Assembly: GCF_000423905.1 (NCBI RefSeq)
Contig: NZ_AUIW01000004.1
Span: 62,001 to 126,000 of the forward strand
Direction of reading: 5' to 3'
DNA from: Thermus antranikianii DSM 12462
GTDB lineage: Bacteria; Deinococcota; Deinococci; Deinococcales; Thermaceae
DNA length: 64,000 nt
The notes below the pieces were generated by a model. It saw nothing but the letters and a program-made list of their open reading frames with translations, searched no databases and was not told the origin of the DNA. This document shows, in pieces, positions 1 through 64,000 of this stretch (position 1 is its first letter; every line of letters starts with the position of its first letter). The translations under genes and the position numbers were made by a program.

Positions 1-128
1 AAGGTGGTCTTCCCCGCCCCGTTGGGCCCCAGGAGGTCGAAGACCTCCCCGGGGCGCACCTCGAGGCTCACCCGGTCCAAGGCCTTGAGGCTACCGAAGC
101 TCCGACTGACCTCCTCTGCCTGCACCAT
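1..128 (-). CDS. ABC transporter ATP-binding protein (N-terminal part, cut by window edge)
   Basis: Only the first 42 codons are inside the window. They read as the usual start of an ABC ATPase: a beta strand with the A-loop aromatic region ([11 protein letters not shown]), then a complete Walker A motif GPNGAGKTT at about residues 33-41. The gene runs leftward out of the window. Its ATG lies 38 nt inside the end of the TetR gene, so the regulator and the transporter are probably one operon with coupled translation. The arrangement TetR followed by ABC ATPase is typical of self-regulated drug or lipid exporters, but the substrate cannot be read here. Confidence 0.85.
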
Positions 129-729
129 ATCTGCCCTCCAGATACCCCCTCAGATAGGCCGCCTTATCCAGGGGCAGGCGCACCCCCAAGGCCTCCCCCA
201 GAAGGAAGCGGGCCATCAAGGGTCCCACAAAGGCCAAGGCCATCTCCTCGGGAGGCTCATCGGACCGGAGAAGACCCTTGCGCTGCTGGGCCCGGAAGAA
301 GCCCACCACCCTTTCCAAGACACCCAGGATGCCTTTCGGAGGTCCTGCGCCCCTTAGCCCCGGGTGGCGGAGAAGCTCGGCCAGCAGCTTGGGCAAAAGG
401 GCCTGGTGGGCCTTTAGGAGGTCCAGGTAGGCCTCCAAAAGCTCCTTTAGGCCCTCCTCCAAGGGAGCCTCCTCCGCGGGGAGGCGTTCCAGAAACCCCG
501 CCGGGATAAAGCGGGAAAGGGCCGCCCGCAAAAGGGCCTCCTTGCTGCCGAAACGCCGGAAGAGGGTTACCTCGTTCACCCCGACCCGCCGGGCGATCTC
601 CTTGGTGGTGGCCCCCCGGTACCCCCGCTCAGCCAAAAGCTCCAGGGCCGCAAAAGCAGCCCGCGATCCGGATCCTTGCCCCAGCCCTGGTCCTCCGGCC
701 CTGCAAGTAAGTGCATACTTACAGCGCAA
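91..729 (-). CDS. TetR family transcriptional regulator
   Basis: The N-terminal part has the TetR helix-turn-helix ([38 protein letters not shown] split over three helices, about residues 27-66), followed by an all-helical ligand-binding domain of normal length. The reading frame opens at TTG 729, but a promoter (TTGACC, 17 bp, TAGGCT) overlaps that codon and puts transcription start near 722, so the true start is probably downstream. The only in-frame candidate with a Shine-Dalgarno (GGAGG, 7 nt away) is a CTG at 684. A palindrome at 707-722 is the likely autoregulatory operator. The 3' end overlaps the ABC ATPase start by 38 nt. Family is certain; ligand unknown. Confidence 0.9.
707..722. 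promoter_or_regulatory. Probable TetR operator palindrome
   Basis: GTAAGT-GCAT-ACTTAC: two perfect 6-bp arms around a 4-bp centre. It lies immediately downstream of the predicted -10 of the tetR promoter, at about +1 to +16, where a bound repressor would block initiation or early elongation. Size and position fit TetR-family autoregulation; the binding itself is inference. Confidence 0.6.
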
Positions 730-757
730 GCCTACCCCCTTTCTCCCCCAGGGTCAA
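729..757 (-). promoter_or_regulatory. Promoter of the tetR-ABC operon
   Basis: On the minus strand TTGACC (752-757), a 17-bp spacer, and TAGGCT (729-734) form a near-consensus promoter. Transcription would start about 722, exactly at the edge of the TetR-like palindrome. The divergent pspA gene starts at 795, so the control region is only about 65 bp. Confidence 0.6.
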
Positions 758-794
758 GGGTGGGTGTGGCATACTCAACCTAGGAGGAAAAACC

Positions 795-1457
795 ATGACC
801 CTACTGGACCGCCTAAGCCGTCTCATCCGGGCCAACCTGAGCGACCTGCTGCGCCGGGCCGAGGACCCCGAGAAGATCATCAACCAGGCCCTGGAGGACA
901 TGAAAGAAGCCCTAAGGGAGGCCCGGGAGCAGGTGGCGGCTGCCATGGCTGAGGGCAAGCGCCTGGAACGGGAGGTGGAAAGCCACCTGAAGGAAGCCGC
1001 CCTCTGGGAGGAAAAGGCCAAGGAGGCCCTGAAGGCAGGCCGGGAAGACCTGGCCAAGGAGGCCCTTAAGCGCAGGAAAAGGGCTTTGGACCTGGCCGAG
1101 GGCTTCAAGCAGCAGGCGGAGGAGCAGAAGGCCCTTGTGAACCGCCTCATGACCCAGCTCAAGGCCCTCGAGGCCAAGATCGACGAGGCCGAGGCCAGGA
1201 AAAAGCTCCTTCTCGCCCGCAAGAAGGGGGTGGAGGCCGCCGAGGCAGTGCGGCGGATGGAATCCAAGCTGGACGCCCACCCGGCCCTCGAGGCCTTTGA
1301 GGAGATGGAGGCCCGCATCCTCTCCATGGAGGACCGGCACGAGGCCCTGAAGGAGCTGGATGGCCAGGACCTGGAAAAGGAGCTCGCCGCCCTCTCCGCG
1401 GAAAAGGAGCTGGAGGAGGAGCTTTCCCGCCTCAAGAAGGAGCTTGGCCAGTCCTAA
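795..1457 (+). CDS. pspA: PspA/IM30 (Vipp1) family membrane-stress protein
   Basis: A 220-residue, almost entirely helical and charged protein with the family start MTLLDRLSRLIRANLSDLL and the conserved EDPEKIINQALEDMKEAL segment, then long coiled coils rich in Lys, Glu and Ala. PspA/IM30 proteins assemble into ESCRT-III-like polymers on the inner face of the cytoplasmic membrane and protect it under stress. The ATG at 795 follows a strong GGAGG ribosome-binding site at 783-787. It is divergent from the TetR regulator, so control by that regulator is possible. No PspF, PspB or PspC partners are in the window. Confidence 0.9.
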   Translation: MTLLDRLSRLIRANLSDLLRRAEDPEKIINQALEDMKEALREAREQVAAAMAEGKRLEREVESHLKEAALWEEKAKEALKAGREDLAKEALKRRKRALDLAEGFKQQAEEQKALVNRLMTQLKALEAKIDEAEARKKLLLARKKGVEAAEAVRRMESKLDAHPALEAFEEMEARILSMEDRHEALKELDGQDLEKELAALSAEKELEEELSRLKKELGQS

Positions 1458-1524
1458 TCCGGGCATCCCTCCTTGTGGGCAGCGTGAGCCGGCCCACCGG
1501 GGCTTAAGGGGTAAACTCCGTATC

Positions 1525-2166
1525 ATGAGGCGGTACCTTATGGCCCTCGCCCTCCTTCTGGCCGCCTGTGCCCCCCAGGCCACCCAGGCCCCCGAGGCCC
1601 GGCCCCTTCTTAAGGAAACCGCCTTTTATCCTGCCACCACGGGCCTGGAGTGGGTCTATGTGCCCGAGGGGGAGGCCCTTTCCTCCCCCCCCTACCGGGT
1701 GCGGGTGGAGGGCCCGGCCCTTTACGAGGGACAGGAGGCGGTGCGCTTCCGAAGCTTCGGCCGGGGGGAGGACAGGGTCTACTACCGGCAGGTGGGAGCC
1801 TTTGGCGTGCGGCTTTTGGGCTTCCAGGACCCCTCCGCCCGGGTGGTCTTCACCCCCCCCATCCTGGAGTACCCCCCGGAGGCCCTCCTAGCCGTGGGCT
1901 ACCGCTGGGGGGGCAGGGTGACGGTGCGGGTGGAACTCCTCACCCCTGGGGGACGGGAGCCCCTGGCCCAGGGAGGCCTGAGCTATGCCATGGAGGTGTT
2001 GGAGGAGCGGGAGGTGCGCCTGCCCGCCGGGGTCTTCCAGGTGTACCGCATCCGCCAGGTCTACCAGGACGAGCGCGGCCAGGATGCCCGGGAAGTCTGG
2101 TTTTCCCCCAGGGTGGGGGAGGTGCGCACCCGGGAAGGCCGCGTTCTGGTGGAGAAGAACTTCTAG
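1525..2166 (+). CDS. Predicted lipoprotein, function unknown
   Basis: The 213-residue product begins with a lipoprotein signal peptide (MRRYLMALALLLAAC), with the lipobox cysteine at residue 15. The mature part looks like a beta-rich extracytoplasmic domain with many alternating aromatic and charged strands (WVYVPEG, VYYRQVG, FQVYRIRQVYQDE). No catalytic motif is seen. The ATG follows a TAAACT -10 hexamer (1512-1517) by 7 nt, so the mRNA is probably leaderless. It sits 13 nt before dxs and may be cotranscribed with it. Confidence 0.75.
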   Translation: MRRYLMALALLLAACAPQATQAPEARPLLKETAFYPATTGLEWVYVPEGEALSSPPYRVRVEGPALYEGQEAVRFRSFGRGEDRVYYRQVGAFGVRLLGFQDPSARVVFTPPILEYPPEALLAVGYRWGGRVTVRVELLTPGGREPLAQGGLSYAMEVLEEREVRLPAGVFQVYRIRQVYQDERGQDAREVWFSPRVGEVRTREGRVLVEKNF

Positions 2167-2179
2167 CTAGGGGGAAACG

Positions 2180-4027
2180 ATGGTACTGGACAAGGTGAAT
2201 AGCCCGGACGACCTGAAGGGCCTGACCCTCGAGGAGCTCCTGGCCTTGGCCGAGGAAATCCGGAGCGAGATCATCCGGGTCACGGCGCAAAACGGAGGCC
2301 ACCTGGCAAGCTCCCTAGGAGCGGTGGAGCTCGTCCTAGCCCTGCACAGGGTCTTCCAGTCCCCTAAAGACCGCATCCTCTTCGACGTGGGCCACCAGGC
2401 CTACGCCCACAAGCTCATCACCGGGCGCAAGGACCGCTTCCACACCCTAAGGCAGGAAGGGGGGCTTTCCGGCTTCACCAAGGTTTCCGAGTCGGAGCAC
2501 GACGCCATCACCGCCGGGCACGCCAGCACCTCCTTGGCCCATGCCCTGGGCATGGCCATCGCCCGGGACCTGGCGAAGGAGGACTACCACGTGGTGGCGG
2601 TCATAGGGGATGGGGCCCTCACCGGAGGAATGGCCCTGGCCGCCCTCAACAAGATCGGGGAGCTAGGCAAGAGGATGCTCATCATCCTGAACGACAACGA
2701 GATGAGCATCTCGGAAAACGTGGGGGCCCTCAACAAGTACTTCAAAGAGCTTCAGATAAGAAAGTGGGTCCAGGACGCCGAGAAGCTGGGCCGGAGCATC
2801 CTGGAACACATCTCCCCCAAGCTCTTCGGCCTGGTGGACCGGGCCAAGGAAGCGGCCAAGCTCATCCTCCACCAGGAGAACCCCTTCTACGCCTGGGGGA
2901 TCCGCTACATCGGCCCCGTGGACGGCCACGACCTCAAGGGGCTCATCCACATCCTGGAGCACCTCAAGGAGCTGGACGGCCCCACCCTGCTCCACGTGGT
3001 CACCAAGAAGGGAAAGGGCTACAAGGTGGCCGAGGCCGACCCCATCTACTGGCACGGGCCCTCGGGCTTTGACCCCCTCAGGCCGGAGAAGGTTTCCAAG
3101 GGCTACACCTGGAGCCAGGCCTTTGGGGACGCCGTCACGGAGCTGGCCTATCTGGAACCCCGCCTCTTCGTCCTCACCCCGGCCATGCGGGAGGGGTCGG
3201 GCCTGGTGCGCTACTCCGTGGAGCACCCGGACCGCTACCTGGACGTGGGGATCTGCGAGGATGTGGCGGTGACCACGGCGGCGGGCATGGCCCTACGGGG
3301 CCTCAAGCCCATCGTGGCCATCTATTCCACCTTTTTGCAACGGGCCTACGACCAGGTGATCCACGACGTGGCCATAGAGGCCTTGCCCGTGATCTTCGCC
3401 ATAGACCGGGCGGGGGTGGTAGGGGCCGACGGAGCCACCCACCACGGGGTTTTTGACATCGCCTACCTGCGCACCATCCCCAACCTGCAGATCGCTGCCC
3501 CCAAGGACGCCTTGGAGCTAAGGGCCATGCTGAAGAAGGCCTTAGAGATCGGGGGGCCCATCGCCATCCGCTACCCCCGGGACAACGTGGAACGGGCCCC
3601 GGAGGGCGCCTGGCCCGAGATCCCCTGGGGCCGGTGGGAGGTGCTCAAGGAGGGCACCGAGGCCTACATCCTGGCCTTCGGAAAGACCTTGAAGTACGCC
3701 CTCGAGGCCGCCTCGGACGACCCCAGGATCGGAGTGGTGAACGCCCGGTTCCTCAAGCCCCTGGACCGGGAGATGCTCAAGGCGCTTGCCCGCTACCGGC
3801 TCCTCACCGTGGAGGACCACCAGCGGATGGGGGGGTTTGGGAGCGCGGTCCTCGAGGCCCTAAACGAGATGGGCCTGAAGCCTCAGGTGAAGGTCCTGGG
3901 CCTGCCCGACCGCTTCCTGGAGCACGGCTCCATCCCAAGCCTCCACCGCCAGGCTGGGATCGACGCCGAGGGCATCCGGAAGGCCCTGGCGGAAATGGGC
4001 GTCCCTCCCACCTATGAGAGGGCTTGA
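2180..4027 (+). CDS. dxs: 1-deoxy-D-xylulose-5-phosphate synthase
   Basis: Condenses pyruvate and glyceraldehyde 3-phosphate with thiamine diphosphate, the first step of the non-mevalonate isoprenoid pathway. The 615-residue length is normal. Visible motifs are GHQAYAHK (71-78), the thiamine diphosphate/metal motif GDGALTGG (143-150) with a downstream asparagine-rich NDNEMSIS segment, and the pyrimidine-domain signature [17 protein letters not shown]-terminal transketolase-like domain follows. The ATG is preceded by AGGGGGA. The 3' end overlaps the next gene by 14 nt. Carotenoid and menaquinone synthesis in Thermus depends on this pathway. Confidence 0.97.
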
Positions 4028-4628
4028 GGCCCTCCCCTTCGCCGCCAACCTTTACAGGGTTCCCGTAGCGGAAGGGTACTTCCTGGTGGACGCCGGGCTT
4101 CCCTGGGAGGCGGGAAGGCTTCTAAGGCTCCTCAGGGAACCCCCCAGGCTCCTCTTCCTCACCCACCACCACACGGACCATAGCGGCGGGGCCCGGGCCC
4201 TTTGGGAACGGTTTGGCCTTCCCATCCTGGCCCATCCCAAGGAGTGGCCCTACCTGACCAAGGAAAAGCCCCGCCCTCCCCTACCCATACCCCTCCTGGG
4301 TCCCTGGCTCGCCAACCTGGCCCCGCCCCTTCCCCGGGAGGCCTTGAGGCCAGTGGAGGAAGGGGAGGAGGTCCTGGGCTGGCGGGTGGTGGAGCTTCCC
4401 GGCCACACCCTGGGGCAGGTGGGGCTTTTCCGGGAAGGCCTCCTGATCGCCGGGGATGCCTTAAGGGGCAAGGGCCTTCCCCCCAGGTTCATCAACGAGG
4501 ACCCAGAGCTTACCAAGAAGACCGTGCGCAAGATCCTGGACCTGGGAGCAGAAACCGTCTACCTGGGCCACGGAGGGCCCCTCTCCCGCCAGGAGGTGGA
4601 GGCCTTGGCCCTTAAACTGGGGGTATGA
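4014..4628 (+). CDS. Metallo-beta-lactamase-fold hydrolase
   Basis: A compact 204-residue MBL-fold protein. The metal-binding motif [10 protein letters not shown] lies at 50-59, a further histidine in [11 protein letters not shown], then the D of IAGDALRG and a C-terminal YLGHGGP. This set of ligands fits a binuclear zinc or iron hydrolase of the glyoxalase II or general MBL group. The substrate cannot be assigned. Its start is inside the end of dxs (14-nt overlap) and its end overlaps the next start by 4 nt, so the three genes are one transcription unit. Confidence 0.85.
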
Positions 4629-5635
4629 GAAAAGTCCAAGCGGGCCTCCTAGCCCTCCTTTGGAGCCTGGGCGCCTTGGCCTGGACCCAGGAGGTGGTGG
4701 TCTACCCCGGCTTCGCTGAGGTCAAGGAACCCGTGCTCCTTCCCCCTTCCGCCTGGGTCTATTTGGCCGGGGAGAAACTTTCCCGCATGGCCCCGGGATC
4801 CTTAAGGCTCCTTGGGGTGGAGGAAAAGGAGCGCATCTACCAGGGAACGGCGGTCCTTTTCCGTTACCAGGGGGAAGGACCCGCCACCCTGCGCTACCTT
4901 TACACCGGGCTTTCCGGGGAGGTCTTTTACACCCTGGAGGAGGGAAGGCTCACCCTCTGGGCCCGGCTCCGGCTGGAGGGAAGCCCCCTGGAAGCCAGAA
5001 AGCTCACCCTGCTCGCCGGGGAAGCCCCCCTTCTCGGGGTGGCCGAGGCCAAGGAGGTACCCATGCGGGCTCTGGCCGAGGCGCCTTTGGGGGAAAGCCC
5101 CTTTGGCCTCTTCCGCTACCCCCTGCCCCCGGGCCGGCTGGAGCCCGGCACCACGGAGATTCCCGTCCTCAAGGCCCAGGTAAGCCCAACCCGGCTTCTT
5201 CGCTACCAAGGACCCTTCCGCACGGGCAGGTTTCTGGCCCTGGAGCGGGGCTACCGCTTTAAGGCACCCTTCCCCCTGGCTCCGGGGAGCCTCGAGGTGG
5301 TGGAGGAAGGCTTCTTTCTGGGCCAGGCCCCGCTTCCCGCCACCCCTGAGGGAGAGGTGGCCGAGGTGTGGCTGGGGCGGGACCTCGAGGGCCGGCTGGA
5401 ACGGTCGGTGAGCCTGCTGGGCCAAAGCGAAAGAGAAGCCACCTACCGGGTGGAAACCCGCTTCAAAAACCCCTACCCCTACCCCATCGCCCTCCTCCTC
5501 TCAGAAGCCTTCCCCCAGCCCTTCCGCCTGGACTTCCCCGAGGCCGCCCACCTGCCCCAGGGCTACCGCCTGGAGGTCCCCCTTAAACCCGGGGAGGCCC
5601 TTACCCTGGTCTACCGCCTCACCCTTCCCCGCTAG
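4625..5635 (+). CDS. Secreted or envelope protein, possibly DUF4139-like
   Basis: The 336-residue product has a cleavable signal peptide ([20 protein letters not shown]) and is otherwise beta-rich. The C-terminal stretch (YRVETRFKNPYPYPIALLLSEAFP) resembles the end of DUF4139 proteins, in which a residue pattern ETRFKNP precedes a beta-sandwich, but the resemblance is weak and I do not assign a function. It overlaps the preceding hydrolase gene by 4 nt (ATGA), so it is coexpressed with dxs. Confidence 0.7.
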   Translation: MRKVQAGLLALLWSLGALAWTQEVVVYPGFAEVKEPVLLPPSAWVYLAGEKLSRMAPGSLRLLGVEEKERIYQGTAVLFRYQGEGPATLRYLYTGLSGEVFYTLEEGRLTLWARLRLEGSPLEARKLTLLAGEAPLLGVAEAKEVPMRALAEAPLGESPFGLFRYPLPPGRLEPGTTEIPVLKAQVSPTRLLRYQGPFRTGRFLALERGYRFKAPFPLAPGSLEVVEEGFFLGQAPLPATPEGEVAEVWLGRDLEGRLERSVSLLGQSEREATYRVETRFKNPYPYPIALLLSEAFPQPFRLDFPEAAHLPQGYRLEVPLKPGEALTLVYRLTLPR

Positions 5636-5673
5636 GGACATCTGCCCCCACCCCCAGGCGGCATCCTGGAGGC

Positions 5674-6309
5674 ATGAAGCCCGACCTTCACCGCTTCCCC
5701 CTCCTGGTGGCCTGGGAGATGACCCGGGCCTGCCTGCTCGCCTGCCAGCACTGCCGGGCCTCGGCGGTGCCGGACCCCTTACCCGGGGAGCTCACCCTGG
5801 TACCCGTGGGCCGGGGAGCGCTTTTAGAGCAACTTTCCCCCGAGGAATACGAGGAGGTGATGCACCTCCTTTACGATCTCTCCCGCCGCTACCCCTTCAA
5901 GGTGCGCACCACGGAAGGCCCCATGTTCCGCCGGGTGGCCTTGGAGCGCCGCAAGAAGGAAGGAGGGGAGGACGGGGCCCTGGTGGGGGAAGGCCGGGGG
6001 GTGCACCTCTCCGACGGCTTCGGCTTCGTCTTCGTTTCCTCCACGGGGGAGGTGTATCCTTCGGGGTTTCTTCCCCTCTCCGCCGGCAATGTGCGGGAGA
6101 AGCCCCTTCTGGAGATCTACCGAAATAGCCCCCTTTTCCTCGAGCTCCGCAACAAGGCCCTTCTAAAGGGCAAGTGCGGGGTCTGCGAGTACCGGGAGCT
6201 TTGCGGGGGAAGCCGGGCCCGGGCCTGGGCGGAAACCGGGGACCACCTGGCCGCCGACCCCCGCTGTGCCTACATCCCTAAGGGCCTAGGACAAATGCCC
6301 CTGGCCTAA
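5674..6309 (+). pseudogene. Radical SAM/SPASM protein with most of the barrel deleted
   Basis: The 211-residue frame starts like a full-length radical SAM protein (PLLVAWEMTRACLLACQHCRA, with the CxxxCxxC iron-sulfur motif) and ends with an intact SPASM-type cysteine segment (CGVCEYRELCGGSRARAW). Between GELT and LVPVGRG roughly 115-120 residues expected in this family are missing, including the GGDP motif that positions S-adenosylmethionine and most of the TIM barrel. The join is in frame, so the rest still reads. I call it a pseudogene because it should not fold as a working enzyme. A genuine mini-protein or an assembly collapse is possible. An ATG with GGAGGC upstream sets the start. Confidence 0.7.
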
Positions 6310-6337
6310 GGGGAGCGGGGTTCCCCATAATGGAGCC

Positions 6338-6766
6338 ATGAAGCGCCTCTTGCCCGCCTTGCTCTTCCTGGGCCTTCTGGCCCTTGGGCAAAGCCCTGGG
6401 GCCAAGCTCTACTCCGCCAACTGCCAAAGCTGCCACCAGGCCACGGGCCAGGGGGTCCCTGGAGCCTTCCCGTCCCTCACCCACCTGGACAAGGTGGTCC
6501 AGGCCAAAGGGGGCCGGGAGTACCTGATCCGGGTGGTCCTCTACGGCCTCCAGGGAAGCCTTACGGTGGAGGGCAAGACCTATAACGGGGTCATGCCCCC
6601 CTTCCGCCAGCTCAAGGACCAGGAGGTGGCCGACCTCCTGAACCACGTCCTCACCACCTTCGCCAAGTCCAAGGCCAAGCCCATAAGCGCCGAGGAGGTG
6701 AAGGCGCAAAGGGCCAAGGCCCTCTCCCCCCAGGAGGTCCTCAAGTCCCGTCCCCCGGTCAAGTAG
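6338..6766 (+). CDS. Monohaem c-type cytochrome
   Basis: A 142-residue exported cytochrome. It has an N-terminal signal peptide (MKRLLPALLFLGLLALGQS), the haem-binding motif CQSCH at 29-33, and a probable axial methionine in GVMPPF (M86). The tail after about residue 110 is polar and lysine-rich. It would carry electrons at the outer face of the membrane; its partner oxidase is not in the window. A CATAAT -10 hexamer ends 6 nt before the ATG, so the mRNA is probably leaderless. A strong terminator follows. Confidence 0.9.
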   Translation: MKRLLPALLFLGLLALGQSPGAKLYSANCQSCHQATGQGVPGAFPSLTHLDKVVQAKGGREYLIRVVLYGLQGSLTVEGKTYNGVMPPFRQLKDQEVADLLNHVLTTFAKSKAKPISAEEVKAQRAKALSPQEVLKSRPPVK

Positions 6767-6784
6767 ACCGGTGTACTCCCTCCC

Positions 6785-6814
6785 CCCGGGGCCTTTAGGC
6801 CCCGGGCACCTTTT
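6785..6814 (+). terminator. Intrinsic terminator after the cytochrome c gene
   Basis: A perfect 9-bp GC stem (CCCGGGGCC / GGCCCCGGG) with a TTTA loop, 18 nt after the stop codon, followed by CACCTTTTCC. Confidence 0.75.
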
Positions 6815-6847
6815 CCTTAGCCCTTGGCGGGGGATAATGGTCTTGCC

Positions 6848-7801
6848 GTGGGGCCTGGGTTCCACCTTCTCTACGCAAGGCGCCTGGCCTGGCGCCACCG
6901 GCTCCTCTTGGCCCTTCCCTTGGCGCTTCTGGGCTTTCTCCACCCCTTCTTCGCCCTGGCCTCCCTCCTACCCTTTTTGCTTCCCGCCCGCCTTTGGGAA
7001 GGGCGGGCGCTACGGGAGATCGCCCGGGCCAGCCTGGCCTATCCCACCGCCTTGGCCTACGGGGAGGAACGGCTTTGGCAGGAGGCCCGCAAGGTGGAGA
7101 TCCCTCCTCCCCCCTTCCCCCTGGGCCTTCTTGCCCTCTACCTGGTCCTCCTGGCCTTGGCCCTGGGCTCGTGGACGGGGCTTCCTCCCAGGGAAGCAAG
7201 CCCCTTCTGGTCCCTTCCCAGCGCCGGGCGCCCCGCAATCCCCCAAACCCCCTCGGAAAGGGAGAAGCCAGCCGAAGCACCCGGGGCTTCACCTGGGAAA
7301 ACCACGCCGCCCCCGGATTCCCCAGAGGCCCTCAGGATCCCGCAAGGGAAGGAACCAGGCCAGGGCCATTCCACCCCAACCCTCCAGGAGGGAAGGGAAC
7401 CGGAGCCCAGCCCCCAGGGATCTTCCCCCGGGGGTTCCCCCCGGGCCCCGGGGCAGGGAACCCAAGCGCCAAGCAGGGGGGAAGGAAAGCCAGAAACCAC
7501 CCAGGAGGTCCCAGGTCAGGAACCGGGCCAGCCTAAGGAAGCAGGCACCCCCACCCCAGGTGCCTCAGGACCCTCCCCAACCCTGGAGGCTCCCGCCTCC
7601 TTGCCCCTCCCACAGCCCACCGGACCCGGGCAGGAGCTCCTCGGGCCCGGCCGGGAAGGAAAGGGCCGGGACCTACCCTCCCCCTGGCGGGAGGGAAGCC
7701 CCCCAGAGGAGGTGCGCCGGGGAGTGGAGGTCTACCTGGAGCGCACCCCCCTCTCCCCTGAGGCCAAGGAGCTTCTAAGGCGCTACTTTAGCGGGCCCTG
7801 A
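6848..7801 (+). CDS. Membrane protein with a long proline/glycine-rich region
   Basis: The first ~110 residues contain three hydrophobic segments (RLLLALPLALLGFLHPFFALASLLPFLLP and FPLGLLALYLVLLALALGSW regions). About 185 residues of Pro, Gly, Ser, Glu-rich low-complexity sequence follow. The last ~35 residues form a charged helical segment (PPEEVRRGVEVYLERTPLSPEAKELLRRYF). The composition suggests an extended spacer that carries a small C-terminal docking domain away from the membrane. A GATAAT -10 hexamer ends 9 nt before GTG 6848, so I place the start there, although the frame is open from TTG 6824. Function unknown. It overlaps the convergent nifX-like gene by 14 nt. Confidence 0.65.
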   Translation: MGPGFHLLYARRLAWRHRLLLALPLALLGFLHPFFALASLLPFLLPARLWEGRALREIARASLAYPTALAYGEERLWQEARKVEIPPPPFPLGLLALYLVLLALALGSWTGLPPREASPFWSLPSAGRPAIPQTPSEREKPAEAPGASPGKTTPPPDSPEALRIPQGKEPGQGHSTPTLQEGREPEPSPQGSSPGGSPRAPGQGTQAPSRGEGKPETTQEVPGQEPGQPKEAGTPTPGASGPSPTLEAPASLPLPQPTGPGQELLGPGREGKGRDLPSPWREGSPPEEVRRGVEVYLERTPLSPEAKELLRRYFSGP

Positions 7802-8108
7802 CCTTTTCTAAAGCCTCGGCCACGCTCACCGGACCCACCTCCAGCCGCTCCGCCATGGGGAAGGCCCCCATGGAACCCCCGTGGCCGAAGCGGGCCCCCA
7901 CCCGCAGGTCCACATCCTTGAGAAGCTCCCGCATGAGCTCGTGCTTCCTTCCGCCCTCCATGGCGGCGTAGGGGTTTTCCCGCACCTCGAGGAGGCTCAC
8001 CTTTCCTCCCCCTTCCACCTCGTAGATGGCGAAGCGGGGGGCGTGCCCGAAAGGACCCGGGTAAACCTTCTGGTCGTCGTTTTTGGATAGGGCGATGGCG
8101 ATGCGCAT
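7788..8108 (-). CDS. NifX/NifB-C-terminal-like (dinitrogenase Fe-Mo cofactor domain) protein
   Basis: A 106-residue single-domain protein starting MRIAIALSKNDDQKVYPGPFGHAPRFAIYEVE, the pattern of the small alpha/beta NifX-NifB-NafY fold. The fold binds metal clusters or tetrapyrrole-like ligands. No nitrogenase genes are present, so it is likely one of the stand-alone family members found widely in non-fixers. A TATCCT -10 hexamer ends 6 nt before the ATG, with CTGACC 18 bp upstream. It follows moaC on the same strand and may also be read from that gene. Confidence 0.75.
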   Translation of the reverse strand: MRIAIALSKNDDQKVYPGPFGHAPRFAIYEVEGGGKVSLLEVRENPYAAMEGGRKHELMRELLKDVDLRVGARFGHGGSMGAFPMAERLEVGPVSVAEALEKVRAR

Positions 8109-8133
8109 AGCCCTAGGATACACCCCGGAGGTA

Positions 8134-8613
8134 TCAAGGGTCAGGGGTGCGCCGCCACTCCCCGCTCTTCCCCCCCGCCTTGTGCAAAAGCTGCACCCTC
8201 GAGATCACCAGGCCCTTGGAGGCTGCCTTCAACATGTCGTACACGGTGAGGGCCGCCACGGCGCAGGCGGTTAGGGCCTCCATCTCCACCCCGGTTTCCG
8301 CCTTGGTGCGCACCGTGGCCTCGATGCGCACCCGCCTGGCCTCCCTTTCCAGCTCCACCCTCACCTCCACCCCGGTGAGGGGCAGAGGGTGGCAAAGGGG
8401 AATGAGCTCAGAAGTCTTCTTGGCCCCCATGATGCCCGCAAGCTGGGCCACCGCGAGGGGATCCCCCTTCCCCACACCCCCCTTTTCCAGGGCGGCCAGG
8501 GCCTCTTCCGTGAGCTCCACATAGGCCTCGGCGGTGGCGGTGCGGAAGGTGGCGGACTTCTCCGTCACGTCCACCATGTGGGGCCTGCCGTCCTTAAAGT
8601 GGGTGAGGTCCAT
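8134..8613 (-). CDS. moaC: Cyclic pyranopterin monophosphate synthase MoaC
   Basis: Works with the radical SAM enzyme MoaA to turn GTP into cyclic pyranopterin monophosphate, the first intermediate of molybdenum cofactor. The 159-residue length is normal. Signatures are [14 protein letters not shown] near the start, [17 protein letters not shown] in the middle and [24 protein letters not shown] with the conserved Glu-Met-Glu-Ala-Leu-Thr block. TAGACT ends 6 nt before the ATG, and the spacer itself reads GGAGGC. No other mo-cofactor genes are in the window. Confidence 0.96.
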
Positions 8614-8639
8614 GCCTCCAGTCTAGGGCCTGGGCAGGG

Positions 8640-10139
8640 CTACCCGCCAAAACCCATCCCGCTCACAAAGCGCAGGATGGGATCCCGCATGAAGTAGACA
8701 AAGAGCAAGACCAGCAACTGCAACCCGATGAAGGGGATCCCGCCCAGATAGATATCCGTGGTCTTCACCTCCTTGGGGGCCACGTTCCGCAGGTAGAAGA
8801 GGGCAAAGCCAAAGGGCGGGGTGAGAAAGGAGGTCTGCAGGTTCACCCCCACCATAAGGCCGAACCAGAGCTTGTCGATGTTCAAGGCCTCGGCCCCGAT
8901 GGCCAGAAGGGGCAGGGCGATGAAGGCGATCTCAAAGAAGTCGATGAAGAAGCCCAGCAGGAAGACCAACACCATCACGAAGAGGATGAAGCCCACCTCG
9001 CCGCCGGGCAAACCGGTAAGGAAACCTTCCACCCAGAGGTCCCCATCCACCCCGCGGAAGACCAGGCTGAAAAGGGTGGAGCCGATAAGGATGAAGATGA
9101 CGAAGGCCGTGAGCTTGGCCGTACCCTCCATGGCCCCGTAGAGGACCTGGAAGGAAAGCCTGCGGTTCAAAGCCGCCAGGATCAAGGCCCCCACCACCCC
9201 CATGGCCCCGGCCTCCGTGGGGGTGGCCAGGCCGATGAGCACCGTACCCAGCACCAGGAAGATGAGGACCAAGGGGGGCACCATGGAAAGAAGGGCCCTT
9301 CGGAGGAGGGGATTCCTGCGGATCCAGGGAAGGAGGACCAGGGTCCAAACCCCCAAGGCCAAGACCACCTCCAGCCACTCCGCCCAGGCGGGCAGGAAGC
9401 GCCCCACCGCATAAGCCCCCACCCCCACCAGCAGATAGGAGAGAAGGGCAAAAGCCGCCTGGGCTTCCTTACCGGCGTCTGGCCGGGCTTCCGGAGGAAG
9501 GGCGGGAACCCACCTTGGGCGGAAAAGGGCCACGTAGATCACGTAAAGGAAGTAAAAGCCCACGGTAAGGGCGGAGGGAATCAAAGCGGCCTTGTACATA
9601 TCCCCCACGGAAACCCCTAGCTGGTCCGACAAAACAATGAGGACCACGCTTGGGGGGATGATCTGGGCCAGGGTGGCCGAGCCCAGGATCACCCCGCTGG
9701 CAAAGCGGGGGTTATAGCCGTACTTCAGCATGATGGGCAGGGAGATAAGGCCCATGGCCATCACGCTGGCCGCCACCACCCCAGTAGTGGCGGCCAAGAT
9801 GGCCCCCACGAAAACCACGCTTAAGGCCAAGCCCCCGCGAAGGGGTCCGAAGAGCTTCCCCATGGTGTCCAGGAGGTCTTCGGCCAGGCCGCTTTTCTCC
9901 AGGATGATGCCCATGAAGGTGAAGAAGGGAATGGCCAGGAGAAGCTGGTTGGACATGATGCCGAAGATGCGGTCGGGCATGGCCTTAAGGAGGGGTGCGG
10001 GGAAGATGTCCAGGGCGATGCCCAAAAAGCCGAAAACGATCCCCACCGCCCCCAAGGAGAAGGCCACGGGGTAGCCGGAAAGCAAAAAGACCACCAGGGC
10101 CAAAAACATCAGGGGAGGCATGAGGCTTTCCAGGTTCAT
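8640..10139 (-). CDS. dctM: TRAP transporter large permease (DctM family)
   Basis: A 499-residue polytopic membrane protein with about 12-14 hydrophobic segments and the family pattern (IPFFTFMGIILEKSGLAEDLLDTMGKLFGPLRGGLA). It forms the ion-driven channel of a tripartite ATP-independent periplasmic (TRAP) transporter for an organic acid. It is somewhat longer than typical DctM (about 425), with extra hydrophobic sequence in the middle. It overlaps dctQ by 4 nt. The periplasmic binding protein gene (dctP), usually adjacent, is not next to the pair. Confidence 0.93.
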   Translation of the reverse strand: MNLESLMPPLMFLALVVFLLSGYPVAFSLGAVGIVFGFLGIALDIFPAPLLKAMPDRIFGIMSNQLLLAIPFFTFMGIILEKSGLAEDLLDTMGKLFGPLRGGLALSVVFVGAILAATTGVVAASVMAMGLISLPIMLKYGYNPRFASGVILGSATLAQIIPPSVVLIVLSDQLGVSVGDMYKAALIPSALTVGFYFLYVIYVALFRPRWVPALPPEARPDAGKEAQAAFALLSYLLVGVGAYAVGRFLPAWAEWLEVVLALGVWTLVLLPWIRRNPLLRRALLSMVPPLVLIFLVLGTVLIGLATPTEAGAMGVVGALILAALNRRLSFQVLYGAMEGTAKLTAFVIFILIGSTLFSLVFRGVDGDLWVEGFLTGLPGGEVGFILFVMVLVFLLGFFIDFFEIAFIALPLLAIGAEALNIDKLWFGLMVGVNLQTSFLTPPFGFALFYLRNVAPKEVKTTDIYLGGIPFIGLQLLVLLFVYFMRDPILRFVSGMGFGG

Positions 10140-10675
10140 TCCACCACCTCCCGTTCCTCCTCCGCCAGTTGCAGATGCCCCGTGAGGTAGGCGATCCGCT
10201 TGATGAGCTCGGAAATTCCTTGGAGGGTCAATAGGGCAAAGCCCAAGGGCAAGGCCAGCTTGATGGGCCAGCGGGGAAGCCCTCCCACATCGGGGGACAT
10301 CTCCTTCCCCAGGAAGGAGTTCATGGCCCAGGGCCAGGAGAGGTAGATGACCCCCACCGCCATGGGCAGAAGGAAGAGCACCGTCCCCACCACGTCGATC
10401 CAGGCCTGGGCGCGCTTGGAGAAGCGACCGGAAACGAGGTCGATGCGCACGTGGGCGTTGTGCTTCAAGGCGTAGGCCCCGCCCAGGAGGAAGATGAGGC
10501 TAAACATGTACCACTGGGCCTCGAGGTAGGCGTTGGAGCTGTAGCTGAAGCCGTAGCGCATGACGGCGTTGCCCGCAGAAAGCAGGGCCACCAAAAGCAC
10601 CAGCCACACGGTGATTCTGCCTATGGCCTCAGTTAGGGCATCGATGGCTTGCGAAAGACCCAAGAGAAAGCGCAT
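10136..10675 (-). CDS. dctQ: TRAP transporter small permease (DctQ family)
   Basis: About 179 residues with four hydrophobic helices. It has the family features: a first helix (WLVLLVALLSAGNAVMRY), the Glu-Ala-Gln-Trp segment EAQWYMFSLIFLLGGAYALKHNAHVRIDL and two C-terminal helices. DctQ pairs with DctM in the membrane. I place the start at ATG 10675, where AAGGGGGG is well spaced; the frame also opens at TTG 10681. A near-consensus promoter with a palindromic spacer lies 30-55 nt upstream. Confidence 0.9.
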   Translation of the reverse strand: MRFLLGLSQAIDALTEAIGRITVWLVLLVALLSAGNAVMRYGFSYSSNAYLEAQWYMFSLIFLLGGAYALKHNAHVRIDLVSGRFSKRAQAWIDVVGTVLFLLPMAVGVIYLSWPWAMNSFLGKEMSPDVGGLPRWPIKLALPLGFALLTLQGISELIKRIAYLTGHLQLAEEEREVVE

Positions 10676-10702
10676 TCCCAACCCCCCTTAAAAACCCGCC
10701 CC

Positions 10703-10731
10703 ATCCTACCCAGGACAACCTGGGATGTCAA
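10703..10731 (-). promoter_or_regulatory. dctQM promoter with a palindrome filling the spacer
   Basis: On the minus strand TTGACA (10726-10731), exactly 17 bp, and TAGGAT (10703-10708). The spacer contains a perfect inverted repeat CCCAGG-ACAA-CCTGGG (10709-10724), so almost every spacer base belongs to the palindrome. A dimeric regulator bound there would contact the DNA between the two sigma-factor elements. Confidence 0.7.
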
Positions 10732-10790
10732 CGTGGGATTGCGTCCAGAAGGGATTTTGCCTTTCCCCGGCCTCCTTCCACCCCAAGCCC

Positions 10791-11999
10791 TTAACGTGCC
10801 CGGCGGATCGGGGCTACCAGGAAGGCCCCCAGGAGAAAGCAGGTCCCCGCCAGTAGGAAGAGAACCAGATAACCCAGACCCTCTCCCCGGGCGTTCAGAA
10901 GGTCCAATGGCCGCCCGAAGGCTCCCGCCAGCACCTGGGGCACCACGATGGCGGTCTGCCATAAGCCCATGTCGGTGGCGTGGGCCTTGGGATCCCTCAG
11001 CACATCCGCCACCAAGGCCCAGTCCACCGCCAGGTAGACCCCGTAGAAAAGGCCAAAGAAAAGGGCCAGGAACAGCATGGCGTCATACCGGGGGAAAAGC
11101 AGGATGAAGGGCATGAGCAACCCAAGGCCCGCCCCCGAAAGGTAGATGAGGGGCTTTCGGCCCAGCCGGTCCGAGGCCTTCCCTGCGGGAACGCTGGCCA
11201 AGGCCGCCCCCAAGGAGATGAGGAGGCCCAAAAGGGCCACCGCCTGGAAGGGCTCTTTGGCAAGGGTCCGCCCGAGGGCCTGGAAAACCCGCACCACATC
11301 GGCCAGGTAGTACTGCAGGTAGGTCTGGGCCAGGTAAAAGCCCAGCATCACCAAAAAGCGGGTCAGGTAGACCAAAAGAAAGTCCCGGTCCCGCCAGGGC
11401 CCCGCCATGGCAGCGAGAAAGGGACGGGGATGGACCCCTGAGGGTCGGTCGGGGGTAACCCGGAGGCTAAGCCCAGCCCCCAGAAGGTTCAAAAAGGCCA
11501 CCAGATAGGCCTGGAAGGCCAAAGGGAGAAGAAACCCCACCGCACCCCCCAGGATCTGGCCGGAAACCTGCAACACCCCCATGTACCCCGAGGCGGTGCC
11601 CCTTTCCTTTCGGGGCACCAGGTCGGGGATGAGGGCGGAGTAGGGCCCGGTGGCCAGGTCGTCCGCCACCTGCAGGAGGAGGTAGGCCACCAGGAGCCAG
11701 AGGTAGCTTGGGGCATGCGCCAAAAGGAGGAGGGCTATGACGGTGAGGAGGCTACCCGCGAGGAGGAAGGGCTTTCTCCTGCCCAGGCGGTCCGAGAAGT
11801 AGCCCATGATGGGGGGTCCAAGAATGGCCATCACCGCCCCCAGGCCGAAGAGGAAGCCGAGGCGGCTGGCCTTCTCCTCGGGAGGGGAAAGCTCCGCCAC
11901 CTTGGCGGGCAGGATCACCAGAAGGACCAGGAACCACTTGAAGCTGGTGGCGAACCAGTAGGCGGAAAGGGAAAGGTACCAGCCGGGCCCGTGGCGCAT
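10791..11999 (-). CDS. Major facilitator superfamily transporter
   Basis: A 402-residue membrane protein with about 12 hydrophobic segments. It has the MFS motif A between helices 2 and 3 (GYFSDRLGRRKPFLL) and a partial copy between helices 8 and 9 (GKASDRLGRKPLIYL). The reading frame is open further upstream, but homology-like sequence begins at MRHGPGWYLSLSAYWF, so ATG 11999 is chosen. The substrate cannot be assigned; a proline-rich central loop and pattern resemble sugar/cation or drug transporters. It begins 11 nt after the universal stress gene ends and is probably cotranscribed with it. Confidence 0.88.
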   Translation of the reverse strand: MRHGPGWYLSLSAYWFATSFKWFLVLLVILPAKVAELSPPEEKASRLGFLFGLGAVMAILGPPIMGYFSDRLGRRKPFLLAGSLLTVIALLLLAHAPSYLWLLVAYLLLQVADDLATGPYSALIPDLVPRKERGTASGYMGVLQVSGQILGGAVGFLLPLAFQAYLVAFLNLLGAGLSLRVTPDRPSGVHPRPFLAAMAGPWRDRDFLLVYLTRFLVMLGFYLAQTYLQYYLADVVRVFQALGRTLAKEPFQAVALLGLLISLGAALASVPAGKASDRLGRKPLIYLSGAGLGLLMPFILLFPRYDAMLFLALFFGLFYGVYLAVDWALVADVLRDPKAHATDMGLWQTAIVVPQVLAGAFGRPLDLLNARGEGLGYLVLFLLAGTCFLLGAFLVAPIRRAR

Positions 12000-12009
12000 G
12001 GGCCTTACC

Positions 12010-12843
12010 TTACCAGACCGTGGCCTCGGGAACCACCAGGAGGGGCAGGGAGCTCCGGTGGGAAAGCACCTCCACCATGCGCCCAAGCCGGTGGCGCCAG
12101 GTGCTCTTGGCCTTGGAACCCAGGACCAGGAGGTCCGCCTCCCGGACCTTGGCCAAGCGCAAAAGGTCCAGCTCCTCCTCCCCCTTGGACACCTCCACCA
12201 CCCCGGTGGCCTTGAGGAGGCTTTCCAGATGGGCTTTGGCCTGGGCTAGAACATCCGCTAGCCCCAAGGTTTCAGGATCCAAGTAGGTGGGGAAGCAACA
12301 CCCTCCTTGCCCGCTCACCAGGTGCAGGCCGAAGACCTCAGCCCCCAAGGCCCTTCCCCAAGCCTCCGCCACCCGGAAGGCGCTCAGGCTTGCCGGGCTA
12401 TCGTCCAGCCCCACGGCGATGCGGCGCACCCCCCTGAGGGCCCTGGGGAGCAGCAAAACCGGAACCTCCCCTCGGTGCAGGAGATAGCGGGCGAGCCCAC
12501 CCCAGGCCAGGACCTCGAGGCCATCCGTGCCCCGCTGTCCCAAAAGGACCAGGCGGCTTCGCAAGGCCTCCCCAGCCACCACCTGGGCAGGGAAACCCCG
12601 GAGCACCCGGGCCCTGAGCCCGGTATCCGCCAGGGTTTTTTGCACCTCCTTCTCCACCCGCCTAAGGGTTTCCTCCAGCCCCGGCCTAAGATGGGGAAAG
12701 CGGCGGCCAAGGGCCTCAAAGTACGGGGTGGGCACCACGTGGATAAGCTCCGCCGGGATGCCAAGCCCCTCCTGAAGGAAGCGGGCGCTTTCCACCACCG
12801 ACTCCAAGCCCTCCCCCAGGTCCACCGCAGCCAACAGGCGCAT
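12010..12843 (-). CDS. Tandem universal stress protein (UspA family)
   Basis: 277 residues made of two UspA-like domains. The first starts MRLLAAVDLGEGLESVVESARFL, and its nucleotide-binding-like end is LVLLGQRGTDGLEVLAWGGLARYLLHRGEVPVLLLP. The second starts RRIAVGLDDSPASLSAFRVAEAW and ends LLVLGSKAKSTWRHRLGRMVEVLSHRSSLPLLVVP. The G-2x-G-9x-G(S/T) ATP-binding signature is imperfect in both. The gene is divergent from folP with a 32-bp gap; its TATATT -10 (12862-12867, minus) overlaps the folP TATAAT on the other strand. AGGGGG precedes the ATG. Confidence 0.88.
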   Translation of the reverse strand: MRLLAAVDLGEGLESVVESARFLQEGLGIPAELIHVVPTPYFEALGRRFPHLRPGLEETLRRVEKEVQKTLADTGLRARVLRGFPAQVVAGEALRSRLVLLGQRGTDGLEVLAWGGLARYLLHRGEVPVLLLPRALRGVRRIAVGLDDSPASLSAFRVAEAWGRALGAEVFGLHLVSGQGGCCFPTYLDPETLGLADVLAQAKAHLESLLKATGVVEVSKGEEELDLLRLAKVREADLLVLGSKAKSTWRHRLGRMVEVLSHRSSLPLLVVPEATVW

Positions 12844-12861
12844 GCTTTACCCCCTGGCCCC

Positions 12862-12869
12862 AATATAAT
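12862..12869. promoter_or_regulatory. Overlapping divergent -10 elements of usp and folP
   Basis: The 8-bp string AATATAAT reads TATAAT on the plus strand (12864-12869, 6 nt before the folP GTG) and TATATT on the minus strand (12862-12867, 18 nt before the usp ATG). Only one polymerase could occupy it at a time. Confidence 0.55.
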
Positions 12870-12875
12870 CCTTGC

Positions 12876-13694
12876 GTGCTCTGGCTTCGCGACCGCACCC
12901 TGGACCTCTCCCGCCCCCGGATCATGGGAATCCTCAACCTCACCCCCGATTCCTTTTCCGATGGCGGCCTCTACCTGGACCCGGAAAGGGCCCTGGAAAG
13001 GGCCAAGACCCTGGTGGCCGAGGGCGCGGATCTTCTGGACCTGGGGGCTGAATCCACCCGCCCCGGGGCGGAGCCCGTGTCCGTGGAGGAGGAGAAGAAA
13101 AGGCTTCTCCCTGCCCTCGAGGCCATCCTGGAACTGGGGGTGCCGGTGAGCGTGGACACCCGCAAGCCCGAGGTAGCGGCGGAAGCCCTGAAGCTGGGAG
13201 CGCACCTCATCAACGACGTGACGGGCCTTCGGGACGAGCGCATGGTGGCCCTCTGCGCCCGGTATGGGGTGGCGGCGGTGGTCATGCACATGCCCGTGCC
13301 GGATCCCCAGACCATGATGGCCCACGCCCGCTACGGGGACGTGGTGGCCGAGGTGAAGGCCTTCCTCAAGGCCCAGGCGGAAAGAGCCCTGAAGGCTGGG
13401 GTGCCCCAGGTGGTCCTGGACCCGGGATTCGGCTTCGGAAAACTTCTGGAACACAACCTGACCCTCCTCAAACGCCTAGAAGAGATCGTGGCCCTGGGCC
13501 ACCCCGTCTTGGTGGGGCTTTCCCGGAAGCGCTCCATCGGGGAGCTCACGGGGGTGGAGGAACCGGCAAAAAGGGTCCTTGGCTCCGTGGCCGCCCACCT
13601 TTTCGCCGTCATGAAGGGGGCCAGGATCCTTCGCGTCCACGACGTGGCCGCCCACCGGGAGGCCCTTGCGGTGTGGAACGCCCTTTGGGGATAG
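12876..13694 (+). CDS. folP: Dihydropteroate synthase
   Basis: Condenses p-aminobenzoate with dihydropterin pyrophosphate in folate synthesis. The 272-residue product has the first signature GILNLTPDSFSDGG (about 18-31), the second DLGAESTRPGAE, the DPGFGFGK loop and a C-terminal RVHDVAAHREAL. Start is GTG 12876, 6 nt after a perfect TATAAT, so translation is leaderless. It is followed 2 nt later by folB, the preceding enzyme step, so this is a small folate operon. Confidence 0.96.
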   Translation: MLWLRDRTLDLSRPRIMGILNLTPDSFSDGGLYLDPERALERAKTLVAEGADLLDLGAESTRPGAEPVSVEEEKKRLLPALEAILELGVPVSVDTRKPEVAAEALKLGAHLINDVTGLRDERMVALCARYGVAAVVMHMPVPDPQTMMAHARYGDVVAEVKAFLKAQAERALKAGVPQVVLDPGFGFGKLLEHNLTLLKRLEEIVALGHPVLVGLSRKRSIGELTGVEEPAKRVLGSVAAHLFAVMKGARILRVHDVAAHREALAVWNALWG

Positions 13695-13696
13695 AT

Positions 13697-14053
13697 ATGG
13701 GGGAGATCGCCCTTTTGGGTCTGGAGTTCTACGGCCGCCATGGGGTAAGGCCCGAGGAAGGCCGGCTTGGAGCCCGGTTTGTGGTGGACCTCTGGCTTAA
13801 GGTGCCCTTTGAGGGCAAGGGGGACAGGCTGGAGGAAACCGTGGACTACGCCGCCGTCTACGCCCTGGTGGAGGAGGTGGTGCGCCACCGCCGCTTCTAC
13901 TTGATCGAGGCCCTGGCCGACCACCTGGCGGAGGCCCTCCTGCAAGCTTTCCCTCGCCTCGAGGGGGTGCGGGTGCGGGTGCACAAGCCCCACGCCCCCA
14001 TCCCAGGAGTCTTTCGCGACGTGTACGCGGAAACCGAAAAAACGCGCTCCTAG
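13697..14053 (+). CDS. folB: Dihydroneopterin aldolase
   Basis: Cleaves dihydroneopterin to 6-hydroxymethyl-dihydropterin. The 118-residue protein starts MGEIALLGLEFYGRHGV (the conserved FxGxHGxxxEE segment), with a later DYAAVYALVEEVV and IEALADHLAEALL helices and the ending VRVHKPHAPIPG. ATG 13697 is 2 nt beyond the folP stop codon. The upstream frame in folP is not needed. Confidence 0.92.
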   Translation: MGEIALLGLEFYGRHGVRPEEGRLGARFVVDLWLKVPFEGKGDRLEETVDYAAVYALVEEVVRHRRFYLIEALADHLAEALLQAFPRLEGVRVRVHKPHAPIPGVFRDVYAETEKTRS

Positions 14054-14074
14054 AAACCGTTTCGACCACTCATC

Positions 14075-14103
14075 TTGCGCTCATGGGAAAACCGTGGTAG
14101 GAT
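14075..14103 (+). promoter_or_regulatory. Promoter of the NYN-domain gene
   Basis: TTGCGC (14075-14080), 17 bp, TAGGAT (14098-14103). The predicted start near 14110 gives a long (about 125 nt) 5' leader, unusual among the mostly leaderless genes here. A second weak -10 (TAAACT, 14199-14204) would give a shorter leader. Confidence 0.5.
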
Positions 14104-14146
14104 AGCCCCGCCCAAAAGGGCTACGTGAAGAAGACCTATCCCTTCC

Positions 14147-14172
14147 CCCACTGCTCCCTAGGGAGCGGTGGG
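14147..14172 (+). promoter_or_regulatory. Strong hairpin in the leader of the NYN-domain gene
   Basis: A 12-bp stem (CCCACTGCTCCC / GGGAGCGGTGGG, one T-G wobble) with a TA apex, about 60 nt before the ATG at 14234. TTATAAACATTC follows, not a uridine run, so it is a poor terminator for folB and may be an mRNA control or stability element. A GCCC-AAAA-GGGC mini-hairpin caps the predicted 5' end. Confidence 0.5.
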
Positions 14173-14233
14173 TTATAAACATTCTCACCCCCTTGGGCTA
14201 AACTGAAGGAGCCCGGCAAGGGGCGGGTCTATT

Positions 14234-14779
14234 ATGGAAAGGGTAGCGATATTCATTGACGGCTCCAACCTGTACAAGGGGTTGGTGCAGCACCTGGGGC
14301 CGGATTATCGGCTTAACTTCGTGGAGTTTATCAGCCTTCTCACCGCCGGGCGCAGGCTTTTGCGCGCCTACTACTACAACGCCCCCCTTCCTCCGGAAGA
14401 CCCCGCCGCCAAGGCCCACCAGAGCTTTCTCAACTACCTGAAGCGGGTACCCTATGTGGCCGTGCGCCTGGGAAGGCTGGAAAGGCGGGCGGATGGCTTC
14501 GTGGAAAAGGGGGTGGACATCCAGATCGCCATAGACATCCTGCGCCTGGCCTATGCCGACGCCTATGACGTGGCGGTGCTGGTCTCCGGGGATGGGGACT
14601 TCGCCGAGGTGGTCAAGGTGGTCCAGGACATGGGCAAGCAGGTGGAGAACACCACCTTCCACGCCCTTTCCTCCCACCGCCTGGCCCAACAAGCGGACCG
14701 CTTTTATCCCCTGGACGACTTCCCCTGGGAGCGCCTCCGGGCGCAGAGCCTGCCCCAGGCCCCCGAAAGCGGCGAGTAA
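14234..14779 (+). CDS. NYN/PIN-like domain protein (LabA/DUF88 family)
   Basis: 181 residues with the NYN-domain pattern: FIDGSNLYKG at the start (first acidic residue), KGVDIQIAIDIL in the middle and VLVSGDGDFAEVVKVVQDMGKQV near the end. These aspartates would bind Mg2+ in a PIN-like RNase fold. Related proteins act as single-strand RNases or in clock output (LabA), but the target here is unknown. The ATG follows AAGGGGCGGG. It ends 8 nt from the convergent ndk. Confidence 0.88.
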   Translation: MERVAIFIDGSNLYKGLVQHLGPDYRLNFVEFISLLTAGRRLLRAYYYNAPLPPEDPAAKAHQSFLNYLKRVPYVAVRLGRLERRADGFVEKGVDIQIAIDILRLAYADAYDVAVLVSGDGDFAEVVKVVQDMGKQVENTTFHALSSHRLAQQADRFYPLDDFPWERLRAQSLPQAPESGE

Positions 14780-14787
14780 ACCCCAGC

Positions 14788-15201
14788 CTAGAGGAGTTCT
14801 TCGGGGCGAAAGAAAAGGGCGATCTCCCGGCTGGCATCCTCGGGGCTCGCCGAGCCGTGGATCACGTTCTCGTCGATGGTGGTGGCGAAATCCCCCCGGA
14901 TGGTGCCGGGAAGGGCATCCTTGGGGTGGGTGGCCCCCATCATCTTCCGCACCTCGGCCACCACGTTTGGCCCCTCCAGCACCATGGCCACCACCGGACC
15001 CGAGGTGATGAAACGCACCAGGCTGGGGAAGAAGGGTTTCTCCCGGTGCTCGGCGTAATGCCTTTCCGCAAGCTCCTGGGTGATCTGTAAAAGCTTAAGC
15101 CCCACGATACGAAAACCCTTCCGCTCAAAACGGGCAAGGATCTCCCCCACCAAACCCCTTCGCACGCCGTCAGGTTTCACCATGACAAAGGTACGCTCCA
15201 T
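14788..15201 (-). CDS. ndk: Nucleoside diphosphate kinase
   Basis: Moves the gamma phosphate from ATP to other nucleoside diphosphates through a phosphohistidine. The 137-residue length is typical. Signatures are [18 protein letters not shown] at the start, the active-site histidine in [16 protein letters not shown], and the FRPEELL ending. A TAGACT -10 hexamer ends 9 nt before the ATG, consistent with a very short leader. Transcribed away from the PP2C gene upstream, 21 nt apart. Confidence 0.97.
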
Positions 15202-15222
15202 ACCCTTAGGAGTCTAACAGGC

Positions 15223-16155
15223 CTAGGGTCTTTTGAAGTAGCCCAGCAGGATGTAGGCCACCACCACCACCCAAAGGAGCACCAAAAGGGCATCCCGCCA
15301 GGTCAAGCGAACCCTGGGGCGCTCAGGTTCCAGGACCTGAGTGGGCAGTTCCTTGGGCTCTTCCCCCAGCTTTAGGCGCACCGGGGCTCCCCCAGCCGCC
15401 TCGAGGGGCAGGGCATAGGGACGGGTACCCTGGGGGAGCTCCTCGGGCACCCGCACCACGATGGCGCTCACGTTATCGGGCCCTCCCCACTCGTTGGCCA
15501 AGGCCACCAGGCGCCTGGCCGCCTCCTCCGGGGGAAAGCTCTTCAGAACTTCCCCCAGGGTGCGGTCCTCCAACACCCCGGAAAGGCCATCACTGCACAG
15601 CAAAAATACGTCACCGGGCTCCAACTTGAGCCCCAAGAGGTCCACCCGGGCCTGGGGAAAGGAGCCCAAAGCGTTGGTGATCACGTTGCGCCAGCGGTGA
15701 ATCTTGGCCTCCTCGGGGCTCAAAAGGCCCTGGCGCACCCTTTCCGCCACCCAGGAGTGATCCTCGGTGAGGAGGGTAAGCTCCCCTTTCCTGAGGAGGT
15801 AGGCCCTGGAGTCCCCCACATGGGCGATCAAGGCATAGGGCAGATCCAAAAGGAGGCAGGTGGCGGTGGTGCCCATACCCCGGTTCTCGGGGCGTTGCGC
15901 CTCCTGGTAAATGCGCTCGTTGGCCTTTTCAAAGGCTTGAAGCAGGGCCCTGGGGCTTGGGTCCACAGTGCGCAGGTTCTCCAGGATCATCTCCACGGCC
16001 AGCCTGGCCGCCACCTCTCCTGTGCGATGCCCCCCCATCCCATCCGCCACCACGAAAACCCCTCCCCACGGGGTCAGGGCATGGCCCACGGCGTCCTCAT
16101 TTTTGGGCCGCTTGAGGCCGGGGTGGGTTTCCAGGGCAAAGGCCAGGCCGGACAC
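15223..16155 (-). CDS. PP2C-type serine/threonine protein phosphatase, membrane anchored
   Basis: 310 residues: a PPM phosphatase domain (about 1-235) with the metal-binding motifs NEDAVG, VADGMGGHRTGE, HVGDSRAYLL, CSDGLSG and GGPDNVSAIVV, then a proline-rich linker and one C-terminal transmembrane helix (DALLVLLWVVVVAYILLGYF). The catalytic domain should face the cytoplasm. Start is GTG 16155, preceded 6 nt upstream by TAAAAT, so leaderless. It normally opposes an Hanks-type kinase, which is not in the window. The divergent lipoprotein gene shares part of the promoter. Confidence 0.93.
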   Translation of the reverse strand: MSGLAFALETHPGLKRPKNEDAVGHALTPWGGVFVVADGMGGHRTGEVAARLAVEMILENLRTVDPSPRALLQAFEKANERIYQEAQRPENRGMGTTATCLLLDLPYALIAHVGDSRAYLLRKGELTLLTEDHSWVAERVRQGLLSPEEAKIHRWRNVITNALGSFPQARVDLLGLKLEPGDVFLLCSDGLSGVLEDRTLGEVLKSFPPEEAARRLVALANEWGGPDNVSAIVVRVPEELPQGTRPYALPLEAAGGAPVRLKLGEEPKELPTQVLEPERPRVRLTWRDALLVLLWVVVVAYILLGYFKRP

Positions 16156-16161
16156 GGGGGG

Positions 16162-16210
16162 ATTTTACCGCCTTTCGCCCGTGGACAACAGGAGGCGGCC
16201 GCGCTATGCT
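16162..16210. promoter_or_regulatory. Divergent promoters of the PP2C and lipoprotein genes
   Basis: Plus strand: TGGACA (16182-16187), 17 bp, TATGCT (16205-16210). Minus strand: TTGTCC (16183-16188) and TAAAAT (16162-16167), 15 bp apart. The two -35 boxes overlap on opposite strands (TGGACAA). Confidence 0.5.
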
Positions 16211-16236
16211 GAAGAAAAGGGAGAAAGGAGGTAAAT

Positions 16237-17013
16237 ATGGCACGGGGCTGGCTTCTTTTTGCGGGTGCGCTCCTGGGTCTATTGGGAGCTTGCGCCCCTA
16301 GGCTGGTCCTCGAACCCCAAGTACCCCTGCCCCAGGTAGAGATGGGGAAAGGACCGCTTCCGGTTCCCCAATGGGTTCTCCCTGGAAACCCCTTGCCCCA
16401 TGTGGATGACTTCGAGTCCTATCCGCTGGGCGCAGTCCTAACCACGATAGCCCCCAAGCGGTATGGTCTGCTTGGGAAAGAAGCCCGCTTCACCATCACG
16501 GAAGCCCTGAACCCTCAGAACGCGGTAACCCGAGCCGTCCGCTTGGCGCGTTTTGATGGCGCCCTTCTCACAACAGGGGCGGGGGATTGGACCAACTACC
16601 GGGTCCGCGTGGACGTCAAGTCCCTGGGAAATCCCTATTGGGGCTCTGCTGGCCTTCTTCTCCGGGTGTTTCTGGATCCTGCGGGAACCCGCGCCTTGGA
16701 GTTCTATTTCGGCCTGGAGGGCATAGAGCTCACCAAGGTCCTCGGGGAACAGCGGCAGGTGGTGGCAAAAAGGCCGGAACTGAGGGAAACAGGGCGGGGA
16801 TTCATCATGGACAAGATGTGGCATCGCCTTCAGGTCGTCGCCCGGAACACGGGGGAGGTTCGGTTCAGCATGGACGGAGGGGAACTCCTCTCCTGGCAAG
16901 ACCCCGACTTCCGCCAAGGGGGGTTGGGAGTCGGCGTTCACGATCCCGATCTGGTCTTTCACCTGGATAACCTGGAGGTTACCCCTCTCTCTGAACCCTC
17001 CAAGGCCCCTTAG
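16237..17013 (+). CDS. Lipoprotein with a concanavalin-like (LamG/DUF1080-type) domain
   Basis: 258 residues with a lipoprotein signal (LLGAC, acceptor cysteine at residue 19). The mature protein has the pattern of a jelly-roll carbohydrate-binding domain: DDFESYPLGAV, TGAGDWTNYRVRVDVKSLG, AGLLLRVF and a final VHDPDLVFHLDNLEVTP. Such domains bind or cleave glycans. The actual ligand is unknown. The ribosome-binding site AGGAGGTAAAT is the strongest in the window. Codon use is a little less GC-rich than in neighbours. It is followed by the rtcB control region. Confidence 0.75.
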   Translation: MARGWLLFAGALLGLLGACAPRLVLEPQVPLPQVEMGKGPLPVPQWVLPGNPLPHVDDFESYPLGAVLTTIAPKRYGLLGKEARFTITEALNPQNAVTRAVRLARFDGALLTTGAGDWTNYRVRVDVKSLGNPYWGSAGLLLRVFLDPAGTRALEFYFGLEGIELTKVLGEQRQVVAKRPELRETGRGFIMDKMWHRLQVVARNTGEVRFSMDGGELLSWQDPDFRQGGLGVGVHDPDLVFHLDNLEVTPLSEPSKAP

Positions 17014-17025
17014 GTCCGCATAGCC

Positions 17026-17054
17026 TTGACGCATACCGTATACCGCGGTACCGT
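17026..17054 (+). promoter_or_regulatory. Probable rtcB promoter
   Basis: TTGACG (17026-17031), 17 bp, TACCGT (17049-17054). A perfect palindrome TACCGCGGTA (17041-17050) overlaps the start of the -10. Transcription would begin near 17061. Confidence 0.5.
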
Positions 17055-17063
17055 AAAGGTAGC

Positions 17064-17116
17064 CCGGGCCCGAAAGCCCGGCCTTTTGCTTTGGGTTGCT
17101 TGGCCCGGAGGGCCAA
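17064..17116 (+). promoter_or_regulatory. Two hairpins in the rtcB leader; the first terminator-like
   Basis: CCGGGC-CCGAAA-GCCCGG (17064-17081) is followed by CCTTTTGCTTT and may terminate the lipoprotein transcript. If the upstream promoter is real it also sits at the 5' end of the rtcB mRNA. A second perfect hairpin TTGGCCC-GGA-GGGCCAA (17100-17116) ends just before GGAGG and the ATG at 17132. Confidence 0.5.
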
Positions 17117-17131
17117 CACATGGAGGGCGCC

Positions 17132-20008
17132 ATGCGCTTTGAGAAAATCGCCCCCTACACCTACCGCATCCCCCGCCAGGGGAAGATGCGGGTGGATGCG
17201 ATTTTCTTCGCCTCGGAGGAGATTTTGAAGGACCTCGAGGGGGAAAACTACGCTTCCCTGCAGCAGCTCATGAACGTGGCCACCCTGCCGGGGATCGTGG
17301 AACCCGCCCTGGCCATGCCCGACATCCACTGGGGCTACGGCTTCCCCATCGGGGGGGTGGCGGCCTTCGACCCCGAGGAAGGGGGGGTGGTGAGCCCGGG
17401 AGGGGTGGGTTTTGACATCAACTGCCTTCCTGCCGGCACCCGTGTACTCTTCCATGACCGCTACACCCGCCCTATAGAGGAGGTGGCGAGGGAACAAGAA
17501 CCCCTCCTCACCGTATGGCGGCTTGGGGAAAAACCTGAGGCAGGAAAAGCCTTCCTCCTCCTCTCCCGAGAAGCGGAAACGCTGGTGCGCCTCCGCACCG
17601 AGGGAGGGTTCATCCTGGAGGCCACCCCCGATCATCCCGTCTACACCCCCTCGGGAATGCGTCCCATAGGTACCCTGAAAAAGGGAGACCAGGTGGCCGT
17701 CCACCCCTTCCAGGGCTTTCCCCACGAACCCCCTCCATCCCTGATCCTTCTCAGCGAGGAAAGGGCCCAAGCCCTAGGCCTTGCCCTGGGGTTCCCGCGG
17801 GCGGCAGACGTGCTGAAAGAGAAGGGGCTCCTTCCCCTGCAGGCGGACCACCCTCTCTTGCCAGCTATCCTACGCCTTTTGGGCTACGCCTTGGGGGATG
17901 GAACCCTTTACCGGTCCCAGGGCAGGGGGTACCTGGTGCTCTATGGGGACGAAGAAGGACTCCTAGAAGCCAAGGAGGACCTTAAGCGTCTGGGCTTCCA
18001 GGCTGGGGGCCCTTACGTTCGGGTACGAAACCACAGCTTCCGAGGACGGACCTTCACCTACCGAGAGGCTAGCCTTAAGGCCTCCTCCCGGGCTTTGTTC
18101 CTCCTTCTCCACGCCTTAGGCCTTCCCGAGGGTCCCAAGGCGCAAACGGCTTTTGCCTTACCTCATTGGCTCTTCTCCCTTCCCCCTTGGCTTAAAGCCA
18201 ACTTTTTAGCAGGGCTATTCGGAGCGGAGCTCTCCGCTCCGAAGTGGGTAAGCGGACATGGGTACAACCTCGCTCCTCCCGTGCTCTCCCAGTCCAAGCG
18301 GAAAAGCCTTTTGGGGATTGGCCGAACCTTTATGGAAGACCTGGCCCGCTTAATGGAAAGCCTGGGCCTGGAAGTTCAGTCCCTACGTGAGGAAGTGGAT
18401 TGGGAAGAACCCGCTGATCCTTCCCACCGCTTCAAACTGATCCTCCGGAGTACACCGGAAAACCTCAGCCTCCTTTACGAGAGGGTGGGCTATGCCTACG
18501 CTCCCCAAAAAGCCTGGCTAGCCCAGGTGGCCGCTTTCTACCTGCGCCTGAAAAAGGCCCACTTAGAAGCTCGGGAAACCCAGGCCGAGGAGGTCTTGGC
18601 CCTACGGCAGGCAGGCCTGGGACCAAAACGCATCGCCGCCACCCTAGGCCTCCCTCGGCGCTTCGTGGAGCGTACCCTTTACGAGAAGCGAGGTGGATTC
18701 CGCCCCTGGGGATTTCCCACCTTCCCTGAGTTCCTCCAAAGGGCCGGCCCCATGCTTTTTGACAGGGTGGTGGCTATGGAAACCGTTCCCCACAGGGGAA
18801 GGGTTTACGACCTCTCCATGGCTCATGAGGGACACAACTTTGTGGCCGAAGGGTTTGTGGTCTCCAACTGCGGGGTACGCCTCCTGGCCTCTGCCCTCAC
18901 CCTAGAAGACCTCCTCCCCCGCCAACGGGAGCTGGCCGATACCCTCTACCGCCTCATCCCCTCGGGGGTGGGAAGCGAGCGCAAGGACGTGCGCTTCAGC
19001 AAGAAGGAGCTTAAGGAAATCCTCAAGGAGGGAGCTGGCTGGCTCATCCGCCGGGGCTTCGGCTACCCGGAGGACCTCCACTTCATCGAGTCGGAAGGCC
19101 GCCTCCCCTGGGCCAACCCCGACAAGGTCTCGGAAAGGGCCTTCGAACGGGGGGCTCCCCAGATCGGCACCCTGGGAAGCGGGAACCACTTCCTCGAGGT
19201 CCAGTACGTGGACCAGATCTACGACGAGGAAGCCGCCGAAGCCTTCGGCCTCTTTCCCAACCAGATCACCGTCCTCATCCACACGGGAAGCCGGGGCCTC
19301 GGCCACCAGGTCTGCCAGGACTATGTGGAAAGATTCCTCAAGGTGGCCCCCCGCTACGGCATAGAGCTGGTGGACAAGCAGCTGGCGGCAGCCCCCATCC
19401 AGAGCCCGGAGGGCCAGGACTACCTCCAGGCCATGGCCGCCGCCGCCAACTTCGCCTTCGCCAACCGGCAGCTCATCGCCCACTTCGTGCGGGAGGCCTT
19501 CGAGGCGGTGGGCTTCCCACCCAGGGAGCATGGCCTAAGGGTCCTCTACGACCTGGCCCACAACAACGCCAAGTTTGAGGAGCACGGGGGAAAAAGGGTC
19601 CTGGTACACCGCAAAGGGGCCACCCGGGCCTTCGGCCCCGGAAACTCCGAGATCCCCCTGGAGTACCGGCATGTGGGCCAGCCCGTGCTGGTGCCCGGGG
19701 ACATGGGCCGCTACTCTTATGTGCTTTCTGGAACGGAAAAGGCCATGGCGGTATCCTTCGGCTCCAGCTGCCACGGGGCCGGACGCAAGATGAGCCGCCA
19801 CCAGGCCAAGCGGGTGGCCCGGGAGCGCAACCTGATCAAGGAACTGGCGGAAAGGGGCATCCTGGTGCGGGCGGCCACCAAGGCCACTGTGGACGAGGAG
19901 ATGCCCGAGGCCTACAAGGATGTTTCCGTGGTGGTGGAGGCGGTCCAGGGAGCGGGGATCGGCAAAAAGGTGGCCCGCTTAAGGCCCCTCATCGTGGTGA
20001 AGGGATAA
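17132..20008 (+). CDS. rtcB: tRNA-splicing/RNA-repair ligase RtcB, interrupted by an intein
   Basis: RtcB joins RNA ends bearing 3'-phosphate or 2',3'-cyclic phosphate to 5'-OH ends, using GTP and Mn2+. The 958-residue precursor is an N-extein (1-97), a 482-residue intein (98-579) and a C-extein (580 onward); the spliced enzyme would be about 476 residues, normal for RtcB. Extein motifs include PDIHWGYGFPIGGVAAFD, GFDIN-CGVRLL, IGTLGSGNHFLEVQ, HTGSRGLGHQV, DLAHNNAKFEEH and SSCHGAGRKMSR, whose histidine is the guanylylation site region. ATG 17132 is chosen for its GGAGG; upstream in-frame starts overlap a hairpin. Confidence 0.95.
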   Translation: MRFEKIAPYTYRIPRQGKMRVDAIFFASEEILKDLEGENYASLQQLMNVATLPGIVEPALAMPDIHWGYGFPIGGVAAFDPEEGGVVSPGGVGFDINCLPAGTRVLFHDRYTRPIEEVAREQEPLLTVWRLGEKPEAGKAFLLLSREAETLVRLRTEGGFILEATPDHPVYTPSGMRPIGTLKKGDQVAVHPFQGFPHEPPPSLILLSEERAQALGLALGFPRAADVLKEKGLLPLQADHPLLPAILRLLGYALGDGTLYRSQGRGYLVLYGDEEGLLEAKEDLKRLGFQAGGPYVRVRNHSFRGRTFTYREASLKASSRALFLLLHALGLPEGPKAQTAFALPHWLFSLPPWLKANFLAGLFGAELSAPKWVSGHGYNLAPPVLSQSKRKSLLGIGRTFMEDLARLMESLGLEVQSLREEVDWEEPADPSHRFKLILRSTPENLSLLYERVGYAYAPQKAWLAQVAAFYLRLKKAHLEARETQAEEVLALRQAGLGPKRIAATLGLPRRFVERTLYEKRGGFRPWGFPTFPEFLQRAGPMLFDRVVAMETVPHRGRVYDLSMAHEGHNFVAEGFVVSNCGVRLLASALTLEDLLPRQRELADTLYRLIPSGVGSERKDVRFSKKELKEILKEGAGWLIRRGFGYPEDLHFIESEGRLPWANPDKVSERAFERGAPQIGTLGSGNHFLEVQYVDQIYDEEAAEAFGLFPNQITVLIHTGSRGLGHQVCQDYVERFLKVAPRYGIELVDKQLAAAPIQSPEGQDYLQAMAAAANFAFANRQLIAHFVREAFEAVGFPPREHGLRVLYDLAHNNAKFEEHGGKRVLVHRKGATRAFGPGNSEIPLEYRHVGQPVLVPGDMGRYSYVLSGTEKAMAVSFGSSCHGAGRKMSRHQAKRVARERNLIKELAERGILVRAATKATVDEEMPEAYKDVSVVVEAVQGAGIGKKVARLRPLIVVKG
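17423..18868 (+). other. Full-length intein with LAGLIDADG homing endonuclease
   Basis: Starts with Cys (CLPAGTRVLF, block A) and ends VVSN before the +1 Cys of the C-extein. Block B is ATPDHPVYT. LAGLIDADG-type helices are LLGYALGDGTL and FLAGLFGAEL, each keeping its acidic catalytic residue, so the nuclease could be active. A helix-turn-helix like segment (LRQAGLGPKRIAATLGLPRRF) follows at about intein residue 390. The penultimate residue is Ser instead of the usual His. GC is lower than the exteins. Confidence 0.92.
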
Positions 20009-20049
20009 ACTCTAAGCGCTTTCTCACCGCCATCTGCTCCCATGGAGGG

Positions 20050-21519
20050 ATGAGGCTCCTAGCCCTCCTCCTTTTCCTCCCCTGCTCCCTGGCCCAGACC
20101 CTGCTTCCCGCCAGCACCTTCGGCCTTTCCTTTCGGGAGGAGGCTTCGGCCTGGATTTACGAGGGGGAGGGGGTGCGCTTCGTCTACGTGCCGGGGGTGG
20201 GCTGGGCGGAGCCTTTGGACCCCACTCTTCCCCCACCCGATGGCGAAAGAATTCCCCTCGAGGCCCTGAAAGCCCTGGGCTACTTCCGCACCCCGGAGGC
20301 CGGGGTACGCCACGGCACCCAAGGACGGGCTCTCCGCTTGGTGCTGGACCTCCCCGGGCCCGAACCTGCACCCAAGCCCCCCTCGGAGGGCCAGGCTCCA
20401 GGAAGCCTTTCCCTCCTTCTCCCCTACCTGGCCCCGGGTATGACCCAGGTTCCCTGGCCCAAGGGCATGGAGGCCCGGGTGCGCCTCTTGCCAGGGGGCA
20501 CAGAGCTCAGCCTGAGCTTCCCGGGAAAGCTTCTTCGCTACCGCCTCTTTCCCCTGAAGGACCCCGCGCGCCTGGTCCTGGATCTCTATGCCCTCGAGGC
20601 CGAGGTGGAGGAACCCCTGGCCCCAGGGATCCGCTACCGGGAAACCTGGGCCTTTACCCCAGAGCCCCTAAGGCTTTACCTGGTGGAGGCGGAGAAGGGC
20701 AGGCTGGTTCCTGTGGGCAAGCCCGGAGTCCGGGCCCTACCCAAGGACCTTGCCCCACACGCCCTGGCGGTGCTGAACGGGGGGTACTTTGACCCCAAAA
20801 CCGCCACCCCCATCGGCCTCTGGGTCCAGGACGGGGTTACGGTTTCCTATCCCAGCGGCCGCACGGCTCTCTTATGGGATGGATTCAGCTTCTTCCTAGG
20901 GGTTCCCCGGTTTGAGGCAATGGTCCAGGGTCCTTCCGGAGAGCGGGTGCGGGTGGGCATCAACACCTCCCGGGCCCGCTACACCGCCCACACGGTCCCG
21001 GGACCCGTGGGCAAGCCTGGGGAGGAGGTGGCCTTGGTGATGGGGAGCCGGGTGCAGGCCATCCTCCCCGCTCCCCAGGAACTCCCTCCTGGGACCTGGG
21101 CCCTTACCTTTCCTAAAGGAGCCCCTCCCTTTCCCTTAAAGCCCGGGGACACCCTAAGCCTCTACGGGCGCCTGGACCCCCCTTTCCGCTACGCCCTGGA
21201 AGCAGGCCCCCTCTTGGTCCAGGAAGGCCAGTACGCCTTTGACCCCAGCCGGGAGAACTTCCGCGACCTAAGGCCCCTCCAGGCCATAACCCCCCAGGCG
21301 GCCGTGGCCTGGACCCGGGAGGGAAAGCTTTGGCTTTTGGTTTCCGAGCCCACCACCCCGGGGGTCCTGGCCCGGGCCCTCCTCACCTTGGGGGCGTGGA
21401 ACGCCCTAAGGATGGACGGGGGTGGATCCGCCCAGCTCTGGGTCAAGGGGAGGCTACGGAACCCTTACCAGGGCTCTCCCAGACCTGTGGTTAGCGCCTT
21501 GGCCCTCTACGCCCCCTGA
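20050..21519 (+). CDS. Exported NAGPA-type (phosphodiester glycosidase) domain protein
   Basis: 489 residues with a signal peptide (MRLLALLLFLPCSLAQ). Residues ~230-485 match the family of N-acetylglucosamine-1-phosphodiester alpha-N-acetylglucosaminidase: VLNGGYFDPKTATPIGLWVQDG, the middle RVGINTSRARYTAHTV and the hallmark ALRMDGGGSAQLWVKG ending in RPVVSALALY. Bacterial members are thought to act on sugar phosphodiesters of envelope polymers. The first ~200 residues are a separate, possibly N-acetylmuramoyl-amidase (AMIN)-like beta domain (SFPGKLLRYRLFPLKDPARLVLDLY). The ATG is 41 nt after rtcB, with GGAGGG. Confidence 0.85.
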   Translation: MRLLALLLFLPCSLAQTLLPASTFGLSFREEASAWIYEGEGVRFVYVPGVGWAEPLDPTLPPPDGERIPLEALKALGYFRTPEAGVRHGTQGRALRLVLDLPGPEPAPKPPSEGQAPGSLSLLLPYLAPGMTQVPWPKGMEARVRLLPGGTELSLSFPGKLLRYRLFPLKDPARLVLDLYALEAEVEEPLAPGIRYRETWAFTPEPLRLYLVEAEKGRLVPVGKPGVRALPKDLAPHALAVLNGGYFDPKTATPIGLWVQDGVTVSYPSGRTALLWDGFSFFLGVPRFEAMVQGPSGERVRVGINTSRARYTAHTVPGPVGKPGEEVALVMGSRVQAILPAPQELPPGTWALTFPKGAPPFPLKPGDTLSLYGRLDPPFRYALEAGPLLVQEGQYAFDPSRENFRDLRPLQAITPQAAVAWTREGKLWLLVSEPTTPGVLARALLTLGAWNALRMDGGGSAQLWVKGRLRNPYQGSPRPVVSALALYAP

Positions 21520-21605
21520 GGGCGCCTCCCCCCAACGGGAAGCGGGAAGTTAATCCCACATCCCGACTTCTTCGGTTGCTCTGGAGAGTACGCCTGCAAC
21601 AAAGC

Positions 21606-21632
21606 CCTTCCGGGGTCCCCACCCCGGCAAGG
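21606..21632 (-). terminator. Probable terminator after pyk
   Basis: On the minus strand a stem of CCTT + (bulged C) + CCGGGGT with a GGGG loop is followed by GCTTTGTT. The 130-bp gap 21520-21648 also contains the inverted arms CGGGAAG/CTTC... near 21540-21575, which may serve the plus-strand gene; nothing else is seen. Confidence 0.45.
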
Positions 21633-21648
21633 CCAGGGTGGGGTGATG

Positions 21649-25530
<3,882 letters not shown>

Positions 25531-25587
25531 GGGATTTGCCTCCTCCTTACTGCTCTTACTACGGACTTCTTAAAGATCTTAAAGGGA

Positions 25588-25827
25588 TAGTAGCCGTAGT
25601 AGTAGGGGCTGTGGATTTGTGGATAAGGGGTAGGAAATGCCGCGTGGGAGCCAAAAGGGCTTGTGGAAAACTCCTGTGGATAACCTGCCTCCAGCTGTGG
25701 ATAAGCTGTGGATAACCGCCCGGTTATCCACAAGCTCGAAGGGGGGGTGGGTTTTCCACAACTTATCCACAGGGTTATCCACAGGAAAACCCAGGTTATC
25801 CACAGGGTTATCCACAGGTTATCCACA
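25588..25827. other. oriC: Chromosomal replication origin oriC with 13 DnaA boxes
   Basis: The 301-bp gap between dnaN and dnaA holds no gene. It has six boxes reading TGTGGATAA or one-to-two-base variants (starting 25610, 25618, 25662, 25675, 25696, 25707) and seven reading TTATCCACA or a variant (25724, 25752, 25763, 25775, 25796, 25808, 25819); ten are perfect. The two groups face each other about 25716-25723. At the left edge TAG triplets (25588-25605) precede a GGGGC cluster and the first box, and an A/T-rich stretch (25565-25584) lies beyond, as in a basal unwinding region. Confidence 0.96.
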
Positions 25828-25831
25828 GGGG

Positions 25832-27145
25832 TCATGTCAGGGCCTCTTTCAGGCTGCGGAGCAGCTTCTGCACCTCGCGGTCGCTTTCCGAGAGCTCCTG
25901 AACCTTTTGGATGGCGTAGAGGACGGTGGTGTGGTCCCGCCCCCCGAAGAGTTGGCCGATCTCTGGGAGGGAGGAGCGGGTGAGCTCCCGTACCAAGAAC
26001 ATGGCGATTTGTCGAGGCAGAACTACCTCCTTGCGCCGACCCCCTCCCACCAGATCCTCCGGTCGCAGGGCGAAGTACTCCGCCACCTTGCGCACGATTT
26101 CGTAGGGATCCACCTCCACTTCCTTGGAGGCGAAGATGTCGGAAAGCGCCTTGGCGGCCACGGCGCGGGTGAGTTCCACCCCGTTTAAGGAAGCATAGGC
26201 AATGGTGCGCATCAGGGCGCCTTCCAACTCGCGGATGTTGGAAGTCACCTGCCGGGCTATGTACTCCAACACCTCCTCGCTGATCTTCAAGCCCCGTTGC
26301 TCGGCGTTCATCTTGAGGATGGCAATACGGGTTTCCAGGTCAGGGGGCTGGATGTCGGTGATGAGGCCCCATTCGAACCGGCTTCTTAAGCGGGCCTCGA
26401 GGGTCAGGATATCCTTGGGGGGCCGATCGGAGGAGAGGATGATCTGTTTGTGGGCCTCGTAGAGGGCGTTGAAGGTGTGGAAGAACTCCTCCTGGGTGCG
26501 CTCCTTGCCGGCGATGAACTGGATGTCGTCCACCAAGAGGAGGTCCACGGAGCGGTACCGCTCGCGGAACTCCGTCATGCGGTCCTCGCGGATGGCGTTG
26601 ATGAGCTCGTTGGTGAAGGTTTCCGTGGATACGTACTCGATCTTAAGGTGAGGGAAACGCTTGGCCACGGAGTGTCCCACGGCATGCATGAGGTGGGTCT
26701 TGCCCAGGCCCACGCCCCCGTAGATGAAAAGGGGATTATAGGCCCGCCCCGGGGACTCGGCCACCGCCACTGCTGCTGCGTGGGCCATAGAGTTATTGGG
26801 CCCTACCACGAAGTTTTCAAAGGTGTACTTGGGGTTGAGGTTGGGCTTATTGGCTTGGGGAGGGGTAGGGGTGTGAAATATGTCCTCCTGAACGGCCACG
26901 CTGGGGACCACCCTGAGCTCGAACCGGGGAGGCTGGGCCCCCAGGAGGCTTAGAGCTTCCTGGATAAGCTCGGCGTAGTGGCGCTTGATCCAGTCCAGGG
27001 CGAAGGAGGTAGGCACCGCCAGCTGGAGTACCCCATCCTGGATGCCCAGCGGGCGGATGCGCTCAAACCAGGTGTGGAACTCCACCTCGGTGATGTTGCG
27101 GCGGATGTGTTCCAGGATGTGTTGCCAGATGGCCTCGTGGGTCAA
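25832..27145 (-). CDS. dnaA: Chromosomal replication initiator DnaA
   Basis: 437 residues. Domain I (1-~75) is followed by a short linker, an AAA+ domain with Walker [11 protein letters not shown] and Walker [10 protein letters not shown], the arginine-finger region [11 protein letters not shown] and domain IV with the DnaA signature [13 protein letters not shown] that reads the 9-bp boxes. It is immediately upstream (in its own direction) of the box cluster, so autoregulation by DnaA binding near its 3' end or at its promoter is possible. The start is TTG 27145 after GGGGGG; the upstream neighbour mnmG is divergent, 64 bp away. Confidence 0.97.
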
Positions 27146-27209
27146 GGCTACCCCCCGCGTTTCCGGAGGAACATTCTACGTCAAGGCCTTGGGTAAAGTG
27201 GAGGGTGGG

Positions 27210-30495
<3,286 letters not shown>

Positions 30496-30512
<17 letters not shown>

Positions 30513-31308
30513 CGGTTTAGGGAGAGGCCTCGAGGCCCTCCTGCCCAAGGGCGGCGGAGGGGTGGTCCGGCTTCCCTTGTCCGCCATCCGGCCCAACCCC
30601 CACCAGCCCCGCCGAAGGTTCTCCCAGGAGGGTTTGGAGGAACTTGCCGCTTCCATCCGGGAGAAAGGCCTGCTTCAACCCCTGGTGGTTCGTCCCAAGG
30701 GGGAGGGGTACGAACTGGTGGCCGGGGAGAGGCGCCTTAGGGCCGCGGAGATGGCGGGCCTAAAGGAGGTTCCCGCCATCATCCGCGATCTCACGGACCA
30801 GGAGGCCATGGAGGTGGCCCTGGTGGAGAACCTGCAGCGGGAGGACCTCACCCCGTTGGAGGAAGCCCGGGGTTACCAGGCCCTGTTGGGTTTGGGCCTC
30901 ACCCAGGAGGAGGTGGCCAAGCGGGTGGGTAAGGCCCGCTCCACGGTGGCCAACGCCCTGAGGCTTTTGCAGCTTCCCGCAGAGGTTTTGGAGGCCTTGG
31001 AACGGGGGCTCATCAGCGCGGGCCACGCCCGGGCCCTTTTGATGCTGGAGCCTGAGGACCGGCTTTGGGGCCTGAGGGAGATCCTGGAAAAAGGGCTTTC
31101 CGTGCGCCAGGCGGAGGCCTTACGGGAGCGTTTGGTGCGGGAACGGGAGCGCAAAACCCAGGAACCCTCCCCCCTTTCCCTGGAGCTCTCTCGGCACCTG
31201 GGCCTGCCGGTGCGGGTGGTGGGGGGAAGGAGGGGGAAGGTGGTCATCCACTACCGCTCCCTGGAGGAGCTAGAGGCCCTTTTAGAGCGGCTGGGTTACC
31301 AGGCGTAG
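30496..31308 (+). CDS. parB: Chromosome partitioning protein ParB (Spo0J)
   Basis: 270 residues. The N-terminus [14 protein letters not shown] is the ParA-stimulating segment. The CTPase domain carries NPHQPRRRF and [15 protein letters not shown] (the GERR motif). The HTH that reads parS is [24 protein letters not shown]. The C-terminal dimer domain ends [11 protein letters not shown]. The start is GTG 30496. Its 3' end overlaps the convergent comEC by 13 nt. Confidence 0.97.
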
Positions 31309-33365
31309 CCAAAAAGGACCCGCACCGCGCCGTTTTGGTCGGTGCGGTAGACCTTTACCCCATGGTGGGCCAGGCGCTTCAAGACCTCGGGGTAGGGGTG
31401 GCCATGGGGGTTCCTTCCCACGCCTATTAAGGCCACCTGGGGCCGGGCGCGTTCCAGGAGACCGGCTTCCGTGCTCGTGCGGGAGCCGTGGTGGCTCACC
31501 TTAACCACGGCCACCCGTGGGGGGCTTAGCCTTTTCTCCACCTCCGCGGGTACATCGGCCAGGAGGAGGGCCTTGGGCCCGGCGAAGTCCAGGAGGAGGA
31601 CCAGGCCGCTTTGGTTGTCGTCTGCTTGCGGGCCAGGGGGCCAGAGGACCTCGAGGCTCCCTTTTCCCACGCGAAGCCGGGTACCGGTTCCGGGGAAGAG
31701 GATGGGCACCTTCCGGCTTTGCAGGGCCTGGACCAGGGGGTGCTCCTTTGGGAAGGCGGGGGAGAGGAGAGCGAGGCCGATGGGAACCTCCTCGGCCACC
31801 TTAAGGAGGCCTCCGTGATGGTCGGCATCGGGGTGGGTGGCCACCAGGACCTCGAGGGCCTCCACCCCCAGGGCCCTTAGGGCCCGCACCACCTTTTCCC
31901 CTTGCTCGGGCCGGCCCCCGTCCACCAGCACCTCGGCCCCACCCAGCCGGGCCAGCAGGGCATCCCCCTGGCCCACGTCCAGGGCAAAGAGGTCCAGGGG
32001 CTTGGGCCAGGAGGCGAGGAGGCTGACCAGAAGGGGAAGGCTGGCAAGGAGGAGGGCTTTCCGCCAGGGGAGAAGCCGGTGCAGGGCCAGGGCCAAGGGG
32101 AAAAGCCCAAGGTAGTAGAGGGCGAAGCCCAAAGGGGAGATTTCCCCCCAGCTTAAGAGTGGGCCACGGCTTGCGGCCTGAGCCAGGAGAAGGAGGGCCC
32201 TGGCCAAAGGTTCCAGAAGGGGTGCCAGAAGACCCCCAAGGAAGAGCTTGAGGAATCCCAGGGGTACCAGGAGGGAGGCCAGGGGCAGGGCCAGGAGGTT
32301 GCTGAGGGGGGAGAGGAGGGGTAGGAAGCCGAAGCGGTCAAGGAGAAGGGGAACCAGGGGGACCTGGGCTGCCAGGCTGGTGAGAAGGGCTCCTGTTAGG
32401 TACCCCCGTGCCCCCTGGGGTCGGGGAAGGGCGGGCAGGAGGAGGGCGATCCCCGCAACCGCCAGGTAGGAGAGCTGGAGGGAAAGGCTTAGCAGGCTTG
32501 CGGGCCACCACAGGAGCTGGAGAAAGAGGGCGAGGCCCAGGGCCTGGAGCACCCCGGCGGCTCCAAGGCCGAGGAAGAGGCCCAGGAGGGATAACCCGGC
32601 CATGAGGCTGGCCCGCACCAAGGAGGGGCTTGGCCCCGCCAGCCAGAGGTAAAAGGGTAGAGCGAGGAGGGCCAGGAGGTAGCGCCATCGGCCCAAAGGG
32701 GTGAGAAGGAAAACCAGGCTTGCCACCAGAAAGCCCACGTGGAGGCCCGAGAGGGCCAGGAGATGGGCGATCCCTGCCTTTTGGAACTGGGCGTAGGTGT
32801 CCTCGAGTTCCCTTTTGTCCCCCAGGACCAGCCCCTCCAGTACCTCGAGGGCAGGGGGCGAGAGCCCCTGCGCCAGGCGGGCACGGAAGGGAGCCCGAGG
32901 ATCGGGAAGCGGAGCCAGGGGTTCCGCCCGTTCCACGTGAAACACCCCCCTTATCCCCCGGGAGAGGAGCCAGGTGCGCTGGTCAAAGCCCCCGGGGTTG
33001 CGCTTGCCCTGGGGTGGAGCCAGGTACCCCCGCAGCCGGTAGCGGCCATCCTCCAGGCCCGGGTAGTGCTGCACCCAAAGCCTGTGTCCCTGCCAGAGGA
33101 TCGTGCCTTGGTGGAGGGTGAAGACACCCTCGAGGCGGGTGCCGTAAGGGGGTTCCGGTACGGGGAAGAGGAGGCCCCGGAGGAGGACCAGAACGAGCCC
33201 AAAGGCCAAGGGAAGTCGGAGGAGGGGGAGGAGGAAGGGCGCTAGGAGAAGGACCCAGGGATGGAAAAGTCCCCAGGCTCCCAGGAGCCCGCCTAGACCC
33301 AGGCCCACCCCTGGACCCCAGGTGGAGAGGAGAGGCTTGGGGAAGACTGCCCTAGGGCCGGACAT
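31296..33365 (-). CDS. comEC: DNA uptake channel protein ComEC/Rec2
   Basis: 689 residues. The N-terminal part has hydrophobic helices and an OB-like exterior domain, a central Competence domain of many helices ([25 protein letters not shown]) and a C-terminal metallo-beta-lactamase domain ([44 protein letters not shown]). It carries single-stranded DNA across the cytoplasmic membrane during natural transformation, a well-known Thermus trait. It overlaps comEA by 14 nt and parB by 13 nt. A parS site is embedded in its coding sequence. Confidence 0.95.
32929..32944. other. parS centromere site 2, inside comEC
   Basis: CGTTCCACGTGAAACA matches TGTTNCACGTGAAACA except the first base. It is read by comEC as the peptide FHVER. 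It lies about 1.6 kb past parB; with site 1 it brackets the parAB genes. Confidence 0.8.
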
Positions 33366-33660
33366 AGGGCCTGAGCCGTTCCAGGGTGGCGGGGCCGATG
33401 CCCTTGACCCTCAGGAGGTCCTCCACCCGGGTGTAGGGTCTTCCCTCCACGATCCTCTGGGCCAGCACGGGGCCGACCCCAGGGAGGGTCATGAGTTCCT
33501 CGAGGGTGGCTTGGTTCAAGCTGATGGGTTCGGGGGCTGGGGGCTCGAAGCTGGCCTCCGCCAGGACTTCCACCCGCACCGGTTGGGGTTTGGGGGCCAG
33601 CTTGGGCCAAAGGTTGAAAAGACCCAGGAGGGCTACCGCGAGGAGGTAGAGGAAAACCAC
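33352..33660 (-). CDS. comEA: DNA-binding competence protein ComEA
   Basis: 102 residues: one N-terminal transmembrane helix (VFLYLLAVALLGLFNLWP) and a C-terminal tandem helix-hairpin-helix domain (ISLNQATLEELMTLPGVGPVLAQRIVEGRPYTRVEDLLRVKGIGPATLERL) that binds double-stranded DNA at the outer face. GTG 33660 is the best start because it opens the transmembrane helix; it lies inside the preceding gene (28-nt overlap). The frame is open upstream but reads low-complexity sequence there. It hands DNA to ComEC, the next gene. Confidence 0.9.
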   Translation of the reverse strand: MVFLYLLAVALLGLFNLWPKLAPKPQPVRVEVLAEASFEPPAPEPISLNQATLEELMTLPGVGPVLAQRIVEGRPYTRVEDLLRVKGIGPATLERLRPYVRP

Positions 33661-34283
33661 TCCGTCAAGGCCAAACCAAGCCCGCCTAGGAGAACCCCGG
33701 CCAGCACCCAAGGATCTGCCCCTGGGTTCAGGGCCACGAAGGCCACGGTGTAGGCCAGGGTGAGGAGGGAGAGGACCTTCAAGGGGAGGGCCAAAGGGTT
33801 TCTCCCTCCCTGGGCCTTGGGTATGGGAGCCGGAGAAGGGGGTTCCGGCTCCGGAGCTAGCTCCACCGAGTTCCGTTTGGGAGGGGGTTCCTCCTCCCAC
33901 ACCGGGGTTTTGGGGGGCTCGGGAGGAGGGGGTGGGGGAGGGGTTTCCTGGGTCAGGGGGGTCTTGGGGGCGGGGGCTGGAACCGAGGTGGCCTTGCGGG
34001 CCCGGGCCACGTGGGGTTTCAACCCTTCCAGAAAAGCCTTAAGCTCCTCCAAGGGGAAGGCCTTCAGGGGGAGGACCAGGGAATCCCCCTCCCCTTGTAC
34101 CAGGAGGGTACCGGCTTCTCCCTTGCCTACCCGGCGGATCCTGGCCAGCTCCATACGCTTTACCCCGGCGTCGTCCACAAAGACGAGATGGGTTTCGGTG
34201 ATGGCCAGAAATCCACCCGGCCCTTCCAGCTTGGCCAAGGCTTCCTCGCCCAGGCGGGAAAACGCCGCTTCATACTTACCCAT
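33633..34283 (-). CDS. Membrane protein with an N-terminal PH-like domain, first gene of the comEA-comEC run
   Basis: 216 residues. Residues 1-~90 resemble a small bacterial PH domain (FLAITETHLVFVDDAGVKRMELARIRRVGKGEAGTLLVQ...EELKAFLEGL). A proline-rich linker of ~60 residues (PPPPPPPEPPKTPVWEEEPPP) follows, then two C-terminal transmembrane helices (VLSLLTLAYTVAFVAL and WVLAGVLLGGLGLALTEWF). The domain should face the cytoplasm. The ATG is 6 nt after TACAAT, so leaderless. It overlaps comEA by 28 nt. Function unknown; a link to DNA uptake is suggested only by position. Confidence 0.75.
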   Translation of the reverse strand: MGKYEAAFSRLGEEALAKLEGPGGFLAITETHLVFVDDAGVKRMELARIRRVGKGEAGTLLVQGEGDSLVLPLKAFPLEELKAFLEGLKPHVARARKATSVPAPAPKTPLTQETPPPPPPPEPPKTPVWEEEPPPKRNSVELAPEPEPPSPAPIPKAQGGRNPLALPLKVLSLLTLAYTVAFVALNPGADPWVLAGVLLGGLGLALTEWFSSTSSR

Positions 34284-34289
34284 GGCCCC

Positions 34290-34299
34290 ATTGTATACT
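34290..34299. promoter_or_regulatory. Overlapping divergent -10 boxes between two leaderless genes
   Basis: ATTGTATACT: minus-strand TACAAT (34290-34295) is 6 nt from the ATG at 34283, and plus-strand TATACT (34294-34299) is 7 nt from the GTG at 34307. The boxes share 2 bp and the whole intergenic gap is 23 bp. Confidence 0.65.
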
Positions 34300-34306
34300 C
34301 CCCCTC

Positions 34307-34957
34307 GTGCCCTTGCGCTTGGGACACCGCGGCGCCCCTCGCCTGGTGGAAGGCGAGGCCCAGGCCTATGTGGAAAATACTCTGGAGGCTTTCCGCCAGG
34401 CTTTGGAGGCTGGACTGGATGGGTTTGAGCTGGACGTGCACCTCACCCGGGATGGGGTGCTGGTGGTGCACCATGACTTTACCCTGGGGGGCATCCCTAT
34501 TAACGGGGTTTCCTCTAGGGAACTCCCGGCTTATGTGCCCACCCTCGAGGAAGTGCTGAGGACCTTCCCCGGGGCCTGGATCAACGTGGAGCTGAAAAGC
34601 CTTCCCCCGGAAACCGACGGCCGGGAGGAGGCCTTGGCCAGGCTCCTGGCCCGCTATCCCTCGGATAGGATCTGGGTGAGCTCCTTCGATCCCTTGGCCC
34701 TGGTGCGCCTTAGACGGCTTGGGGTGGGTCCCCTGGGCCTTCTTTACCAGCACGAGGAGGCGGAGGCCCTGGCCCCCTGCCTGGGGGTGGAGTGGGTGCA
34801 TCCCGAGGCCTCTCTGCTCACCGAGGCCAAGGTGAGGGAGCTAAGGGGCCGCTACCGGGTACTGGCCTGGACGGTGAACCGCCGCCAGCAAGCCCAGGAA
34901 TTGGCCGCCTGGGGGGTGGATGCCCTGGTCACCGATTTCCCGGGGGTCCTCGTATAA
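34307..34957 (+). CDS. ugpQ: Glycerophosphodiester phosphodiesterase
   Basis: 216 residues of GDPD TIM-barrel. Signatures: LGHRGAPRLVEGE at the start (HR dyad), ENTLEAFRQALEAGLDGFELDVHLTRDGVLVVHHD (metal site E, D and the second histidine) and WVHPEASLLTE...VLAWTVN. It cleaves glycerophosphodiesters to glycerol 3-phosphate and an alcohol. No signal peptide, so cytoplasmic. GTG 34307 is leaderless. The stop codon TAA is part of the ppa -10 box. Confidence 0.93.
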   Translation: MPLRLGHRGAPRLVEGEAQAYVENTLEAFRQALEAGLDGFELDVHLTRDGVLVVHHDFTLGGIPINGVSSRELPAYVPTLEEVLRTFPGAWINVELKSLPPETDGREEALARLLARYPSDRIWVSSFDPLALVRLRRLGVGPLGLLYQHEEAEALAPCLGVEWVHPEASLLTEAKVRELRGRYRVLAWTVNRRQQAQELAAWGVDALVTDFPGVLV

Positions 34958-34958
34958 T
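34953..34958 (+). promoter_or_regulatory. -10 box of ppa
   Basis: A perfect TATAAT that includes the stop codon of the preceding gene (TAA, 34955-34957). The ATG of ppa is 9 nt downstream after a run of seven G, giving a leader of only a few nucleotides. No convincing -35. Confidence 0.55.
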
Positions 34959-34967
34959 GGGGGGGCT

Positions 34968-35498
34968 ATGGCGAACCTGAAGAGCCTTCCTGTGGGTAAG
35001 GGTGCCCCCGAAGTGGTGCACATGGTCATCGAGGTGCCCAGGGGTTCCGGCAACAAGTACGAGTACGATCCAGATCTTGGGGTTATCAAGCTGGACCGGG
35101 TTCTCCCCGGGGCCCAGTTCTATCCCGGGGACTACGGGTTCATTCCCTCGACCCTGGCCGAGGATGGGGATCCCCTGGATGGCATCGTTCTCTCCACCTA
35201 CCCCCTTTTGCCCGGGGTGGTGGTGGAGGTGCGGGTGGTAGGCCTCCTCCTCATGGAGGACGAAAAGGGCGGGGACGCTAAGATCATCGGGGTGGTGGCG
35301 GAGGACCAGCGCCTGGACCACATCCGGGATATCGCTGATGTGCCTGAGGGGATTAAGCAGGAGATCCAGCACTTCTTTGAAACCTACAAGGCCCTCGAGG
35401 CCAAGAAAGGCAAGTGGGTGAAGGTGACGGGCTGGCGCGACCGGCAGGCGGCCTTGGAGGAGGTGAGGGCCTGCATCGCCCGCTACGGGGCCCGTTGA
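34968..35498 (+). CDS. ppa: Inorganic pyrophosphatase
   Basis: Hydrolyses pyrophosphate and so pulls nucleic acid and protein synthesis forward. 176 residues, matching family I enzymes (Thermus PPase is about 175). The metal and substrate motifs are NKYEYDPDLGVIKLDRVL, FYPGDYGFIPSTLAEDGDPLDGIVLS and DEKGGDAKIIGVV. The C-terminal region VKVTGWRDRQAALEEV is typical. Starts MANLKSLPVG. A terminator follows. Confidence 0.97.
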   Translation: MANLKSLPVGKGAPEVVHMVIEVPRGSGNKYEYDPDLGVIKLDRVLPGAQFYPGDYGFIPSTLAEDGDPLDGIVLSTYPLLPGVVVEVRVVGLLLMEDEKGGDAKIIGVVAEDQRLDHIRDIADVPEGIKQEIQHFFETYKALEAKKGKWVKVTGWRDRQAALEEVRACIARYGAR

Positions 35499-35521
35499 GG
35501 CCGGTCCCTGGGGAAAACCGG

Positions 35522-35552
35522 AAGGGCCTAGCCGAGGGGCCAGGCCCTTTTT
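35522..35552 (+). terminator. Intrinsic terminator after ppa
   Basis: AAGGGCCT (35522-35529) pairs with AGGCCCTT (35542-35549) around a 12-nt GC-rich loop; five T follow. It lies 24 nt after the ppa stop codon. Confidence 0.7.
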
Positions 35553-35583
35553 AAGCGGCTTACAATGGGGTTGGAGGAGGCTT

Positions 35584-36081
35584 ATGGTTTGCCCGGCGTG
35601 CGGGGAAACCCTGGAGCTGGAGGGGTACAAGGCGGGGGACCTGGTGGACTGCGAGGCCTGCGGGGCGATTTTACGCCTGATTTCCGACGGCACCCTGGAG
35701 CTGGTGGAGGCTCCCCCCGAGGAGGAAGGGGAGGCCCTTTGGGGAATCACCGCCTATGGGGAAGGGGAGGAGGCGGTTCTGGTTTTTTCCGACGGCACTT
35801 TGGAAGAGGAGGTGCGGGCTCTTAAGGCCGATCTCTTGGAAGCCCTTCGCCGCTTGGATGAGGGAGTGGGGGAGGAACCCCCCAAGGAGGCCGAGGACGA
35901 ACCCAATCTGGAGCCCGACTACCTGACGGCCCATGTGGAAACCGACCAGGGCCCCATGGCCCTGCGCCGCATCCTCTTTCCGGGGAGCCCGGATCTTTTG
36001 GAGTTCACCCTGCCCTCGGGCTCGGTATACCAGTTCACTTTCCACGAGGTCCAAGAGCTTCTGAGGCCCGTGCTTCTTTAA
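35584..36081 (+). CDS. LysW-like zinc-ribbon protein with a C-terminal extension
   Basis: 165 residues. The first ~52 residues resemble the carrier protein LysW of the Thermus lysine pathway: two CPACG/CEACG zinc knuckles (MVCPACGETLELEGYKAGD...CEACGAILRL), then an acidic segment (ELVEAPPEEEGEALWG). Unlike LysW it does not end there with EDWGE but continues ~110 residues, including acidic helices and a final VYQFTFHEVQELLRPVLL. Thus it is not LysW itself. Function unknown. TACAAT (35561-35566) and GGAGGAGG precede the ATG; rsmI follows 1 nt after the stop. Confidence 0.75.
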   Translation: MVCPACGETLELEGYKAGDLVDCEACGAILRLISDGTLELVEAPPEEEGEALWGITAYGEGEEAVLVFSDGTLEEEVRALKADLLEALRRLDEGVGEEPPKEAEDEPNLEPDYLTAHVETDQGPMALRRILFPGSPDLLEFTLPSGSVYQFTFHEVQELLRPVLL

Positions 36082-36082
36082 G

Positions 36083-36895
36083 GTGCGCCTGGTACTGGTA
36101 CCCACCCCCATCGGCAACCTGGAGGACATCACCCTAAGGGCCCTGAGGGTGCTCAAGGAGGTGGAGGTGGTGGCCTGTGAGGACACCCGGCGTACCGGGC
36201 TTCTCCTCCGCCACTACGGCATCTCTACTCCTACCCTGCGCTTGGACCAACACACGATGGGAAGGGCCAGGGAACTCCTTGCCCCTTACGCTTACGTGGC
36301 CTACGCCACTGACGCCGGCACCCCGGGCATCTCCGATCCCGGGGCGGAGCTGGTGCGGCTGGCGTTAGAATGGGGCTGGCGGGTGGAAGCGCTTCCGGGT
36401 CCCACCGCCCTCATCCCCGCCCTGGTGGCCTCGGGCCTGCCCACCCACCGCTTCACCTTTGAGGGGTTTCTGCCCAAGGGGGGCAAGGAGCGCAAGGAAC
36501 GGCTTTGGGCCCTGGCCCGGGAAGGGAGGACCGCGGTGCTGTACGAAAGCCCCCATCGCCTGCAAAAAACCCTGGAGGACCTCATGGGGGTCTACGGCCC
36601 CGGGCATCCCGTGGCCGTGGCCCGGGAGATCAGCAAGGTGCACGAGGAGATCTTCCGGGGGACCCTGGAAGAGGCCTGGAGGCACTTTAAAAATCCGAGG
36701 GGTGAGTTCGTTTTGGTGCTGGGGCCTAAGGAGGCGCCACCTGTGGAGGCCAAGCGGGTCTTGGAGGAGCTAAAAGCCCAGGGCCTTAAGGGTAAGGCCC
36801 TTTTCCGGGCCCTTCTGCAGAGGGGGGTTCCCAGGAACGAGGCCTATCGCCTGGCTTTGGAAGGGGAGAAGAAGCCCTTTGAGGAGGGAGAATGA
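36083..36895 (+). CDS. rsmI: 16S rRNA (cytidine1402-2'-O)-methyltransferase RsmI
   Basis: 270 residues of the tetrapyrrole methylase fold. The start RLVLVPTPIGNLEDITLRAL, CEDTRRTGLLL, YATDAGTPGISDPGAELVRLA (SAM loop) and ALPGPTALIPALVASGLP are diagnostic. It methylates the 2'-OH of C1402 in the ribosomal P site. GTG 36083 is 1 nt after the previous stop, and it overlaps pfkA by 4 nt. Confidence 0.96.
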   Translation: MRLVLVPTPIGNLEDITLRALRVLKEVEVVACEDTRRTGLLLRHYGISTPTLRLDQHTMGRARELLAPYAYVAYATDAGTPGISDPGAELVRLALEWGWRVEALPGPTALIPALVASGLPTHRFTFEGFLPKGGKERKERLWALAREGRTAVLYESPHRLQKTLEDLMGVYGPGHPVAVAREISKVHEEIFRGTLEEAWRHFKNPRGEFVLVLGPKEAPPVEAKRVLEELKAQGLKGKALFRALLQRGVPRNEAYRLALEGEKKPFEEGE

Positions 36896-37860
36896 AGCGC
36901 ATAGGGGTGTTTACTTCCGGCGGCGACGCCCCGGGGATGAATGCGGCCATCAGGGCGGTGGTGCGCCAGGCCTATGCCTTGGGCCTCGAGGTGATCGGCA
37001 TCCGCCGGGGCTATGCGGGCATGATCCTGGGGGAGATGGTGCCCTTGGGGGTGCGGGATGTGGCCAACATCCTTCAGCGGGGGGGAACCGTCCTCCTCAC
37101 CGCAAGAAGCCAGGAGTTCCTCACGGAAGAGGGCCGGGCCAAGGCGGCGGAGAAGCTCAAAGCGGCGGGCATCGAGGGCCTGGTGGCCATCGGAGGGGAC
37201 GGTACCTTTCGCGGGGCCATGCGGCTTTTGGAGGAGCATAAGGTCCCCGTGGTGGGGGTGCCCGGCACCATCGACAACGACCTTTACGGCACCGATTACA
37301 CCATTGGCTTTGACACCGCGGTGAACACGGCCCTCGAGGCCATAGACCGCATCCGGGACACCGCAGCCAGCCACGAGCGGGTCTTCTTCATCGAGGTCAT
37401 GGGGCGGGACTCCGGGTTCATCGCCCTGGATGTGGGGCTGGCTGGGGGGGCCGAGGTGATCGCCGTGCCCGAGGAACCCGTGGACCCCAGGGCCATCGCC
37501 GAGGGGCTTCTGGAATCCCTGCGCCGGGGCAAGTCCAGCTCCATCGTGGTGGTGGCGGAAGGGGCCTATCCCGGAGGGGCGGCGGGGCTTCTTGCCGCCA
37601 TAAGGGAGCACGTGCCGGTGGAGGCCCGGGTCACGGTCCTGGGCCACATCCAGCGGGGCGGGAGCCCCACGGCCAAGGACCGCATCCTGGCAAGCCGCCT
37701 AGGGGCGGCAGCGGTGGAGGCCCTGGCTGGGGGGACCAGCGGGGTCATGGTGGGGGAGGTGGAGGGGGAGGTGGAGCTCACCCCCCTCAAGGAGGCGGTG
37801 GAGCGTAAGAAGGACATCAACCGCTCCCTTCTGGCCCTGTCGCGGATTCTGGCCCTCTAG
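36892..37860 (+). CDS. pfkA: ATP-dependent 6-phosphofructokinase
   Basis: Phosphorylates fructose 6-phosphate, the committing step of glycolysis. 322 residues, normal for the bacterial PfkA. Motifs: KRIGVFTSGGDAPGMNAAIRAVV, IGGDGTFRGA (ATP loop), the catalytic PGTIDNDL, the substrate loop EVMGRDSGFIAL and GHIQRGGSPTAKDR. Starts 4 nt inside rsmI (ATGA). The stop codon is part of a short tandem repeat. It is 13 kb from eno-pyk, so the glycolytic genes are not one operon. Confidence 0.97.
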   Translation: MKRIGVFTSGGDAPGMNAAIRAVVRQAYALGLEVIGIRRGYAGMILGEMVPLGVRDVANILQRGGTVLLTARSQEFLTEEGRAKAAEKLKAAGIEGLVAIGGDGTFRGAMRLLEEHKVPVVGVPGTIDNDLYGTDYTIGFDTAVNTALEAIDRIRDTAASHERVFFIEVMGRDSGFIALDVGLAGGAEVIAVPEEPVDPRAIAEGLLESLRRGKSSSIVVVAEGAYPGGAAGLLAAIREHVPVEARVTVLGHIQRGGSPTAKDRILASRLGAAAVEALAGGTSGVMVGEVEGEVELTPLKEAVERKKDINRSLLALSRILAL

Positions 37861-37898
37861 ATAGCCTTGCGGCTGACCTAGATAGCCTTACGGCCGAT
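37857..37898. repeat. Two-copy 21-bp tandem repeat after pfkA
   Basis: Two copies that start CTAGATAGCCTT and differ at three positions (37857-37877, 37878-37898), then a third CTAG. The first copy includes the pfkA stop codon; the second overlaps the end of the convergent cvpA-like gene. Confidence 0.6.
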
Positions 37899-38343
37899 CT
37901 AGGCCGAGGGCCCGCCTGAGCCATGGGGAGGTCCAGGCCAGGCGGAAGGCTTCCCGGGTGAAGGGGCTCTGGCTCACCCCGTCGTAGACCGGGGTGGGAA
38001 GGTTCAGGGAGGGGTAGCGGAGGCTCCCGGCGGCGGTTTTTTCCCAGGGATAGCCGGTCCAGATGGCCAGGGCCACGAAGAGGCCCAAAAGGAACCCTCC
38101 CAGGGAGCCCAGGAGGACCTCGAGGCCCTGGGAAAGGGAGGGAAGGGGGAGGCTTTTGGCCAGAAGCCCCAGGAGAAGCCCGAGGCCAAGACCCCACCAG
38201 GGGCCGGCAAACCCCACCTGGGCCAGGAGGAGGTAGAGCACCACCCCAAGCCCGGCGAAGGCCCCCTGGAGGCCGTTCCGGTAGCCCCAGGCCAGGGCCA
38301 CGGCCAGGCCTAGCAGGGCCAAGAGGTCCACCCAGGTAAGCAT
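37888..38343 (-). CDS. CvpA-like membrane protein
   Basis: 151 residues with about four hydrophobic helices (DLLALLGLAVALAWGYRNGLQGAFAGLGVVLYLLLAQV, WGLGLGLLLGLLAKSL, LEVLLGSLGGFLLGLFVALAIW) and a short polar C-terminus. The N-terminal WVDLLALLGLAVALAWGYRNGLQGA matches the CvpA/colicin V production family pattern, which in other bacteria contributes to envelope stability. Starts ATG 38343, 16 nt after pheT's start-side neighbour; same strand as pheST but downstream of them. Assignment moderate. Confidence 0.72.
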   Translation of the reverse strand: MLTWVDLLALLGLAVALAWGYRNGLQGAFAGLGVVLYLLLAQVGFAGPWWGLGLGLLLGLLAKSLPLPSLSQGLEVLLGSLGGFLLGLFVALAIWTGYPWEKTAAGSLRYPSLNLPTPVYDGVSQSPFTREAFRLAWTSPWLRRALGLDRP

Positions 38344-38359
38344 GGCCCTAGTTTACCGC

Positions 38360-42731
<4,372 letters not shown>

Positions 42732-42770
42732 GAGGACCTCCCCGTCTAAGGGCATCTCGATTGTGAAAGA

Positions 42771-43430
42771 TTATAAAGCTTCTGCGAGTTTCCGGAAGAT
42801 CTCTGGTGGCTCCGGGGCCCTGCCCCCATCCGTCCAGGAGAAGCGAAGGTCCCTGAGAGGACCCTCCCCCACCCCCATCCCCTGGGGGAAGAGGGGCCGC
42901 AGGTCCAGGGGTCCGGCCTCCTCCCCGCCGAAGGCCTCTTGGAAGCGGGCCACCTCCTTCTCGTGGCCGAAGTGAAAGGCGTAAAGCCACCACCTCCCTC
43001 CCTCCAGGAGGGCAAAGAGGAAGCGGGGATGGGGGGTAAGCTCGGGAAATTCTCCGGTGAAGGGCCTCTTTAGAAAGACGGAGGCCTGCCCCGGCCTCAG
43101 GCGAAAGACCACCTCGAGGGCCTTTCCTAACAGGCCAAAACTCCCCACAAAGGGCCGCACCAGGTCGTAACCCTGCACGTTCTTCACCACCACCCCCCCG
43201 GCCCGCACCACCCTTCCCTTGGGGGTCTTAAAGGTCAGGCCCAGGACCTCCGCCGGAAAGAAGAAGGTTTGGCCAAAGCCCCCCCGTTCCAAAAGCCCCC
43301 CCACCCCTCCAGGGAGCTCCACAGGGGGGAAAGGGGGATAGAGCCGGGTGCCGGAAAGCCTTTCGTAGACGGAAAGAAGCCCGGCCTCCCCAGGGGCCAC
43401 CAGGTACTGATCGGCGGCGTGGAGTTCCAT
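42771..43430 (-). CDS. FAD-binding protein, GlcE-like (glycolate oxidase subunit type)
   Basis: 219 residues with the FAD-PCMH fold pattern: [66 protein letters not shown], ending in a LRLRPGQ segment. This is the FAD-binding portion of GlcE, but the protein is shorter than GlcE of other bacteria (about 350), lacking the N-terminal third and much of the C-terminal domain. No glcD or glcF is adjacent. TACCAT ends 6 nt before the ATG, so leaderless. Function inferred with moderate confidence. Confidence 0.72.
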
Positions 43431-43473
43431 GGGGTTATGGTAGCGCGGGTGGAGGATTCTGGGACAAAAGAGC

Positions 43474-44523
43474 CTACCTGACGGGGGCCAGGAAGAGGGC
43501 CAGAAGGGCCAGGGCCATGCCCACCGCCACCGCCAGGGGGAAGCTATGGAGGAAGAAGGGATAAAGAAGCCCTGCCAGGGTGCCCCCCAGGTAGAAGGCG
43601 GCCACGTAGGTGCCGCTTACCCCCGCTCCCCTTCTTCCTGCAGCTCCTGAGGCCAGGCTTTGAGCGGTGAAGAGGGCGGCCATCAGGAGCACGAATCCCA
43701 GAACCAGGCCTGGGGGTGGGAGGAGCAACAGCCCCAGGGCGAGGAGGACCAGGGAGAAGGCCAGGCGAAAGGTGGCCACCGCCCCGAACCGGCGGGCCAG
43801 AAGCCCCGAAAGGGCGCTTCCCGGGATGCCGAAGAGGTAGGCCAGGTACACGAGCCCCACCTCGCCTGGGCGGAAGCCCAGCTCCAGAAGGCGGTAGGGG
43901 AGGAGGTTGGCCAGGAAGAGGTTCAGGAAAAGGAGGATGGAACCCGCCAGGTACAAGGGAAAGGCGGAAAGGTCGTATTGCGGCCTACCCAGGGTGGGAA
44001 GCCCTGCAGGAGCCCGGATGAGGAGAAGACCCAGGAGAAAAGCGGGTAGGGAGAGGAGGAAGAGGGCCTCCCTCACCCCGACGATTTCCGCCAAAAGCCC
44101 TGCCAGCACCCGGCCCATGCCCCCGCCTAGAACATTCCCCGCCATGTATACCCCGGCCATCTCCCAGGCCTTTTGGGGGAAGAGAAGGGGAATGAGGGCG
44201 ATGGCCAAGGTGGGTACGAGGGCAGCCCCAACCCCCTGGAGGATGCGGCAAAGGGTCCAGAGGAGAAGGCTTGGACTAAAGGCCCCGAGCACCCCCCCTA
44301 GGCCCACCAAAAGAAGGCCCCCGCCCAACAGGGTGCCTGCCGGCAGGCCCAGGCGGGGTACCCAGGGGGAAAGGAGCACCAGAAGCAAAAGGGGCAGGCC
44401 CATGCCTGGACCCGCAGCCCCCGGAGGGGCAGCGAAGAGCTTTTCCAAAAGGGGAAGCAGGGGCACCACCGCGTAGAGGGCGCTGTAAAGGGCTACCCCA
44501 GAGAGCACCACCGCCCACCGCAT
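43474..44523 (-). CDS. Major facilitator superfamily transporter
   Basis: 349 residues, short for MFS, with ~11-12 hydrophobic segments. Recognisable features are the LVPTLAIALIPLLFPQKAWEMAGVYMAGNVLGGGMGRVLAGLLAE segment of drug/sugar-exporter type MFS and the loop GLLARRFGAVATFRLAF. Motif A between helices 2 and 3 is missing or degenerate (SPWVPRLGLPAG). Substrate unknown. TAGGAT ends 7 nt before the ATG and overlaps the priA -10 on the other strand. Confidence 0.85.
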   Translation of the reverse strand: MRWAVVLSGVALYSALYAVVPLLPLLEKLFAAPPGAAGPGMGLPLLLLVLLSPWVPRLGLPAGTLLGGGLLLVGLGGVLGAFSPSLLLWTLCRILQGVGAALVPTLAIALIPLLFPQKAWEMAGVYMAGNVLGGGMGRVLAGLLAEIVGVREALFLLSLPAFLLGLLLIRAPAGLPTLGRPQYDLSAFPLYLAGSILLFLNLFLANLLPYRLLELGFRPGEVGLVYLAYLFGIPGSALSGLLARRFGAVATFRLAFSLVLLALGLLLLPPPGLVLGFVLLMAALFTAQSLASGAAGRRGAGVSGTYVAAFYLGGTLAGLLYPFFLHSFPLAVAVGMALALLALFLAPVR

Positions 44524-44529
44524 CCCCCT

Positions 44530-44536
44530 TATCCTA
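44530..44536. promoter_or_regulatory. Overlapping divergent -10 boxes of the MFS gene and priA
   Basis: TATCCTA reads TATCCT on the plus strand (44530-44535, 9 nt before the priA ATG) and TAGGAT on the minus strand (44531-44536, 7 nt before the MFS ATG). The intergenic gap is 21 bp. Confidence 0.6.
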
Positions 44537-44544
44537 TGGGCAGC

Positions 44545-46671
44545 ATGCGCCTTCTTCAGGTGGCCTTACCCCTGCCCCTTCCCCCTATGACCTACCTGCC
44601 TCCCCTGGGCCAGGAGGAAGTAGATGGGGAAGAAGCCTTGGGGAAACGGATAGCGGTGCCTTGGCGAGGGGAGGTGCGGGTGGGGGTGGTGGTGGGGGAA
44701 GGAGGCAGGCCGAGCCATGCCTTGCGGCACGCCATCGCCTATCTAGACTCGAGGCCCTATTTGCGCCCGGAGGAGATCCTGTTTCTGGAGGAAGCCGCCC
44801 GCTACCTCTTTGCTCCCTTGGGCCAGGTGCTTGCCGATTTCCTGCCCCCTTTTCCCGAACTAAGGCACCGGGTGCGCCTCTACCCGGGGGCGGACCCAGC
44901 CCTTTTGCCCAAGGGGTTGGAGGGCCTTGTCACCTGGCAGGAGGCTAAGGGATTTGACCCCAAGCTTTTGGATTACCTGCGGGAGGCAGGGGTCTTGCAG
45001 GAGGAGGTGGCCTTTAAGGAGGGGAGAAAGGTTCTTGTCCCCCTGGAGAAGCGGCATCCTGACCCTCTTCTGGACGCCGTTTTGCAGGTCCTTTGGACCC
45101 TGGGCCAAGCGGAGAGTTTGGCAGCCTTGGCCCGGGCTGCTGGGGTAGGGGTGGGCCGGGTGAAGAGGCTTCTCGCCGAGGGGTATATCGGCTACGGGAC
45201 TCCTAGGGAGCCTTCCCCTGCGGGCGAGCCCCTAAAGCCCCTCTTCCTTCCGGAAAGGCCCGAAAGGCTCAACGGGGGGAGGCTTGGGGAGAGGATGCGT
45301 TTCCTGGCGGGCCTGGTGGCCAAGGGAAGCCACCTGGTGCTCTTTCCCGAGGTAAGCCTTTTGGAACGCTTCCTCCGCCACTTCCCCCAGGCCAGGCCGT
45401 ACCATGGGGGCCTTTCCCGGGAGGCGCGGGAGGCCCTTTTTCGGCAGCCTGGGGGCTTGATTTTCGCCACCTATGGCGGGCTTCTCCTCCCCTTCACCCC
45501 GGATTCCCTGGTGGTGGTGGAAGAGGGAAGCGAAAGCTACAAACTTCCCTCGGGGACTCGCGCCTTTGTGCCTCCCCTGGCGGAGCTCAGGGCGAGGCTT
45601 CTGGGAGTGCCCCTCACCTACCTTTCCCTGGTGCCCGCGGTGGAGGTCTTGGAAAAGCCCGGCCTGGCCTTCCCTGTACCCAAGCCAAGGGTTCTCCTGT
45701 TGGACTTGAGGAAGGAGAAGGGGTATCCCCTGGTGGGAAGGGCCTGGGCCCTTTTGAGGCAGGTGGAGGAGAAGGGGCGGCAGGCCCTGGTCCTTTCTCC
45801 CCGCTTGGGCTATAGCGCCCTCCTCCTCTGCGCCGACTGCGGGTACAAGCCCACCTGCCCCAACTGCGCCCTTCCCTTGCGCTACCACAAGGGGGGCAGG
45901 GGGGAGCTGGTCTGCCACCAGTGCGGCCACCGCGAGCCTCCCCCGGTCCTATGCCCGGAGTGCGGTTCCCCCCTCCTCGAGCCCAAGGGACCAGGGCTGG
46001 AATGGCTGCAGGAGGAACTAAAGGAGCGCCTTTCCCTACCCGTGTACCGCTACTCCAAAGAGGGGAAGGACGACCTGGGCCCCTTGCTCAAAGGAGAGCC
46101 GGGGGTGGTGGTGGGCACCACCGCGTTCCTCCGGGGCCCGGTGCTTCCCGAGCTGGCCTTGGTCCTCCTGCCCTATGCCGATGGCTTCCTCTACGATTCC
46201 GATTTCCGCGCCGCCGAGCGGTACCATCGCCTGCTTTGGGCCCTCACCGAGCTGAGGCCGGGGAGAAGGCCCCTTCTGGTCCTGCAGACCTACACGCCCG
46301 ACCACCCTGTCCACCAGGCGCTTTTGGAGGGAAGCGTGGAGGTCTTTCCCTGGAGGGAAAAAGCCCTGCGGGAGGCCCTGGATTACCCTCCCAAGGTGCG
46401 GATGGTGAAGCTGGAGGTGGCCCACCGCAAGGAGGAGCGGGCCCTCGAGGAGGCCTATGGCCTCCTTTCCGCCTTGAAGGGTGTGGCCCGGGAAGGGGAG
46501 GTGCTGGGTCCGGCCCCTGCCCCGGTGCCCAGGGTGAAGGGGATGTACGTCTTCCACCTTCTCCTGAAGGGAAGCACGGAGCGGCTTAGGGAGCTTCTTT
46601 CCCACCTGGACCGCCGTCGCTTTAAGCTGGACCCCGATCCCCACCGCTTTGTGGGGCTTTTGGAGGATTAG
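44545..46671 (+). CDS. priA: Primosomal protein PriA, with degenerate helicase motifs
   Basis: 708 residues. The N-terminal 3'-fork-binding domain (MRLLQVALPLPLPPMTYLPP...GKRIAVPWRGEVRVGVVV) and the zinc-binding insertion (CADCGYKPTCPNC, CHQCGH, CPECGS) are intact. Where PriA normally has Walker A (GVTGSGKTEVY) this protein reads LVAKGSHLVLFPEVS, and the DEEH box is VVEEGSESYK, so it cannot bind ATP in the usual way. It would be a fork-recognition scaffold for primosome reassembly. The ATG at 44545 is leaderless behind TATCCT. It ends 1 nt before alr. Confidence 0.94.
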   Translation: MRLLQVALPLPLPPMTYLPPLGQEEVDGEEALGKRIAVPWRGEVRVGVVVGEGGRPSHALRHAIAYLDSRPYLRPEEILFLEEAARYLFAPLGQVLADFLPPFPELRHRVRLYPGADPALLPKGLEGLVTWQEAKGFDPKLLDYLREAGVLQEEVAFKEGRKVLVPLEKRHPDPLLDAVLQVLWTLGQAESLAALARAAGVGVGRVKRLLAEGYIGYGTPREPSPAGEPLKPLFLPERPERLNGGRLGERMRFLAGLVAKGSHLVLFPEVSLLERFLRHFPQARPYHGGLSREAREALFRQPGGLIFATYGGLLLPFTPDSLVVVEEGSESYKLPSGTRAFVPPLAELRARLLGVPLTYLSLVPAVEVLEKPGLAFPVPKPRVLLLDLRKEKGYPLVGRAWALLRQVEEKGRQALVLSPRLGYSALLLCADCGYKPTCPNCALPLRYHKGGRGELVCHQCGHREPPPVLCPECGSPLLEPKGPGLEWLQEELKERLSLPVYRYSKEGKDDLGPLLKGEPGVVVGTTAFLRGPVLPELALVLLPYADGFLYDSDFRAAERYHRLLWALTELRPGRRPLLVLQTYTPDHPVHQALLEGSVEVFPWREKALREALDYPPKVRMVKLEVAHRKEERALEEAYGLLSALKGVAREGEVLGPAPAPVPRVKGMYVFHLLLKGSTERLRELLSHLDRRRFKLDPDPHRFVGLLED

Positions 46672-46672
46672 C

Positions 46673-47797
46673 ATGGGTCACGCCACAGCGCACCCCGGTC
46701 ACGGGCGAAGCTCGTACCTTGAGGCCCGCGCCTGGATAGAGGTGGACCTTAAGGCCCTCGAGGCCAACTGGCTCCTCCTTAAGGCCAAGGCCAGGGGAGA
46801 GGTCATCCCGGTCCTCAAGGCCGAGGCCTATGGGCATGGAGCCTTACCCCTGGCCCGGTTCCTCTTCCAAAAGGGGGCCAGGTGGGTGGCGGTGGCCACG
46901 GTGAGCGAGGGAAGGACCCTGCGGGAAGGCGGGGTGGATGGGGAGATCCTCCTGTTGGGAAGCCTCCATCCCCTGGAGGCGGAGGAGGTATTGCGCCTTA
47001 ACCTGCTGCCCACCCTCTCCACCCTCGAGGCAGCCCAGGCCCTGGCGGGTAGGGCCCGGGCCCTGGGCCTAACCCCCAGGGCCCACCTCAAGGTGGACAC
47101 GGGGATGAACCGGGTGGGCTTTCCCTGGGAGAAGGCCAAGGATGCCCTCCTGGCGGTGGAGGCCTTGGGGATAAGGGTGGAGGGAGTCTACACCCACCTG
47201 GCCACCGCCGGGGAGGACGAGGCTTTCGTGGAGGTGCAGAGAAGCCGCTTCCAAAGGGTGCGGGAGGCTTTGGGGGAAGGCTACTTCTACCACCTGGAAA
47301 ACTCCTACGGGCTTCTGCTGCACGGGGGGGAGAACGTGCGGGTGGGTCTTGCCCTCTATGGCCTCATCCCGGGTTTCAGCCTAAAGCCCATCCTCCGCCT
47401 TCTCGCCCGGCCCACCCTGGTGAAGCAGCTGGGGCCGGGGGATCGGGTGGGCTACGGAGGGGAGTACGTGGCCCGGGGTGGGGAGTGGCTCTTGACCTTG
47501 CCCGTGGGTTATGCCGACGGTCTTCCCCGGGGGGCGGTGCGCTTCGTGAAGGGTCCCGAAGGAGACCTTTACCCGGTGGCGGGCCGTATCTCCATGGACC
47601 AGACCACGGTTCTTTCCCCGGGGCCTTTGTCCCTGGAGGCGGTCTTGGAAGTGCTCTCCCCGGATTTCGGCCCCACGGGGCTTTGCGCCTGGGCCGAGGC
47701 CCGGGGGACCATCCCTTACGAGGTAGCGGTGCACCTTTCCCGGAGGCTTCCTCGGGTTTACCGTTATGGCGAGGAGGTGTGGGAGGTTCTAAACTAG
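46673..47797 (+). CDS. alr: Alanine racemase
   Basis: Makes D-alanine for peptidoglycan with pyridoxal phosphate. About 374 residues: an N-terminal TIM barrel with the PLP lysine motif VIPVLKAEAYGHG, LKVDTGMNRVGF and YTHLATAGEDEA, then a C-terminal beta domain with the catalytic tyrosine (GDRVGYGGEYVA) and VAGRISMDQTTV. ATG 46673 is 1 nt after the priA stop. Residues 1-18 are a small polar extension ahead of the usual RAWIEVDLKALEAN start. Confidence 0.96.
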   Translation: MGHATAHPGHGRSSYLEARAWIEVDLKALEANWLLLKAKARGEVIPVLKAEAYGHGALPLARFLFQKGARWVAVATVSEGRTLREGGVDGEILLLGSLHPLEAEEVLRLNLLPTLSTLEAAQALAGRARALGLTPRAHLKVDTGMNRVGFPWEKAKDALLAVEALGIRVEGVYTHLATAGEDEAFVEVQRSRFQRVREALGEGYFYHLENSYGLLLHGGENVRVGLALYGLIPGFSLKPILRLLARPTLVKQLGPGDRVGYGGEYVARGGEWLLTLPVGYADGLPRGAVRFVKGPEGDLYPVAGRISMDQTTVLSPGPLSLEAVLEVLSPDFGPTGLCAWAEARGTIPYEVAVHLSRRLPRVYRYGEEVWEVLN

Positions 47798-47801
47798 ACG
47801 G

Positions 47802-48122
47802 GTGCAAGCGGTGCGCCTGTTCCAGGGCTACCTTTGGTACCCCAGGGAGCTTGCCTTGGACCTGAAAACCCTGCTTCCCCAGGAGGTGGAGGGAGCCAGG
47901 CTTCTCCTGGACGAGGTGCCGCCCCCCGCGCCCTTCTTTGAGGACGGTACCCCCACCCACACCCAGCGTTTTTACCAGGTTACCCTTCTTCTCCTCACCG
48001 AGGAACCTCCCGAGGCCTTGAAGCCCCTGACGGAAACCCTGGCCCCCATCCTTCGGGGGATGCTGGAGGGGCTTCCCAAGGAGGTGGGGTGGCTTCTTCT
48101 GGAGGATTTGCGTCCCCTCTAG
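47802..48122 (+). CDS. Conserved-looking hypothetical protein downstream of alr
   Basis: 106 residues, GTG start, 4 nt after alr and so probably cotranscribed. The codon pattern fits Thermus coding sequence. It contains an amphipathic beginning (VRLFQGYLWYPRELALDLKTLL), an acidic proline stretch (LDEVPPPAPFFEDG) and a C-terminal helix of two halves (PEALKPLTETLAPILRGMLEGLPKEV). No family is recognised and no cysteine or metal motif is present. Its end overlaps the next, convergent gene by 4 nt. Confidence 0.6.
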   Translation: MQAVRLFQGYLWYPRELALDLKTLLPQEVEGARLLLDEVPPPAPFFEDGTPTHTQRFYQVTLLLLTEEPPEALKPLTETLAPILRGMLEGLPKEVGWLLLEDLRPL

Positions 48123-48823
48123 GGCTTGCGGAGGAGGAAGGCCAGGAGGAGGGAGGCCCCGCCCAGGGCAAAGGCCAGGAGGCTTTCCCTTTTGAGGGCG
48201 AATCCCTTGGGCCTTAAGGGCTTCAGGATGCCGGTTTGGTAGGCCTTTACCTGGTCCAAGGGTGCCTCCGCCAAAAGGTCCACCACCGGGGGGCTTCCCG
48301 GGGGGGCCCCCAGGGTCCAGGGGCCTCCTTCCGGGCCTGTGGGGCGCAGGTACCAGGAAGCGAAGGGGTCGAAGAGGCCCACGGCCCCGTAGTAGCCGTA
48401 AGGCCCGGGGGAAATCCCGGTGTCCACCACCACCCATTCCCCTTCCCGCCACACCCTCGCGGGCGTCCTTTCCCCGGTGGGGGTGCGCTTTTCCCCGCCA
48501 AATCCCGTGAGGATATAGGCCACCTCCCAGCCTTGGCCAGGAGGGGTGGAAAGCCCAGGAAGCAAGGCTTCCTCCCCTCCTTCCCCGGTGTCCAACCAGA
48601 GGGCCACCGTGGCCAGGCTGAAGCCCAAGGGGCCCCCGAGGGGATTCGGGTAGCGGCTCAGGCGCACCTTCAGGACCAGCCTCCCTTCCCGTTCTTCCCC
48701 TGCCAGGGCCAGGAGGTCGGCATAGCCCTCCCCCGCCTCCTGGAACAGGGCTGCCCGGGGATAGAGGTAGGCCAGGCCCTGATCGTCGCCCACGGGGTCC
48801 TGGAAGAGAAACAGCATGCCCAT
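48119..48823 (-). CDS. DOMON-like (glucodextranase C-domain type) protein with a C-terminal membrane anchor
   Basis: 234 residues. The start LFLFQDPVGDDQGLAYLYPRAALFQEAGEGYADLLALAGEEREGRLVLKVRLSRYPNP is the pattern of the Glucodextran_C/DOMON-like beta-sandwich, with the acidic DPxGDDxG calcium-like loop. A single hydrophobic helix closes the protein (LLAFALGGASLLLAFLLRKP), so it is probably tail-anchored. There is no signal peptide, so the orientation is unclear. Likely sugar or haem binding, undefined. It follows yvcK by 2 nt. Confidence 0.7.
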   Translation of the reverse strand: MGMLFLFQDPVGDDQGLAYLYPRAALFQEAGEGYADLLALAGEEREGRLVLKVRLSRYPNPLGGPLGFSLATVALWLDTGEGGEEALLPGLSTPPGQGWEVAYILTGFGGEKRTPTGERTPARVWREGEWVVVDTGISPGPYGYYGAVGLFDPFASWYLRPTGPEGGPWTLGAPPGSPPVVDLLAEAPLDQVKAYQTGILKPLRPKGFALKRESLLAFALGGASLLLAFLLRKP

Positions 48824-48825
48824 CT

Positions 48826-50079
48826 TTATACCAGGGCCACGAGGGCCCTCACCACCTTTTCCGGGTCGTGCTGGGCCAAGGGGCCCTCCTCCCGGAAATC
48901 CCCGGCGATCACCCTCACCCCATCCGCGGCGAAGGGCCTCGGGTCAAAGGCCACGGGAAAACGCCCTTCTGCCGCATACCGCCTTTGGACTTCCTCCGGG
49001 ATGGGGGCGGTGTGCACCAGGACCACCTCGGGCCTCCTGCCGAGATGGTAGGCGATGGCCTTGTAATGGTCGTAAGCGGTGTAGCCATCGGTTTCCCCCG
49101 GCTCGGTCATGAGGTTCACCACGTAGACCAGGGGAGCCCTGGCCTTGGCCATGGCCTCCAGGAGGGGCTTGGGCAGGAAGCTGGGGATGACGCTGGTGTA
49201 GAGGCTTCCCGGGCCCAGAACCAGGAGGTCCGCTTGGCGGATGGCTCTAAGGGCTTCCTCCATGACCCGCTGGGGTTCGGGTTCCAGGAAGACCTCCTGG
49301 ATCCGCCCCCTTTTTTCCCGGATGGCCACCTCGCCCACCACCTCCGAGCCATCGCGGAAGCGGGCTTTAAGCCGCACGGCCTCGGGGGTGGCGGGAAAGA
49401 CCTGGCCCCTAAGCTGCAGGATGGCGTTGGCCTCGAGGATGGCCTGGGCGAAATCCCTGGCTTCCTGGTTCAGGGTCAAGAGGAAGAGGTTGCCGAAGGT
49501 GTGGCCCTTAAATTCTCCTTCCTGGAAGCGGTAGTGCAGGAGCTTGGGAAGGGCGGGGTGGTCGGAAAGCGCCGCCAGGCAGTCCACCAGATCCCCCACC
49601 GCCGGCAGGCCGAAAGCTAGCCGGAGCCGGCCTGTGGAGCCCCCGTCGTCGGTCACGGCCACGATGGCGGTGGTGTTGGCCGTGTGCTCCTTTAGGCCCC
49701 TAAGCACACGGGAGAGCCCGGTCCCGCCGCCAAAGGCCACCACCTTGGGGCCTTGCTCCAGCCTCCTGCGCACGTAGACCCTTTCCGGCACCGCCTCGGG
49801 CTCGGTGAAGGCGGAGAGCATGCTCCGGTTCATGCTCCTTACCCCTCCCACCAAGAGGGCGAGGCCCAAGAGGACGAGGCCCAGAGCCCAGGGCTCCGGG
49901 GGTGGGGGAGGGAGGAAGCGGGCGAGCCCGTAGGCCATGAGACCCACCCCTAGGCCTGCCAAAGCGGCGTAGCGCTTGACCCGCATCCCTGGGTGGAGCC
50001 AGCGAAGCGGGGGAAAACGCCGGGCAAGCCCTTTGGCTACCCGGTAAAAGCCCAGGGGCTTATTCCTCCTTGTCCACAT
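48826..50079 (-). CDS. yvcK: Gluconeogenesis/peptidoglycan factor YvcK (CofD-like)
   Basis: 417 residues. The first ~95 residues form two predicted transmembrane helices (YAALAGLGVGLMAYGLARFL and PWALGLVLLGLALLVGG), an extension not in every family member. The rest is the YvcK domain: KVVAFGGGTGLSRVLRGLKEHTANTTAIVAVTDDGGSTGRLR, DLLVLGPGSLYTSVIPSFLPKPL and YVVNLMTEPGETDGY. YvcK binds UDP-sugars and supports cell shape on gluconeogenic carbon. It overlaps rapZ by 20 nt; the start (ATG 50079) is uncertain. Confidence 0.93.
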   Translation of the reverse strand: MWTRRNKPLGFYRVAKGLARRFPPLRWLHPGMRVKRYAALAGLGVGLMAYGLARFLPPPPPEPWALGLVLLGLALLVGGVRSMNRSMLSAFTEPEAVPERVYVRRRLEQGPKVVAFGGGTGLSRVLRGLKEHTANTTAIVAVTDDGGSTGRLRLAFGLPAVGDLVDCLAALSDHPALPKLLHYRFQEGEFKGHTFGNLFLLTLNQEARDFAQAILEANAILQLRGQVFPATPEAVRLKARFRDGSEVVGEVAIREKRGRIQEVFLEPEPQRVMEEALRAIRQADLLVLGPGSLYTSVIPSFLPKPLLEAMAKARAPLVYVVNLMTEPGETDGYTAYDHYKAIAYHLGRRPEVVLVHTAPIPEEVQRRYAAEGRFPVAFDPRPFAADGVRVIAGDFREEGPLAQHDPEKVVRALVALV

Positions 50080-50881
50080 CCCGGTGGCTCACCTCCACCC
50101 GGAACCGGCTGGAGAGCTCTTCGGCAAGCCGCTCGGCCACGGCCACGCTCCGGTGCCTTCCCCCGGTGCAGCCCACGGCCACGGTGTAAAAGGCCCTGCC
50201 TTCCTTCTGGGCCCCCTCTGCCGCCAACCCCACCACCGCCAGCAGGGCCCGGTAGTAGGGCTCGTACTCTTCCCGGAACACATAGGCCTGCACCTCCGGG
50301 TCAAGCCCCGTCTTGGGCTTGAGGGCGGGGTCGTAGTGGGGGTTGGGTAGGGGGCGCACGTCTAGGACCAGATCCGCCTCCTGGGGCGGGCCCCACTTGA
50401 AGCCAAAGGAGATGAGGCGCAAAAGAAAGCCTGCCTCCTCCCCAAGAAAACGCACCAGGGCGTCCTTGAGGGCCCTTGGGGAAAGCTCCGAGGTATCCAG
50501 GACCAGGTGGGCCCTGGCCCGTAAAGGACCCAGGATGCGGCGTTCCTCCCCGATCTCCCGCATGAGGTTTCCCGCCCCCAGGGGGTGGACCCTCCGGGTC
50601 AGGTTGTAGCGGCGCAGGAGGACCTCGGGGCGGGCCTCGAGGTAGACCACGGTGGGCTTGAGCTGGTCCAGGACCCTTTCCAGGTCCCCGAGGAAGGCCA
50701 AGGCCCGGGCGTCCAGCACCACCCCGGCCCGCTCCACCCCTCTTCGGGCCAGTTCCTGCAAGAGGGCTTCCCACAGGCTTGGGGGGAGGTTGTCCACCAT
50801 GAAGTAGCCCAGGTCCTCAAGGTATCCCTTGGCCGTGGTCTTGCCCGCTCCAGAAAGCCCCGAAAGCACTAGAAACCGCAT
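50060..50881 (-). CDS. rapZ: RNase adapter protein RapZ (YvcJ family nucleotide-binding protein)
   Basis: 273 residues. Walker A is LSGLSGAGKTTA (6-17), Walker B-like VVLDARA, then the C-terminal domain with GFKWGPPQEADLVLDVRPLPNPHYDPALKPKTGLD and VGCTGGRHRSVAVAERL. In E. coli RapZ presents a small RNA to RNase E; elsewhere YvcJ affects competence and cell shape. It precedes yvcK, as in most Gram-positives, but whiA is not adjacent. TATAGT (50889-50894) ends 7 nt before ATG 50881, and includes the CPBP stop codon. Confidence 0.94.
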   Translation of the reverse strand: MRFLVLSGLSGAGKTTAKGYLEDLGYFMVDNLPPSLWEALLQELARRGVERAGVVLDARALAFLGDLERVLDQLKPTVVYLEARPEVLLRRYNLTRRVHPLGAGNLMREIGEERRILGPLRARAHLVLDTSELSPRALKDALVRFLGEEAGFLLRLISFGFKWGPPQEADLVLDVRPLPNPHYDPALKPKTGLDPEVQAYVFREEYEPYYRALLAVVGLAAEGAQKEGRAFYTVAVGCTGGRHRSVAVAERLAEELSSRFRVEVSHRDVDKEE

Positions 50882-50889
50882 CCCCTTGA

Positions 50890-51684
50890 CTATACCCGCC
50901 TCCTCAGCCAGAGGTTGAAAAGGGAAAGGAGGAAAAGTCCAGGAAGCCCCACCACCCCGATGAGGAGGTCGTGGGTGCGTTCCACCAGAAGGAGGGAGAG
51001 GCCCGCTATGGCGTTCAGGGTTCCGTGGAAGAGGGCCGCCGCCAGCACCGAGCCCGCTTTTTCCCGGACCCAGAGGAGCCCAGGGGTCAGGGCCAGGGTG
51101 AAAAGGATCATCATGGGAACGCCGAGGAGAGGTTCTCTGGGATAGTTGTGGCCAGCCAGGATAAGGGGAGCATGCCACAGGCCCCACCAGAAGCCGATTT
51201 CCAGGCTGGCGGGCCAGAAGCCCCGCTCCTTTAGCTTTTCCCACAGGTACCCCCGCCACAAAAGCTCCTCTCCCAAAGCGGCCAGGAGGTTTACCGTGGC
51301 CCCCGCCATCAGGGCGGAGAGGATGAGGACCAGGGGGAGAAACGCAGAGAGGGTTTCCGGGATCGATTGGGCTGTTGCCTGGGGCGTGGGTTGCCGGAGG
51401 GCTTCCCATCCTTTCCGGGCACCGAAGGGAAGGCTTAAGGGAATGGAAAGCAGGGTGAGGGCCACGGGGAAGAGCCAGGCGAAAAGCCAGTAGCGGTTGG
51501 GCCTTAGGGCAAGGGGGAGACGCACTCCCTCCTTGCGGGCGAAGGAAAGGGCCACCAGGCCGGGAATCCACATGTAGAGGAAGCCAAAGGCCAGATAGGC
51601 AAGGCTACCCACCCGCCCGCCCAGCAGGTAAAAGACCAGGAAGGCCACCCAGGAAAGGCCCAGGGTCCAGTAAAGGGCCCTCAT
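50890..51684 (-). CDS. CPBP family intramembrane metalloprotease
   Basis: 264 residues with about seven membrane segments. The three CPBP motifs are EELLWRGYLWEKL, the histidine pair in FWWGLWHAPLILAGHNYP and FHGTLNAIAGLSLL. They would bind zinc or a related metal within the membrane. Eukaryotic members trim CAAX-prenylated proteins; bacterial ones are linked to bacteriocin immunity or stress. It overlaps the preceding gene by 4 nt (ATGA), so it belongs to the NatAB-SPFH run. Confidence 0.88.
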   Translation of the reverse strand: MRALYWTLGLSWVAFLVFYLLGGRVGSLAYLAFGFLYMWIPGLVALSFARKEGVRLPLALRPNRYWLFAWLFPVALTLLSIPLSLPFGARKGWEALRQPTPQATAQSIPETLSAFLPLVLILSALMAGATVNLLAALGEELLWRGYLWEKLKERGFWPASLEIGFWWGLWHAPLILAGHNYPREPLLGVPMMILFTLALTPGLLWVREKAGSVLAAALFHGTLNAIAGLSLLLVERTHDLLIGVVGLPGLFLLSLFNLWLRRRV

Positions 51685-52190
51685 GCCTCCTCCTTCCACC
51701 TCAGTAAGGGAAGGGGATCTTCCGGGTTTAGAAGGAGGCCGGAGCGGTTTTTGAGCACCAGGAGCACTCCCTCCCCCCGCCTGGCTCCCACGAGGGCCTC
51801 CACGGGTAGCCCCTCCAGGCGGAGCCGCTTGCGGTGGTAGCCGGGCATGGAGACCTCCCCCTGAAGGGTCCACCAGGGAAGGGCGAAGGTGAGGAGCCTC
51901 ACCTCCGCCACCTCTGAGCGGTGGACCGTGCGGCGGCCTAGGGGTTGGTGGACGACGAGCACCGGGCCATTTAGCTCGTAGAAAAGCCTTTGGGGAAACC
52001 CCATGAGCCAGTAGAGGAAACCCCCCATCAGGAAGAGGTCCACCAGGAGGATGCCGAGGAGGAGGGGGAGGCTTTCGGGATCCTCCCGGGCAGCCAGGAG
52101 GACCACCCCACCCAGGGCCAGAAGGGAAAAGAGGAGCAAGACCAGGAAAAACCGCCTAGGGTTCCCGTCCCTCTTCGGGTGGAGCCTCAT
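51681..52190 (-). CDS. Membrane protein with a PH-like C-terminal domain
   Basis: 169 residues. Two transmembrane helices (FFLVLLLFSLLALGGVVLLAA and LLLGILLVDLFLMGGFLYWLM) precede a soluble beta-rich region like a bacterial PH domain (LFYELNGPVLVVHQPLGRRTVHRSEVAEVRLLTF...GVLLVLKNRSGLLLNPE). The start overlaps the small RHH gene by 35 nt. Function unknown; it shares the membrane-anchored PH theme with the 33633-34283 protein. Confidence 0.7.
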   Translation of the reverse strand: MRLHPKRDGNPRRFFLVLLLFSLLALGGVVLLAAREDPESLPLLLGILLVDLFLMGGFLYWLMGFPQRLFYELNGPVLVVHQPLGRRTVHRSEVAEVRLLTFALPWWTLQGEVSMPGYHRKRLRLEGLPVEALVGARRGEGVLLVLKNRSGLLLNPEDPLPLLRWKEEA

Positions 52191-52344
52191 CCTTCCACCT
52201 CCCCGCCTTCTTGGCGGCTTCCTTGAGGAGGAACTCGATCTGGGCGTTCACGCTCCTCAGCTCGTCCTGGGCCCATTTCTCCAGCACCCGGTAGAGCCTT
52301 GGGTCAAGCCTCAAAAGGAAGCGCTTCTTCTCCTTTTCTCTCAC
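52156..52344 (-). CDS. Small Arc/CopG-like ribbon-helix-helix protein
   Basis: 62 residues: a short beta strand (KRFLLRLDPRLYRVL), then two helices (KWAQDELRSVNAQIEFLLKEAAKKAG), the Arc-type RHH DNA-binding layout; the RLDPRLYRVLEKWAQDELRSVNAQIEFLL pattern matches Arc-family proteins (Asn before the second helix). Usually an autorepressor or antitoxin, but no toxin gene is adjacent. Overlaps the next gene by 35 nt and starts 11 nt after the SPFH stop. Confidence 0.72.
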   Translation of the reverse strand: MREKEKKRFLLRLDPRLYRVLEKWAQDELRSVNAQIEFLLKEAAKKAGRWKDEAPPEEGREP

Positions 52345-52354
52345 CCCACCCCCT

Positions 52355-53218
52355 TTAGGTGTACAGGGTACCCACGTTCATCACCGGATGGGCCTGGGCC
52401 TCGGCCACCAGGGCCACCATGAGGTTGTTCACCATGGCCGCCCGGCGTTCCTCGTCCAGGGCGATCCCCTGGGCCTCGAGGCCCAGGAGGGCTTCCTTCA
52501 CCATGCCCACCGCTGCCTCCACGATGAGCCTCCTGGCCGCCACCACTGCCAGGGCCTGCTGCCGGCGGAGCATGGCCTGGGCGATCTCCGGAGCGTAGGC
52601 CAGGTGGGTGAGACGGGCCTCCAACACCTCCACCCCGGCCACCTTCAGGCGCTCCTGCACCTCGGCCTTGAGCTCCTCGGCGATTTCCTCCGGGTTTCCC
52701 CTTAAGGACCTGCCCTCGGCATCGTAGGGGTGGCGGCTCGCCAGCGCCCTGATGGCCGCCTCCGACTGGATGGCCACGAAGCTCTGGTAGTTCTCCACCT
52801 GGAAAAGAGCCTTGGCCGTGTCCACCACCCGCCACACCACCACGGCGGCGATCTCTATGGGGTTTCCGTGGGCGTCGTTCACCTTGAGTTTATCGGAGGT
52901 GAAGTTGTGGACCCTCAGGGTGACCCGTTTTCGCTGGGCCAGGGGGTTGGCGAAGTGGAAGCCTTCCTCCCGGACGCTACCCACGTACCGCCCCAGGAAG
53001 ACCAGGGCCACCGCCTCGTTGGGTTGCACGGTGAAAAGCCCCGCCGCTAAAAGCCCCGAGGCCAGAAGGGCGGAGATGAGGTGCCAGAGGTAGAAAAGCT
53101 CCTTCTCGCCCACCAACCGATACCCTGCCCAGCCCAGCCAGAGGAGGGCCAGGAGGAGAGCCAAAAGGGCCAGAAAGCCGTTTTGCCGCCACGCCGCAGT
53201 TTCCTTTACCTCGCGCAT
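52355..53218 (-). CDS. SPFH/Band 7 (stomatin-like) membrane protein
   Basis: 287 residues. Two N-terminal hydrophobic segments ([19 protein letters not shown] and [18 protein letters not shown]), an SPFH domain ([30 protein letters not shown]...[18 protein letters not shown]) and a helical C-terminus with [23 protein letters not shown] (assembly region). Such proteins form rings or microdomains that organise membrane proteases and transporters. ATG 53218 lies after GGGAGGCAGC and 11 nt from the ABC permease stop, so it is cotranscribed with it. Confidence 0.9.
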
Positions 53219-53229
53219 GCTGCCTCCCT

Positions 53230-54408
53230 TTAGTTCCTGAAGACCACCTCTTCCCGGGAAAAAACCCGGACCGCCACCAGGAGGGCAAGCCCGGCGTAGA
53301 CCAGGGTGGAACCCCAGGTGAGGCCCGCCTGCAGGGGGCTTGCGCTTCCCTTCAGGAGGGCGTCCATGAGGAGGGCCACGTTGAAGAGGGGCACCAGGTG
53401 GTGCCAGGTTTGCAGTTCAAAGAAGCCCCGAAACTGGAGGAAGATGAGGGGGAGCAAGACGAGAAGCTGGAGGGGGGCCATGTAGCTCTGGGCTTCCTTG
53501 AAGCTTCGGGCGAAAAGCCCCAGGCTTACCATCACCGCCCCCATGAAGAGGGCTAAAAGGAAGGCGGAGAGGAAAAGAGCTAGGAAGCCAGTTCCATCCA
53601 ATGCCAGCCTCCCCCCTAGCTCCAGGATCTGGCCGCTTTCCGTGAGGAGGCCACCACCAAACGTTGCCGCCATGGTGCTGCCGAGGGCCAGCCCTAAAAG
53701 CCCTGATGTCCCGGAGAGAAGAGCCATGGCCACTGTAGCCAAGGTCTTGCCCATGGCCAAGTGCAAAAGGGGTACCGGAGCCACGAGGAGGGCCTCGAGG
53801 GTCCCCTTCTCCTTCTCCCCCGCGGTGGCGTCCACCGCCACCACCTGCCCCCCTGTGAGGACGAAGACCACCAGGAAGAAAGGAAGGAGGAAGCCCAGAA
53901 GCCCCCCGGCCTTCTCCCGCTCGGTGGAGGTGTCCACCACCTCCACCTGGAAGGGAGTGAGGACCTGGTGGGGGATTCCCCTCTGGGCCAGGGCCTCGGC
54001 CACCTTGGCCTCCTTAAGGGCTTGCAGGGCCCCTTGCACCTTGCTCACCGCCACCTGCCCCTCCGTAAGCCCCCCTGCCAGGCGGCCATAGACCCGGTAC
54101 ACCCCCTGCTCGTAGCGGACGCCCACGGGATACTTCCCCTCCCGCACGGCTCCCTCGGGGTCGGGGTGGGCTTTGGGGGAGAGTCCGGCCTGCTCCAGGG
54201 CGCGGAGGGCTTCTTCGGGCAGGTTCAGGACCGCCACCTCCTGCTTCCTCTCCTGGGCGCCCTGCAGGAGCCTTTGGAGGACCAGGCTGGGCCCGAACAT
54301 GAAAATGGGCATGAGCAGCACAGGAAGGATCAGGGTAGAGAAGACCAGCTTGCGATCGCGGAAGACCTGTACCAGCTCCTTCCAGAAGATGCGGTAGATA
54401 TCCCTCAT
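53230..54408 (-). CDS. ABC-2 type transporter permease (NatB-like)
   Basis: 392 residues. One N-terminal helix ([19 protein letters not shown]), a ~130-residue extracytoplasmic domain, then five helices in the C-terminal half ([45 protein letters not shown] carries the EKEKGTLE elbow of ABC-2/NatB permeases). The topology fits a half-permease exporter of the Na+ or drug type. It overlaps the ATPase gene by 4 nt. Confidence 0.88.
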
Positions 54409-55124
54409 GCGGCCTCCTTCACCCTGCGCACGAACGCTTCCTCCAGGCTTCCCTCCCCCAGGGCCAGGGCTTCCTCCTTGCTTCCCTCATAGACCAGCCG
54501 GCCCTGGTGCAAAAAGCCCACCCGGTCCGCCACCTCCTCCGCCTCGCTCATCACGTGGGTGGAGTAGATGATGGCGTTGCCCAGCTGGCGGTAGGCCTTG
54601 ACGAAGTCCAGAAGAGCCCTGCGGGCGAACACGTCCAGCCCGGCCGTGGCCTCGTCCAGAAGGAGGACGGGAGGGCGGTGGAGGATGGCCCGGGCGATGA
54701 CCACCTTCTGACGCATGCCGGTGGACATCTCCATGACCCTTCGCTCCAGGGTTTCCTCCATCTCCAAAAGGTCCGCTACCCAGTCCAGGGCCTCCTGGAA
54801 GGCCTGGCCCTCGAGGCCGTAAAACCCGGCGAAGAACCGGAGTACCTCCCGCCCCGTGAGGCGGTCGTACACCCGCATGCCTCCGTTAACCAGGCCCAGG
54901 CGCCGGCGCACCTCGAGGGGGTCTTGGACCACATCGAACCCCGCCACCCTGATCCTGCCCTGGGTGGGGCGGATCAGGGTGGAGAGAACCCGCAAGGTGG
55001 TGGTCTTCCCAGCCCCGTTGGGGCCCAGTAGGGCATAGACCTCCCCGGGGGCCACCTGGAAGGTGAGGTCCTGCACGGCCAGGCGCTGGCCGTAGGCCTT
55101 GGTGAGACCGGTGACTTCAATCAT
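54405..55124 (-). CDS. ABC transporter ATP-binding protein (NatA-like)
   Basis: About 239 residues. Walker A is GPNGAGKTT, the Q-loop region follows, the signature helix reads MEMSTGMRQKVVIARAILHRP and Walker B is VLLLDEATAGLD, with the H-loop STHVMSEAEEV. The signature is STGMRQK instead of LSGGQ, as in NatA-type exporters. ATG 55124 is leaderless: a TATCAC box ends 8 nt upstream. An inverted repeat covers the -10 to the start codon. With the permease it forms a complete exporter. Confidence 0.93.
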   Translation of the reverse strand: MIEVTGLTKAYGQRLAVQDLTFQVAPGEVYALLGPNGAGKTTTLRVLSTLIRPTQGRIRVAGFDVVQDPLEVRRRLGLVNGGMRVYDRLTGREVLRFFAGFYGLEGQAFQEALDWVADLLEMEETLERRVMEMSTGMRQKVVIARAILHRPPVLLLDEATAGLDVFARRALLDFVKAYRQLGNAIIYSTHVMSEAEEVADRVGFLHQGRLVYEGSKEEALALGEGSLEEAFVRRVKEAA

Positions 55125-55161
55125 ATATCTAAGTGATATCATGCCACCCTATCCGGGTCAA
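55125..55161 (-). promoter_or_regulatory. natAB-type operon promoter with an operator-like inverted repeat
   Basis: Minus strand: TTGACC (55156-55161), 17 bp, TATCAC (55133-55138). ATATC-TAAGT-GATAT (plus strand, 55125-55139) is an inverted repeat of 5-bp arms overlapping the -10 and reaching the start codon. A repressor bound here would block initiation. Its protein is not identifiable in the window. Confidence 0.5.
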
Positions 55162-55179
55162 GGGCCATAATGGATTTGC

Positions 55180-55464
55180 ATGAAGGCCATGACCTTCTGG
55201 GTCAAGCCGCAAAGCTCCATTGAGGCCCTGCCCGAGGCCAGGGACCTGGTGCGGGACCTCTTGGAGCTTTTCTATGAGTACTTTCCCGAGTACGAGGGAT
55301 GCCTGGGGTTTTCCCAGTCTCCGAGAAGGCCCCGCTACCTTTTCCTTTACATGGAGGGTCCTTGCGGAGGGCTTCTTCCCTCAGCCGCCTTGTTCCTGAA
55401 GGATCTTCTGGAAACCGCCTTCCCCGGGGCCGAGGTGAGGGTTTACGGCAAGCCCTGGCCCTAG
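55180..55464 (+). CDS. Small hypothetical protein
   Basis: 94 residues, divergent from the NatAB genes; CATAAT ends 8 nt before ATG 55180, suggesting a leaderless transcript. It has two amphipathic helices (EALPEARDLVRDLLELFYEYFPEYEG and SAALFLKDLLETAFPG) and aromatic beta strands (YLFLYMEGP). No family recognised. It overlaps the convergent adenosyltransferase by 4 nt. Confidence 0.6.
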   Translation: MKAMTFWVKPQSSIEALPEARDLVRDLLELFYEYFPEYEGCLGFSQSPRRPRYLFLYMEGPCGGLLPSAALFLKDLLETAFPGAEVRVYGKPWP

Positions 55465-56024
55465 CGCCTTTTCTTCACCAGCCACGCCTCTTCCCGCACC
55501 CCTTCCCGGGTGTTCACCACCCGGGCCAGGACGAAGAGGAGGTCGGAAAGGCGGTTGAGGTAGCGGATGGCCTCGGGGTTCACGGGTTCCTCCCGGCTTA
55601 AGGCCACCACCTTGCGCTCCGCCCGGCGCACCACGGTTCGGGCCAGGTGCAAGGCTGCCGCCGCCGGATGCCCTCCCGGGAGGATAAAGCCCTGGAAGGG
55701 AGGGCTTTCCTCCATGTAGCGGTCGATGGCCTGCTCCAGCCCCTCCACGTCCTGGGCGTCCATGCGGGCGATGTTCTTCTCGTAGGGGCTCCCCATGCGG
55801 GTGGCTAGGTCGGCCCCCAGGTCAAAGAGGGCGTTTTGGATGCGCTCCAGGAGGTCGTGCAGGTCCAGGTGTTCCCGGGGAAGGAGGCTTCGCGCCAGGC
55901 CCAAGGCGGAGTTGGCCTCGTCCACGGTGCCATAGGCCTCCACCCGGGGATGGGCCTTCGCCACCCGCTCGGCCCCGTAAAGGCCGGTTTCCCCTGTGTC
56001 CCCGGTCTTGGTGTAGATCTTCAT
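55461..56024 (-). CDS. PduO-type cob(I)alamin adenosyltransferase
   Basis: 187 residues forming a five-helix bundle. Diagnostic segments are MKIYTKTGDTGETGLYGAERV, VEAYGTVDEANSALGLARS, the catalytic ILPGGHPAAAALHLARTVVRRAERKVV and LNRLSDLLFVLARVVN. It attaches the adenosyl group of ATP to corrinoids, making coenzyme B12. The ATG lies 6 nt after TACAAT, in a 15-bp block identical to that before the PH-like gene at 34283. Downstream of tRNA-Arg but separated from it by a terminator. Confidence 0.94.
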   Translation of the reverse strand: MKIYTKTGDTGETGLYGAERVAKAHPRVEAYGTVDEANSALGLARSLLPREHLDLHDLLERIQNALFDLGADLATRMGSPYEKNIARMDAQDVEGLEQAIDRYMEESPPFQGFILPGGHPAAAALHLARTVVRRAERKVVALSREEPVNPEAIRYLNRLSDLLFVLARVVNTREGVREEAWLVKKRR

Positions 56025-56047
56025 GGCCCCATTGTAGGGCTTTCCTG

Positions 56048-56078
56048 AAAAAACGTTCCCCCTGGTTTCCCCAGGGGG
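56048..56078 (-). terminator. Intrinsic terminator after tRNA-Arg
   Basis: Minus strand: CCCCCTGG-GGAAA-CCAGGGGG (56058-56078), an 8-bp stem, then AACG and six T. It lies 3 nt past the encoded CCA of tRNA-Arg. Confidence 0.85.
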
Positions 56079-56081
56079 CTT

Positions 56082-56158
56082 TGGCGGGCCCGAGAGGATT
56101 CGAACCCCTGACCTGCTGATCCGTAGTCAGCCGCTCTATCCAGCTGAGCTACGGGCCC
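56082..56158 (-). tRNA. tRNA-Arg (anticodon ACG)
   Basis: 77 nt. A 7-bp acceptor stem (GGGCCCG / CGGGCCC), a D arm with GCTC...GAGC, anticodon stem GCTGA / TCAGC with loop CTACGGA, and a T arm with TTCGAAT. The 3' CCA is encoded (56082-56084). Anticodon ACG, with the first base normally turned to inosine, reads CGU, CGC and CGA. Confidence 0.97.
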
Positions 56159-56170
56159 AAGCCGACCCTC

Positions 56171-56200
56171 AAGGTAGCATGGGAAAGCCCCCCTTGTCAA
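56171..56200 (-). promoter_or_regulatory. tRNA-Arg promoter
   Basis: Minus strand: TTGACA (56195-56200), 18 bp, TACCTT (56171-56176), 12 bp before the tRNA 5' end. Confidence 0.65.
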
Positions 56201-56421
56201 TAATGGGGTTGGTGCGGGATAGGCGTCTAGAAGCCCATCTTCTTGCCCTACTCCGGGAGGCTAAGACCCTCGAGGATCTCCATGCCCAGCTTCAATCCCT
56301 CCGTCCCGGGCTTAGGAAGGCCACCCTCTTCGCCCTCCTGGTGCGGCTTAGGCGGGAGGGAAAGGTGGTCTTTCGCCAGGGACGCTTCGTAGCAGGGAAA
56401 GCGGAGGATTCAAACGTTTAG
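56179..56421 (+). CDS. Small winged-helix-like protein
   Basis: At most 80 residues. The last 70 form an HTH-like pattern: DRRLEAHLLALLREAKTLEDLHAQLQSL (two helices), PGLRKATLFALLVRLRREGKVVFRQGRFVA (recognition helix and wing). It could be a transcription factor fragment or regulator; it resembles FaeA/MarR-like winged helices only in layout. The start is uncertain (ATG 56179, ATG 56203 or GTG 56212); an AATAAT box ends 7 nt before the GTG. It is divergent from tRNA-Arg. Confidence 0.55.
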   Translation: MGKPPLSIMGLVRDRRLEAHLLALLREAKTLEDLHAQLQSLRPGLRKATLFALLVRLRREGKVVFRQGRFVAGKAEDSNV

Positions 56422-56563
56422 TCCGTTGGAAGGCTGGATTCCAAAGGCACCTCCAGGAACAGGATCCTCCGGGGCAAACCGCGCTTCCCCTGCTCAGCGT
56501 CAGAGGCTCAGGGTGGTGCGGGTGCCATCCGCGGCCGCGTGGGGGATGCTATCCTGGGCCTTA

Positions 56564-57667
56564 ATGCGGCCGGGACTCGAGGCCAAGCGGCTGGTCATCA
56601 AAGTGGGAAGCGCCGTGTTGGCGGGGCCCCAAGGGTTGGAGCAGGGGGTGATGCAGGAGATTGCCCGCCAGGTTCTGGCCCTGCGCCAGGAGGGGCGGGA
56701 AGTGGTTCTGGTTTCCTCGGGGGCGGTGGCGGCGGGGATGGCGGCCTTGGGCCTGCCCCGCCCCCAGGACATGCCAGCCAAGCAGGCCCTGGCCGCCATC
56801 GGCCAGCCCCTCCTCATGGCCCGTTGGCGGGAGGCCTTCGCCCCCGCCCCGGTGGCCCAGGTGCTTCTCACCGCCGAGGATCTGGCGAGCCGCGGGCGCT
56901 ACCTGAACGCCAAGGCCACCCTGCAGGCCCTTTTGCGCCTGAAGGCAGTTCCCATCATCAACGAGAACGATACGGTGGCCTTCCAGGAGATCCGCTTCGG
57001 GGACAACGACCAGCTTTCCGCCCGGGTGGCGGCCTTGGTGGAGGCAGGGCTTTTGCTCCTCCTTTCCGACGTGGACGCCCTCTATGAGGATGACCCCAAG
57101 AAGAACCCCAGCGCCCGCCCTATCCCGGAGGTGGAACGGGTGGAGGCCGTGCTGGCCCATGCTGGGGAGGGGAATCCCTTGGGAAGCGGGGGGATGCGTT
57201 CCAAGCTGCTCGCCGCCCGCATCGCCGGAAGGGTGGGGATACCCACCCTCCTTCTGCCGGGGAGAAGGCCAGGGGCGATCCTCGAGGCTCTGGCAGGAGC
57301 TCCCTTGGGAACGTACTTCCACGCCAGAAGGCGGTACCGGGGCCAAAGGGCCTGGCTTTACAGCCTCCTTCGGCCCAAGGGGGAGCTGGTGCTGGACGCC
57401 GGGGCGGTGAGGGCTTTAAGGGAGAGGGGAGCAAGCCTCCTGCCCGCCGGCATCAAGGCGGTGCGGGGGCGGTTCGGTCGGGGAGAGGCGGTGCGCCTCC
57501 TCACCGAGGCAGGGGAAGAGGTGGGGGTGGGCCTGGCCAACTACGCCGCCGAGGAGATCGAGCGCATCAAGGGGCACAAAAGCGCCGAGATCGAGGCTCT
57601 GCTGGGCTATCGCTACACGGAGGAGGTGGTTCACCGGGACCACCTGGCCTTGAAGGAGGAGGCATGA
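56564..57667 (+). CDS. proB: Glutamate 5-kinase
   Basis: First step of proline synthesis. 367 residues: an amino-acid kinase domain (KRLVIKVGSAVLAGPQGLEQG, VVLVSSGAVAAGMAALGLP, INENDTVAFQEIRFGDNDQLSARVA, LGSGGMRSKLLAARIA) followed by a C-terminal PUA domain (KGELVLDAGAVRALRERGASLLPAGIKAVRGRF). TATCCT ends 8 nt before ATG 56564, so leaderless; the longer frame upstream has no coding-like sequence. The 142-bp gap to the previous gene holds nothing else recognised. Overlaps proA by 4 nt (ATGA). Confidence 0.96.
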   Translation: MRPGLEAKRLVIKVGSAVLAGPQGLEQGVMQEIARQVLALRQEGREVVLVSSGAVAAGMAALGLPRPQDMPAKQALAAIGQPLLMARWREAFAPAPVAQVLLTAEDLASRGRYLNAKATLQALLRLKAVPIINENDTVAFQEIRFGDNDQLSARVAALVEAGLLLLLSDVDALYEDDPKKNPSARPIPEVERVEAVLAHAGEGNPLGSGGMRSKLLAARIAGRVGIPTLLLPGRRPGAILEALAGAPLGTYFHARRRYRGQRAWLYSLLRPKGELVLDAGAVRALRERGASLLPAGIKAVRGRFGRGEAVRLLTEAGEEVGVGLANYAAEEIERIKGHKSAEIEALLGYRYTEEVVHRDHLALKEEA

Positions 57668-58935
57668 GGGAGTTGGCTGCTTCCCAAAGGGAACATCTTG
57701 AGAAAACGCTGAGGGAACTGGCGGAGGGGGCTCGGGCCCGGCTTCCTGAGATCGCCAAGGGAAACCGGGACGGGGCTCTTCTGGCCATGGCCCGCCTCTT
57801 GGAGGAGGCCTGGCCGGAGGTGCTAAAGGCCAACCAAGAAGACCTCAAGGAGGCGGAAGAGGCGGGGCTATCCCGGGCCAAGCTGGACCGCCTGGCCCTC
57901 AAGGACAAGGACCTTAGGAGCCTCACCGAGGGTCTTCGTCAGATTGCCGCTCTCCCGGATCCCTTAGGAAGGATTGAGGGGCTTAGCAAGAGGCCCAACG
58001 GCCTTAGGGTGGGAAGGATGCGGATCCCCTTGGGCCTCATCGGCTTTATCTACGAGGCCCGGCCCGGGGCCACGGTGGAGGCGGTTTCCGTGGCCTTAAA
58101 GGCGGGAAACGCCATGCTCCTCAGGGGAGGGAAGGAGGCTTTCCGTTCTAACCAGGCCCTGGTTTCCCTGTGGCACCGGGCCTTGAGGGAGGCCGGGCTT
58201 CCTGTGGAGGCGGTGAGCCTGGTGCCCACCACCGAGCGAGAGGCCATCCTGGCCATGTGCCGCCTGGAGTTATTGGACCTCCTCATTCCCCGGGGTGGGG
58301 AGGAGCTCATCCGTCTGGTGCAACAGGAGGCCCGGGTGCCGGTCCTGGCCCATGCCAAGGGGGTGAATCACCTCTACGTGGACGAGAGGGCGGACCTGGA
58401 TATGGCTCTCCGCCTGGTCGTTAACGGTAAGACCCAGCGGCCTGCCGTGTGCAATGCCCTCGAGGCCGTGTTGGTGCACGAGAGGGTGGCCGAGGTCTTT
58501 CTTCCCATGCTGGAAAAGGCCATGCGGGAAAGGGGAGTGGAGCTCAGGGCCTGCCCCAAAGCCCTACCCTTCCTGAAGGAGGCGGTGCCCGCTCAGGAGG
58601 AGGAGTGGGACCGGGAGTATCTGGACTTGATCCTGAGGGTGAAGGTGGTTTCCGGCCTGGAGGAAGCCCTGGAACACATCGCCCGCTACGGCTCCCGCCA
58701 CACCGAGGCCATCTGCACGGAGGATCCCAAGGCTGCCTGGCGGTTTTTGGAGGAGGTGGACGCCAGCCTGGTCCTATGGAATGCCTCCACCCGCTTCAAC
58801 GATGGCTTCCAGCTGGGCCTGGGGGCGGAGATCGGCATCAGCACCTCCAAGCTCCACGCCTACGGCCCCATGGGGCCCATGGAGCTCACCACCACCAAGT
58901 GGGTGGCCCTGGGGGAGGGGCAGGAGCGGGAATAG
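57664..58935 (+). CDS. proA: Gamma-glutamyl phosphate reductase
   Basis: 423 residues, aldehyde-dehydrogenase fold. Signatures are RMRIPLGLIGFIYEARPGATVEAVSVALKAGNAMLLRGGKEAFRSN, the catalytic cysteine region TQRPAVCNALEAVLVHE and the C-terminal DASLVLWNASTRFNDGFQLGLGAEIGISTSKLHAYGPMGP. It reduces glutamyl phosphate from ProB to glutamate semialdehyde, which cyclises towards proline. Overlap with proB indicates coupled translation. Confidence 0.97.
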   Translation: MRELAASQREHLEKTLRELAEGARARLPEIAKGNRDGALLAMARLLEEAWPEVLKANQEDLKEAEEAGLSRAKLDRLALKDKDLRSLTEGLRQIAALPDPLGRIEGLSKRPNGLRVGRMRIPLGLIGFIYEARPGATVEAVSVALKAGNAMLLRGGKEAFRSNQALVSLWHRALREAGLPVEAVSLVPTTEREAILAMCRLELLDLLIPRGGEELIRLVQQEARVPVLAHAKGVNHLYVDERADLDMALRLVVNGKTQRPAVCNALEAVLVHERVAEVFLPMLEKAMRERGVELRACPKALPFLKEAVPAQEEEWDREYLDLILRVKVVSGLEEALEHIARYGSRHTEAICTEDPKAAWRFLEEVDASLVLWNASTRFNDGFQLGLGAEIGISTSKLHAYGPMGPMELTTTKWVALGEGQERE

Positions 58936-58988
58936 GTGCCCCCTAGGGGAGGGTGTCCGCCGGGGGAGCGGGTAGGAAAGGGGAGCCC

Positions 58989-59771
58989 GTGTTGCACAAG
59001 GCGTTACGCCTCTACACCCAGGCCCATGTGCCCTTCTTCGCCGCTGCCTTGGCCTACTACGCCCTTCTTTCCCTCATGCCCCTTCTCTTTCTCCTGGTGG
59101 GGGTCTTTGGCCTTTTCCTCTCGGGAAGCGAGGCTCTGAGAGAGGGTTTTTTGGAGGGAGTGGAAACCTTGGCCGAGGGTCTTTTCCCGGCCCGGCCCGA
59201 GCTGGTCCAGGACCTTCTCCGCTTCCTCACCCGGGGGGCCTTTCCCCTCACCCTGGTGAGCGCCCTCTTCCTCCTTTGGTCGGGAAGCAATTTCTTCGCC
59301 GCCCTAAGCTACGCCCTGGGGCTCATCTTTGGCCGTCCCCCGGGTTTTCGCCACCGCCTTTTGGGCCTCCTCATGCCGATGGTCTTGGGCCTTGCCCTCA
59401 TTCTCCTTGCCCTTTTGGGCTTGGTCCTGGGGTTTCTCCTCCGCTTCCTTCCCCCGGAGTGGCGGGGGGCCTTGGGGCCCCTGGAGGCTTTTTTACCCCT
59501 CTTCCTGGCCTTTTTGCTCTTTCTCCTCACCTACGCCTTTTTCCGCGGTCTCAAAGGGTTTCGCCACCTGGTGCCCTTGAGCGTGGGGGCAGGGGTGGCG
59601 GCCCTTCTCTTCGAGGGGGTGCGGCTTGGGCTTCCCAAGCTCCTTCCCCGCTCCCAGTACGAGCTTCTCTACGGCCCCCTGGCGGGGTTTGTCCTGGCGC
59701 TACTCGGCCTATACCTCGTGCTTTGGGTCTTCCTCCTGGGGGCGGTGGTGGCGAGGGCGGTGGAGGACTAG
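58989..59771 (+). CDS. YihY/BrkB family membrane protein
   Basis: 260 residues with six predicted helices, with the family beginning HVPFFAAALAYYALLSLMPLLFLLVGVFGLF, SNFFAALSYALGLIFGRP and the C-terminal QYELLYGPLAGFVLALLGLYLVLWVFLLGAVVARAVED. The former name RNase BN for this family is obsolete; the function is unknown. GTG 58989 follows AAGGGGAG. Probably cotranscribed with proBA (54-nt gap). GTGG (59759-) and CCAC before six T may terminate it just before the leuS promoter. Confidence 0.85.
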   Translation: MLHKALRLYTQAHVPFFAAALAYYALLSLMPLLFLLVGVFGLFLSGSEALREGFLEGVETLAEGLFPARPELVQDLLRFLTRGAFPLTLVSALFLLWSGSNFFAALSYALGLIFGRPPGFRHRLLGLLMPMVLGLALILLALLGLVLGFLLRFLPPEWRGALGPLEAFLPLFLAFLLFLLTYAFFRGLKGFRHLVPLSVGAGVAALLFEGVRLGLPKLLPRSQYELLYGPLAGFVLALLGLYLVLWVFLLGAVVARAVED

Positions 59772-59801
59772 GGTGCCCCACGCTTTTTTGCCGGGTTGCA
59801 G

Positions 59802-59807
59802 TATCAT
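59802..59807 (+). promoter_or_regulatory. -10 box of the leuS leader
   Basis: TATCAT, 6 nt before the ATG of a short reading frame, as for a leaderless transcript. No clear -35 at 16-18 bp; an upstream T6 run (59784-59789) lies in the spacer area. Confidence 0.5.
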
Positions 59808-59813
59808 GTTCCC

Positions 59814-59840
59814 ATGAGTCCGGCCAGGCTAATCCCCTAA
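59814..59840 (+). CDS. Predicted leuS leader peptide (8 codons)
   Basis: ATG-AGT-CCG-GCC-AGG-CTA-ATC then CCC-TAA, encoding MSPARLIP. The single leucine is CTA, which appears to be a seldom-used leucine codon in this GC-rich genome. The codons lie inside the left arm of the first leader hairpin, so ribosome position would decide the fold. No ribosome-binding site, but TATCAT ends 6 nt upstream. Coding is predicted from context only. Confidence 0.5.
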
Positions 59841-59889
59841 AGCGGGAAGGGGCCTGGCCGTCCCCTTCCCCTTGGGGAAGGGGTTTTTT
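59821..59889 (+). terminator. Attenuator of leuS: mutually exclusive antiterminator and terminator hairpins
   Basis: Hairpin 1 pairs CGGCCAGG (59821-59828) with CCTGGCCG (59853-59860), and CCCCT (59834-59838) with AGGGG (59848-59852). The antiterminator pairs GGGAAGGGG (59844-59852) with CCCCTTCCC (59862-59870). The terminator pairs CCCCTTCCC (59862-59870) with GGGAAGGGG (59875-59883) around CTTG and ends in T6 (59884-59889). The last two share 59862-59870. The SD GGGAGGAGG follows at 59890. Confidence 0.8.
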
Positions 59890-59904
59890 GGGAGGAGGCC
59901 CGGC

Positions 59905-62518
<2,614 letters not shown>

Positions 62519-62541
<23 letters not shown>

Positions 62542-63241
62542 GGAAGAGAAGCCGGGTGGGTACCACCCTGGCCACCTCCTCCCCCACGGGGGTGAGGAAA
62601 AGCCCCTCGTCCCCCGCCCAGGCTAGAAGCCGCCCGTAGCCCAGGAGGAACCCTTCCTCGTCCAGGAGCCCGTAAAGCCGGTGGGGCTCGGGGGGCACCA
62701 TAAGGTATGCGGGCACGCGACCGAGGGGAAGGGGGCGGGGCCTGGCCCCCTGGAAGTGGGCAAAAAGCCTTTCCAGGCGGTTTTTCCGCCTCTCGGCCGG
62801 GGTTTTCCTGCGGACCCCCTGAAGGGGCGGGGCCAGGCGCGCCCTTAGGTCCTTGCGCCAGGAAAGGGCCTGGTAAAGTTCCTCCCACCCCAGGACCAGG
62901 ACCTCGGCGGGCACCAGGGCCTCTATCTGTAAGAGCCGAAACCCGGGGTCCAGGTAGCCATCCGTGTCGGCTACGGTGGGGCTTCCTTTGGGGATGAGGC
63001 GGGCTAAGCGCAGGGCCCCCACCACCGCCTGCGCCTCCATCCCTCTAGGGGACAGGGCCCCCAGAAGGTAGCGGCGTAGGGGGGTGAGGGTTCCTTCCCG
63101 GTAGTGGAAGAGGGTGAAGGCCCCGGGCAGGGCTCCCTGCCCCGGGTCCAGGTCCAGGAGGTAGGCTTCCTTGGCCTTTTCCAGAAGCCTTAAGGCCAGG
63201 GTGGACTTGCCGGTATCCGTGGGGCCAGCCAGGAGGAGCAT
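62519..63241 (-). CDS. Clp1/Grc3-type polynucleotide 5'-hydroxyl kinase
   Basis: 240 residues. The P-loop [15 protein letters not shown] (Walker [10 protein letters not shown], 6-14) and [15 protein letters not shown] resemble the Clp1/Grc3 family P-loop (GPxDTGKST and DxDxGQ). A later [33 protein letters not shown] fits the family's lid region. It would transfer the gamma phosphate of ATP to 5'-OH ends of RNA or DNA. Its 3' end overlaps leuS by 23 nt on the opposite strand. TAGTTT ends 8 nt before ATG 63241. Confidence 0.8.
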
Positions 63242-63262
63242 CCCCCTTGAAACTACCCCATG

Positions 63263-63278
63263 CCCCGGGATCCCGGGG
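63263..63278. promoter_or_regulatory. Perfect 16-bp palindrome in the kinase-acyl-CoA dehydrogenase divergent region
   Basis: CCCCGGGATCCCGGGG, about 20 bp before the kinase ATG and 58-73 bp before the dehydrogenase ATG. It could be an operator or an RNA hairpin. Confidence 0.45.
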
Positions 63279-63298
63279 GTCTGTAGGATAACGTATTT

Positions 63299-63326
63299 TT
63301 GCCATGTCGCAAGAAAGTGTTATACT
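63299..63326 (+). promoter_or_regulatory. Promoter of the acyl-CoA dehydrogenase gene
   Basis: TTGCCA (63299-63304), 16 bp, TATACT (63321-63326); the ATG is 9 nt further on (63336). Confidence 0.6.
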
Positions 63327-63335
63327 ATGCCCACC

Positions 63336-64000
63336 ATGGGGCTCTGGTTTGAGGAAAGCCAGGAGGAGCGGGCAGTCTTGGGGCCCTTCCGCGAGTTTCT
63401 GAAGGCGGAGGTGGCCCCGGGGGCGGCGGAGAGGGACCGCACGGGGGCCTTTCCCTTTGAGCTGGTGAGGAAGCTCGCCCAGTTCGGCGTCTTCGGGGCC
63501 ACGGTGCCCGAGGCCTATGGCGGGGCGGGGCTTAAAAGCCGGCTTTTCGCCCGTATGGTGGAGGAGATCGCCTATTACGACGGGGCCTTGGCCCTCACCG
63601 TGGCCAGCCACAACTCCTTGGCCACGGGGCATATCCTCCTTGCGGGGGACGAAAGGCAGAAGGAAACCTTCCTGCCCAAGCTGGCCTCGGGGGAGGCCCT
63701 GGGGGCCTGGGGGCTTACGGAGCCGGGGTCGGGTTCGGATGCCGCTGCCCTTAAAACCCGGGCCGAGCCGGTGTCCGGGGGATATGTGCTCAATGGCACC
63801 AAGCAGTTCATCACCCAGGGGAGCGTGGCCGGGGTCTACGTGATCGTGGCCCGCACCGACCCGGCTCCAAGCCCGGAGAGGAAGCACCTGGGCATCTCCG
63901 CCTTCGCCTTTTTCCGTCCGGAAAAGGGTCTTCGCATCGGCCGCAAGGAGGAGAAGCTGGGCCTGAACGCCTCGGACACCGCCCAGCTGGTCCTCGAGGA
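63336..64000 (+). CDS. Acyl-CoA dehydrogenase (N-terminal part, cut by window edge)
   Basis: 221 codons are visible. The sequence starts [34 protein letters not shown], then [40 protein letters not shown] and the ACD signature [20 protein letters not shown], the FAD-binding beta-barrel region [28 protein letters not shown]. It would oxidise acyl-CoA esters by transferring electrons via ETF. The catalytic Glu lies beyond the window. ATG 63336 is preferred over 63327 because the latter abuts the -10. Confidence 0.95.

Follow-up and report, generated by a model that had tools for sequence, protein, structure and literature searches.

A probable leaderless leader-peptide attenuator with one rare leucine codon before leuS in Thermus and its relatives

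The leu attenuator of E. coli and Salmonella (leuL) has a conventional translation start, and the E. coli pheST attenuator has a leader, pheM, with several Phe codons and a Shine-Dalgarno start. Leader-peptide attenuation of the Thermus thermophilus lysine biosynthesis cluster was reportedly demonstrated by experiment by Tsubouchi et al. in 2005 (J Biol Chem). Streptomyces leuS has a leaderless leucine leader peptide, LeuL2 (MRAVRLLLSEPR), described in a paper whose list includes a Trp leader that has a single Trp codon (PMC8079986); the Streptomyces leuS leader had been predicted earlier (PMC1262725). Two or more control codons are described as typical of such leaders, and the response is predicted to be weaker where the fraction of these codons is small (PMC1183508). 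Replacement of CUA by CUG lowers the sensitivity of the Salmonella leu leader (study cited in PMC1183508). T-boxes precede the ile and gly tRNA ligases of Deinococcus radiodurans (PMC2494555). The main text of Naville and Gautheret (PMC2965389) makes no mention of Thermus, Deinococcus or leuS. In the literature searched, outside which subscription papers lay, we found neither a description of a leuS leader in Thermus or its relatives nor a published experiment on it or on its leucine response. The attenuation principle is known, but the widely conserved minimal leuS version reported here seems undescribed.

The leader lies in a window of Thermus antranikianii DNA, by which we mean the whole 64-kb stretch analyzed (64,000 nucleotides). 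Its parts are given in Table 1. It is highly likely to be a ribosome-mediated transcription attenuator that uses a leaderless leader peptide with a single rare Leu codon, and its CTA frame very probably serves to detect a lack of charged tRNA-Leu and to switch leuS on. A preliminary description had proposed attenuation, a reading supported by the anatomy, the conservation, the CTA codon and the spacing set out below. Re-checking the sequence confirmed each element given there (the TATCAT box, ATG 59814 and its frame, CTA, the hairpins and the T6 run). Exactly 6 nt separate the end of TATCAT from the leader ATG, and the Thermus leader promoter shows no clear -35 box. The leader ATG is without a Shine-Dalgarno sequence; a good one precedes leuS. 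CTA is on the 5' side of hairpin 1, where the two stem parts join, and its C and U are also paired in the predicted minimum-energy fold. The antiterminator and terminator have the arm 59862-59870 in common and are thus mutually exclusive pairings, which are kept in Thermus and related genera.

Table 1. Coordinates of the proposed leuS attenuator and of leuS in the 64-kb window
Feature	Position	Strand	Basis or remark
-10-like box TATCAT, leuS leader promoter	59802-59807	+	sequence
Leaderless-looking 8-codon leader frame MSPARLIP-stop	59814-59840	+	ATG at 59814; TAA at 59838-59840
Control codon CTA (Leu, codon 6), sole Leu codon	59829-59831	+	invariant in 25/25 Thermus 8-codon leaders
Hairpin 1 (1:2), overall span	59821-59860	+	outer + inner stem
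Hairpin 1 outer stem	CGGCCAGG 59821-59828 / CCTGGCCG 59853-59860	+	sequence
Hairpin 1 inner stem	CCCCT 59834-59838 / AGGGG 59848-59852	+	sequence
Antiterminator (2:3), 9 bp	GGGAAGGGG 59844-59852 / CCCCTTCCC 59862-59870	+	span 59844-59870
Intrinsic terminator (3:4), 9 bp	59862-59870 / 59875-59883, then TTTTTT 59884-59889	+	
Shine-Dalgarno-like GGGAGGAGG of leuS	59890-59898	+	SD-like motif before leuS in 27/27 Thermus genomes
leuS, leucyl-tRNA synthetase	59905-62541	+	ATG 59905; Pfam PF13603, PF00133, PF14795, PF08264

When both strands of the window were searched for the layout of a -10 box, 6 nt, a start, a frame of 4-30 codons and a terminator, the leuS leader was the sole match, and no second copy of the leader was found in its own genome. 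The Pfam domains of leuS include LeuRS editing and LeuRS-specific domains. Convergent with leuS is a gene at window 62522-63241 (minus strand) with a CLP1-type P-loop domain (PF16575, 5e-14), which is unusual for a bacterium and seems to adjoin leuS in other Thermus genomes too.

In the attenuation that we propose, transcription would start at the A of ATG 59814 or beside it, and a ribosome would load on the leaderless start and read MSPARLIP. When too little charged tRNA-Leu is available to read CUA, the ribosome would wait with CTA in its A site and cover the RNA to about 59841-59843, disrupting hairpin 1 and leaving GGGAAGGGG (59844-59852) free. This arm would pair with CCCCTTCCC (59862-59870) once the latter is made, no terminator would form, and leuS would be transcribed. 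With adequate charging the ribosome would reach the stop codon and cover most of the antiterminator arm, or would leave and allow hairpin 1 to form; in either case the terminator could form and transcription would stop at the T run. The choice of CUA fits selective-charging theory and the Salmonella leu leader experiment (PMC1183508). Given that a small fraction of control codons predicts a weaker response, the single CTA of the Thermus leader may give a modest range, which is the main uncertainty.

Some 20 further genera of the class have a like layout before leuS: a -10 box, 6-9 nt, ATG or GTG, a short CTA frame and, in most cases, a terminator. The Thermus family has a leaderless-looking CTA frame in all five genera (47 of the 49 genomes examined), and nearly all its non-Thermus leaders also have 6 nt between the -10 box and the start. 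The frame is present in 7/7 genomes of genera g12 and g13 of family f4, in 2 and 3 examined genomes of families f2 and f3, respectively, and in about 13/25 genomes of family f5. A leader before leuS was missing in genus g14 of family f4 (0/4 genomes), in 2/17 genomes of genus g4 and in about half of family f5, so the leader is not essential. The plasmid collection gave leuS coding matches only, and a scan of genome contigs for named Thermus relatives gave only distant LeuS of other phyla.

CTA occurs in each of the 58 distinct leader frames before leuS and accounts for 76 of their 609 codons and 76 of their 103 Leu codons; at 7.18 per 1000, the usage in the 64-kb window, 4.4 would be expected in 609 codons. 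For 55 of the 58 frames the source was an automatic filter blind to CTA, which asks for a -10 box, 4-9 nt, a start and 4-30 codons, with one start chosen by hand where it offered several (L143, L144 and L169); the other three frames were added by eye (L168, L173 and L181). One filter match without CTA (L047) was left out, as no terminator follows it. The terminator search returned nothing in L044, L149 and L172. The single Leu codon, pointed out in the preliminary description as a weakness, proved to be constant across the genus, in which CTA never varies, and other genera have one to three CTA codons.

The frame could be translated and attenuate leuS while the pause at CTA senses general translation speed or ribosome supply and not leucine. 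This would suit the presence of only one control codon in Thermus and the place of CTA among the rarer codons (7.2 per 1000), but still rarer codons (TTA, CGA, ATA, ACA and others) were not chosen, and a Leu codon stands before the gene for a Leu enzyme across the class. We consider a general sensor of this kind improbable.

Some further features were seen around leuS in other genomes. Three genus g4 genomes have a tRNA-Leu(UAA) gene directly upstream of leuS (L058, L166 and L168), and in L166 and L168 it is directly upstream of the leader too. In genus g4, a second -10-like box (CAATACAAT, AATAGAAT) lies between the terminator and the leuS start in L054, L057, L060-L062, L164 and L167; it is possibly a promoter that bypasses the attenuator. 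Two genomes have two leuS-like copies each, G083 (C1:4107527 and C1:414024) and G109 (C211 and C70), and one of the G083 copies is apparently shortened (residues 2-499).

The strongest single argument for attenuation, one that the preliminary description did not include, is the constant spacing between CTA and the antiterminator arm. For each leader we took the best terminator and the best helix competing for its 5' arm, sought from the frame start so that CTA gives no bias. Measured from the first CTA, the arm begins at 13.8 ± 1.15 nt in 49 distinct leaders of the Thermus family and of f4; measured from the start codon its spread is ± 2.0, and from the stop codon ± 3.8. With 15 lineage representatives the distance is 13.7 ± 1.0 nt, with spreads of ± 2.1 relative to the ATG and ± 4.2 relative to the stop; in 20000 draws, codons picked at random from these frames never gave a spread as small. 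Families f2, f3 and f5, whose antiterminators are mostly long-looped and were read from folds only, were left out of this statistic. In two leaders (L055 and L056) the arm starts inside the frame, 16 nt before the end of the stop codon, and the first CTA is still 14 nt before the arm. The 5' end of the arm is 15 nt after the first base of CTA in the T. antranikianii leader. Beyond the codon that it is translating, a bacterial ribosome shields about 12 nt of RNA (PMC4833913), which would put the edge of a ribosome stalled at CTA near +14; the antiterminator arm appears to be placed at this edge. The constant spacing bears out the ribosome geometry that had been put forward for this leader.

Predicted folds are consistent with this geometry. 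The leader has a fold z-score of -3.3 against shuffled sequence, and 2 of 200 shuffles were equally good. Energies of the three alternative folds, whose computation the preliminary description had suggested, are -23.0 (hairpin 1), -17.1 (antiterminator) and -18.0 kcal/mol (terminator) at 37 C, the latter two thus near -17 to -18 kcal/mol, and -12.0, -8.3 and -9.0 kcal/mol, respectively, at 70 C. The fold predicted without a ribosome has hairpin 1 and the terminator, so an untranslated leader is expected to terminate. When the RNA is masked to 59841 and the 3' half of the terminator is not yet made, the remaining RNA folds as the antiterminator. When it is masked to 59850, there is no antiterminator and the terminator is the only strong fold. 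Together with the spacing, these masked folds suggest that a ribosome at the control codon would free the antiterminator arm. Once the 3' half is present, the terminator conformer is slightly more stable even with masking to 59841, and read-through must therefore rest on the antiterminator forming first.

Using LeuS as the query, we fetched the region upstream of leuS from 27 Thermus genomes. The alignment called for earlier held in all 27 for the frame, CTA and the terminator, and in only 25 for hairpin 1. All 27 leaders have a TANNNT -10 box with exactly 6 nt between its end and the start codon. The start is ATG or GTG, the frame is kept at near-constant length, and the stop codon at its fixed place is TAA in 13, TAG in 8 and TGA in 6. 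Swaps of start and stop codons that leave their positions unchanged directly indicate translation, and with the kept frame they form the coding signature of a short translated frame. Shine-Dalgarno-like letters occur before the leader start in 9/27 leaders; by inspection they are the AGGA inside the -10 box itself. In the 25 leaders with eight codons, no change is seen in codon 5 (AGG) or codon 6 (CTA) and next to none in codon 4; codons 2, 3 and 7 vary, with GCC, ATC, ACC, GTC, AAC, CAC and TGC all found at codon 7 beside CTA. AGG and GCC sit in hairpin 1, so their constancy can be structural.

Two Thermus genomes (L022 and L032) have rebuilt 7-codon leaders (GTG CGC GCG TCC CTA CGT CCC TAG) that lack GGCCAGG/CCTGGCC and have lost hairpin 1; CTA is kept, 13 nt before the antiterminator arm. 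Hairpin 1 or ribosome cover had been proposed earlier as the route to termination; hairpin 1 is dispensable, and cover of the antiterminator arm by the ribosome is thus the more general route. In every Thermus genome the top match of a covariance model of the leader is the site before leuS, which scores 80-103 bits, or 32 bits in the two genomes without hairpin 1; matches elsewhere are chance-like (22-32 bits, at most about 32). In 22 Thermus leaders 99.2% of the cells of hairpin 1 are paired, with changes of the wobble kind only, and 97.7% of those of the antiterminator are paired in Thermus leaders. No compensatory pairs were found inside Thermus in hairpin 1 or the antiterminator, helices too conserved there to decide by covariation, so the argument rests on the codon, the spacing and the comparison across genera.

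A protein such as LeuRS might bind the leader RNA and control termination (autogenous control, as in E. coli thrS), with the frame incidental; in favor of this, the GGCCAGG/CCTGGCC hairpin is nearly invariant in 25/27 Thermus leaders. The stop swaps at a fixed place and the ATG/GTG swaps speak for translation instead; moreover, hairpin 1 is lost in two leaders, and its sequence is not kept in other genera, where CTA is. Protein binding in place of attenuation by a ribosome is very unlikely.

We also considered whether the terminator merely ends the upstream gene, with leuS transcribed from its own promoter and not regulated. The upstream gene is BrkB-like, on the same strand, and ends about 30 bases before the -10 box. 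However, the promoter-like box lies between this gene and the terminator, which puts the terminator in the leuS transcript, and both leader and terminator are still present next to a different upstream sequence (L021-L023, L044-L052); a plain terminator is extremely unlikely. It is hardly credible that the nascent peptide itself (ARLxP, the peptide end in 25/27 Thermus leaders) stalls the ribosome, with or without a small ligand, because the AR codons overlap hairpin 1, which explains their conservation, and because peptides across the class differ widely (MIWAGLART, MTRTGLPPA, MRFVKRLALT and MQWFIHLELP with 2 CTA each, MKFAGRLLELPGGPC with 3 CTA, MIASALENRGDRD and MPVATNLLQLGGPRR) and only CTA and the spacing stay.

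The leuS leader is unusual in being minimal, apparently leaderless and class-wide. The chances seem evenly balanced that it is an ancestral attenuator of the whole class, among the smallest amino-acid attenuators known, which works near 70 C with a single rare CUA, one tRNA-Leu isoacceptor, a leaderless start 15 nt from CTA and a fixed ruler of 13-15 nt for stall and arm. The leader points to leader-peptide attenuation of an essential enzyme of tRNA charging throughout a class that lies outside the groups usually described. As a natural system of very small size, it could show whether a useful response needs more than one rare codon, and by what means ribosome and polymerase are kept in step after a leaderless start. 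In the comparison of lineages the ribosome footprint becomes a visible evolutionary ruler.

Among known systems, no Rfam family matched the leuS leader (L001) at its gathering score, and no T-box was found in 59000-60500 at E up to 1. DUF1874 was rejected as a leader family, as a chance match (22 bits against a cut-off of 42). The ileS gene of the same genome has a T-box leader (RF00230, L004 2114-2351, minus strand, 92.8 bits against a gathering score of 93). T-boxes likewise couple transcription of aminoacyl-tRNA synthetase genes to tRNA charging, but have no leader peptide, as the leuS leader does; the leuS attenuator would stand beside T-box control of ileS, giving one genome two different charging sensors.

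The T. thermophilus lysine attenuator shares leader-peptide attenuation and the genus, and differs in its amino acid, its biosynthetic genes and its tandem Lys codons. Before a homocitrate-synthase-like gene (G000:C33:98964) we found a frame, MLALEKKLGRRGVG, with AAA AAA and a terminator (L184, reverse strand), a leader that presumably resembles this known lysine attenuator. Another frame, MRFGLILSLGLVLIVGPAGGGV, with three CTA codons and a terminator, lies within the 150 bases before an ilvB-like gene (L187, G000:C2:110585) and is probably a branched-chain leader peptide. Streptomyces LeuL2 has the same target, leuS, and a leaderless short frame with Leu codons, a hairpin and a U tract; it belongs to another phylum and has three Leu residues in a row, where Thermus has one CTA, so that the likeness is one of layout. 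The leuL attenuator of E. coli and Salmonella also has CUA as its Leu control codon and 1:2, 2:3 and 3:4 alternative pairings, but it serves a biosynthetic operon and has several CUA codons (three were replaced in the Salmonella study cited in PMC1183508). E. coli pheST is likewise an aminoacyl-tRNA synthetase gene under leader-peptide attenuation, with several Phe codons and a Shine-Dalgarno start against one Leu codon and an apparently leaderless start in Thermus. By analogy, the best reading is that the leuS leader works like the attenuation of E. coli leu and pheST.
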